This document shows, piece by piece, positions 1 through 39,606 of a DNA stretch of 39,606 bases; the stretch's first letter is position 1, and every line of letters begins with the position of its first letter. This DNA comes from an uncultured bacterium (GTDB lineage: Bacteria > Patescibacteriota > Patescibacteriia > Patescibacteriales > UBA12465): positions 1 to 39,606 of the forward strand of contig CAJAVM010000019.1 of assembly GCA_903945435.1 (NCBI GenBank), read 5' to 3'. Made by a program: the position numbers and the translations under genes. The notes beneath the pieces were generated by a model, which saw only the letters and a program-made list of their open reading frames with translations, was not told the DNA's origin and searched no databases.

Positions 1-531
1 AATCTCATCTGCCTTAAAAAAAACTGACGAATCAAAATCGGCTGGAATCATTTTAATTTTGCTTTTTTCCACCGCATCCAGCTTGTCATATCGCGTATAG
101 ATAAAAACGAACTGTTCATTTCTTCCAAGCTCCAAATCGTCGTTATCGCAAAGCGGAAACTGCCTACTTTTATCCGCGCAAGTCTTATTTTTATTTTTTT
201 CCGTATCAGCTATCGGAACTAGCTCTATACGAAACACTTCACTATAATATTCCTTTTTATTTTTTATAATCTCTTCATCGAAAATTGGCAGACCGAAAAG
301 AATTGATCTGTTTTTTCCCTTGGAATCAAGCTCCTTAACCGCATACTTCTTCTCTTCATTCGGAAGTGTCAATCTGAAACCTATTTCTTCATTGGTATAG
401 GTAACTACGTCAGCTATCCCCTGATCTTTAAACTGTTTGTTATTTTTTCCTAGCTCATGTTTCCTGAAAATTTCTTCTCGGAAACTATTCGACAAACCAT
501 TTCCTATTTGCCGGCTAGTCTGCTTATTCAT
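1..531 (-). CDS. Unknown protein, N-terminal part (runs off left edge)
   Basis: The frame is open from an ATG at 529-531 down to base 1, giving at least 177 residues; the C-terminus lies outside the window. I do not recognise a family. The visible part is hydrophilic, rich in Lys, Glu and Asp, with no signal peptide or membrane segment at this start. Residues about 44-56 (YTNEEIGFRLTLP) resemble the opening strand of small beta-rich domains seen in many CPR lipoproteins, but that is only an impression. The start is 15 bases downstream of the alr stop on the same strand, so it is probably the tail of the same operon. No ribosome binding site is visible. An upstream start is blocked by stops in the short gap. 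Confidence 0.6.
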   Translation of the reverse strand, partial: MNKQTSRQIGNGLSNSFREEIFRKHELGKNNKQFKDQGIADVVTYTNEEIGFRLTLPNEEKKYAVKELDSKGKNRSILFGLPIFDEEIIKNKKEYYSEVFRIELVPIADTEKNKNKTCADKSRQFPLCDNDDLELGRNEQFVFIYTRYDKLDAVEKSKIKMIPADFDSSVFFKADEI

Positions 532-546
532 TTTTATTTACTATAT

Positions 547-1692
547 TTATATATTGATAATAGATTTTCTTATACTCTGCTGAAATTTAACTAAAACTTC
601 ATAAGAGATAGTATCCATGAGTTCAGCTAACGAGACAACTGAATTAGGGTCATCTAGTTGCTTAGAAACTAATTTAACCTCATCACCAACCTTTATATCA
701 TGATTCCCTATCTCTAAACAAGTTAAATTCATACAAACTCTACCAGCAATATGCGCAAAAAATTTTTCATTACCAGAAACTAGAAACTGTGCTTTATTTG
801 ATAAGCGTCTATCTAATCCCTCAAAATATCCAAAAGGAATCACTGCAATTCTATTATCTGTTGGGGAACGATAAGTTTCGTTATAAGAAACGCTTTCATT
901 CGCTTTCAACTCTTGGATAGAAACAATACGAGAAAAAATTTCTAAAGCTGGCTTAAGTTGTAACGTTGCATCTGTATTTTCTTCATGAGAAAATGGACTA
1001 TATCCATAAAGAGCTAGTCCCGGTCTAAAGGCCGTTAAAAATTTATTTTCTGATTTAAAAACGGATGCCGAATTTCCGAGATGAATCCAACGCGGAAAAT
1101 AACCAGCTGCTTTCAAAGTATCGAGCGTTTCCATAAAATCATTTTCTTGAGCGTCATTCATTACCGAAAGGCTATCAGCCGAAGCCAGATGAGAACATAA
1201 ACCGCTAATTTCAACCCTATCTAAATATTTTTTGTTATTAATAATAAAGGTTTTAACATTTTTAATCCCTTCGCGATTCATACCAGAATTTACAAAGAGA
1301 TGAACATGGGCTCTTTTGCCGTAACGTGATAAATATTTTAAAGTCGTTTCATTGTAAATAACAAATTCGGTTCTGCTCAATTTTGCATATCCATAAACTT
1401 TTAATGGCATTTCTCCTAAGATTAGTATTTTACCTTTAAAATAACGATATGCAATCTGTGCTTCCGGGTAGGAATCGACAGCTATCATTTTAGTCTGAGT
1501 GTTATTTAAAATAAGACAAACTTCTTTTAACCCATGTCCGTAGGCATTAGCTTTTAGAACTGGGAATATTTCCGCCTCTGGCTGTAGACTTCTTAAATAA
1601 TTAAAGTTATCAATAATATTCTTAGCATCTATTTCAATTCGATTTAAGGTCTCATACTTAGGCTTAATGAGTTGTCTAATAAAATTAATCAT
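547..1692 (-). CDS. alr: Alanine racemase
   Basis: PLP enzyme interconverting L- and D-alanine; it supplies D-Ala for peptidoglycan in the cytoplasm. The 381 residues match the usual family length. The PLP lysine is Lys47 in KANAYGHG, in an N-terminal TIM barrel. RPGLALYGYSP marks the end of the barrel. In the C-terminal beta domain VSYNETY carries the expected catalytic tyrosine, followed by GYFEGLDR and AGRVCMNLT, which correspond to the family's GYADG and GRVCMDQ motifs. It lies 16 bases downstream of the 358-aa membrane protein and is part of the long minus-strand run that starts at the ferredoxin. Its presence implies that this cell makes or remodels its own wall. The identification is firm. 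Confidence 0.95.
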   Translation of the reverse strand: MINFIRQLIKPKYETLNRIEIDAKNIIDNFNYLRSLQPEAEIFPVLKANAYGHGLKEVCLILNNTQTKMIAVDSYPEAQIAYRYFKGKILILGEMPLKVYGYAKLSRTEFVIYNETTLKYLSRYGKRAHVHLFVNSGMNREGIKNVKTFIINNKKYLDRVEISGLCSHLASADSLSVMNDAQENDFMETLDTLKAAGYFPRWIHLGNSASVFKSENKFLTAFRPGLALYGYSPFSHEENTDATLQLKPALEIFSRIVSIQELKANESVSYNETYRSPTDNRIAVIPFGYFEGLDRRLSNKAQFLVSGNEKFFAHIAGRVCMNLTCLEIGNHDIKVGDEVKLVSKQLDDPNSVVSLAELMDTISYEVLVKFQQSIRKSIINI

Positions 1693-1708
1693 ATATTTAA
1701 ATCCAATT

Positions 1709-2785
1709 TTAATCTGCAGAGACTTTGCCTTCGCCCTGATTAATGGAGTCGTGCTCCAAGCCAGTATTTAAAGCTGAGTCCACGCCTTCGGTTTTTAAAC
1801 CAGTGAAGGAATCTAAGGCCTGGAATTTAATATTATCAAGTAAATTTACCTCTTTCCCAATTTGCTCTTTTGTAGGAGTAAGCTGTACTTCAAATCCTGC
1901 ACGATAATCACTTCCGCCTTCAGTTAAACTATCTATCTGCCAAATTATTTGCCTTGAACTTGGGTTGTAATTTAAAGTTCCAGCTAGAAGTGAAGTGCTA
2001 TCAGTAAAGCTTACATTCTTCGGTAATTTAGCATTCATCACAAAATTTTCAAAGTCACCTGATGGCTCTACTTTAAAGAAAACCCAGAAGTTAGTTGGGA
2101 AGCCAACAATTGGAGGTAAAGGACCGGAACCCAATTGATCACCCTGGGGACTGTTATAATATCCAGCCGCCTGAGCATTAATTCTAGCGGCCACCTTCAC
2201 ATCAGCTAATGGCATTGCATGTTTAAATAACTGATTATTTACTTCATATTCACTAGCCAGACTCCAATTTATAACTTTACCAACTTTAGTTCGTGCCTTA
2301 AAATAAACCACAAACCCGGTATTTATCTCAGCTCCAGGTTGCAAGTCTCCAACCATAAACTCAAAACCACTAACATCGATGGCATTCTTATCTAACTCGT
2401 AAGCGGATGGGGTCGTAATTTTTAAAATAGAAAAATCGTTATTATTAACTATCAATTTTAACTTTAATCCACTCACGGCAATTTGCCCCTTATTTTTTAA
2501 ATGTAATTCAACTGGAAGTCCATCTTCTAATTTAATTGCCTCGGTAGCTAAATTTAAATTTACTTCTACGTCTGGGTTGTTTAGGTCTACCTGAAATTGT
2601 TGAGGCGCAACCCAAACAGAAAAATCAAAATCTGGCTTAAAAAAAGTCATCTTAACAAGTCCAATTAATAAAATCAAAATAATAACTAAAAGTGATGCAT
2701 CCAAAATTAAATGCCAGCGCCTTAGGCGATAAAAACGATCAAAACGCTTTTGCAAATAATGTTTGATGTTTAACATATATTTCAA
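1709..2785 (-). CDS. Membrane-anchored protein with extracellular beta domains, unknown function
   Basis: 358 residues. A short basic cytoplasmic start (Arg/Lys-rich, residues 1-25) is followed by one hydrophobic helix at about 26-47, so the protein is a signal-anchor with the rest outside. The ectodomain is beta-rich. The part after the helix (about 75-200) has LNLATEAIKLEDGLPVELHL and GDLQPGAEINTGFVVYF, phrasing typical of DUF11/CARDB-like immunoglobulin folds. A second similar domain follows at about 225-325 (SGDFENFVMNAKLPKNVSF, GTLNYNPSSRQIIWQIDSL). No catalytic motif is seen. It sits 4 bases from the secreted GHL15/FG-GAP gene upstream and 16 bases from alr, so a cell-surface role is likely. 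Function is unknown. Confidence 0.75.
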   Translation of the reverse strand: MKYMLNIKHYLQKRFDRFYRLRRWHLILDASLLVIILILLIGLVKMTFFKPDFDFSVWVAPQQFQVDLNNPDVEVNLNLATEAIKLEDGLPVELHLKNKGQIAVSGLKLKLIVNNNDFSILKITTPSAYELDKNAIDVSGFEFMVGDLQPGAEINTGFVVYFKARTKVGKVINWSLASEYEVNNQLFKHAMPLADVKVAARINAQAAGYYNSPQGDQLGSGPLPPIVGFPTNFWVFFKVEPSGDFENFVMNAKLPKNVSFTDSTSLLAGTLNYNPSSRQIIWQIDSLTEGGSDYRAGFEVQLTPTKEQIGKEVNLLDNIKFQALDSFTGLKTEGVDSALNTGLEHDSINQGEGKVSAD

Positions 2786-2789
2786 TTGA

Positions 2790-4811
2790 TTAATAAAAAT
2801 TCTTTATACCCGTTAAAATTTCCAACTGTCCGTCATGATTAATATCACTTAAAGATAATTTTAAGCCCTCACTGAATTTACCATCAAAAGCAAAAAATTG
2901 AGAAATCATTTTACCATTACTAAATACTTTAACATGTGGTCCGCCCCCTGGTCCTGGTCCAGTAATTATTTCTGCTCGTCCATCGTTATTAATATCTCCA
3001 GCTGTAATTTCTACGCCACCTTTAAATTTTTTATCGTATGCTAAAAAACTATAAATGAAATTACCTGATACAGAAAATACTTTGATTAATGGCTCATCCC
3101 CCTTCCCTGGCCCAGTAACAATCTCTAAGGCACCGTCACCATTTACATCCGCCAAAGCGACGCTTACGCCGCCTCGTGATTTTTTATCGTAAGCAAAAAA
3201 ATTATGTTTTAATTTTCCATCTGCCGTAAAAACCATAACTTGAGCGCCACCGCCAAGTGTCGGCCCGGTAACAAATAATTTAAAATTACCATTATTAATA
3301 TCAGCAGCTAAATTTAATTGTTTCCTAAAAAACTTATCATACGGATAAAAAGCCGCTAAACGCTTACCATTTTTAACAGAAATTAACTGACCATTTTTTG
3401 CAAATAAGCTTGTATCATTTTCATCATTTTCATCATTAGCAATAATTACTTGTTCTCCGGCAGGATAAGAACTTAAATAAGAGAAGAAGCCATTTTTTAC
3501 TTGTTCTCCCCACATATTAAACACTCTATAAAAATAACCGTTTATAAAAGCGCTCCCCGTAATCAGTTCTGATTTTCTTAAAATTATTGCCCCATCTTTT
3601 GGTGCTAGTTTTAAAAAATTAATTTTTGCACCATTATTAATTATCCTATCTTGCGCCCCTTTTATTTTTTCAAATTCTTCCTTATTAAAAATATATAACT
3701 GCTCTTTATCGGTAGAATTAACTAACACTGAGCCAAATTTAAAATCTCGACGCCAAAGGCTTGGTTTTAAAACTTGATTATCAATATCCAAGAGATTATA
3801 TGGCTGGCTTTTAGCCGACCCAAGATTTACTTCGTATTCATCATACCACCACATTTGAGTATGATTACTGGTATCATAATCAAAGCTATAAAAACCATCT
3901 CCTAATAGAGCGCTAGTTAAACCGAAACGAAAAGTACGATAATCAAATTGATTTTTTTTAGTAACATTTATTACTGGGACCTGGGGATAACGATTTGAAG
4001 GCGGAAATTTTAAATAGCTAGTCATTGACCCAGACCAAGTCCCACCATTTTCCCAAGCTGAAGGGAAAGATTCTAACATCATTCCATTAATAACTTTTTG
4101 ATAACCCTCGAAAGTCTTACCATTACCAGCAATAATAAAATCTGCCCCCATCAAAGCTCTGGTTTTATCTAACATTTTTTTGAATCCTAAGGCCCACAAA
4201 TTATCAGCTTCTGCTTGAGTATCTCTTACACCATTATTATTCACATCCAAATTTCCACCATTAACCCAATAAACATCACCCCAAGTGTTATCATAAAAAA
4301 CACCATCAAATAAACCATTGCTTTTTATTTTTGTAGAAATAAACTCAGGTAAATAATCATTAAAACGGCGACCAAGATTATCGGTCGGAGCAGAATCAGA
4401 AAGATTCAACATATAAGTCGAGGGCCAGTTTGAAATCCGGTTTCCATTTTGGTCTTTTAACCACCAACCATCATAAATGTTATCTCTTAATTCACCTCTT
4501 AAAAAAGCACCAGTCCTTCCAGCATAACCATTTACGTCATCAATAATTTCTTGAGACGTAACATAAGCTAAAATTATCACATCAGGATTAAGCTCTCGAA
4601 TTAGCTTTAGGGATTCAGGATTATTTTCTTGAACCTCCATATCAAGAATCAGTAAATCCCACTTTGATAGTTGTTTAGCCTCATATTCATTAATTTCCCA
4701 TTTCAAAAAATAATTAGCTAAACGTGGATATGTACTTTTAAGAACTGCTGCTTGTGAATTAAGCGGCCACAAAATAAAAATTAGTAATCCTATCGAAATC
4801 AGCTTTTTCAT
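2790..4811 (-). CDS. Secreted GHL15-type putative glycoside hydrolase with C-terminal FG-GAP repeats
   Basis: 673 residues. Residues 1-21 form a Sec signal peptide (hydrophobic core, SQAA cleavage region). Residues about 28-410 look like a TIM barrel of the hypothetical glycosyl hydrolase 15 family: strands WDLLILDMEV, PDVIILAYVTS, DGVFYDNTWGDVYW and a region ending GDGFYSFDYD. The Asp-rich FYDNTWGD motif is a plausible active-site strand. From about 497 to the end there are FG-GAP/VCBS-like repeats, each with a calcium-loop-like DxNxDG (DVNGDG, DINNDG, DINHDG) and the phrase TGPGPGGGPHVKVF or a variant. Such repeats normally form a beta-propeller for surface binding. The last repeat is cut short, ending soon after EILTG. 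Substrate is unknown; polysaccharide binding or cleavage at the surface is inference. Confidence 0.75.
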   Translation of the reverse strand: MKKLISIGLLIFILWPLNSQAAVLKSTYPRLANYFLKWEINEYEAKQLSKWDLLILDMEVQENNPESLKLIRELNPDVIILAYVTSQEIIDDVNGYAGRTGAFLRGELRDNIYDGWWLKDQNGNRISNWPSTYMLNLSDSAPTDNLGRRFNDYLPEFISTKIKSNGLFDGVFYDNTWGDVYWVNGGNLDVNNNGVRDTQAEADNLWALGFKKMLDKTRALMGADFIIAGNGKTFEGYQKVINGMMLESFPSAWENGGTWSGSMTSYLKFPPSNRYPQVPVINVTKKNQFDYRTFRFGLTSALLGDGFYSFDYDTSNHTQMWWYDEYEVNLGSAKSQPYNLLDIDNQVLKPSLWRRDFKFGSVLVNSTDKEQLYIFNKEEFEKIKGAQDRIINNGAKINFLKLAPKDGAIILRKSELITGSAFINGYFYRVFNMWGEQVKNGFFSYLSSYPAGEQVIIANDENDENDTSLFAKNGQLISVKNGKRLAAFYPYDKFFRKQLNLAADINNGNFKLFVTGPTLGGGAQVMVFTADGKLKHNFFAYDKKSRGGVSVALADVNGDGALEIVTGPGKGDEPLIKVFSVSGNFIYSFLAYDKKFKGGVEITAGDINNDGRAEIITGPGPGGGPHVKVFSNGKMISQFFAFDGKFSEGLKLSLSDINHDGQLEILTGIKNFY

Positions 4812-4814
4812 TTT

Positions 4815-6086
4815 TTATTTAGATTTAGGCTTCTTCTCTAAAGTAATTACTTTCATATGTTTTGGTAAGTACTGACGTAAAACTTTAGGAATCACTACCG
4901 AGCCATCAGCCCGCTGATTTTGTTCTAAAATAGCTGGAAGCAAGCGGCTGGTCGCTAAACCAGAAGCATTAAGGGTATGTACAAATTCATTCTTACCAGT
5001 TGCTGGATTCTTATAACGAATCTGGCCTCGTCTTGCTTGATAATCTAAAGCGTTAGAAGCACTGCTTACTTCCTTATATATTTCCATGCTCGGAATATAA
5101 ACTTCTACATCATACGTCTTAGCCATCGCGGCACTACAATCACCAGCAGCTAATTTAGAAATTTGAAAATTAAGTTTTAAGCCTTCCATTAATTTCTGAG
5201 CATTATTAACCATCTCGGCAAACATTTTCCAAGTTTCTTCGGGTCTTGAAAAAATAAACATTTCTATTTTATTGAATTGATGACCTCTAATCATACCTCT
5301 TTCTTCCTGACGATAACTACCCGCTTCTCGTCTAAAACAAGGAGAGTAGGCAAAATATTTTTTAGGCAAATCTTCTTCTGGCAAAATCTCATCACGATGA
5401 TAATTACCAAGCATCATTTCACTAGTCGCATTCAAACATAAGCTATCCTGATTCCAGTAAAGATCATCTCTGAATTTTGGTAGATGGCCAGAAGTATAAG
5501 CCGATTTTTCAGTTAACATAAATGGCGGTATTAAAAACTGGTAACCATTCTTGGTATGAAAATCGATAAAGTATGATAAAAGCGCCCATTCTAATAAAGC
5601 ACCAACTCCTGTATAGCACCAAAATCCAGCACCCGACATTTTTGTCGCTCTTTCGTAATCTATTAATCCTAAAGACGTTGCTAATTCAACGTGATCTTTT
5701 GGCTTAAAATCAAATTCTGGTTTTTTCCCATAAGTATAAATAACTTCATTATTTTCTTTTCCACCAGGAATAACATCGGCGGCAGGTAAATTTGGTAATT
5801 CGGCCATCATTTCCATAAACTGATTTTCTGTCGTTGCTAATTCTTCATCTAATTTTTTAATTTTTTCACCCAAAGTTTTCATCGCAGTAATCACTTCCGG
5901 AGTTGGCTTATTTTTTGAACTACGATTTCGTTCAGCTTTTAGTTCTTCGGATGCCGAAATTAACTCACGACGCTTATCGTCAAGAGTAATAATTTTTTCT
6001 AAATTTAGTTTATCGGGGTCCATTCTTTTTAAAAGACTGGCTTTTACTTCTTCTAAATTTTCTCTAATCAATTTTATATCCAACAT
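4815..6086 (-). CDS. serS: Seryl-tRNA synthetase
   Basis: Class II synthetase charging tRNA-Ser (and tRNA-Sec where present). The length of 423 residues is normal. Residues about 28-98 form the long antiparallel coiled coil that contacts the tRNA variable arm. The catalytic domain has motif 2 (FRREAGSYRQEERGMIRGHQ) and motif 3 (LNASGLATSRLLPAILEQNQ). Motif 3 is slightly divergent from the common form ending AVGR, with ATSR here. It starts 17 bases downstream of dnaX and ends 3 bases before the GHL15 gene. No ribosome binding site is visible before the ATG. Confidence 0.96.
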   Translation of the reverse strand: MLDIKLIRENLEEVKASLLKRMDPDKLNLEKIITLDDKRRELISASEELKAERNRSSKNKPTPEVITAMKTLGEKIKKLDEELATTENQFMEMMAELPNLPAADVIPGGKENNEVIYTYGKKPEFDFKPKDHVELATSLGLIDYERATKMSGAGFWCYTGVGALLEWALLSYFIDFHTKNGYQFLIPPFMLTEKSAYTSGHLPKFRDDLYWNQDSLCLNATSEMMLGNYHRDEILPEEDLPKKYFAYSPCFRREAGSYRQEERGMIRGHQFNKIEMFIFSRPEETWKMFAEMVNNAQKLMEGLKLNFQISKLAAGDCSAAMAKTYDVEVYIPSMEIYKEVSSASNALDYQARRGQIRYKNPATGKNEFVHTLNASGLATSRLLPAILEQNQRADGSVVIPKVLRQYLPKHMKVITLEKKPKSK

Positions 6087-6103
6087 ATTTTTAATAATTA
6101 ATT

Positions 6104-7789
6104 TTAACTTATTACTTCCCCACCGAAGGCTTTAAGGAGATTATCCATCAAGGCTCCAGGCTCTTTATTTATTTCCGCCGCAGCGGATGGCTCAGCGGAA
6201 GATACTATTTGAGAAGACGAACTTGTTCCGCTCGCTGAAGGCTCGCTGGCTGACTCTGTTTTTTTCATTTCCAAATTTTCATCTAATTGAGTTTGTAAAA
6301 TAACTCCAGCTCCAAAAACTTCTGATAATGTTCCCTCTACTACACTCTTAATATTAACATCCGAAACTCTATCTTGATGAAATTTATATTTAAAAACAAC
6401 GCATAATCGTCCAGAAGTCAACGATTGCGGTTCACAATTTTGAAGAACAAAAGATAAAGAATGATTTTGTTTTTTTATTTTTACTAAAAATTCTGGCCAT
6501 TTTTCTATTACTTCTTCATGAGTTAAATCAACCGCTAAACTTTGGTTTACATAATTTTGAGTTACAACTTGCGGTTCTTCAGTTTTAACAATTGTATTAG
6601 GCTTAGGCGCAGAAATAACTTGAGGCTTTGTAAAAGTTGGAGCAGAATTTACAGCGCTTCTATTTACTACCTGATTATTTACAGCTCCAGTAAAAGGGGT
6701 GCTAGTACAAATCTCAATAATCGCTAGCTCTAAAGGGAGCTGGGCAATCAACTGATTTTTTTCATTATAAGCATCGAGCAAACGGCGAGAATAAAATAGT
6801 AAATTTTCAATTGTTACTACACTTAAAATACTATTAACTCTAATTTCAAGTGCATCGCTTAAATTTAAGCCAAAGCTATCAGCTAGTTCGGGATTTACTT
6901 TGCTTAAAATCATTTTTCTTAACAAACTAATAACTTCGCTATTAAAATTTTTAACATTAGCACCGCTATCTACTAAAGAATTAACCAAGGTTATCGATTT
7001 AGCGGCATCTTTGCGACTTAAATATTCCAATAAATCAACCGCCTCACTACTATTATAGTGGGGGATTACTAACTCCGCTTGTTCTAAAGTTATTCTTTTA
7101 TCTCCAAGCGAAAATATCTGACCAAGCAAACTTTCAGCATCACGAAGATGACCACCGCTTTTTCGAGCTACTGCCTCTAAAACATCCGCATCTATTTCTA
7201 TTTTTTCTTTTCCAGCAATAAACTCTAATTTTTTTACAACATCAACAATGCTAATTCTTTTAAAATCAAATCTTTCACACCGAGAAATAATTGTTAGCGG
7301 GACTTTATGAATTTCAGTAGTACATAAAATAAAGATTACATAAACTGGAGGCTCTTCAATTGTTTTAAGCAAAGCATTAAAAGCCGAAGCAGAAAGCATG
7401 TGAACTTCATCTATAATAAAAACTTTATATTTAGCAGTTGAAGGTGCAACCCGAGAAAAAGAAATAATATTCTCTCTAACATTATCAACGCCCGTATTAG
7501 ACGCGGCATCAATTTCAATAATATCGAGATTACTGCCAGAAGTAATTGAAAGGCAATTTACACATTTTCCGCAAGGTTCATAATCACCCTCCTTTTTCTC
7601 TAAGCAATTAACCGATTTAGCAAGCACTCTAGCTAACGTCGTTTTTCCAACTGCACGAGGTCCACAAAACAAAAAAGCTTGAGCCAGTTTCCCTGCTCCA
7701 ATTTCATTCTGTAAAGTTATTTTTATGTGTTTCTGTCCCAAAATTTCTGAAAAATTTTGAGGACGATAATCGCGGTATAAGGTAGCCAT
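6104..7789 (-). CDS. dnaX: DNA polymerase III subunit gamma/tau
   Basis: Clamp-loader ATPase of the replisome, 561 residues. Walker A is GPRAVGKT at 43-50. The zinc module has Cys62, Cys73, Cys76 and Cys79 (EPCGKCVNC). DEVHMLSASAFNALLKTIEEP starts at 127 (Walker B), and the region CTTEIHKVPLTIISRCERF carries sensor 1 and the arginine finger. The C-terminal part (about 370-560) is a low-complexity Pro/Ser/Ala linker followed by a short tau-like domain, ending in LMDNLLKAFGGEVI. It follows the T4SS-type ATPase by 8 bases. I saw no convincing programmed frameshift site: the only long A-run, near residue 510, is too close to the end to make a gamma form. Confidence 0.95.
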   Translation of the reverse strand: MATLYRDYRPQNFSEILGQKHIKITLQNEIGAGKLAQAFLFCGPRAVGKTTLARVLAKSVNCLEKKEGDYEPCGKCVNCLSITSGSNLDIIEIDAASNTGVDNVRENIISFSRVAPSTAKYKVFIIDEVHMLSASAFNALLKTIEEPPVYVIFILCTTEIHKVPLTIISRCERFDFKRISIVDVVKKLEFIAGKEKIEIDADVLEAVARKSGGHLRDAESLLGQIFSLGDKRITLEQAELVIPHYNSSEAVDLLEYLSRKDAAKSITLVNSLVDSGANVKNFNSEVISLLRKMILSKVNPELADSFGLNLSDALEIRVNSILSVVTIENLLFYSRRLLDAYNEKNQLIAQLPLELAIIEICTSTPFTGAVNNQVVNRSAVNSAPTFTKPQVISAPKPNTIVKTEEPQVVTQNYVNQSLAVDLTHEEVIEKWPEFLVKIKKQNHSLSFVLQNCEPQSLTSGRLCVVFKYKFHQDRVSDVNIKSVVEGTLSEVFGAGVILQTQLDENLEMKKTESASEPSASGTSSSSQIVSSAEPSAAAEINKEPGALMDNLLKAFGGEVIS

Positions 7790-7797
7790 AATCTTAA

Positions 7798-10266
7798 TTA
7801 TTTTATTTCACCACGTCGAGCAATTTCTGCTTCTACTAAACGTGAGTTCTGTCCATATTTCAAACGGGATAAAGATCTTATTCTCTCACCCATGCCCTCA
7901 CGCTTTTGACCGACTAGCGGCCAAATGGTACGCAAAGAAAAAGGTCTAGCAGCACTATTATCTATTAAGAGTTTAATGTAAGCTGTCCCTTTGTCAATAT
8001 TAATTAAATCATATTCGTTAAAGACTGGCTCAAATTCCTTAACTAAAAATTCCGCATCCTCAGAACCAATCTTAAAACTAACCATTGTACCAACATTACC
8101 AAAAACCGCATCTTTAATTTCTGTATTATTATCTTTTGAAAGTTGACCGATATACTGATGGGCAATAACTAAACTAAGAGCATATTTTCTTGCTTCAGAT
8201 AAAATCTGACAAATTGAGTTAGTTGTAAAATTTTGAAATTCATCAATATATAAATAAAAATCTTTACGTTGACTACTAGGGATATCAGTTCGTGATAAAG
8301 CGGCCATCAAAATTTTTCCAACAACAATCATTCCTAACAAATAAGCATTCATTTCACCAACGGTTCCTTTAGGTAAATCAATAAGCAGAATCTTCTGTGT
8401 ATCCATTACCTCGCGCAAATTAAAAGCACTTTTCTGCTGGCCGATAATCGGCCTCATCATATCATTAGAAATAAAAGAGGTAAGTTTTGAAGTTATATAC
8501 GGAACAATATTTGCTAACGCCGCTTCTCCGCCAGCTTTTTCAGCTTCTTGAATCCAAAAATCAACTACAGTTTTATTTTTACAATTTTTTAATTTTAAAC
8601 GACGGAAATTTTCATCAGCTAAAACTCTTGGAATTTCCATTAAGGTCGAGCCGGTTTCTGGGTCATCCATAATAAGCAACATCGCATTACGCATATACTG
8701 TTCAAACATCGGGCCACCAGTAGCTTTTAAGTCATACAACTTATCAAAAATACCAATCATTTCATTAATTACAAAACTTTTTTGCTCAGGATAGCGAGCA
8801 TCATATTCCAATAAATTCAAAGCCAATGGTCTATCTAAATCTGAAGGTGAAAAAATAATAACATCCTCAGCTCTCTCTGGCGGAATACGTTCTAAAATAT
8901 CGGAAATTAAATCACCGTGAGGATCAAGAACACAAACCCCTTCACCGTTTTGAATATCCTGGATCGCCATATTGGCTAATAAAACCGATTTACCAACACC
9001 AGATTTACCAATTATATAAGTATGACGCCTTCTATCTTCTCGTTTTATTCTAATCTCCCTTTTAACACCGCGATAATTGTTAACCCCTAACGATATCCCT
9101 TCTTCTGGAGAATTTGTAGGCGCAGGAGCAGATTTAGCAGTTAACCAAGCAATATTTGGAGTTTCAGTAGTACTAAGCGGTAAATGGAAAATACTGGCTA
9201 ATTCTTCGCTATTTAAGAGAAAACTATTTGATTCACGAAAATGACGATAAATAAAATCTTTAATAATAGTTTCTTGTCCGTTTTTTTTAGCACGAGAAAA
9301 AGAATTCCCGTAACTAAAATTATTATATTCTGCAAAAGCACTCGCAATATTTTCTAAATATAAATCTGCTTTTTCTTGAGTAAGTGCAAAACTTAAAACT
9401 CTTAGATTAACGTCGAGACCGGCCTTGAGATTTTTTTCTTCAATAGATTTAACCATTTCTTCCTCAACAGCACTCAATCTTTTTAAGGGCTTTCCCTGTG
9501 CATTCATTCCCTGCGAAACATCATTTTTAAAATTAACATAAAATAACGATCGCCAAAATTTACTATATCTCAAACCTTGAGCTACAGAATTTTTCCTATG
9601 AATCATAAATACCACCTTTCTTACCCTTGCGTGCCAAGATCTTTTTGCACTCCGAACAATATATTGAATTGCGAGACTTTCACCTTTGTCTAACTTAGAT
9701 AACACATTTATCAAAGAGTTCATCGGATCAATATCCATTTTTTGATAAGTTTTGAGAGGAAAAATAAACTCTTTAACAGTTTTAAGATAAGCCGCTGCAG
9801 TTTTTCCTTCTAATCCAAAAGAATTATAATCATCTACTTCCTCTATAAAAGCATTTGGATAATGTGCTTGAATTTGCTGCTCTATATAACGAACATCCTC
9901 TTTTGGTGAAATAAAATAAAAAGTTATATTTTTTGAATTTGCAACTATTTCAAAAGAAATATGGTCTTTACGTCCAAAAATAATATTCTTTAGTCCTCTC
10001 TCGGCACTCTGACCACCAATCGCCGCAAAAATAGTCTCGCCTTTTGCAATTTCTTCTCTTAAACTTTGAACTGTTTGCTTACCATTTTCTTCTTCTGGCT
10101 TTTCTTTTGGTAATCTAATAGAAAAAACATGTTGTTTGGTATATTTCCTTCCTGCGAACAAAAATCTAAGAAATCGTAAAATAAGCATCACAACCACTAC
10201 TGTTAAAAAAGCCGCCGCTAGATACGGCAAAACTAAACTAAAATAACTGATTTCAAATTTAGGCAT
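7798..10266 (-). CDS. Type IV secretion/conjugation-type DNA-handling ATPase (TraD/TraG/VirB4-HerA superfamily)
   Basis: 822 residues. One membrane segment lies at about 10-38, followed by a basic stretch, then an alpha/beta N-terminal region to about 400, then a RecA-like motor. Walker A is GKSGVGKS at 420-427, followed by VCVLDPHGDLISDILERIP, a hallmark of the TraD/VirD4-like and HerA/DUF87 families. Walker B is LYIDEFQNF, and SLVIAHQYIGQL holds the sensor glutamine region. No relaxase, pilin or other T4SS gene is visible nearby. It lies 2 bases from the 163-aa gene and 8 bases from dnaX. CPR genomes often carry such stand-alone ATPases, perhaps for DNA uptake, pili or DNA export. The actual role is unknown. 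Confidence 0.8.
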   Translation of the reverse strand: MPKFEISYFSLVLPYLAAAFLTVVVVMLILRFLRFLFAGRKYTKQHVFSIRLPKEKPEEENGKQTVQSLREEIAKGETIFAAIGGQSAERGLKNIIFGRKDHISFEIVANSKNITFYFISPKEDVRYIEQQIQAHYPNAFIEEVDDYNSFGLEGKTAAAYLKTVKEFIFPLKTYQKMDIDPMNSLINVLSKLDKGESLAIQYIVRSAKRSWHARVRKVVFMIHRKNSVAQGLRYSKFWRSLFYVNFKNDVSQGMNAQGKPLKRLSAVEEEMVKSIEEKNLKAGLDVNLRVLSFALTQEKADLYLENIASAFAEYNNFSYGNSFSRAKKNGQETIIKDFIYRHFRESNSFLLNSEELASIFHLPLSTTETPNIAWLTAKSAPAPTNSPEEGISLGVNNYRGVKREIRIKREDRRRHTYIIGKSGVGKSVLLANMAIQDIQNGEGVCVLDPHGDLISDILERIPPERAEDVIIFSPSDLDRPLALNLLEYDARYPEQKSFVINEMIGIFDKLYDLKATGGPMFEQYMRNAMLLIMDDPETGSTLMEIPRVLADENFRRLKLKNCKNKTVVDFWIQEAEKAGGEAALANIVPYITSKLTSFISNDMMRPIIGQQKSAFNLREVMDTQKILLIDLPKGTVGEMNAYLLGMIVVGKILMAALSRTDIPSSQRKDFYLYIDEFQNFTTNSICQILSEARKYALSLVIAHQYIGQLSKDNNTEIKDAVFGNVGTMVSFKIGSEDAEFLVKEFEPVFNEYDLINIDKGTAYIKLLIDNSAARPFSLRTIWPLVGQKREGMGERIRSLSRLKYGQNSRLVEAEIARRGEIK

Positions 10267-10268
10267 AA

Positions 10269-10760
10269 TTAATTACTATCCTTTATTCTCATTATTTTAT
10301 CGGCTTTAATTTTTGCTTCCTGTTCTAGAAAAAACTTATTTACTCCAGGAATCAACTGCAACCATTTTTTTATTAAATCAATAATTTTACCAACATTAAC
10401 CTTGCTCTTATCCAATAGCTGGGCTATCTTAGAGACAGTTTCTTCGCCGGCTAGCTTAAATTGCTGTTGACGTAAAGGTCCCATCTTCAAAAAAACTTCA
10501 TGTAAGCCTTCCGAAAGAATATTATCTATCTCTAAAGCTCTTTTCTGTTGAAAAGACTGAACCTGAATATTCCCAGTTCCCACGGAAGAATCCTCGTTGA
10601 TTTGATGATCAATTTTTTCAATCTTTTTTATTTCAGGTTTTTCAACTGAAGAACCAGGCATTTTTTCAACGCCTGTTGAATTTCCAAAATTTTCTTGTAA
10701 AGGACGCTTTTCAGCGAAATTATCAAGATTAATTTTGCCGATGTTTTTTTCGGCCGCCAT
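10269..10760 (-). CDS. Unknown 163-aa protein coupled to the T4SS-type ATPase
   Basis: The N-terminal half (1-75) is polar and looks disordered. The C-terminal half (about 76-163) is helical, with LHEVFLKMGPLRQQQFKLAG and IIDLIKKWLQLIPGVNKFF, the latter amphipathic. There is no signal peptide or clear membrane span, and no enzyme motif. The start is 7 bases after the ferredoxin stop, and the stop is 2 bases before the ATPase start, so co-expression with the ATPase is very likely. A cytoplasmic partner or adaptor of the ATPase is a reasonable inference, but there is no direct evidence. I recognise no named family. Confidence 0.65.
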   Translation of the reverse strand: MAAEKNIGKINLDNFAEKRPLQENFGNSTGVEKMPGSSVEKPEIKKIEKIDHQINEDSSVGTGNIQVQSFQQKRALEIDNILSEGLHEVFLKMGPLRQQQFKLAGEETVSKIAQLLDKSKVNVGKIIDLIKKWLQLIPGVNKFFLEQEAKIKADKIMRIKDSN

Positions 10761-10767
10761 ATGGTTA

Positions 10768-10941
10768 TTATTTAACAGTGATTGCTTCTACTGGACAATT
10801 TTCTGCCGCGTTCTTAGCGCAATCAGTTACCGCGTCGTTAACAACTTCCGATTTACCGTCGGCATTCATCTGGAAAGTTTCTGGACAAAGACCAGCACAC
10901 ATTCCGCAACCAATACACTTATTTTGATCTACTTTTACCAT
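10768..10941 (-). CDS. Small ferredoxin, probably one [4Fe-4S] cluster
   Basis: 57 residues, too short for most gene callers. It carries electrons between cytoplasmic redox enzymes. The cluster ligands are Cys9, Cys12 and Cys15 (CIGCGMCAGLCP) and Cys49 in CPVEAI. The extra pair Cys19 and Cys41 is placed like the disulfide of monocluster ferredoxins. The second cluster motif of bacterial 2[4Fe-4S] ferredoxins is absent. It is the first gene of the minus-strand run behind an extended -10 promoter, 7 bases ahead of the 163-aa gene. A plausible redox partner is the [FeFe] hydrogenase about 20 kb away, but that is inference. Confidence 0.9.
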   Translation of the reverse strand: MVKVDQNKCIGCGMCAGLCPETFQMNADGKSEVVNDAVTDCAKNAAENCPVEAITVK

Positions 10942-10979
10942 AAAATTTATAATTAATTTTTCAATTATTTTATGTTTTT

Positions 10980-10988
10980 ATTATAGCA
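10980..10988 (-). promoter_or_regulatory. Extended -10 promoter for the ferredoxin operon
   Basis: On the minus strand the sequence reads TGCTATAAT, a perfect extended -10 element (TGnTATAAT), about 40 bases upstream of the ferredoxin ATG. The -35 region is only T-rich, as is usual for extended -10 promoters. It is divergent from the rpmA promoter. Confidence 0.6.
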
Positions 10989-11045
10989 TATTATAAAAAA
11001 ATTAAAACCATTTTTATCCATTAAAAAAGCCTAAATTACATACAT

Positions 11046-11074
11046 TTGACAATTTATGATGCTTTTGTTATATT
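11046..11074 (+). promoter_or_regulatory. Sigma-70-type promoter of rpmA
   Basis: TTGACA (11046-11051), a 17-base spacer, and TATATT (11069-11074). The expected transcription start is near 11081, giving a leader of about 67 bases before the rpmA ATG. Confidence 0.75.
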
Positions 11075-11094
11075 AAGTAAATAAAATATAAATT

Positions 11095-11131
11095 AATACT
11101 AAAAATGCAAGCTTTTGGGCTAGTATTTTTT
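11095..11131 (+). terminator. Terminator-like hairpin inside the rpmA leader
   Basis: AATACTA (11095-11101) pairs with TAGTATT (11121-11127) and is followed by a run of T. It lies between the promoter and the start codon, so it would act as an attenuator or leader structure. The stem is only 7 bp and AT-rich with a large interior, so stability is doubtful. Confidence 0.4.
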
Positions 11132-11147
11132 ATGTAAAAACACAAAT

Positions 11148-11462
11148 ATGGCACATAAGAAAGCCGCCGGCTCTACCTCCCTCGGTCGCGAATCGGAGAG
11201 TAAGCGTCTCGGCGTAAAAGTAACAGACGGTGAATGGGCTCAAACAGGCGCAATCATTATCAGACAACGTGGAACTAAATATCATCCTGGCTTAAATGTA
11301 AAAAAAGGAGGCGATGATACTTTGTTTGCTATGAAAAGCGGCATTGTTAAATTTTCTACCAGAAAATTGAAGAAATTTGATAATACTTTAAAGACTTGTA
11401 AAATAGTAAATGTTGTTTCTAAAGCATCTCTTTTAGAAAAAGCTCCAGTTGCAAAAAAATAA
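11148..11462 (+). CDS. rpmA: 50S ribosomal protein L27 (bL27)
   Basis: 104 residues. It begins [19 protein letters not shown]; the flexible N-terminus reaches the peptidyl transferase centre. There is no cleavable Firmicutes-type extension before AHKKAAGS. The core has [15 protein letters not shown] and GGDDTLFA, and a slightly long C-terminal tail ends in KAPVAKK. It is transcribed alone: the usual partner rplU (L21) is not upstream, and a strong terminator follows. No Shine-Dalgarno sequence is seen; the ATG is preceded by an A-rich stretch. Confidence 0.97.
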
Positions 11463-11484
11463 CCATTCCAAAATATTTAAAAAT

Positions 11485-11516
11485 AAAAACAGCTCCTAAA
11501 TTGGAGCTGTTTTTTA
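11485..11516. terminator. Bidirectional terminator between rpmA and pyrG
   Basis: An 8-bp stem ACAGCTCC / GGAGCTGT with a 6-base loop has A-runs on the left and T6 on the right. It therefore works for rpmA on the plus strand and pyrG on the minus strand, whose ends converge here. Confidence 0.85.
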
Positions 11517-11537
11517 TTATCCATTGTGACTTAAAAT

Positions 11538-13214
11538 CTATTTTTTATTCTTACAGACATGAATAAAATCAACAAATAAAGGATGTGGGGCCAAGGGACG
11601 AGAAATGTACTCTGGATGAAATTGTACACCAACAAAGAATGGATGGTCTTTAATCTCGATGGCTTCAACAATCGAGCCGTCTGGTGAAGTTCCGGCAACA
11701 ATTAAACCTAATTCCTCAAATCTAGCACGATAGTCGTTATTAAATTCATAACGATGGCGATGACGTTCAGAAACAGTTTTATTATTTGTAAATTTAGAAT
11801 AAGCTTTTGCTAAACGACTCCCGTCTTTCAAGCGACAAGGCCAACCGCCCAAACGAATAGTTCCGCCATATCCTTTTTCTTGAATCAATTTTTCCTGACC
11901 AGGCATTATATGAATCACTGGGTCTGGAGTCTTAGGATTTACTTCGGCCGAGTTAGCTTCTTTTAAACCAGCGACGTTACGGGCGAATTCAATCACTGCC
12001 ATCTGCATCCCATAACATAAACCGAAGTAAGGAACTCCTTTCTCACGACAATATTTAATCGCTTCAATTTTACCTTCTGAGCCACGTCCTCCCCAACCCT
12101 GAGGAATAATGATTCCATCCAAGCCTTTAAAAGCTTTAACTCCTTCCTTTTCAACATCTTCAGCTCCTAACCAATTAATTTTTACTTTACATTTATTATA
12201 AGCGGCCGCATGTTTAATAGCCTCAATAACCGAAATATAAGAATCTCCAAGCGAAAAATCGCCACTAGCAAAATATTTACCAACTATACCAATATTAATT
12301 TCTGGAGACTGAATTCTGGTTGCAGCGACCATTTTTTGCCAAGCCTCATTATTACTTTTCTTTTTTGGCAAACCAAATTTTTCTAAAATAATAGCGCTTA
12401 AATCATCTTTCTCAAAATTTAAAGGAATATCATAAATAGATTTAGCGTCCGGTGCGGCAATTACGCTTTCAATCGCTACATTACAATTAATAGAAAGTTT
12501 TTCTCTCCTTGCTTGGTCTATCGGTCTCTCACTTCTAGCAACTAGAAAATCGGGTTGAATACCAGCACTTTGAAGATTGCGAACAGCATGCTGTGTTGGC
12601 TTGGTTTTCATTTCGCCTATCATATTTGGAACAGGAAGATAAGAGACCATTACAAACAAAACATCCTTAGGAGCATATAACTTCATTACTCTGGCCGCCT
12701 CCAAGAAAAGTAAATTTTCATATTCACCAACAGTTCCCCCAACTTCAATAATCATAATTTCCGCTCCAGTTTTTTCGACCGCCTTTTCAATTCTACTTCT
12801 TATTTCCATTGGAATGTGCGGAACGACTTGCACACACTTCCCTTTATATTCTAAATTTCTTTCACGAGCGATTACTGACTGATAAATTCTACCAGTTGTC
12901 ATGTAATTCTCTCGATAGATATTTTTATTTAAAAATCTTTCATAATTACCAATATCCTGATCAGTTTCATCGCCATCCTCAGTCACAAAAACTTCTCCAT
13001 GTTCGATTGGATTCATTGTTCCGGCATCAACATTAATATATGGATCCATCTTAATAGCGCTCACATTATAACCACGAGCCTGTAAAATTTGACCGATGGA
13101 AGCGGTGGTAACCCCCTTACCTACACCGGACATTACACCGCCAACAACGAAAATATATTTAGTACTTTCTTTGGAGGATTTTACCTCTTTAACTTTCTTT
13201 TTTAATCTTGGCAT
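11538..13214 (-). CDS. pyrG: CTP synthase
   Basis: 558 residues; converts UTP to CTP using glutamine. Residues 25-34 (GGVMSGVGKG) form the ATP loop of the synthase domain. The C-terminal class I glutamine amidotransferase has Cys400 in FGLCYGMQ and the His/Glu pair in VQFHPEY. There is an N-terminal basic extension of about 19 residues (MPRLKKKVKEVKSS) before the conserved KYIFVVGG; a start inside it is possible, but no alternative ATG precedes the core. Residues 371-375 read PQGWG where the family normally has PGGFG at the oxyanion-hole loop. It ends in TAG, one of only two non-TAA stops among the genes checked. Confidence 0.95.
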   Translation of the reverse strand: MPRLKKKVKEVKSSKESTKYIFVVGGVMSGVGKGVTTASIGQILQARGYNVSAIKMDPYINVDAGTMNPIEHGEVFVTEDGDETDQDIGNYERFLNKNIYRENYMTTGRIYQSVIARERNLEYKGKCVQVVPHIPMEIRSRIEKAVEKTGAEIMIIEVGGTVGEYENLLFLEAARVMKLYAPKDVLFVMVSYLPVPNMIGEMKTKPTQHAVRNLQSAGIQPDFLVARSERPIDQARREKLSINCNVAIESVIAAPDAKSIYDIPLNFEKDDLSAIILEKFGLPKKKSNNEAWQKMVAATRIQSPEINIGIVGKYFASGDFSLGDSYISVIEAIKHAAAYNKCKVKINWLGAEDVEKEGVKAFKGLDGIIIPQGWGGRGSEGKIEAIKYCREKGVPYFGLCYGMQMAVIEFARNVAGLKEANSAEVNPKTPDPVIHIMPGQEKLIQEKGYGGTIRLGGWPCRLKDGSRLAKAYSKFTNNKTVSERHRHRYEFNNDYRARFEELGLIVAGTSPDGSIVEAIEIKDHPFFVGVQFHPEYISRPLAPHPLFVDFIHVCKNKK

Positions 13215-13242
13215 AGTATATGAAAAAAATTTAATCTAAAAT

Positions 13243-13265
13243 AGGCGATAGAAAAACTACCGCCT
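13243..13265 (-). other. Hairpin between the S41 protease gene and pyrG
   Basis: On the minus-strand RNA AGGCGGUAG pairs with CUAUCGCCU (9 bp, one G-U wobble) around a U5 loop. The wobble only pairs on the minus strand. There is no immediate T-run, so it is more likely an RNA end, attenuator or processing structure for pyrG than a complete terminator. Confidence 0.45.
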
Positions 13266-13271
13266 AATTAT

Positions 13272-14507
13272 TTATTTCTTATTAATTACTTTTAAGAATT
13301 CGAGTGCTTTATTAAGTTGAGGGTCGCGACCCTTGTTTATATCATCTTCTGTAATTTCAACTTTAACTTGTGGCTCTATCCCTTTATCGTTAATAAAATC
13401 TCCAGACGGAGTTAACCACTTAGCAACTGTTATTTTTAAAGATGAACCATCACTTAAATCCTGAACAGTCTGTACCGAACCTTTACCAAAACTTTTTTCG
13501 CCCATTAAAGTTGCTTTCTTATAATCACGTAGGGCGCCAGCGACAATTTCTGAAGCAGAAGCACTTCCCTCATTAAGTAAAACAACCGTTTGAAAATTCT
13601 TAAGACGACCACGACCATTAGAAATATGATCGGTTGCCTCATTATCACTAAATTGTTCAACTACGATTGGCCCCGCATCTATCCATTCACTTGCCATATT
13701 AACGGCGGTAGATAAATACCCGCCAGGATTATTACGTAAATCCAAAATAACACCTTTAGGTTTTTTTACAAGAACGTCTTCGATGGCCTTGTTAAATAAA
13801 GTTTCAGTATCATCATTAAAACTACTTACTTTAATTACATAAATTCCATCGCTACGCATTTCTGTTTTTACACTAGCAACAATAATCTTATCTCTAACAA
13901 TTTTAATTTCAGCGGGTTTTTTTTCGTCCCTAATAATAGTTAAAAGCACTTCAGTTCCCTTTGGCCCTCTTATTTTTTTAACCGCTTCATTAACTGTTAA
14001 ACCTAAAGCTGATTCACCATTAATCGCATAAATTTTATCGCCCGCTCTTAAACCAGCTTTTTGAGCAGGCATACCATCAAGAGGCGCAATTACCGTAACC
14101 ATTTCATTACGCATACCAATTTCCGCTCCAATACCCTCAAATGTTCCTGATAAATCATCGTAGAATTCTTTCGTTACAGTTGGGCTCATAAATACTGTGT
14201 AGGGGTCCTTGGTAGAGGCTGCTAGCCCCTCTAAAGAACCATAAAACAAATCTCTATCTTTTAACTTATTCTTATCGACGTAATTAGTTTTTAAACTATC
14301 CCAAACTTCAAAATACAAATTAAAATCAAAAGCATCTTCAGGCCCACCAAGCGCAGCATTTTTAGCATCTTCGGAATAAGCTAGCGTTGCTTTGCTCCCG
14401 TTTCTATTACCAGAATTTCCAAAATAAAAACCAGCCGAAAACACGCCCGCAAGAACGAGAACAAAGAAAACGGCGGCAGCAATTTTCTGAGATTTATATT
14501 TAATCAT
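13272..14507 (-). CDS. S41 carboxyl-terminal processing protease (CtpA/Prc type)
   Basis: 411 residues. A signal anchor lies at about 9-29, so the protease is outside the membrane. A PDZ domain spans about 120-205 (AGLRAGDKIYAINGES). The catalytic domain has ILDLRNNPGG at 255-263, the serine motif NEGSASASE at 312-320, and Lys342 in FGKGSVQ, giving the Ser/Lys dyad. Family members trim C-termini of exported proteins and of wall enzymes. It sits 1 base from the Sua5/YrdC gene and 57 bases from pyrG. Confidence 0.93.
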   Translation of the reverse strand: MIKYKSQKIAAAVFFVLVLAGVFSAGFYFGNSGNRNGSKATLAYSEDAKNAALGGPEDAFDFNLYFEVWDSLKTNYVDKNKLKDRDLFYGSLEGLAASTKDPYTVFMSPTVTKEFYDDLSGTFEGIGAEIGMRNEMVTVIAPLDGMPAQKAGLRAGDKIYAINGESALGLTVNEAVKKIRGPKGTEVLLTIIRDEKKPAEIKIVRDKIIVASVKTEMRSDGIYVIKVSSFNDDTETLFNKAIEDVLVKKPKGVILDLRNNPGGYLSTAVNMASEWIDAGPIVVEQFSDNEATDHISNGRGRLKNFQTVVLLNEGSASASEIVAGALRDYKKATLMGEKSFGKGSVQTVQDLSDGSSLKITVAKWLTPSGDFINDKGIEPQVKVEITEDDINKGRDPQLNKALEFLKVINKK

Positions 14508-14508
14508 A

Positions 14509-15111
14509 TTATTTTCTAATTATTTTTAATTCCCCGCTCCTTAAGTCAATTAAACGAGATGGCTTTTTTCTTTTTGATTTACCAATATCTACAACTAATC
14601 CCGGTTTATATTTCCCGGTAAAAATTAAGTTTAAATTTTCTAAATCTGTAATAATATCTTGACCGCTCAGATTTAGACTCGTAGAAACAATCGGCCCTCT
14701 CACTTTCTTTATTATTTTAATTAAAAAATCTGATTTAGGCAAACGAACTGAAATACCCCCAGAAGAACTAATAATTTCTTTAGGTAAATTATTTTTCGCA
14801 TTTAAAATTACGGTGGTTGGGTTTGCAGATTCAAACCACAAAGCCTTTAAAAGAGACTCTTCTTTTTTGGTAATTAAAGCATAACTTTTTACCATAGCCA
14901 TGCTAGCCGCTAAAGTTATCATCGGCTTGTTGATATCTCTTTTTTTCAAGCGAAAAATATTTTTAATTGCATCGGGGTCAGCAGCGAGACAACTTAAACC
15001 ATAAATTGTATCAGTCGGTAAAACAACAACCTTGCCGGCATGTAAATAAACAGAAATTAAATCAAAATCAGAACTCGTAAATTCTGACGCTCTTTTTTTT
15101 AAATAAATCAT
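14509..15111 (-). CDS. tsaC: L-threonylcarbamoyladenylate synthase (TsaC/Sua5/YrdC)
   Basis: 200 residues; makes threonylcarbamoyl-AMP, the first step of the universal tRNA t6A modification. The motifs are VVLPTDTIYGLSCLA near the start, KKRDINKPMITLAAS, and STSLNLSG near the end of the YrdC fold. The length matches the short TsaC form without the Sua5 C-terminal domain. Its partner genes tsaB/D/E are not in the window. It is packed between cvpA (5 bases) and the S41 protease (1 base). Confidence 0.92.
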   Translation of the reverse strand: MIYLKKRASEFTSSDFDLISVYLHAGKVVVLPTDTIYGLSCLAADPDAIKNIFRLKKRDINKPMITLAASMAMVKSYALITKKEESLLKALWFESANPTTVILNAKNNLPKEIISSSGGISVRLPKSDFLIKIIKKVRGPIVSTSLNLSGQDIITDLENLNLIFTGKYKPGLVVDIGKSKRKKPSRLIDLRSGELKIIRK

Positions 15112-15116
15112 GAGAA

Positions 15117-15638
15117 TTAAACAATTGACTTTAGAGCTTTAAGAGCTTCTGGTAATATCGGTAAAATAATATTTACTACCTTTAGGAGCCAAGGGGCGAT
15201 AAATGAATTAGTAAGATTATCTCCAAAGAAATTTCCAATAATGGCATAGCGAGAAGCAACAAAAACAATCAACCCCAACGCTAATGAGCCCTCCAAAAGC
15301 CCCAAAACGGCACCTAAAATATTATTTATGTATTTACTACCAGGAATAATAGCAATTAAATTGAACAGCTTTTCTATTAATAAAAAGATAAAATCAGTTA
15401 GACGAGTAGCGATAACAAAAACGATAATAAAAGCAAGAACTTTTCCAGTTGCCTGATGACTCGCTACCCAAGCCCAAGATTTTCCCCATTCAAAAAAAAC
15501 TAAATAGAAATGACTAGCGACATAAGCACCAATAATCAAGCCAACTATATGCCCCAGTGATCTAATTAATCCTTTTCTTAAACCCTTTAAAACAAATATA
15601 GCCAAAATGACGGCTAATATTAAATCAAAAATTGACAT
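15117..15638 (-). CDS. CvpA-family membrane protein
   Basis: 173 residues with four predicted membrane helices: about 3-22, 29-52, 66-92 and 106-130. The opening FDLILAVILAIFVLKGLRKG, with Gly/Arg after the first helix, is typical of CvpA (colicin V production) proteins, as are the TRLTDFIF and GAVLGLLEGSLAL segments. The biochemical role is uncertain; envelope homeostasis is the usual suggestion. The gene starts 4 bases downstream of metG's stop, within the rsmI-metG-cvpA-tsaC run. Confidence 0.8.
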   Translation of the reverse strand: MSIFDLILAVILAIFVLKGLRKGLIRSLGHIVGLIIGAYVASHFYLVFFEWGKSWAWVASHQATGKVLAFIIVFVIATRLTDFIFLLIEKLFNLIAIIPGSKYINNILGAVLGLLEGSLALGLIVFVASRYAIIGNFFGDNLTNSFIAPWLLKVVNIILPILPEALKALKSIV

Positions 15639-15642
15639 AATT

Positions 15643-17091
15643 TTAAGTTAGTCTAGGAAATAAAATTGCACCTTTTTTAATTTGTGGTTCTAAAAACTGT
15701 ATTTTAATTTTTTGAGCCGCCTCCGGAATAAAGGGCTCCAGCAAATATGCTAAATTAAGAATTGTTTCAGCAAGAGGTTTTAAAACAGCGCTTATTTTTT
15801 CTTTATCTTCCATTTTCCATGGCGCTTCCCGACTCAAAATTTCATCACTTTCTTTAATCTTTTCCCAAATAATTTGCAAGGCTTCATTAAATTTATAATC
15901 TTCCATTACTAAACGAAAGTTTTCGATCACGGTTTTAATATTTTTAGATTCTAAATTAACTTGTAGACTAGTTATAATTTCGTTCTTTTCCAATAAATTA
16001 GAAACGCGAGCAGCTAAATTTCCTAAACCATTTGCCAAATCAGCATTGTATCTTAATCTAAATTTTTCTTCAGAATAGTCCCCATCTTCAAAGGGCGACA
16101 TTTCTGCAAGTAAATAATAACGTACTGCATCACTACCATACTTTTCTGTTAACTCAAATGGATCCACAGAATTACCAGCACTTTTACTAATCTTTTCACC
16201 ATTAATAGTTAAAAATCCAAAAACTAAAACTTGTTTAGAGCTTGGCAAACCAGCCGACATAAGCATCGCCTGCCACATAGCCGCTTGTGGTCTTAAATTA
16301 TCCTTACCGCAAACTTGCAGTCCGGGCCAATAGCTTTTAAAATTAGCTTCATTTTCCGGCCAGCCAAGCGTAGATATATAATTAACAAGCGCATCAAACC
16401 AAACATACATCACTTGAGTATCATCGCCGGGGACAGCCACTCCATGAGGCATCTTTTCTTTTTGTCGAGAAATACTAAAATCCTGTAAGCCCGAAGAAAC
16501 AAAGGCACTAATCTCTTTTAAACGTCCACTGGGTAAAACAAACTTTTCATTATTTTTATAAAGTTCTAATAATTTTTCTTGATACTTGGAAAATTTAAAA
16601 AAATAATTTTCCTCATTAATTAATTCAATTTCCATTTTTGGATGTAACGCGCATCTTCCATTCTCAAGTTCAGAATCAGTTTTTTCCATTTCGCAACCAA
16701 CACAGTATTTAACTTGATAATTTTTTTTATAAATATCACCGCTCGACTCACAACGCTTCCAAAATTCTTGAGCCGCCGCTTGATGATGCTTGTCGGTAGT
16801 CCTAATAAACTTATCGTAACTCAAATTTAGAGATTCTTTTAGAGGAAGAAACTTAGCGGAATACATATCACAATACTCCTGAACATCCATTTCTCTCTCC
16901 TTCGCTTTTAAATAAATCTTTAAACCATGTTCGTCTGTTCCAGTATTAAAGAAAATATTCATTCCTTGTTGTTTCTGATAACGAGCAATTACATCAGCTT
17001 TAATTACTTCCGCCGCAAATCCAATATGAGGCTCAGAGTTTATATAAGGCAATGTAGTTGTAATATAAAAATTATTCTTCTCCATATTCAT
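15643..17091 (-). CDS. metG: Methionyl-tRNA synthetase
   Basis: Class I synthetase, 482 residues. The HIGH-type signature is PHIGF at 21-25 and the KMSKS loop is KISKS at 300-304. A zinc knuckle is visible at Cys130, Cys133 and Cys147 plus His150. It lacks the C-terminal tRNA-binding/dimerisation domain of the long forms, so it is a short monomer-type enzyme. The start overlaps the end of rsmI by 20 bases, suggesting translational coupling. Either MNMEKNN or the internal MEKNN, two codons later, could be the true start. Confidence 0.95.
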   Translation of the reverse strand: MNMEKNNFYITTTLPYINSEPHIGFAAEVIKADVIARYQKQQGMNIFFNTGTDEHGLKIYLKAKEREMDVQEYCDMYSAKFLPLKESLNLSYDKFIRTTDKHHQAAAQEFWKRCESSGDIYKKNYQVKYCVGCEMEKTDSELENGRCALHPKMEIELINEENYFFKFSKYQEKLLELYKNNEKFVLPSGRLKEISAFVSSGLQDFSISRQKEKMPHGVAVPGDDTQVMYVWFDALVNYISTLGWPENEANFKSYWPGLQVCGKDNLRPQAAMWQAMLMSAGLPSSKQVLVFGFLTINGEKISKSAGNSVDPFELTEKYGSDAVRYYLLAEMSPFEDGDYSEEKFRLRYNADLANGLGNLAARVSNLLEKNEIITSLQVNLESKNIKTVIENFRLVMEDYKFNEALQIIWEKIKESDEILSREAPWKMEDKEKISAVLKPLAETILNLAYLLEPFIPEAAQKIKIQFLEPQIKKGAILFPRLT

Positions 17092-17800
17092 CTTTATTTT
17101 TATTTTTTGAGTTTTGTTTAATAAGAATCACAAACTCTCCTTTTAAATTATTATTATCTGCTTGCAATTTTTCCAATACCGAAGTCGCTGAACCAAAATA
17201 TAAACTTTCAAACATTTTTGTTAGTTCGCGTGCCACAATAATCTCCTTGCTTATTCCGGTTGCTTCTTCGAGCTTAATCATTTCACTTAAAAATTTTGCC
17301 GCTCGATGTTTAGACTCGTAAACTACTACTGAATGTTCGCTCGCAATAATCTCCTTAAGCATAGTCTGCCTTCCCTTTTTATGAGGCAAAAAGCCTAAGA
17401 ATAAAAATCTATCAAAACCAGCGCCAGCAATAGAAATTGCCGTAGTTAAAGCTGCTGGTCCAGGAATGCTTTCAATTTTAAAATCATCACCCAAAGCTGC
17501 TCTAGCTTCAGAAACTAATTTTCCGCCAGGATCTGAAATACCAGGAGTACCAGCGTCAGTGACTAAAGCTAAATTTTTTCCCTCCTTAAGCAAGGTTAAA
17601 ATCTTATCAACCTTTAATTCACCAGAGTGTTGATGATAAGAGATGGTTGATGTTTTTATTTCATAATGATCAAGAAGTCTTCTGGTCACCCTTGTATCCT
17701 CGCATAAAATAAAATCAGACTCTTTAAAAGTTCTTAAAGCGCGTAAAGTTATATCCTCTAAATTACCAATCGGTGTTCCGACAATTCGCAAAATTCCCAT
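17072..17800 (-). CDS. rsmI: 16S rRNA (cytidine1402-2'-O)-methyltransferase
   Basis: 242 residues, SAM-dependent tetrapyrrole-methylase fold. It methylates C1402 in the ribosomal P site. The motifs are the N-terminal IVGTPIGNLEDITLRALRTF, CEDTRVTRRLLDHY and VTDAGTPGISDPG, then SIPGPAALTTAISIAG, which form the SAM pocket. Its 3' end overlaps metG by 20 bases, and it starts 2 bases after the 575-aa membrane protein. Confidence 0.95.
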   Translation of the reverse strand: MGILRIVGTPIGNLEDITLRALRTFKESDFILCEDTRVTRRLLDHYEIKTSTISYHQHSGELKVDKILTLLKEGKNLALVTDAGTPGISDPGGKLVSEARAALGDDFKIESIPGPAALTTAISIAGAGFDRFLFLGFLPHKKGRQTMLKEIIASEHSVVVYESKHRAAKFLSEMIKLEEATGISKEIIVARELTKMFESLYFGSATSVLEKLQADNNNLKGEFVILIKQNSKNKNKDEYGEE

Positions 17801-17802
17801 AA

Positions 17803-19530
17803 TTATTCCATATTATCTCTTCTTTCTCGAACATACTTTGTCCAATCTTCAGCAACCTCAACCAAAATTTTAAATGGAGCCTCAATAATAAAATCGAAAA
17901 TAAAGATGAAAACATTTACTCGAGATATATTATTAGATAACCAACGTCCAACCAGAATAATCGGCATGTAGAATAAATCAATCACGAAAGTTCCTAAATT
18001 TTCTTTTCTTTCAATAATCATTAAGTCTTTTACCCCGCGGGCAACAATAATGCTAAAAAAACTCACAAAGGCCAAAAAGAATAAAAAGATAGTAATACTA
18101 ACCCAATTAAAACCAATAAAACCAAGCCCCATTATAATTACATATACTGAGAACAAAAAAGACGCGGCATAAATAAAATTAAAAATAAAACTCGCTAATA
18201 AATTCCTCTTTTTAGGTACACGTAAAATCATCGGCTGTTTTTTTTCTTTACCCAAGAAAGCTATTTCTTTAATACCTTCAATAATTCTATTAGTATTATC
18301 GTCCTGTGGACGTTGAGTCATAAGCACAATAAAGAATAATAAAATAGCTGGGAAAGCTACATTAATAGCCAAGGAAAGCGGATTCAAGGGTTCGTTAAAC
18401 CACTTAATAGCAGGAACTTCGATTAAGAAGACAAAAATTGATTTAGTTAAAAAGATATAAATAATACTGCGCAACGCGGCTCTCCATAAACGAGATTTGG
18501 CTTTATTATATTTTTTTTCGCAGTTTTTTCTAATTAAATTTAAAAATCCTTTTTCACCTTTCTGTATTTCAGCATAAACCTTAGTAGGATTTTCTTCGAT
18601 TGTTTCCGATAAGACATTAAAAAACAAAGAATAACGTCTCACAATTTTATCTAACTGTTTAGCAAGCGGGTGGTTAAGCTGCGCCTCTATTTTATGCATT
18701 AATTCTTTTGTCGCAGTTGCTATTTTATTGAGTTTTTCATCATCTTCATTAGTAAATTTATCTTTTTTACCTAGCTCTGTCCAAGCATCATTATAATATT
18801 TAAATAAAACAAAACTTAACATTTCCTTATCAAGCTTTAAAAATTTTCGCCCCATGCTTAAATAAATTTGAATTTCCAAATCGGATTCATAAGGCAATTC
18901 TTTTGGCAATACAATATCGCTCGATAAAACATCGAACATATTGTTCACTATCATTTGCTTAACTCTGTTTGGCGCTAAATTGTCCTCAATTTCACAAGCT
19001 GCTAAGTCTAGCAACCAGCGAATCATTTGATTTTTTTCATTGATTACATCCTTAGCTTCAGAAATATCAGACTTTAAATTAATAGATACATTCCCCTTAA
19101 GTGCAAGTTTATCCTTAAGGCGAATATATTTTTCTAACAATAAAGATACTTCTTGAATCTTGATTTCTGGGACCTTATTATTCGGGAGATAACCGCCCCT
19201 AATAAGTTCGACCAAAAGATGATTAGACAAACTTTCGCTATCAACATCTTTGATAACCCCCTCAATTACAACTTGACGACGCAAAATTCTAGAAATTGCA
19301 TTTTTACGAAGCAAATGTTCTTCATCATAGTCTACAGCATTTCTTACTTTCTCATAGAAAAAAGCCAATCGAGATATTAACTCAGAAACTCTAATAACCG
19401 GAGCGTCACTATCTCCATCCTCTTTTTTATCCTGCTCACTATAGATTACCTGAAAAAGTTTTTTTGTATTATCATTAATCTCTACTGGCTCATCAGTGGT
19501 CTGATGCCTAATTAAATTTGGACTAACCAT
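17803..19530 (-). CDS. Large membrane protein of unknown function
   Basis: 575 residues. The first ~345 are soluble, helical and charged, with no motif I recognise. The C-terminal part has about six hydrophobic helices, roughly 353-376, 384-404, 443-468, 472-497, 512-530 and 538-552. It ends with a short charged tail. The protein therefore looks like a cytoplasmic helical domain fused to a membrane domain. It is the first gene of the rsmI-metG-cvpA-tsaC-protease run and has its own candidate promoter. No family is recognised. Confidence 0.75.
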   Translation of the reverse strand: MVSPNLIRHQTTDEPVEINDNTKKLFQVIYSEQDKKEDGDSDAPVIRVSELISRLAFFYEKVRNAVDYDEEHLLRKNAISRILRRQVVIEGVIKDVDSESLSNHLLVELIRGGYLPNNKVPEIKIQEVSLLLEKYIRLKDKLALKGNVSINLKSDISEAKDVINEKNQMIRWLLDLAACEIEDNLAPNRVKQMIVNNMFDVLSSDIVLPKELPYESDLEIQIYLSMGRKFLKLDKEMLSFVLFKYYNDAWTELGKKDKFTNEDDEKLNKIATATKELMHKIEAQLNHPLAKQLDKIVRRYSLFFNVLSETIEENPTKVYAEIQKGEKGFLNLIRKNCEKKYNKAKSRLWRAALRSIIYIFLTKSIFVFLIEVPAIKWFNEPLNPLSLAINVAFPAILLFFIVLMTQRPQDDNTNRIIEGIKEIAFLGKEKKQPMILRVPKKRNLLASFIFNFIYAASFLFSVYVIIMGLGFIGFNWVSITIFLFFLAFVSFFSIIVARGVKDLMIIERKENLGTFVIDLFYMPIILVGRWLSNNISRVNVFIFIFDFIIEAPFKILVEVAEDWTKYVRERRDNME

Positions 19531-19586
19531 ATTAGAATATTTTAGCTTATAGAAAAACTCAAAATAGAGCCCTGCTTTACTTTATT

Positions 19587-19615
19587 ATTGTATATTGTTT
19601 ACTAATAAAAGGCAA
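19587..19615 (-). promoter_or_regulatory. Candidate promoter of the 575-aa gene - rsmI - metG run
   Basis: On the minus strand: TTGCCT (19610-19615), a 17-base spacer, TACAAT (19587-19592). It starts a leader of roughly 50 bases before the ATG at 19530. Confidence 0.5.
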
Positions 19616-19635
19616 TAAAAATCAACAAAATATAG

Positions 19636-19656
19636 TTGACAAGATTACTGTATAAT
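19636..19656 (+). promoter_or_regulatory. TTGACA and TATAAT elements upstream of the 155-aa gene, oddly spaced
   Basis: Both hexamers are perfect but only 9 bases apart (19636-19641 and 19651-19656), far below the normal 16-18. Most likely TATAAT is the working -10 and TTGACA is coincidental or an operator. The ATG is about 70 bases downstream. Confidence 0.4.
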
Positions 19657-19726
19657 AGTAGAGTTAAAAGTTATTATAGTTTCTTTAAAAAATCAAAATA
19701 GTATTCACTTCTCAAAATCAGCAAAA

Positions 19727-20194
19727 ATGGAAAAAATGGAATCAATCTCTTATCCCGCTTTTATGCTAGAGGCCGAAGAGCTAGCAAAAAAGAACAAAAG
19801 GCGTCCTTTTGTTAGGATGCTGAATCTACTAACAATACCAATGGGGGTATGCTTGCTTTTACTGTTTCAAGTTTTTTTGTCCCGTAATCATGTTGCAGAA
19901 AATAACTTAAATTTCCTCTACTTTATTTTTTGTTTTATGTATTTGATTGCAATTTATGCTATTAACAGCAACCTGTCCCTTCCCGTAAAAGTAAAACAAG
20001 AAGAAATAGCCGAAGCCATTCCAAGGTTATTTCAGCAGAAAGAGCTTAGTTTTTCTACAAAAATTAAAACCATTGAAAAAAACATCAGCTTCTTCGAGTA
20101 TCGACTCAAAGAAGAAAAGGATGGCGCCATTAAAACTAAAGAGGAACTTGCCCAATTTAACAAATTTAAAGACGGTTTTGTTCACACATATTAA
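19727..20194 (+). CDS. Small two-helix membrane protein, unknown
   Basis: 155 residues. A basic N-terminal stretch (KKNKRRPF) precedes two membrane helices at about 34-52 and 61-82, joined by a short polar loop; both termini should be cytoplasmic. The C-terminal region (about 88-155) is charged and helical, perhaps a coiled coil. Two in-frame ATGs, at codons 1 and 4, could start it. It stands alone between a promoter-like element and a strong terminator. No family is recognised. Confidence 0.6.
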   Translation: MEKMESISYPAFMLEAEELAKKNKRRPFVRMLNLLTIPMGVCLLLLFQVFLSRNHVAENNLNFLYFIFCFMYLIAIYAINSNLSLPVKVKQEEIAEAIPRLFQQKELSFSTKIKTIEKNISFFEYRLKEEKDGAIKTKEELAQFNKFKDGFVHTY

Positions 20195-20215
20195 TGTGTC
20201 CCTCTGTGCGCATTC

Positions 20216-20267
20216 AAAAGGCCAATTTCACCATCTTATCAAAAAAGATGTGTAAAATTGGCCTTTT
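20216..20267 (+). terminator. Strong intrinsic terminator after the 155-aa gene
   Basis: A 13-bp outer stem AAAAGGCCAATTT / AAATTGGCCTTTT encloses an inner hairpin CATCTT / AAGATG. The 3' arm ends in TTTT, so it also isolates the secE operon from upstream transcription. Confidence 0.8.
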
Positions 20268-20343
20268 ATTCAATACAAACCCTGTTTATTTGACTATTTT
20301 GATCTAAATTAGCGTAAACAAGACACAAAAATATTAAAAAGCC

Positions 20344-20372
20344 TTGACAAGCACCCCGCTATTTTGTATTAT
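20344..20372 (+). promoter_or_regulatory. Sigma-70-type promoter of secE-nusG-rplK-rplA
   Basis: TTGACA (20344-20349), 17-base spacer, TATTAT (20367-20372). The start is expected near 20379, giving a leader of about 60 bases. Confidence 0.75.
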
Positions 20373-20383
20373 TTGGGTAGATA

Positions 20384-20408
20384 AAAAAGTGGCCAAAAGG
20401 CTATTTTT
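20384..20408 (+). terminator. Terminator-like hairpin in the secE leader
   Basis: AGTGGCC (20388-20394), loop AAAA, GGCTATT (20399-20405), with two G-U pairs, then T residues continuing the stem against the upstream A-run. It lies immediately downstream of the expected transcription start and could act as an attenuator. Confidence 0.45.
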
Positions 20409-20437
20409 AATTACCTATTTTTAGCTTTTTAGCTTAT

Positions 20438-20617
20438 ATGAACAAACTAACAAATTACATCAAAGCCTCAATTTCAGAAATGAAAAAAGTAACCTGGCCA
20501 ACAAAAAAAGAAACCTATAACTATACAGTCTTAGTGATTGGGATTAGCTTAGCTGTAGCCGCCTTTCTTGGCGCTTTAGACTTTGTTTTCAATTTAGGTA
20601 TTCAATTTATTATTTAA
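20438..20617 (+). CDS. secE: Preprotein translocase subunit SecE
   Basis: 59 residues, the minimal single-helix form. The amphipathic N-terminal helix ends in EMKKVTWPTKKET, the family signature, followed by one membrane helix at about 28-52. SecE clamps SecY in the membrane. It is placed directly ahead of nusG, as in most bacteria, with 30 bases between. No tRNA-Trp or rpmG precedes it. Confidence 0.95.
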   Translation: MNKLTNYIKASISEMKKVTWPTKKETYNYTVLVIGISLAVAAFLGALDFVFNLGIQFII

Positions 20618-20647
20618 AAATAACATAGTTCTTAAATTCTTAAATTT

Positions 20648-21193
20648 ATGGCCAAGCAACTTTTAAATCAAGGCCGACGTTGGTACGTTATTCATACTTA
20701 TTCTGGTTACGAAGAAAATGTCGCCCAAAATCTAAAACAAAGGGTTGACTCTCTAGACATGGAAGATAAAATATTTAATATTTTAATTCCAACCGAGAAA
20801 AAGATTAAAATTAAAAATGGGAAACGTAAAGTAACTGAAGAAAAAATCTTCCCTGGCTATATTTTAGTAGAAATGGTTGTTACCGATGAATCTTGGTATA
20901 TCGTTAGAAATACTCCAAACGTTACTGGATTTATTGGAACTGGAACTATTCCAACTCCGATTGGCGACGCTGAGGTAAAATCTTTACAAAAAAGAATGGG
21001 GGTTGAAGATCCTAAATTTCAAATTGACGTTATTATTGGCTCACCAGTTAAAATCAATGAAGGGCCATTTAAAAATATGGAAGGTAAAGTTACTGCTATT
21101 GATGAAGCTAAAGGAAAAGTTAAAGTTTCCGTTTCCCTCTTCGGTCGTGAAACTCCGGTTGAATTAGATTTCCTACAAATTAAAAAAGTTTAA
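20648..21193 (+). CDS. nusG: Transcription termination/antitermination factor NusG
   Basis: 181 residues. The N-terminal NGN domain (WYVIHTYSGYEENVAQNL at the start, PGYILVEM, NTPNVTGFIG) binds the RNA polymerase clamp. The C-terminal KOW domain runs from about 125 (INEGPFKNMEGKVTAIDEA). There is no insertion between domains. It couples transcription to translation and, in this operon, precedes rplK and rplA. No Shine-Dalgarno sequence is visible. Confidence 0.96.
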   Translation: MAKQLLNQGRRWYVIHTYSGYEENVAQNLKQRVDSLDMEDKIFNILIPTEKKIKIKNGKRKVTEEKIFPGYILVEMVVTDESWYIVRNTPNVTGFIGTGTIPTPIGDAEVKSLQKRMGVEDPKFQIDVIIGSPVKINEGPFKNMEGKVTAIDEAKGKVKVSVSLFGRETPVELDFLQIKKV

Positions 21194-21213
21194 GTAAATA
21201 AATATAATTAAAC

Positions 21214-21235
21214 CTGGCGACGCTTCTACGTCCAG
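21214..21235 (+). promoter_or_regulatory. Stem-loop in front of rplK
   Basis: CTGG pairs with CCAG, and ACG with CGT, around a CTTCTA loop with a two-base bulge (C21218, G21219). It ends 14 bases before the rplK ATG and may be a translational control element. Function is inferred from position only. Confidence 0.35.
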
Positions 21236-21249
21236 CAAAACTAATTAAT

Positions 21250-21675
21250 ATGGCAAAGAAAATAAAGACAAAGATAAAATTACAAATTTCCGGCGGTCAA
21301 GCTAATCCAGCTCCTCCAGTCGGTCCTGCCTTAGGTCAACATGGTTTAAACATTGCTGAATTCTGCAGACAGTTTAACGAAAAGACTAAAGATAAAATGG
21401 GTGAAGTCGTTCCTGTTGAAATTACCGTTTACGAAGATAGAAGCTATGACTTCATTTTAAAAACCTCTCCAGCCAGTGAACTTATTAAAAAAGCCGCTGG
21501 TATTAAAAAGGGTTCAGGAAAACCATTAACTGAAAAGATTGGTTCAATTACTGATAAACAATTAGAGGAAATCGCTTTAGTAAAAATGCCTGATTTAAAT
21601 GCTAATGATATCGAAGCAGCTAAAAGCATTATTGCTGGTACTGCTAGACAAATGGGCGTTGAAATCAAAAAATAA
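21250..21675 (+). CDS. rplK: 50S ribosomal protein L11 (uL11)
   Basis: 141 residues, normal length. The N-terminal domain has [20 protein letters not shown], the proline-rich region near the thiostrepton site. The C-terminal RNA-binding domain ends with [12 protein letters not shown]. It forms the GTPase stalk base on 23S rRNA. It follows nusG by 56 bases, with a stem-loop between. Confidence 0.97.
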
Positions 21676-21686
21676 TTAATTTAATT

Positions 21687-21724
21687 GTGGGAGTCCCGAT
21701 TCTATAATCGGAACGCACGACCAC
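21687..21724 (+). promoter_or_regulatory. Candidate L1-binding operator in front of rplA
   Basis: GTGG (21687-21690) pairs with CCAC (21721-21724). Inside, CCGATT (21696-21701) pairs with AATCGG (21706-21711) around a CTAT loop. The two stems are separated by an asymmetric internal loop, GAGTC on one side and AACGCACGA on the other. It ends 11 bases before the rplA ATG. L1 is known to repress its own operon by binding an mRNA mimic of its rRNA site; the purine-rich GGGAG before the stem fits that idea. Inference. Confidence 0.4.
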
Positions 21725-21735
21725 GAATAAAAAAT

Positions 21736-22470
21736 ATGAAAAAAGAAGTTGCTGTAGAAAAAAAACCAAAAAGCAGTTCTAAAAAAATTGCTCAAAAAAC
21801 AGTTAGAAAAGTAGATAATTCTTCTATCTATGATAAAAATAAAGCTTATTCAATTGAAGAAGCTTTAGAAATTGTAAAAAAATTAACTAAGACTAAATTT
21901 GATGCTTCAGTTGAAGTACATTTCCGTCTTGGTATTAATACTAAAAAAGGCGATCAACAAGTTCGTGGTGCTGTTAGCCTTCCTAACGGTACCGGTAAAA
22001 GTGTCAAGGTAGCCGCCTTTGTTTCTCCTGAGAATGAAGCCGCTGCTAAAGCTGCTGGGGCTGATTTTGTTGGCGGTGAGGAAATGATTGCTGAAATCAA
22101 GAAAACTGAAAAAACTGACTTCCAAGTTGCAATTGCTGAACCAGGAATGATGAAAAATTTAGCTATTATTGCAAAAATTTTAGGAACTAGAGGTTTAATG
22201 CCTTCTCCTAAAAACGATACCGTAACCGTAAATCCTGCTAAAACTATCCAGGAATTGAAAAAGGGTAAGATTAGTTTTAAAAATGATGATACTGGTAATT
22301 TACACGCTGTTATTGGTAGAATTAGCTTTGAAACCCCTAAACTGATTGAAAACTATCAATCTTTAGTCGATACCGTTAGAAAATCAAAACCAGCCTCTTC
22401 AAAAGGAAGCTTTTTAAAGAACGTTAGCATCGCCTCATCTATGAGCGCTGGTGTAAAAGTATCTCTATAA
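21736..22470 (+). CDS. rplA: 50S ribosomal protein L1 (uL1)
   Basis: 244 residues from the ATG at 21736. A longer frame from a TTG at 21685 runs through the upstream stem-loop and adds 17 residues with no family resemblance, so it was rejected. There is a Lys-rich N-terminal extension of about 27 residues (KKEVAVEKKPK...). The core begins near YDKNKAYSIEEALEIVKK, and ILGTRGLMPSPKNDTV is the signature. L1 forms the mobile stalk at the ribosomal E site. It is the last gene of the secE operon here; rplJ, rplL and rpoB do not follow. Some CPR lineages lack L1, so its presence helps narrow the lineage. Confidence 0.96.
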   Translation: MKKEVAVEKKPKSSSKKIAQKTVRKVDNSSIYDKNKAYSIEEALEIVKKLTKTKFDASVEVHFRLGINTKKGDQQVRGAVSLPNGTGKSVKVAAFVSPENEAAAKAAGADFVGGEEMIAEIKKTEKTDFQVAIAEPGMMKNLAIIAKILGTRGLMPSPKNDTVTVNPAKTIQELKKGKISFKNDDTGNLHAVIGRISFETPKLIENYQSLVDTVRKSKPASSKGSFLKNVSIASSMSAGVKVSL

Positions 22471-22475
22471 GAGGA

Positions 22476-22504
22476 TTGACTTATACCATAAAATAGGATA
22501 TAAT
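22476..22504 (+). promoter_or_regulatory. Sigma-70-type promoter of the RRM gene
   Basis: TTGACT (22476-22481), 17-base spacer, TATAAT (22499-22504), starting 5 bases after the rplA stop. Expected start is near 22511. Confidence 0.75.
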
Positions 22505-22534
22505 ACTTTACAGGTAAGCAATTTTTAAAGAAAG

Positions 22535-22560
22535 AGCGGATCCGAATCCGCTTTTTTCTT
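22535..22560 (+). terminator. Strong terminator located downstream of the RRM promoter
   Basis: AGCGGAT / ATCCGCT is a perfect 7-bp stem with a CCGA loop, followed by a T-rich run; flanking AAAGAAA / TTTCTTT can extend it. It could end the rplA transcript. Because it lies after the RRM promoter and before the RRM ATG, it would also stop or attenuate RRM transcription. Confidence 0.8.
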
Positions 22561-22609
22561 TAATCAAAGGTCGTCTTACATTTAATAAAATAAGTTTAGT
22601 AAAAAAGAA

Positions 22610-22867
22610 ATGAAAAAATTATTTATTGGCGGCTTGTCTTTTAAGACTACCGAAGAAGGACTGAAAGAAGCTTTCTCAAAAGCTGGTGCAGTTCTTTCTG
22701 CCGTTATCATTACCGATCGTATGACTCATCGCTCAAAAGGCTTTGGTTTCGTCGAAATGGAAAATGACGCAGATGCAGATAATGCAATTGCGATGTACAA
22801 CAATCAAGAATTAGACGGACGCAGAATCGTTGTCAACGAAGCTCGCCCTCTAGAAAAGAGATTCTAA
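22610..22867 (+). CDS. RRM-type RNA-binding protein
   Basis: 85 residues, a single RNA recognition motif. RNP2 is LFIGGL at 4-9 and RNP1 is KGFGFVEM at 43-50, with the aromatic residues needed to stack on RNA. There is almost nothing beyond the domain, as in the small cyanobacterial Rbp-type proteins; the end is basic (RPLEKRF). A role as an RNA chaperone or cold-response protein is likely but unproven. It has its own promoter, a leader terminator and a terminator downstream. Confidence 0.92.
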   Translation: MKKLFIGGLSFKTTEEGLKEAFSKAGAVLSAVIITDRMTHRSKGFGFVEMENDADADNAIAMYNNQELDGRRIVVNEARPLEKRF

Positions 22868-22898
22868 TAAAATCATCAATAGATTGAAAATACAAATG

Positions 22899-22928
22899 AA
22901 AAACGCTCCTTTATCGGGAGCGTTTTTT
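22899..22928. terminator. Bidirectional terminator between the RRM gene and iscU
   Basis: ACGCTCC / GGAGCGT stem with a 7-base loop, flanked by A-run and T6. It serves the RRM gene (plus) and the iscS-iscU pair (minus). Confidence 0.85.
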
Positions 22929-22949
22929 GGCATCAAACAGTTACAATAT

Positions 22950-23438
22950 TTATTTTAATTTTTTAACTACCTTTTTCTTAACAACCTTTTTTTTCACAAT
23001 CGGTTTAGCCTTTTTAGTAATTACGGGCTTTATTGCTTTTACTTTTTTTACAACTTTAGGGCTTCCGATATTTTTTTCATAATCAGCGATTGCTTTCTTA
23101 AGACCATCAACGGCCATAATAGAACAATGAACCTTCTGATGAGGCAGACCACCTAAATCATCAACAATCTTTTTCCAAGGGTATTTCTTTGCCTCCTCAA
23201 TTGTCATTCCCTTTACTTTTTCAGTCATCACTGAAGCGGTAGCAATATTAGAAGCGCAACCAAAAGATAAAAACTTTACGTCTTTAATCTTTCCCTTTTC
23301 GACTTTCAAAAAGAAATCAAGCTGGTCGCCGCAAACCATATTACCGATTTGAGCGTAACCATCCGGATTAGTAATTCTTCCAATATTCTTAGGCTTGAGA
23401 AAATTATCGACAGTTTTTTTAGTATAATTGAGTGCCAT
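22950..23438 (-). CDS. iscU: Fe-S cluster scaffold IscU/NifU N-terminal type, with a lysine-rich tail
   Basis: 162 residues. The scaffold domain covers about 1-123, with ligand cysteines Cys36 (VCGD, including the conserved Asp38), Cys61 (FGCASN) and Cys105 (HCSIM). It assembles [2Fe-2S]/[4Fe-4S] clusters using sulfur from IscS. Residues about 124-162 form an unusual basic tail made of Lys, Val and Pro (KPIVKKKVVKKKVVKKLK at the end) that is not part of the fold. It lies 61 bases downstream of iscS. The chaperones HscA/HscB and the regulator IscR are not in the window. Confidence 0.92.
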   Translation of the reverse strand: MALNYTKKTVDNFLKPKNIGRITNPDGYAQIGNMVCGDQLDFFLKVEKGKIKDVKFLSFGCASNIATASVMTEKVKGMTIEEAKKYPWKKIVDDLGGLPHQKVHCSIMAVDGLKKAIADYEKNIGSPKVVKKVKAIKPVITKKAKPIVKKKVVKKKVVKKLK

Positions 23439-23499
23439 ATATAAATAAATTAATAATTAATTACTTAAGTTTAATCTAAAAATCAGAGTTTGTCCAGAT

Positions 23500-24654
23500 T
23501 TAAACAATCGGCGAAAAACTTCTTAAACGTTTCACGGTTCCCTTCAGTGCTTTAATCGTATAATCAATTTCCACCTTAGTATTAAAACGACCAAAAGAAA
23601 AACGAATATTGCTATTTAAGAAATTCTTATCAAGTCCCATAGACTTTAAAACATAAGACGCACGCAAATCAGTTGCCGAGCAAGCAGAGCCAGTAGAAAC
23701 ATAAACCCCCTTATAAGAAAGGTCCATCAAAATCGCCTCCCCTTCGATATAGCCAAACATAATATTTAAATTTGCCGGAACGCGTTTTTTTAAACTCCCA
23801 TTTAAACGCACTTCAGGAATTTCTTTCTGAATTTTTTTCCAAAAATAATCTCGCAGAACAGTTACTTTTTTTAAATAAGCCGCTCTTTCTTTATAAGCTA
23901 ATTCCAAGGCTTCTGCTAAGCCAATAATCCCAGGAATATTGTATGTTCCTGATCTTAAACCATCTTCCTGACCGCCGCCAATAATCATCGGTTTAACTTT
24001 TACTTTACGATTAATATAGGCAACACCTACTCCTTTCGGTCCATAAAATTTATGAGCCGATAGACTTAAAAAATCTATACCCATTTTTTTTACATCCACT
24101 TTTAAGTAAGGAATCGCCTGAACAGCATCGGTATGAAAATAAGCGCCATACTGATGAGAAATTTTAGCTAAAGCCTCAATATCTTGAATGGTTCCAATTT
24201 CATTATTAACCGCCATGACCGAAACTAAAATTGTTTCATTATCAATTAATTTAGCAAGTTCAGTGGGCTCAATTAAACCCTCTTTATTAACGGGGAGATA
24301 TTCAACCTTGAATCCTTCACGCGCTAAAAATTTAGCCGATTCCATAACGCAAGGATGTTCAATCGCGGAAATAATAATTTTATTTTTTTTCTCTGTTCTA
24401 TTAGCTAACGCAACACCTTTTATAATTAGATTATTAGATTCAGTTGCTCCGGAAGTAAAAATAACTCCATTGGCCTCCCCGCCAATCAATTTTGCAACCT
24501 TTTCCTTGGCCTTCATTAGGTCACCAAAAGCGTTTTGACCTAAAGCATGGATAGACGAAGCATTGCCATAATCTTTCTCAAAATAGGGTAACATTTTCTT
24601 TAAAATGCGCGAATCGAGCTTAGTCGTCGCCGCATTATCTAAATATACGTGCAT
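23500..24654 (-). CDS. iscS: Cysteine desulfurase (IscS/NifS)
   Basis: 384 residues, class V aminotransferase fold. The PLP lysine is Lys202 in SLSAHKFYGPKG. The active-site cysteine is Cys325 in TGSACSATD, on a short loop. The opening VYLDNAATTKLD is the family start. It takes sulfur from cysteine as a persulfide and passes it to IscU and probably to tRNA thiolation. It is the first gene of the iscS-iscU pair, with a promoter just upstream. Confidence 0.95.
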   Translation of the reverse strand: MHVYLDNAATTKLDSRILKKMLPYFEKDYGNASSIHALGQNAFGDLMKAKEKVAKLIGGEANGVIFTSGATESNNLIIKGVALANRTEKKNKIIISAIEHPCVMESAKFLAREGFKVEYLPVNKEGLIEPTELAKLIDNETILVSVMAVNNEIGTIQDIEALAKISHQYGAYFHTDAVQAIPYLKVDVKKMGIDFLSLSAHKFYGPKGVGVAYINRKVKVKPMIIGGGQEDGLRSGTYNIPGIIGLAEALELAYKERAAYLKKVTVLRDYFWKKIQKEIPEVRLNGSLKKRVPANLNIMFGYIEGEAILMDLSYKGVYVSTGSACSATDLRASYVLKSMGLDKNFLNSNIRFSFGRFNTKVEIDYTIKALKGTVKRLRSFSPIV

Positions 24655-24684
24655 ATAAAAAATACTAAATAATTAAGTAATCTA

Positions 24685-24712
24685 ATTATAGCCTTTTTGG
24701 CTATATTTTCAA
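24685..24712 (-). promoter_or_regulatory. isc promoter with a perfect dyad in its spacer
   Basis: On the minus strand: TTGAAA (24707-24712), 16-base spacer, TATAAT (24685-24690). Within it, TATAGCC and GGCTATA (24687-24705) form a perfect 7-bp inverted repeat around a 5-base centre, overlapping the -10. A bound repressor would block polymerase directly; candidate operator for Fe-S or oxidative control. Confidence 0.65.
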
Positions 24713-24721
24713 GTTTAACCA

Positions 24722-24753
24722 ATAAAAAACCGGCAACCTTTTTTGGCTGCCGG
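24722..24753 (-). terminator. Terminator of guaB-purA
   Basis: Read on the minus strand, CCGGCA / TGCCGG plus an inner GG / CC pair form the stem, followed by T6. It lies 25 bases past the purA stop. Confidence 0.85.
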
Positions 24754-24777
24754 GCTAAGAACGTTAAAATTTGTAAA

Positions 24778-26343
24778 TTAATTTAAATCGAAAGGAAGAA
24801 CAAAAACTGTGTCATCAGGACCAGGGCCCACAGAAATAATTCGTGGAGTTGCCGGCACGTTTTTGAAAACATATTTCAAAATGTTTATCAAATTCTCTGG
24901 TAAATCAGAGAAATGTTTAACGTTACGGATATCTTCCGTCCAACCTGGAAATTCTTTGTATAAAGGTGTGCAGTGATCAAGTACTTCCGGAAGAACGATT
25001 GCCTTTTCAATTATATCTCCCTTAGTTAAAACTATATCTCCGTAATTAAAATCAGGGCCAGCATATTCATACGAATGACAGACTTTTATAATATTCATTC
25101 CCGTAAGAACATCGAGCTTGGTAAGGATAATTTGATTAGCACCGCCATCAAGAGCATAGCGCAATAATGACAAATCGAGCCAACCAGTACGACGAGGACG
25201 ACCGGTTGTTGCCCCATATTCACCAGCTAAACGCCGAAGAACGACCCCTTGAGCGAAAGAATTAGTATCGTTCAAAGTTGAACCAATAAACATACTCTTT
25301 TCTTTTTCACGATCGCCGCCTTCATTACACCACATCTCAGAGGATTTATCTCCCATCTCAGTTGGAAAAGATCCCTTACCAACCCTGGTCATATAAAATC
25401 CTTTGATTATTCCGAAGGAAACATCAATATCAGATTCTTTTAAACCAGCACCTTTGGCCATGCCGGCCGGAGAGCAATCTGAAGAAGTAACAAAGGGATA
25501 AGTTCCGTAATCAATTGATAACAAATACCCCTGAGCACCTTCAAGCAGAATGTTTTTCTTTCCTAAACTGTGGCGCATAAACGCGTCAGTATCTTCTATG
25601 ATTCCTCTTAACTCTTTGCCGTATTGCAGGTACGATTGAACGATAGCCTCAAAGTTAAATAGTTCATCTCTACCAATGAACTTACCGTTTTCCAGATGAT
25701 CACATTTCATGATTTCCCGCGCCGCTTCATAACCTCCAAGACCGGCGATTATCATAGTGTGATAATCAAGCGCTTTTTTCAATTTACGCCGGAAAACTTC
25801 CGGATTCAAAAGGTCGTTCATCGTTAAGCCTCGACGAGCAACGTGATCAGTGTAGCAAGGTTGAATTCCCTTGCCCGTACTTCCAATTCTTTCTTTTCCG
25901 GCCTGAGACTCACCAAGCCTATCAAGTACAACATGGCTCGGTAAAATAACGTTTGCCTTCAAAGAAATCCGCAAATTGTCGCAAGAAAATCCTTTGGACT
26001 TCAAAAAAATGATTTCTTGCAGCAAGGCTCGGGGATAAATTACCGTACCAGTCCCAATAATATTTATTTTATCGGGGTCGGTAATTCCGCAAGGAATCAA
26101 ATGAAGAACGTACTCGACACCTTCAAATATTATCGTGTGCCCAGCATTATCACCGCCGGTTACCCTAGCAATAATATCGGCCCACTTGGAAAACAGAGAA
26201 ACAAATTTTCCTTTCCCCGTATCTCCAAACTGATTACAGCTAATAGCAATGACTTTTTTATTGTGCAGAAATTCGTTGCCAAAATTAGCCCGTAAAAATT
26301 GCTCCATTCGGTATTCAACCGTTTCTTCTTTTAACTTATTCAT
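24778..26343 (-). CDS. purA: Adenylosuccinate synthetase, long divergent form
   Basis: 521 residues, about 90 more than the usual ~430. It joins IMP and aspartate using GTP, on the way to AMP. The P-loop reads GDTGKGK at 40-46 where the family has GDEGKGK; the catalytic base Asp41 is kept. His69 in GDNAGHT is the second catalytic residue. GSTGKGIQPCYTDHVARRG and TTGRPRRTGWLDL are also clear. The added length comprises an N-terminal helix of about 30 residues and internal stretches. It is 20 bases downstream of guaB. The DNA is visibly more GC-rich than its neighbours. The call is firm, but the subtype is unusual. Confidence 0.9.
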   Translation of the reverse strand: MNKLKEETVEYRMEQFLRANFGNEFLHNKKVIAISCNQFGDTGKGKFVSLFSKWADIIARVTGGDNAGHTIIFEGVEYVLHLIPCGITDPDKINIIGTGTVIYPRALLQEIIFLKSKGFSCDNLRISLKANVILPSHVVLDRLGESQAGKERIGSTGKGIQPCYTDHVARRGLTMNDLLNPEVFRRKLKKALDYHTMIIAGLGGYEAAREIMKCDHLENGKFIGRDELFNFEAIVQSYLQYGKELRGIIEDTDAFMRHSLGKKNILLEGAQGYLLSIDYGTYPFVTSSDCSPAGMAKGAGLKESDIDVSFGIIKGFYMTRVGKGSFPTEMGDKSSEMWCNEGGDREKEKSMFIGSTLNDTNSFAQGVVLRRLAGEYGATTGRPRRTGWLDLSLLRYALDGGANQIILTKLDVLTGMNIIKVCHSYEYAGPDFNYGDIVLTKGDIIEKAIVLPEVLDHCTPLYKEFPGWTEDIRNVKHFSDLPENLINILKYVFKNVPATPRIISVGPGPDDTVFVLPFDLN

Positions 26344-26363
26344 TTTTTCAGTTTTTTTGGTTT

Positions 26364-27887
26364 TTAATTTGTACCACGATAATTCGGGGCATCTTTTATA
26401 TAATCCAATCCGTGAGGATGAGATTCTGTTAGACCAGATGAAGATATCCGATAAAAATCGGCCTTCTCTTGTAGTGCATCTAAGTTGGCAGCGCCAACAT
26501 AGCCCATTCCGCTACGTAAACCTCCGGTTAGCTGGAAAAGAATATTAGCGACATCCCCTTTGAAAGCGATTTCGGCCTCTACTCCTTCTGGAACTAATTT
26601 GTCGCTGCTTTTTCCAGATTGTCCGTACCTTTCGCGAGAAGCTTTGTTGTCGAGCATAGCCCCCAAAGAACCCATGCCTCTGTAAACTTTCATGGACTTC
26701 CCGTTCCGATACAAAATTGAGCCGGGAGATTCGGTGGTCCCGGCTAAAAGCTTTCCCAGCATGACACTGTCAGCTCCTGCCGCTAAGGCAATAGTGATAT
26801 CGCCTGAGTATTCTATGCCACCATCGGCACACACAGAAACCCCGCTCCCACGAATGGCTTTTGCACATTCATAAATAGCGGAAACCTGCGGGTGTCCAAT
26901 CCCAGACATGATGCGAGTAGTACAAATTGAGCCTGGGCCTTGCCCAACTCTAACTCCATCTACGCCAACATCAACCAATCGTTTAGCCGCTTCAGCCTCA
27001 GAAATATTCCCGGCTACTACATCGATAGAAGGATAATTTAACTTGAGATATTTAACCATCTCAACTACTGCCTTTGAATCACCATGAGCAGTATCGACCA
27101 CGAAAACATCGACGCTTTTCATGGATAACAATTTTGCTCTTAATCGGTCATCTTCAGTAACGCCAATTGCGGCACCAACGAGTAAGCTGCCATTGTCATC
27201 CAAGCTATAGCCCTGCGCATCGTTGGTCATGATACGCTTAACATCCTTCCAGGTATAAATACCGGAAAATAATCCGTCTTTGTCAGTAATCGGCAAAATC
27301 TTCTTATGCCTTTCCTGCATTGTCTGATAAGCGCCTTTTACATCAAGAAATTCCGATGATACGATATCGGTCGACATAATATCGAAAATTGTTTTACCTT
27401 CAACATCATGACAGAATTCGAAATCGTTACTCGTAACAATCCCGACTAAGCGCCTATCGCCATCGACGACTGGAAAAGAAGAAAAACCATAATCCTTCTG
27501 GTCTCTCATTCGCAAAATATCACCAACCCTATCGCTTCCTTTCACGCAAATTGGCTCAGCAATAAAAGCACTTAAATGGTGTTTCACTTTAGCAACTTGA
27601 GCTGCTTGCTCTTCCGGCGATAATCCTTTATGAATAATCCCCAGACCGCCAAATTTTGCCATCGCGATTGCCATTTTTGATTCAGTTACCGTATCCATCG
27701 GCGAACTGATAATCGGAATGTTAATTGCTACGTTGCGAGAAAAATAAGATCCAAGATGGGTTTCATCCGGTAGGATTTCAGAAAAATTCGTTCTTAATCG
27801 AATATCACCAAAACCCAAGGCTAACCCCTGTTTGCTTTGCTTCTTGAAGAAGTCATCGCATTTTCTTTTTGCACGTTTTGAACTCAT
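26364..27887 (-). CDS. guaB: IMP dehydrogenase
   Basis: 507 residues. It oxidises IMP to XMP with NAD, the committed step to GMP, and releases NADH. A TIM barrel is interrupted by a CBS pair at about 112-222. The catalytic cysteine is Cys322 in GPGSICTTR. Also present are SSPMDTVTE, DTAHG, and the later ADGGIEYSGDI and MGSLGAM motifs. The loop just before the catalytic residue reads VGQGPGS where VGIGPGS is common. It is the first gene of guaB-purA, with a near-consensus promoter. Confidence 0.95.
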   Translation of the reverse strand: MSSKRAKRKCDDFFKKQSKQGLALGFGDIRLRTNFSEILPDETHLGSYFSRNVAINIPIISSPMDTVTESKMAIAMAKFGGLGIIHKGLSPEEQAAQVAKVKHHLSAFIAEPICVKGSDRVGDILRMRDQKDYGFSSFPVVDGDRRLVGIVTSNDFEFCHDVEGKTIFDIMSTDIVSSEFLDVKGAYQTMQERHKKILPITDKDGLFSGIYTWKDVKRIMTNDAQGYSLDDNGSLLVGAAIGVTEDDRLRAKLLSMKSVDVFVVDTAHGDSKAVVEMVKYLKLNYPSIDVVAGNISEAEAAKRLVDVGVDGVRVGQGPGSICTTRIMSGIGHPQVSAIYECAKAIRGSGVSVCADGGIEYSGDITIALAAGADSVMLGKLLAGTTESPGSILYRNGKSMKVYRGMGSLGAMLDNKASRERYGQSGKSSDKLVPEGVEAEIAFKGDVANILFQLTGGLRSGMGYVGAANLDALQEKADFYRISSSGLTESHPHGLDYIKDAPNYRGTN

Positions 27888-27929
27888 AATCAGAAATTTA
27901 AAGTGTTTAAATTGTTAAAGAATATATAA

Positions 27930-27946
27930 AATTGAAATTTTCAATT
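27930..27946 (-). promoter_or_regulatory. Perfect 17-bp palindrome at the guaB transcription start
   Basis: AATTGAAA, one central base, TTTCAATT. It sits 7-23 bases after the -10, i.e. at and just after the expected start site, where a repressor operator would lie. It is AT-rich, so chance is possible. Confidence 0.45.
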
Positions 27947-27952
27947 CCAGGA

Positions 27953-27981
27953 ATATTACCAGGAAATTAGCTTCAAGTCAA
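27953..27981 (-). promoter_or_regulatory. Sigma-70-type promoter of guaB-purA
   Basis: On the minus strand: TTGACT (27976-27981), 17-base spacer, TAATAT (27953-27958). The leader is about 60 bases. Confidence 0.7.
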
Positions 27982-27983
27982 AT

Positions 27984-28013
27984 AAAAAACCCCGTCCGGA
28001 AACGAGGCTTTTA
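27984..28013 (-). terminator. Terminator of the beta-barrel-like gene
   Basis: Minus strand: CCTCGT / ACGGGG stem (one G-U) with a TTCCGG loop, followed by T6. It separates the gene at 28033-28893 from the guaB promoter. Confidence 0.75.
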
Positions 28014-28032
28014 TGCATCTTATAACCATTAA

Positions 28033-28893
28033 TTATATATGGAGTAAGAAAGTAGTTTCTATGACTTTAGCTTCTTGCTTATAGCATAGATAGAAGAGAC
28101 CTTTGAGAAAATGCGAATCAAAATTCTTCAGAATTCCAAATTCCAATTTTTCAAATTTTTTAGAGTTAAATTCATAACCGGCATCCAGACAAAGTTCAAT
28201 TTCGTTACCGATCGAGACGCTAGTAAAATTTGCTAACATCCTAGAATCGGCTAACTTGTCGAAGATGACAATGCTATAAACCTCGCCCATTTTAGCGGAG
28301 GCAAGAACTTGAAATTTTTCATTCGCCGTTGCGTAAGAAGAGGCTGCTTTAAATATGCCAGATTCTAGTTTTAAATGATATTCTGGTTCATCATTTCTTA
28401 AACTGATACCAGCACCAAGTGTATTCTTCTCATTGAATCTAATAATCGATTTAGCACCAATTGCTGGACCAGTCGCCCGAGATTCGGCCCAAGTGCTAAA
28501 GTGTCCAGTTGCGCTAAGTGGCATCGGAATCAATTCAGTCGACAATGTAGGCATGCGACCAATTTCTAGTCCTAATCGTTCACCTTTAGAATGAAGCTTT
28601 AAAGAAAAGAAATTAATATTCATATCTTTATCATTCACTCGACCATAAGCAACTAAGGTCTTAACCTTCAACCAGGGTACTAATTGCCAAGTAGCGTTAG
28701 CGCCGATTCTAAGATTATGTGCATGCTCCACATCCAAGTCAGAGTTAAAAGATGTAGAATTAAGCAATCCGGCATAAACATTATTAACTACAATGGAGCT
28801 ATCGCTTGTTGCAATAATGTTCTTGATTTGAGAGAAAGTATTCAAGCTAAAAGCTAATACAAAATAGAAAACAAGTACGGTAATTTTTTTCAT
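28033..28893 (-). CDS. Secreted beta-barrel-like protein, unknown
   Basis: 286 residues. The first ~22 form a signal peptide ending FSQ, a style common in Bacteroidetes. The mature part alternates polar and hydrophobic residues in short strands separated by turns: LRIGANATWQLVPWLKVKTL, INFFSLKLHSK, NTLGAGISLRN, YHLKLESGI. This is the pattern of outer-membrane beta-barrels and porin-like proteins. There is no enzyme motif. CPR cells are not thought to have an outer membrane, so this is unexpected. It has its own promoter and terminator. Its base composition resembles guaB-purA more than the rest. No precise family is recognised. Confidence 0.7.
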   Translation of the reverse strand: MKKITVLVFYFVLAFSLNTFSQIKNIIATSDSSIVVNNVYAGLLNSTSFNSDLDVEHAHNLRIGANATWQLVPWLKVKTLVAYGRVNDKDMNINFFSLKLHSKGERLGLEIGRMPTLSTELIPMPLSATGHFSTWAESRATGPAIGAKSIIRFNEKNTLGAGISLRNDEPEYHLKLESGIFKAASSYATANEKFQVLASAKMGEVYSIVIFDKLADSRMLANFTSVSIGNEIELCLDAGYEFNSKKFEKLEFGILKNFDSHFLKGLFYLCYKQEAKVIETTFLLHI

Positions 28894-28948
28894 GATTCTC
28901 TTATTTTTGGTTTTTAATGATTAAATTTTCAAATAACTATAATCAAAC

Positions 28949-28977
28949 ATTATAACACATTATATAGTTTTGGTCAA
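28949..28977 (-). promoter_or_regulatory. Near-consensus promoter of the beta-barrel-like gene
   Basis: Minus strand: TTGACC (28972-28977), 17-base spacer, TATAAT (28949-28954), about 55 bases before the ATG. Confidence 0.75.
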
Positions 28978-28991
28978 TATAAGATGAATTA

Positions 28992-29026
28992 ACAAAAACA
29001 CGGCTTGAGGCCGTGTCTTGTTTTTT
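28992..29026. terminator. Terminator after the cyclophilin gene, bidirectional
   Basis: ACACGGC / GCCGTGT 7-bp stem with a 5-base loop, with an A-run to the left (T-run on the minus strand) and a T-run to the right. It ends the long gap-hydrogenase-cca-cyclophilin transcript. Confidence 0.8.
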
Positions 29027-29052
29027 AGTATGAACTATTTTTTGTTGTTATG

Positions 29053-29814
29053 TTATTTAACCAACTCAATTGACTTAACAACTACCGGTTCAACTGGGAT
29101 ATCGCGAGCCCCAGTCTTAACCCCCTCAATCTTCTTAACGATATCCATTCCAACGATAACTTGACCGAAATTAGTATGCATTCCGTCTAACCAAGGAGTT
29201 TCTGCAATTGTAACGATGAAAAATTGAGAACCATTGGTTCCTGGTCCAGCGTTAGCCATCGCTAAGCTCCCCTCTACCAACTTATGATTATTAAACTCAT
29301 CAGCGAACTTATAGGCCGGTCCACCAGTACCATAGGTATTAGTTTCATCTCCTTTACTATTAGGATCTCCACCCTGAATCATAAAGTCTTTAATAATTCG
29401 ATGAAATTTGGTTCCATTATAGAATCCGTCTTTAGCCAAATTCATAAAATTATTAACGGTAATTGGAGATTCCTCACCATAAAATTTAACAGTGATATTT
29501 CCTAAACTAGTTTTTATAATAGCCTGGGAATAATCTTTAGCTAAATCTTCTTGATCTTTTAAAGTTCTCATAGGATTAAAAGTCGCCGACCCATTTTGAG
29601 ATAACTCCTCTGCTGGATTTTTTGTTTCAGTAATCACTGGAGCTTCATTCAAAATTGTTTCGGCATTATTATTTTCTAAATTATTAATTACATTGTTAGA
29701 CTCTACTTCGCTATTAGCATCGGTCTCTATTTTTACAGTCTTATCAGTCTTAGTACAAGCCGATAAACTAAAAGCCATTAAAATAACGGCAACAAAAAGT
29801 AAACTTTTCTTCAT
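29053..29814 (-). CDS. Cyclophilin-type peptidyl-prolyl isomerase lipoprotein
   Basis: 253 residues. A lipoprotein signal ends in LSAC with lipidated Cys20. An Asn/Glu-rich linker (about 21-90) leads to the cyclophilin domain. Motifs: NFMNLAKDGFYNGTKFHRII, FMIQGGDPNSKG, GPGTNGSQFFI and LDGMHTNFGQV. These contain the catalytic Arg (FHRI) and the Gln/Phe of the active site. It assists folding of exported proteins on the outer face of the membrane. It is the last gene of the gap-hydrogenase run, 24 bases after cca. Confidence 0.93.
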   Translation of the reverse strand: MKKSLLFVAVILMAFSLSACTKTDKTVKIETDANSEVESNNVINNLENNNAETILNEAPVITETKNPAEELSQNGSATFNPMRTLKDQEDLAKDYSQAIIKTSLGNITVKFYGEESPITVNNFMNLAKDGFYNGTKFHRIIKDFMIQGGDPNSKGDETNTYGTGGPAYKFADEFNNHKLVEGSLAMANAGPGTNGSQFFIVTIAETPWLDGMHTNFGQVIVGMDIVKKIEGVKTGARDIPVEPVVVKSIELVK

Positions 29815-29838
29815 ATTTCTTTCTAATTTATTTATTAA

Positions 29839-31275
29839 TTAAACTTTATATTGTTTTTTAATATTTTTATCCTCTTCGGCACGCTTTTCTTCAATTACCT
29901 CCTTAGCTCTCAAGCGTAATTCCTCTAAATTTAATTTATCTAACTCTTTAGCCTTTTCGGAAAGACCGGCCTTATCATTTAATTCTGGGTTTTCAATCAC
30001 CTCGCTAAGTAATACGTCTAAAATCGCACCTATCTTTGGACCAGGAGCAATGTTTAAAACATTCATTAAATCATCGCCATTTATTTTTAACATTTTAACA
30101 GAAATCGGATCATTTTGCACCATCTCCATCATATACTGCAAATGACGTAATTTATAAGGCATCGCCTTCGGTGTTCCTGAACCAAGCCTATCGGCAATAC
30201 GCAAATCAATCAGGTCTTTAAGATTTTCTTTACCAACTTTTACAATCAAGCGACGTACGGAAGCGGCGGTAACTTCTCCAACATTATAATAGAACATGTG
30301 ATTTTTGACCAGATTCACAGTCCTTATCCTATCTTCATTAGAAAACTTTAAACGCGTCATTATTTTATCAACCATTTTCGCTCCCACATATTCATGGTTA
30401 TAAAAAGTCGCAATATTATCGATAATTTTTCTGGTTTTTGGTTTTGCAATATCATGAAGCAAGGCCGCAAATCTAACTTGCCATTCTTTACTTGGACAAG
30501 TTTTTAAAGCTAAAACATTGTGTTTAAAAACATTATAAATATGATGTCTATCTTGTTTTACATCAACTCCCTGTTCTAACTCGGGGATTATATATTGTAA
30601 TAACTTACAATCATGTAAAAGCATAATTCCGTCCGCTGGTCTATCGGAGGCTAAAATTTTTATAAGTTCATCTTTAATTCTTTCTTTAGAAACAAATTTT
30701 AAACTTCCGGCAAGCTTTACAATCCCTCTCTGAGTTTTAGGTTCTAACTCAAAACCAAGCTGAGAACTAAAACGCACTGCTCTCAACATTCTTAAGGCAT
30801 CTTCTTTAAACCTATCAGACGGTTCTCCAACAGCTCGAATAATTTTTAATTTTATGTCTTTTCTTCCTCCAAATAAATCAATTACTTCTTCAGGATTTTC
30901 TGGATTTAAGGCTAAGGCATTAATTGTAAAATCACGACGTTCTAAATCCTTATCAAGCTTCTCTTCAAATAAAACTACGTCCGGATGGCGTCTATCAGAA
31001 TAACCTTGCTCACTACGATAAGTTGTTATTTCTAAAACATCCTTTAAAACTTCGCCCTCTCTAATTGGAAGCAATACGGTTCCAAAATTATTTTCATATT
31101 TTGCATTTTCAAAAATCGCTAAAATTTCTTCCGGTTTAGCGTTAGTGGTTATATCCCAATCTTTTGGCTCTTTACCCATTAAAAAATCACGCACGCATCC
31201 GCCCACTATATAAGCCTCAAAGCGCCCCTTTTTAAGAGCGCTTGTTGTTTTAATAACGTATTCAGGAATATTCAT
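29839..31275 (-). CDS. cca: CCA tRNA nucleotidyltransferase with HD domain
   Basis: 478 residues. It adds or repairs the 3' CCA of tRNAs. The polymerase-beta-type head has VGGCVRDFLMG at 24-34 and the metal-binding pair Asp39/Asp41 in KDWDITT. RRDFTINALAL and EDALRMLRAVRFSSQLGFEL follow. A C-terminal HD domain carries RFAALLHDIAKP. A charged tail (EEKRAEEDKNIKKQ) closes the protein. It begins 2 bases after hydA. A poly(A) polymerase of the same superfamily is the alternative. Confidence 0.92.
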   Translation of the reverse strand: MNIPEYVIKTTSALKKGRFEAYIVGGCVRDFLMGKEPKDWDITTNAKPEEILAIFENAKYENNFGTVLLPIREGEVLKDVLEITTYRSEQGYSDRRHPDVVLFEEKLDKDLERRDFTINALALNPENPEEVIDLFGGRKDIKLKIIRAVGEPSDRFKEDALRMLRAVRFSSQLGFELEPKTQRGIVKLAGSLKFVSKERIKDELIKILASDRPADGIMLLHDCKLLQYIIPELEQGVDVKQDRHHIYNVFKHNVLALKTCPSKEWQVRFAALLHDIAKPKTRKIIDNIATFYNHEYVGAKMVDKIMTRLKFSNEDRIRTVNLVKNHMFYYNVGEVTAASVRRLIVKVGKENLKDLIDLRIADRLGSGTPKAMPYKLRHLQYMMEMVQNDPISVKMLKINGDDLMNVLNIAPGPKIGAILDVLLSEVIENPELNDKAGLSEKAKELDKLNLEELRLRAKEVIEEKRAEEDKNIKKQYKV

Positions 31276-31277
31276 AA

Positions 31278-32975
31278 TTATCTTTTTTTTGCCGAAAATT
31301 TAGTATGCAATAATTTCGCCTCTAATTTATGCTTTTTAACCCAATCATAATATTCAACCATCGATTTATTTTCATGGGCACGTCTTACATCTTTGCCGCT
31401 ATCAATCTTATACATCCCTTCTAAACGTTTTTTACGAATTACATCAGTCGTTGGCATCGGTTGACCGCCACCACCAAGACACCCCCCTGGACAAGCCATT
31501 ACCTCTATATAATGGTATTTTTTAAGTTTTGGCAAGATATGCTCAAAATGACCGATTCCGTTTACAACTCCGACTTTAAGTTTATGCCCTGCTAAGTTAA
31601 CCGACGCTTCTTTAAAACCCTTGAGCCCTCTAACCTCTTTAAACTCTAAACGACTAGAACAAAGCTTATTTTTACTACCCTTGCAGGCCATAGATAGAGC
31701 CGATCTTAGAGCTGATTCCATTACTCCTCCCGAAGCGCCATAAATCGCCGCCGCACCTGAACCATCATTAAATATTGGCTCGGTCTCACTATCAACTAAA
31801 TTTTTAAAATCAATTTTATTCTTCTTTATAATAAAAGCTAATTCTCTAGTTGTTAAAACATGGTCGACTAAAGGTCGGCCTTCATATTTTAATTCTGGAC
31901 GTGCTGCTTCATATTTTTTAGAAGTACAAGGAACAATCGAAACAACAATAATCTTTTTAGAATCAATTTTATTCTTAGTCGCAAAATAACTTTTAATTGC
32001 TCCCGCGCTATGAATATGGGGCGAACGAGCCGTAGTTAAGTGTGGTAATAATTCTGGATGATAATATTCGGCATAAGCTACCCAAGCCGGACAGCATGAA
32101 GTAGTCATCGGAAAAACCGCTTTTTTATCATTAAGTCTTTCAACTAATTCTTCCGCCTCAGTCATGGTTGTAATATCGGCTCCGAAGTTAACATCAAAGA
32201 CGTGTGTAAACCCTAGAATTTTTAAAGCAGTATTTATTTTTTTAGCACAATTAACGCCATATTCCATCCCGAACTCTTCGCCAAGCGAAACTCTAACTGC
32301 TGGCGCAAATTGAGCAACCACAATTTTTTTATTATCCTTTAAAGCCGCTTCAACTTGTTTCCATTCTCCCTGTTCTTGCGCCGCCGCAACCGGACAAGCA
32401 TTTGCACATTGTCCACAATAAATACAAGCACTATTATTTTCTTTGTTCGGCTTAATTTCTTGATTGCAACCGTTACCCTCCATTTTTAAGAAATGAATTC
32501 CCTGTTTATCACAAGCAGAAATACAATTACTACAATCTATGCATTGTGTTCCATCAATTTCAACGGCATTAGCAAACTTATAGGTTTTACGATTAATTTT
32601 ACGGTCAGCAAAGCGAGCAAGTTTTAAATTATATTCACGCGCTAACTCAAGTAAAGTACAATCAAACCTTAAGGTACAATCGGCACACTTTTCAACATGA
32701 GAAGCAAACAACATTTCAACGTTCAGGTTGCGAGATTTTTGGACGCGTGCTGAATCAGTTAAGATTTCCATTCCTTCCGTTACCGCAGTCGAACACGCAG
32801 TACATAATTTATCTCGGCCCTTAACTTCAACAACACAAATACGACAACCAGCCCGAACGTCTAAATCGGGATGGTAACAAAGAGACGGAATTTTAATTCC
32901 ATTCTCTCTCGCGACTTCTAAAATAGTCTGGCCTTTGAGCGCCGAGAATTTTTTGTTGTTAATTTTAAGAATCAT
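31278..32975 (-). CDS. hydA: [FeFe] hydrogenase, large catalytic subunit
   Basis: 565 residues, with the same domain order as clostridial CpI. An N-terminal [2Fe-2S] domain has Cys33, Cys44, Cys47 and Cys61. A His-ligated cluster has His93, Cys97, Cys100 and Cys106. Two [4Fe-4S] clusters have Cys145/148/151/155 and Cys184/187/190/194. The H-cluster motifs are TSCCPAW (Cys294/295), IVPCTSKKYE (Cys350) and EVMACPGGCLGGGGQP (Cys495 and Cys499). In the second motif the usual Met before Pro-Cys is Val348. A proton-path serine is present in ARSPH. It makes or consumes H2. It overlaps the preceding gene by one base (TAATG). Maturation genes hydE/F/G are not in the window. Confidence 0.95.
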   Translation of the reverse strand: MILKINNKKFSALKGQTILEVARENGIKIPSLCYHPDLDVRAGCRICVVEVKGRDKLCTACSTAVTEGMEILTDSARVQKSRNLNVEMLFASHVEKCADCTLRFDCTLLELAREYNLKLARFADRKINRKTYKFANAVEIDGTQCIDCSNCISACDKQGIHFLKMEGNGCNQEIKPNKENNSACIYCGQCANACPVAAAQEQGEWKQVEAALKDNKKIVVAQFAPAVRVSLGEEFGMEYGVNCAKKINTALKILGFTHVFDVNFGADITTMTEAEELVERLNDKKAVFPMTTSCCPAWVAYAEYYHPELLPHLTTARSPHIHSAGAIKSYFATKNKIDSKKIIVVSIVPCTSKKYEAARPELKYEGRPLVDHVLTTRELAFIIKKNKIDFKNLVDSETEPIFNDGSGAAAIYGASGGVMESALRSALSMACKGSKNKLCSSRLEFKEVRGLKGFKEASVNLAGHKLKVGVVNGIGHFEHILPKLKKYHYIEVMACPGGCLGGGGQPMPTTDVIRKKRLEGMYKIDSGKDVRRAHENKSMVEYYDWVKKHKLEAKLLHTKFSAKKR

Positions 32976-33784
32976 TATTTTTTTATTTTAACTAGATCTG
33001 TATAAATATTGTAAGAAAATAAAATAGCAATCGGGCCAATCAAGAAACTAAATATTTGAACCACAGTATTCCAAAGAGTATAACCAGCAGAATCTTTAGT
33101 CATCGCACTTAAAGGGGCCGCTATAATAGCGGTAACTACCCAAAGAATCAAACTTAACAATAAAATACGACCAACAACTGGCCAAAAATAACCTTTAACT
33201 AAAGCTCGACTACTTTTAATTGCCTCCATCCCTCTTTCTCCTTCAAAGAAAAAAGCATAAACCGCAAAGCTATATAATACAGAGAAGATTATTCCGGGAA
33301 TAATTAATAACAAAGTCCAGCCTATAATTAATAAAGCGGTTAACAAAGAAAGTCCGATATAGGGCCAAAATAAATCTTTCGTTTCTTTAAATATTTCTTT
33401 AGCTTCACCCTCATAATTTTTGCCAATCAATAAGTAGACGCCCATGTAAGCGCGGATACTAAAATAAATTGCAAACACTAAAGCAACAACGCCGACCGTA
33501 AGTCCCAATACCTTTAACATACTTGATACCGCAACATTATTTGCAAAAACAAAATTTAAAATTAGTAAAACAAGAATTATCCCTAATGGAATAAGAGTAA
33601 ATTTAATTGCCTCCCAATAAACCTTTAAAATTTTATTCAAATTTTTCCACCACACCAGAATCGCATTCTCTAGGATTTTAAATGTTGGGGTTAATTTTTG
33701 TTTTTGCATACTTGGCGAAGTAGCAGCGGGAATGTTTGTGACTGGAGTATTAATTACCGCTTCGGTTTGATTAATGTTTTCCAT
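32975..33784 (-). CDS. Polytopic membrane protein between the two hydrogenase genes
   Basis: 269 residues from the ATG at 33784. A longer frame reaches back into the NuoF-like gene and was rejected, because the extra 29 residues overlap coding sequence and have no ATG spacing advantage. The N-terminal 30 residues are polar, then about five to six membrane helices follow. GERGMEAIKSSRALVKGYFW recalls the GPDPase-membrane/YciC-like families, but the match is loose. The stop shares a base with the hydA start, so translation is coupled. A role in anchoring the hydrogenase is a guess from position only. Confidence 0.7.
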   Translation of the reverse strand: MENINQTEAVINTPVTNIPAATSPSMQKQKLTPTFKILENAILVWWKNLNKILKVYWEAIKFTLIPLGIILVLLILNFVFANNVAVSSMLKVLGLTVGVVALVFAIYFSIRAYMGVYLLIGKNYEGEAKEIFKETKDLFWPYIGLSLLTALLIIGWTLLLIIPGIIFSVLYSFAVYAFFFEGERGMEAIKSSRALVKGYFWPVVGRILLLSLILWVVTAIIAAPLSAMTKDSAGYTLWNTVVQIFSFLIGPIAILFSYNIYTDLVKIKK

Positions 33785-33794
33785 AGTTTTAATT

Positions 33795-34814
33795 TTAGTT
33801 GATATTTTCAAAATAGCTTTTAATAGTAACTGGTAAAGATGAACCCAGAGAACAAAGACTTGATTCTTCAAGATTATGAATTAAATCGTTAAACATTTGC
33901 TTATCATATTCCGACTTACTAGTTAATTCACGCAAACGATAAGTTCCCTCACGACAAGCAGTACAGGCCCCACAACTTTCAGTTTCGTAAAATTTAAACC
34001 AATAATCCAGCAGTTTCTTATGATCAGTTTTCTTATCATCAAAGACCATGAGCAACCCCGAACCCTCAACAGGTGCTTGCAATTGGTCAGAACGTAATAA
34101 TTCTCCACACACCTCACCGCCGGTCATCACAAAAAAATCAAATCCAGGATAGTTATTAGTCGCTCGTAAAACTTCTTCAGCGCTCATATCGGCTGGTAAA
34201 CAGAAAACTCCGTGATGCTTAACGGCCCCGGTTAAAGTATAGAAGCGTTTCCCTTCATATTTTCCTTTATCAATTAAACTAACATTATAAAAAGTCTCAA
34301 CGTTATTGATTAAAGTTGGGTGATAGTTCATCCCACTATCGGCTGGATAGGGCGGTTTTAACCTTGGTGCCGGGCGACGACCTTCAATAATATTAACTAT
34401 CGCTGTTTCTTCGCCACAAATATAAGACGGGGTTTCTGGTTTTGAGAAAAATTCAACTCTTGAGGCAAAAAGTTTATATTTTTTATTCTTTAAAACTTCT
34501 TTTATTTTTTTAGAGTAAGCTTTATAATATTCGGCTTTAAGAAAAAAATAAACTTTTTTTGTTTTAGCTGAACCTAAAAATTGATAAGCTAAAAAAACCC
34601 CATTAACAATTTCCTCGGTCTTATGTGCTAATAAATAGCCGTCCTTTTTTACTCCTGGTTCACCTTCAGCGCCATTAACAACAATTGAAGCAATTTGCTT
34701 ATACTTTAGAGCATTCTTAACAGCCATCCATTTCTGAGCAGTTGGGTAACCCGCACCACCTCGACCAACTAAACCAGCTGCGTCTATTTTTTGAATTATA
34801 TTTTTTTTAGTCAT
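33795..34814 (-). CDS. NuoF-like NADH-binding subunit (HydB-type) of the hydrogenase
   Basis: 339 residues, a compact NuoF core. The NADH/FMN site has GRGGAGYPTAQKW at 18-29 and NGAEGEPGVKKD at 47-58. ICGEETAIVNIIEGRRPAPR follows at 132-151. The N3 [4Fe-4S] cluster has Cys281, Cys284, Cys287 (ESCGACTACREGT) and Cys321 (SSLCSLGSS). The N-terminal thioredoxin-like [2Fe-2S] domain and the C-terminal ferredoxin domain of full-size HydB are both missing, and no NuoE/HydC gene is adjacent. It should feed electrons from NADH to HydA. It is 27 bases after the SDR gene. Confidence 0.9.
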   Translation of the reverse strand: MTKKNIIQKIDAAGLVGRGGAGYPTAQKWMAVKNALKYKQIASIVVNGAEGEPGVKKDGYLLAHKTEEIVNGVFLAYQFLGSAKTKKVYFFLKAEYYKAYSKKIKEVLKNKKYKLFASRVEFFSKPETPSYICGEETAIVNIIEGRRPAPRLKPPYPADSGMNYHPTLINNVETFYNVSLIDKGKYEGKRFYTLTGAVKHHGVFCLPADMSAEEVLRATNNYPGFDFFVMTGGEVCGELLRSDQLQAPVEGSGLLMVFDDKKTDHKKLLDYWFKFYETESCGACTACREGTYRLRELTSKSEYDKQMFNDLIHNLEESSLCSLGSSLPVTIKSYFENIN

Positions 34815-34841
34815 CTAAATTACTAAAAATTGTAATATATT

Positions 34842-35579
34842 TTATCTTGCTGTCCAACCGCCATCAACATGAAGTATTGTTCCGGTTACATACTTTGCTT
34901 CATCACTTGCTAAATATAAGGCGGCATATGCGATATCATTAGCCTCACCAACATAACCCAAGGGGGTATTCCCAGTAACCAACTTGTTAAAACTATCGTT
35001 ATTTAACATACCCTTGGTCATATTTGTAAGAATAAACCCGGGGGCAATAGCATTAACTCTAATACCATATGAAGCTAAATCTAAAGCGGCGGCATGAGTT
35101 AATTGAACAACCCCACCCTTTGAAGCACAATAAGCAACCGTTCCCGGAAGTCCGACTGTTCCTAAAATAGAGCTCAAATTAACAATTGAACCCTTAATAC
35201 CTTTCTCTTTCATAACCTGAGCGGCTAATTGAGAACCGTAAAAAGTACCGCTAAGATTAACGCCGATAGTTTTCTCCCAAACATCATCCTTAACATCCAA
35301 GATACTACCAGTTGTTCCCACGCCAGCATTATTTATCATAATATCTAAAGCGCCAAATTTCTCTATCGCTTTTTGAATTAAAGTAGCTACTTCTTCACGC
35401 TTCGCAACGTCACACTTAACATAAATCGCCTTTTCAGCATCAATAGTGAGATCAACTGGCGCATCGTAAATATCTGAATAGACAACTTTTGCCCCCTCCG
35501 CTACAAATAATTCGGCCATTGCTTTACCTAGCCCAGAAGCCGCACCAGTTACAATCGCAATTTTATTTTCAAGTCTCAT
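34842..35579 (-). CDS. Short-chain dehydrogenase/reductase
   Basis: 245 residues, classical SDR. The cofactor loop TGAASGLGKA lies near residue 11, MINNAGVG follows the central strand, and the catalytic Ser/Tyr/Lys are in LSSILG and YCASK. ALYLASDEAKYVTGTILHVD is the usual C-terminal motif. FabG-like oxoacyl reductase or a sugar/polyol dehydrogenase are both possible; the substrate cannot be told from sequence. VVYSDIYDAP, with an acidic residue after the second strand, favours NAD(H) over NADP(H), fitting the NADH theme of the operon. Confidence 0.85.
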   Translation of the reverse strand: MRLENKIAIVTGAASGLGKAMAELFVAEGAKVVYSDIYDAPVDLTIDAEKAIYVKCDVAKREEVATLIQKAIEKFGALDIMINNAGVGTTGSILDVKDDVWEKTIGVNLSGTFYGSQLAAQVMKEKGIKGSIVNLSSILGTVGLPGTVAYCASKGGVVQLTHAAALDLASYGIRVNAIAPGFILTNMTKGMLNNDSFNKLVTGNTPLGYVGEANDIAYAALYLASDEAKYVTGTILHVDGGWTAR

Positions 35580-35604
35580 ATATTTAATATTAAACTTTAA
35601 TTAA

Positions 35605-36615
35605 CTATTTAATGAACTTACCAAGATAAGCAGCTAACTCTACTAAACGATTAGAGTATCCCCATTCATTATCGTACCAAGAAATAACTTTCAATAAATC
35701 TCCACCAACTACTTTAGTTGATAATAAATCGATAATAGTACTATGAGGATTTCCAATAATATCTGAAGAAACTAATTCTTCTTCTGAGGCTTCAATAATT
35801 CCCTTCATTTTACCAGCTGCGGCTTTTTGGAAAGCCTTATTTACTGCTTCAACTGTTGTTTTCTTTTCTAATAAATAAACAGTATCACATAAAGAGCCAA
35901 CTGGAGTAGGAACGCGAACTGCTAAACCATCAAACTTATCCTTTAAGGACGGGATAGTTTCCGCAGTTGCTGTAGCCGCCCCGGTAGTTGTGGGAACTAT
36001 ATTAATTGCGGCGGCACGAGCACGTCTTAAATCTTTATGAGGCCCATCAACTAAATTTTGATCAGCAGTATAAGAATGAATAGTAGTCATTAATGCTTTT
36101 TTTATTCCAAAAGCACCCTTAATAACAGCGGTTGCTGGAGCCAAACAATTAGTCGTACAGGATGCGCAAGAAACTATATGGTCAGTGCGTCCAACTTTAT
36201 TTTCATTAACACCCATCACAATAGTCTTAACTCCGCCTTTAGCTGGAGCAGAAATAATAACCTTTTTAGCACCAGCAGCTAAATGTAAGCTTAAATCCTC
36301 CTTAGATCTAAAACGTCCTGTGCATTCCAAGACAATATCGACTTTATACTTTGCCCAAGGTAATTCAACCGGGTCCTTCACTGCTAAAACGGGAATTTTT
36401 ACACCATCAACGACAATAGAGTCTTTAGTAGAGGTTACCTTACGGCTATAACGTCCGTAGCAAGAATCAACTTGTAGAAGATGAGCTAAAGTCTCTGAAT
36501 CAGTTAAGTCATTAACTGCGACCACATTTAAATTAGGGAAATTATCAAAAATAATTTCAAAAGCGGCTCGACCAATACGGCCGAAACCATTAATAGCAAC
36601 GTTGATTTTTCTCAT
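35605..36615 (-). CDS. gap: Glyceraldehyde-3-phosphate dehydrogenase
   Basis: 336 residues; oxidises GAP to 1,3-bisphosphoglycerate and makes NADH. The start INGFGRIGR is the Rossmann loop. The catalytic cysteine is in SCASCTTNCLAP, with a histidine in TTIHSYT. WYDNEWGYSNRLVEL closes the protein. It is the first gene of the operon that continues into the SDR and hydrogenase genes, with gaps of 25 and 27 bases, and has an extended -10 promoter. It ends in TAG, the second of only two non-TAA stops. Confidence 0.97.
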   Translation of the reverse strand: MRKINVAINGFGRIGRAAFEIIFDNFPNLNVVAVNDLTDSETLAHLLQVDSCYGRYSRKVTSTKDSIVVDGVKIPVLAVKDPVELPWAKYKVDIVLECTGRFRSKEDLSLHLAAGAKKVIISAPAKGGVKTIVMGVNENKVGRTDHIVSCASCTTNCLAPATAVIKGAFGIKKALMTTIHSYTADQNLVDGPHKDLRRARAAAINIVPTTTGAATATAETIPSLKDKFDGLAVRVPTPVGSLCDTVYLLEKKTTVEAVNKAFQKAAAGKMKGIIEASEEELVSSDIIGNPHSTIIDLLSTKVVGGDLLKVISWYDNEWGYSNRLVELAAYLGKFIK

Positions 36616-36649
36616 AAATATATAATTATGTGTTTATTAACTTTTTATT

Positions 36650-36658
36650 ATTATAACA
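36650..36658 (-). promoter_or_regulatory. Extended -10 promoter of the gap-hydrogenase operon
   Basis: Minus strand TGTTATAAT, a perfect extended -10; the -35 region (TTTTCA) is weak. It lies about 34 bases before the gap ATG. Confidence 0.65.
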
Positions 36659-36679
36659 TAAAATATAAATTATGAAAAA

Positions 36680-36710
36680 CAAAAAAACCGCTCTTTCGAG
36701 CGATTTTTTA
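36680..36710. terminator. Terminator after the PSP1 gene, bidirectional
   Basis: On the minus strand AATCGCTC / GAGCGGTT with a GAAA tetraloop, then T7. The T-run on the plus side makes it usable both ways. Confidence 0.85.
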
Positions 36711-36724
36711 TATAATTATAGGTC

Positions 36725-37546
36725 TTATTTTTTCTTATTTTTACGATTAATATCAACTTCGATTGTAATATCTCTTTCATCAGCTTTTTCGGGAGGGATT
36801 CTAACATCAACCGTTTGTTTCAAGATATGATGACCGCAAACAGTTCCGCGCACACCATCAACATTAACCTTAGTTCCTATTGGTGGTAGTTTACCAGCCA
36901 TATCTTTATACCCCTCGTACTCGTAAGAAAGACAACACATTAAACGTCCACACATGCCTGATATTCTTTCGGAGCCACGATGGACAACTTGTTGTGCTTC
37001 AGCCATTTCCGAAGTAATCGAAGAGAACTCACAGAGGAACTCACGACAACACAAACCACGACCACAAGACCCGCAATCACCGGTAATTTTAGCCTCATCT
37101 CTAGTTCCAATTTGTGTAAGACGAATATTAGCACTGAATCTAGCTGCTAATTCTTTTACTAAATCACGAAAATCGACTCGACCATCAGACGTAAAAGCAA
37201 AATTAATACGATTACCGTCTAGCGAAAAATGAGCATCAATCAACTTCATTGGTAGGCTTGTTCTTTCAATCGCCTGACGACAAAAATTCATCACCTCATT
37301 TTTACGCTTTTCGTCGGCAACTTTTTCTATATCTTCAAAAACAGCCTTTCTTAAAATTGGTTTAATTTCTTTAGCCGTTCCGTCTTCCGCTTTTTCCTGT
37401 TCATCACAAAAAGAAATAATTTTACCTAGTTCTTTTCCCATCTCCGTTTCAACAATAACATAATCACCTGTGACTAATTCCAAGCCGGCAGTTGAAAAAT
37501 TATAAGCCTTATCCCAAGGGGCAAATTGTACTTGGACTATTTTCAT
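36725..37546 (-). CDS. ricT: PSP1-domain protein (RicT/YaaT type)
   Basis: 273 residues, close to Bacillus YaaT in length. The cysteine-rich core CGSCGRGLCCREFLCEF, followed by SGMCGRLMCCLSYEYEGY, is the PSP1 signature. In Bacillus the Ric complex carries Fe-S clusters and modulates RNase Y and mRNA processing. Its Ric partners are not in the window. It is third in rpsB-tsf-PSP1, 26 bases downstream of tsf. The function in this lineage is inferred from the family. Confidence 0.85.
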   Translation of the reverse strand: MKIVQVQFAPWDKAYNFSTAGLELVTGDYVIVETEMGKELGKIISFCDEQEKAEDGTAKEIKPILRKAVFEDIEKVADEKRKNEVMNFCRQAIERTSLPMKLIDAHFSLDGNRINFAFTSDGRVDFRDLVKELAARFSANIRLTQIGTRDEAKITGDCGSCGRGLCCREFLCEFSSITSEMAEAQQVVHRGSERISGMCGRLMCCLSYEYEGYKDMAGKLPPIGTKVNVDGVRGTVCGHHILKQTVDVRIPPEKADERDITIEVDINRKNKKK

Positions 37547-37572
37547 AAATTCAAATTAATTTTTGAATTTAT

Positions 37573-38367
37573 TTAAAGAGAGAATCTAACAAATTTGATA
37601 ATCTTAGCAGAACCTAAAATATCTTTAATTTTCTTTTTATCGTCTTTGATATATTCTTGTTCGTTAAGACAAACTTCGGAATAGTATTTACCCATTTTAC
37701 CAGCAACAATCTTTTCTACCATTTCTTCTGGCTTACCTTCCTTCAAAAGTTGAGCCTTATATATTTCCTTTTCTTTATCCATTTCTTCTTGAGCAACTTC
37801 TTCTGGATTTAAATATTTAGGATTAGCAGCCGCAACTTGCATCGCAACATCAGCTGCGATTTCACTTTTTTCTGGTTGATCAAGAGCAACTAAAACACCA
37901 ATCTTACCACCAAGATGAGAGTAAGCAGCAACTGTAGCAGCACTCAATATCTCAAAACGTTTAACACTCATTTTTTCACCAATAGTTCCACTTAAAGTAT
38001 CCAAAGACTCAGAAACAGTTGAAGCTTCAAAAGGAGCGCTCAAAAGTGCTTCTAAATTTGCTGGCTTAACATTTTTTACTACCTCTAAAATCTGCTCAGC
38101 AAAAGCTTGAAATTTTTCATTACGAGAAACGAAATCAGTTTCAGAATTTAATTCTAAAATATAACCTTCATTTTTTTCAGCATTAACAGCAACCTTGACT
38201 ACACCTTCATTAGTTTCTCTATCGGTACGTTTAGCTGCTTTAGCAATTCCCTTTTTACGTAAAATTGCGACCGCCTTTTCTAAATCGTTATCAGCTTCTT
38301 TCAAAGCTTTTTGACAATCAACCATACCAGCGCCGGTCATGTCGCGCAATTTTTTTATAAGTTCCAT
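37573..38367 (-). CDS. tsf: Translation elongation factor Ts
   Basis: 264 residues from the ATG at 38367. A frame 12 codons longer exists, but the extra residues (MPAWHFRFLLIN) are read from the intergenic hairpin and do not belong to the family. The N-terminal UBA-like domain has MELIKKLRDMTGAGMVDCQKAL, and the core has LNSETDFVSRNEKFQ. It is the nucleotide exchange factor for EF-Tu. It follows rpsB, the standard order. Confidence 0.96.
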   Translation of the reverse strand: MELIKKLRDMTGAGMVDCQKALKEADNDLEKAVAILRKKGIAKAAKRTDRETNEGVVKVAVNAEKNEGYILELNSETDFVSRNEKFQAFAEQILEVVKNVKPANLEALLSAPFEASTVSESLDTLSGTIGEKMSVKRFEILSAATVAAYSHLGGKIGVLVALDQPEKSEIAADVAMQVAAANPKYLNPEEVAQEEMDKEKEIYKAQLLKEGKPEEMVEKIVAGKMGKYYSEVCLNEQEYIKDDKKKIKDILGSAKIIKFVRFSL

Positions 38368-38382
38368 ATTGATAAGCAAGAA

Positions 38383-38411
38383 TCTAAAATGCCATGCGGG
38401 CAAATTTTAGA
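38383..38411 (-). promoter_or_regulatory. Hairpin between rpsB and tsf
   Basis: TCTAAAA / TTTTAGA outer arms with an inner GCC / GGC pair; read on the minus strand it ends 16 bases before the tsf ATG. There is no terminal T-run, so it is a possible RNA-processing or translational element rather than a terminator. Confidence 0.4.
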
Positions 38412-38429
38412 AATCTATAATTAATTTTT

Positions 38430-39116
38430 TTAGCTTTTTTTAACACCAAGAAGAACATCCTTGATAGTCTTTAAAACCAAAGTGATAGTTTTAGTCGCGT
38501 CGTCATTAGCCGGAATTGGGTAGTTAACTTCTTCCGGATTAACGTTAGTATCGCAAATAGCAATGATTGGAATATTCTTTTGTTGAGCTTCTTTAATGGC
38601 AGTTTCTTCTTCTTTAATATCCCAAACGAAAAGAGCGTCCGGAAGCTTATTTAAAGAAGTTAAGCCACCAACACGAACTTTTAATTTTCCGATTTCTCTA
38701 TCAAATTCCAATCTTTCTTTCTTTGTATATTTTTCTAATTTACCTGAATCTTTTTTCTCAAGCAAATCTAAGTATTTTTTAACTGATTTTTTTACAACAG
38801 TGAAATTAGTTAAGTATCCACCTAACCATTTACCAACGATATACGGTTGGCCAATTTCAGTTGCCATTTTTTGTAATGGTTCAGAAACCTGATTCTTAGT
38901 TCCAACAAATAAGATACTCTTACCCTCGGAAACTAACTTAACCATAAAATCTAAAGCTTCTTCAAACTTTTCTTGAGTCTTTCTTAGATTAATGATGTAG
39001 ACTCCATTTTTAGAAGTAAAGATAAATTGCTTCATCTTTGGGTGCCAACGATTAGTACGATGGCCGAAGTGCATGCCGGCTTTCAGCATCTCTTCAACAC
39101 TTGGTGTTTTTGACAT
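38430..39116 (-). CDS. rpsB: 30S ribosomal protein S2 (uS2)
   Basis: 228 residues. The opening is MLKAGMHFGHRTNRWHPKM, followed by NGVYIINLRKTQEKFEEAL. The C-terminal CDTNVNPEEVNYPIPANDDA is the family signature. It is slightly shorter than the E. coli protein and lacks a long tail. It is first in rpsB-tsf-PSP1 and is preceded by a long structured leader. Confidence 0.97.
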   Translation of the reverse strand: MSKTPSVEEMLKAGMHFGHRTNRWHPKMKQFIFTSKNGVYIINLRKTQEKFEEALDFMVKLVSEGKSILFVGTKNQVSEPLQKMATEIGQPYIVGKWLGGYLTNFTVVKKSVKKYLDLLEKKDSGKLEKYTKKERLEFDREIGKLKVRVGGLTSLNKLPDALFVWDIKEEETAIKEAQQKNIPIIAICDTNVNPEEVNYPIPANDDATKTITLVLKTIKDVLLGVKKS

Positions 39117-39136
39117 ATTTTTTCTTTGTTACGTCT

Positions 39137-39192
39137 GCCCCCTTGCCTCGCAATAAACGAGGAAGAAAATAATGGCCTAAGACCATAGGGGC
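39137..39192 (-). promoter_or_regulatory. Three-way-junction RNA in the rpsB leader
   Basis: On the minus-strand RNA, GCCCC (39188-39192) closes with GGGGC (39137-39141). Inside are two hairpins: AUGGUC / GGCCAU with a UUA loop (39072+100 to 39186, i.e. 39172-39186), and CCUCG / CGAGG with a 7-base loop (39146-39162). A U-G pair in the first hairpin only works on the minus strand, supporting an RNA there. It ends about 20 bases before the rpsB ATG and is a candidate S2 autoregulatory site. Confidence 0.6.
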
Positions 39193-39210
39193 ATGATGAT
39201 TAATTAAAAA

Positions 39211-39236
39211 GAGTCTGCTTAAAGACGCAGAATCTC
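39211..39236 (-). terminator. Hairpin at the 5' end of the rpsB transcript
   Basis: UCUGC / GCAGA plus GAG / CUC with a two-base bulge, followed by a U5 run on the minus strand. The expected start lies at about 39237, so the RNA begins with this terminator-like hairpin. Confidence 0.5.
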
Positions 39237-39243
39237 TATCTAT

Positions 39244-39272
39244 AAAATAAACTAATTTTAGTGAAATGTCAA
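39244..39272 (-). promoter_or_regulatory. Promoter of rpsB-tsf-PSP1
   Basis: Minus strand: TTGACA (39267-39272), 17-base spacer, TATTTT (39244-39249). The leader is about 120 bases. Confidence 0.65.
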
Positions 39273-39336
39273 GTTAAATAAGCTCAAAATACGTAAATTG
39301 AAACAACTTACTTATCTTGAAATAATTTAGCTAATA

Positions 39337-39501
39337 TTAAATATTTTTCTTAAATATGTATTGCGGTCTTTTATCTAAATGCCAATATTGTTTCCAATTA
39401 CAATCCCCGAGCGAACAATCAAAAATTTTCAATTTATTTTCTAAGGCAATCTCCATATTAACCTTAGTCATATGCTTAAAGACTTCTTTTAACCAAACCA
39501 T
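39337..39501 (-). CDS. Small ORF, 54 aa, unknown
   Basis: The frame opens with ATG at 39501 and reads MVWLKEVFKHMTKVNMEI, then a Cys/Trp-containing middle (DCSLGDCNWKQYWHLD) and a basic end. The two cysteines could bind a metal, but no family is recognised. Its ATG overlaps the stop of the GC-rich frame at the window edge (TAATG). Composition matches the AT-rich genome, unlike the neighbouring fragment. It may be a real small gene or a chance ORF. Confidence 0.35.
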   Translation of the reverse strand: MVWLKEVFKHMTKVNMEIALENKLKIFDCSLGDCNWKQYWHLDKRPQYIFKKNI

Positions 39502-39605
39502 TAAGCAGTGTCTGCTGCGTATATTGGTGGATTGTGGCCACGTGGAGGGGACCTTGGGGAGCGTCTACTACTACCCCATTCATTACCCGCCGACGCCACG
39601 CTACA
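39501..39605 (-). CDS. C-terminal fragment of a GC-rich, possibly foreign ORF
   Basis: A frame open from the window edge gives 34 residues (CSVASAGNEWGSSRRSPRSP, then an Arg/Pro-rich end ...YAADTA) and stops with TAA at 39501-39503. The DNA here is far richer in GC than anything else in the window. The tail, of low complexity, is reminiscent of C-terminal tails of IS605-type TnpB transposases, but there is too little to say. Other frames are also open because of the GC content, so the coding status is uncertain. Confidence 0.3.
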   Translation of the reverse strand, partial: CSVASAGNEWGSSRRSPRSPPRGHNPPIYAADTA

Positions 39606-39606
39606 A

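Follow-up and report, generated by a model that had tools for sequence, protein, structure and literature searches.

The leader of the rpsB gene in the analyzed stretch of DNA (39,606 nucleotides, hereafter the window) is, as judged from its sequence and architecture, a Patescibacteria variant of the rpsB motif, a leader RNA that has been described in Proteobacteria, Cyanobacteria and some Firmicutes, and not in Patescibacteria (Meyer et al. 2009, PMC2704228). The fold itself is not new; what is new is the phylum, together with a rewritten pseudoknot whose predicted 3' strand is the ribosome-binding site. The source genome was close to organisms named Candidatus Falkowbacteria (Patescibacteria).

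The gene encoding ribosomal protein S2 (rpsB, 228 aa) was located on the minus strand at 38430-39116, and the next gene downstream, also on the minus strand, was tsf (elongation factor Ts, 37573-38367), which probably belongs to the same operon. Because rpsB lies on the minus strand, its leader is the minus strand from 39117 upward, covering approximately 120 nt up to about 39240; the strand of both gene and leader had been left unstated in the first-pass annotation of this DNA. A sigma-70-type promoter with the arrangement TTGACA-17-TATTTT was found on the same strand at 39244-39272 (TTGACA 39272-39267, TATTTT 39249-39244), and its position predicts a transcript start at about 39237-39240. 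Among the rpsB upstream regions of relatives, 59 of 61 carried a TTGACA element (5/6 to 6/6 match) at a spacing of 16-18 bp, and the -10 element mostly ended 105-180 nt before the AUG. At the end of the contig, positions 39500-39606 showed a GC content of 56%, adjoining sequence of 20-30% GC, and may represent an assembly chimera or a different element.

Folding of the minus strand between 39105 and 39255 yielded -42.4 kcal/mol, versus -27.1 ± 3.7 kcal/mol for 200 dinucleotide shuffles, none of which folded equally well (z = -4.1; 0/200). The minimum free energy structure included the three-way junction, confirming the fold proposed in the first-pass annotation, namely a 5' hairpin with a U-run followed by a three-way junction with two hairpins. 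The plus strand was also a good folder (z = -3.0) and folding energy alone was rejected as proof of strand, which is fixed instead by the promoter, the orientation of the gene, the G-U pairs and conservation. The G-U pairs U39187-G39142, at the top of P1, and U39182-G39176, in P2, correspond to A-C mismatches on the other strand, in agreement with what had been claimed. The upper part of helix P1 paired 39193-39187 (UGCCCCU) with 39142-39136 (GGGGGCA) in the minimum free energy structure. The stem was real, yet longer than had been drawn: beyond a bulged A (A39194), it continues through three more pairs down to 39132, with C39198, U39196 and C39195 in the 5' strand (39187-39198) and GACG (39135-39132; GAGG in most relatives) in the 3' strand (39132-39142). 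Inside P1, the optional hairpin P2 (AUGGUCUUAGGCCAU, 39172-39186) and the hairpin P3 (CCUCGUUUAUUGCGAGG, 39146-39162) were separated by the strand J2/3 (39163-39169), which reads UUUUCUU in the window and UUUUCCUU in most relatives. The nested reading of the junction was correct as such, but it had missed the putative pseudoknot that closes it (39169-39163 with 39126-39120), in which J2/3 would pair with AAGAAAA (39120-39126; AAGGAAAA in most relatives), a strand found at the position of the ribosome-binding site, 3 nt before the AUG. All these elements are on the minus strand.

Comparison of rpsB upstream regions from more than 80 relatives made a common core evident. Its 5' part consisted of (C)UCUCA or AUCAUCA, P1, an optional P2, the pyrimidine strand UUUUC(C)UU and P3, and its 3' part of the P1 3' strand, GAGG or GACG, and then AAAGGAAAA or AAAGAAAA immediately before the AUG. 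Conservation upstream of rpsB in relatives, on which the first-pass annotation had made its reading depend, was thereby observed at the level of structure. A covariance model with P1 as its sole helix, built on 12 leaders from which that of the window was excluded (R1), scored the window leader with 33.3 bits, and this leader was the best match in a scan of the whole genome (39119-39200, E = 5e-5). Context-blind scans of 334 genomes of the class and 333 of the phylum retrieved 45 loci, 42 of them with rpsB directly downstream on the same strand; the three matches lacking it (L172, L177 and L179) were discarded as low-complexity chance matches. A second model, based on 75 leaders from Patescibacteria only (R2), added four loci, all four upstream of rpsB.

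Within 74 distinct leaders, P1 was paired in 98.8% of the cells, six of its seven pairs had changes on both sides, and its covariation score was 0.84, versus 0.35 when shuffled and at most 0.22 when slid. The C-G pair beneath the bulge was invariant (74/74 leaders), and the bulged A was present in every leader row listed. At the genus level, double changes were observed at all six tested P3 pairs and at three P1 pairs, while P2 refolded with different letters. Most order-level relatives, as well as L007 and L017, had no P2, so the three-way junction does not form part of the conserved core. A check of the stems by covariance models had been proposed in the first-pass annotation; covariation was seen in P1 across the phylum and in P1 and P3 within the genus, and P2 is missing from many relatives. 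The claim of a functional structured RNA was well supported by fold, conservation and covariation, although the features highlighted in the title of that annotation (P2 of the junction and the 5' hairpin) turned out to be the least conserved, the 5' hairpin being largely restricted to the window's family. Among the approaches set aside, MAFFT combined with RNAalifold on all leaders recovered part of P1 only, because the lengths of P2, P3 and of an extra hairpin following P1 differ among leaders, and an automatic stem parser, which placed P1 wrongly in A/U-rich leaders, gave way to the covariance model. The extra hairpin, located between P1 and the pseudoknot 3' strand, was seen in several genomes (L006, L007, L008 and L011-L013), with the pairing strand kept.

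J2/3 was complementary to a strand situated 0-11 nt (mostly 2-8 nt) before the AUG, and the complementarity spanned 6-10 pairs in most leaders. Since the partner mostly lies 2-8 nt before the AUG, this pairing would mask the ribosome-binding region. When the type of each strand was assigned with independent anchors, a CC in J2/3 was matched by GG in the other strand in 47 leaders and a single C by a single G in 23, only 4 of 74 being discordant. On the S2 tree, the joint change from CC/GG to C/G took place at least two times: one event is shared by the window's family and its sister family f7, and another falls in family f2. Matched changes of their own were found in single leaders of other lineages, namely L180 (UUAUCCU/AGGAUAA), L178 (UUCUCUUU/AAGGAGAA) and L176 (AAUUCCUU/AAGGAGUU). 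In a strand-swap test across 28 families, complementarity was 9.2 for the native partners versus 8.8 for swapped ones, with 660 of 20000 swaps performing as well; this small drop on swapping reflects the low complexity of the strands, one being U-rich and the other A-rich. Double changes of the pseudoknot were absent within the genus, where the strands hardly vary, and an imperfect or wobble pseudoknot was observed in a few genomes (L021, L148 and L174). Statistical support for the pairing beyond low complexity can be regarded as moderate, and the comparison of sequences makes it highly probable that a pseudoknot between J2/3 and the ribosome-binding site exists.

The first-pass annotation had not recognised the fold as a described S2 leader; its architecture is nevertheless that of the published rpsB motif (Meyer et al. 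2009, PMC2704228). Both share the position directly upstream of rpsB (in the window and in 42/45 and 4/4 of the retrieved loci), a long P1 (98.8% paired and covarying here), a junction with variable or absent P2 and P3, the pairing of J2/3 with a 3' extension after P1 (seen in nearly all of the present leaders), the GAGG that immediately follows P1 and the C-A step that precedes it. The difference resides in the pseudoknot, which is GGGGU/ACCCC-like in the known leaders compared and UUUUC(C)UU/AAG(G)AAAA in Patescibacteria, and which is placed upstream of the Shine-Dalgarno sequence in gamma-proteobacterial leaders (24 nt before the AUG in E. coli), adjoins it in the alpha-proteobacterial ones compared and coincides with the ribosome-binding site in Patescibacteria. 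The elements are ordered as CACACA, P1, GGGGU, P1' and GAGGCAUAACCCC in E. coli, and as CUCUCA, P1, UUUUCCUU, P1' and GAGGAUUAAAGGAAAA in the Patescibacteria clade. Leaders from E. coli, alpha- and gamma-proteobacteria, Firmicutes, Fusobacterium and Actinomycetota were used for comparison, and R2 landed on the known position of the motif in 6 of 12 leaders from outside Patescibacteria, E. coli included. The best matches were those of Acetoanaerobium (E = 0.0015) and Bacillus (E = 0.019), the other four being correctly placed with E values of 2-4; six correctly placed matches out of 13 correspond to a binomial p of about 1e-6. In E. coli (L125), R2 aligned to positions 276-346, within the t44 match at 261-347. 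The shared architecture and the placement of R2 on the motif in half of the known leaders (6/12) argue that the leader is homologous to the rpsB motif.

The E. coli rpsB leader is also represented in Rfam as t44/tff RNA (RF00127), which occupies the same position as the Patescibacteria leader; it models gamma-proteobacterial sequences and does not include the pseudoknot. RF00127 matched the controls (E. coli, Aeromonas, Catenovulum and Legionella), and gave no match on the window or the tested Patescibacteria leaders even at E values of 5-10, nor at rpsB in 40 genomes; the window leader and those of its relatives stayed below its gathering threshold (44 bits). Membership in RF00127 as defined was rejected, given that the model does not score the leader.

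The best explanation for these patterns, and a likely one, is autoregulation by S2, in which the protein would bind the leader, mask the ribosome-binding site and limit rpsB. S2 as the ligand, as well as the direction and the translational level of control, are suggested by the position of the leader and by E. coli, where S2 represses translation of rpsB-tsf (review PMC10931766). The known E. coli system does not supply the masking step, since the ribosome-binding site is reported to lie outside the operator in that organism (PMC10931766). According to the proposed mechanism, transcription would start near 39238 and P1, with its invariant bulged A, would form around P3 (and around P2 in the window's genus), and the pyrimidine strand between P2 and P3 would then pair with the purine-rich one located 2-8 nt upstream of the start codon; in this pseudoknotted state, ribosome loading would be blocked. 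With S2 in excess over free 30S subunits, the protein would bind the fold made up of P1, P3 and the pseudoknot, stabilise the knot and shut off rpsB and tsf, whereas under scarce S2 the weak, A-U-rich pseudoknot would open and translation would proceed. An S1 protein of four domains was also encoded in the genome; in E. coli, S1 is known to act alongside S2 as co-repressor. The reading of the leader as a functional RNA, and one that probably regulates S2, was well supported; the defining pseudoknot had been missing from the first-pass annotation.

Alternatively, S2 (with or without S1) could bind the rpsB-motif RNA and exert control through P1 and P3 together with mRNA stability or standby binding, the J2/3 pairing merely tying up a U-rich strand. 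The E. coli leader, with its ribosome-binding site outside the operator (PMC10931766) and its pseudoknot 24 nt before the AUG, is consistent with such a scheme, as is a 5'-terminal hairpin that could protect the mRNA; we consider it unlikely for Patescibacteria, where the pairing partner lies 0-11 nt from the AUG and both strands change together.

The 5'-terminal hairpin (GAG + UCUGC / GCAGA + CUC, 39236-39211) and the five U residues that follow it (39210-39206) occupied positions 39206-39236 of the minus strand, beginning about at the predicted transcript start. This terminator-like element raises the possibility of transcription attenuation, in which hairpin and U-run would form a terminator close to the promoter, read-through being governed by the downstream fold or by S2, for instance when the 5' hairpin pairs instead with the 3' strand of P1. 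Consistent with it, among 25 promoter-bearing genes sampled from the genome, rpsB alone had such a 5' hairpin, which was moreover found in 23 of 59 relatives (3.3 expected), mostly of family f1, and the closest genomes contained short helices between the 5' hairpin and the P1 3' strand (e.g. UCUGC/GCAGA, UCCGC/GCGGA and UUUGCUC/GAGCAGA). However, this alternative pairing hardly exceeded what chance would give (combined p = 0.017; swap p = 0.04), the U-run is short, and many lineages in which P1 and the pseudoknot are retained lacked the hairpin (L036, L042, L047, L049, L054 and L095), which was on this account rejected as part of the conserved core. Attenuation appears improbable on these grounds.

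The Shine-Dalgarno setting of the genome was also analyzed, drawing on the 33 ORFs of the window and on contigs C1 and C3, which were sampled from this genome. Shine-Dalgarno-like sites preceded 3 of 140 sampled genes, compared with 13 of 140 in a control window, and the 16S 3' end had an intact anti-Shine-Dalgarno sequence (CACCUCCU). A second, different 16S 3' end was present in genome G012 (G012:C61:310-353), suggesting that this assembly is contaminated. In a genome nearly free of Shine-Dalgarno sites, the leader could be an unregulated and strong one, its stem and A-rich site aiding initiation with no involvement of S2. This seems very unlikely considering that P1 covaries across the phylum, that the C-G pair next to the bulged A shows no variation, and that homologous leaders elsewhere are regulated by S2 (PMC10931766).

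Three relatives with AAGGA-type rpsB sites had an overall Shine-Dalgarno rate at background, and tsf carried a site of this type in 3 of the 35 lineages that have such rpsB sites. In the window's family, the GG was lost from the rpsB site while the pairing was kept, suggesting that the pairing, rather than Shine-Dalgarno strength, is under selection. The AAGGA-type rpsB site may be kept as the pseudoknot strand and possibly also as a sensor for 30S subunits without S2, the supply of S2 being set by how the pseudoknot competes with the 16S 3' tail, a proposal that we regard as doubtful. A comparable case is rpsU (bS21) of Flavobacterium, controlled by ribosomes lacking bS21 (PMC9976891): there too the ribosome-binding site of a ribosomal-protein gene stands out in a Shine-Dalgarno-poor genome, although no leader fold was described for rpsU (PMC9976891), and the parallel is an analogy only.

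These results extend the S2 leader to the Patescibacteria, a phylum in which ribosomes and gene control have received very little study, and its presence there would imply that the motif is old or widely spread in bacteria. The knot appears to be rewritable, from GGGGU/ACCCC to UUUUCCUU/AAGGAAAA, with the architecture unchanged. The mechanism of S2 repression in E. coli is still unclear because the ribosome-binding site falls outside the operator; a homologous leader in which a predicted pseudoknot strand is itself the ribosome-binding site would offer a simple mechanism, and one that is testable.
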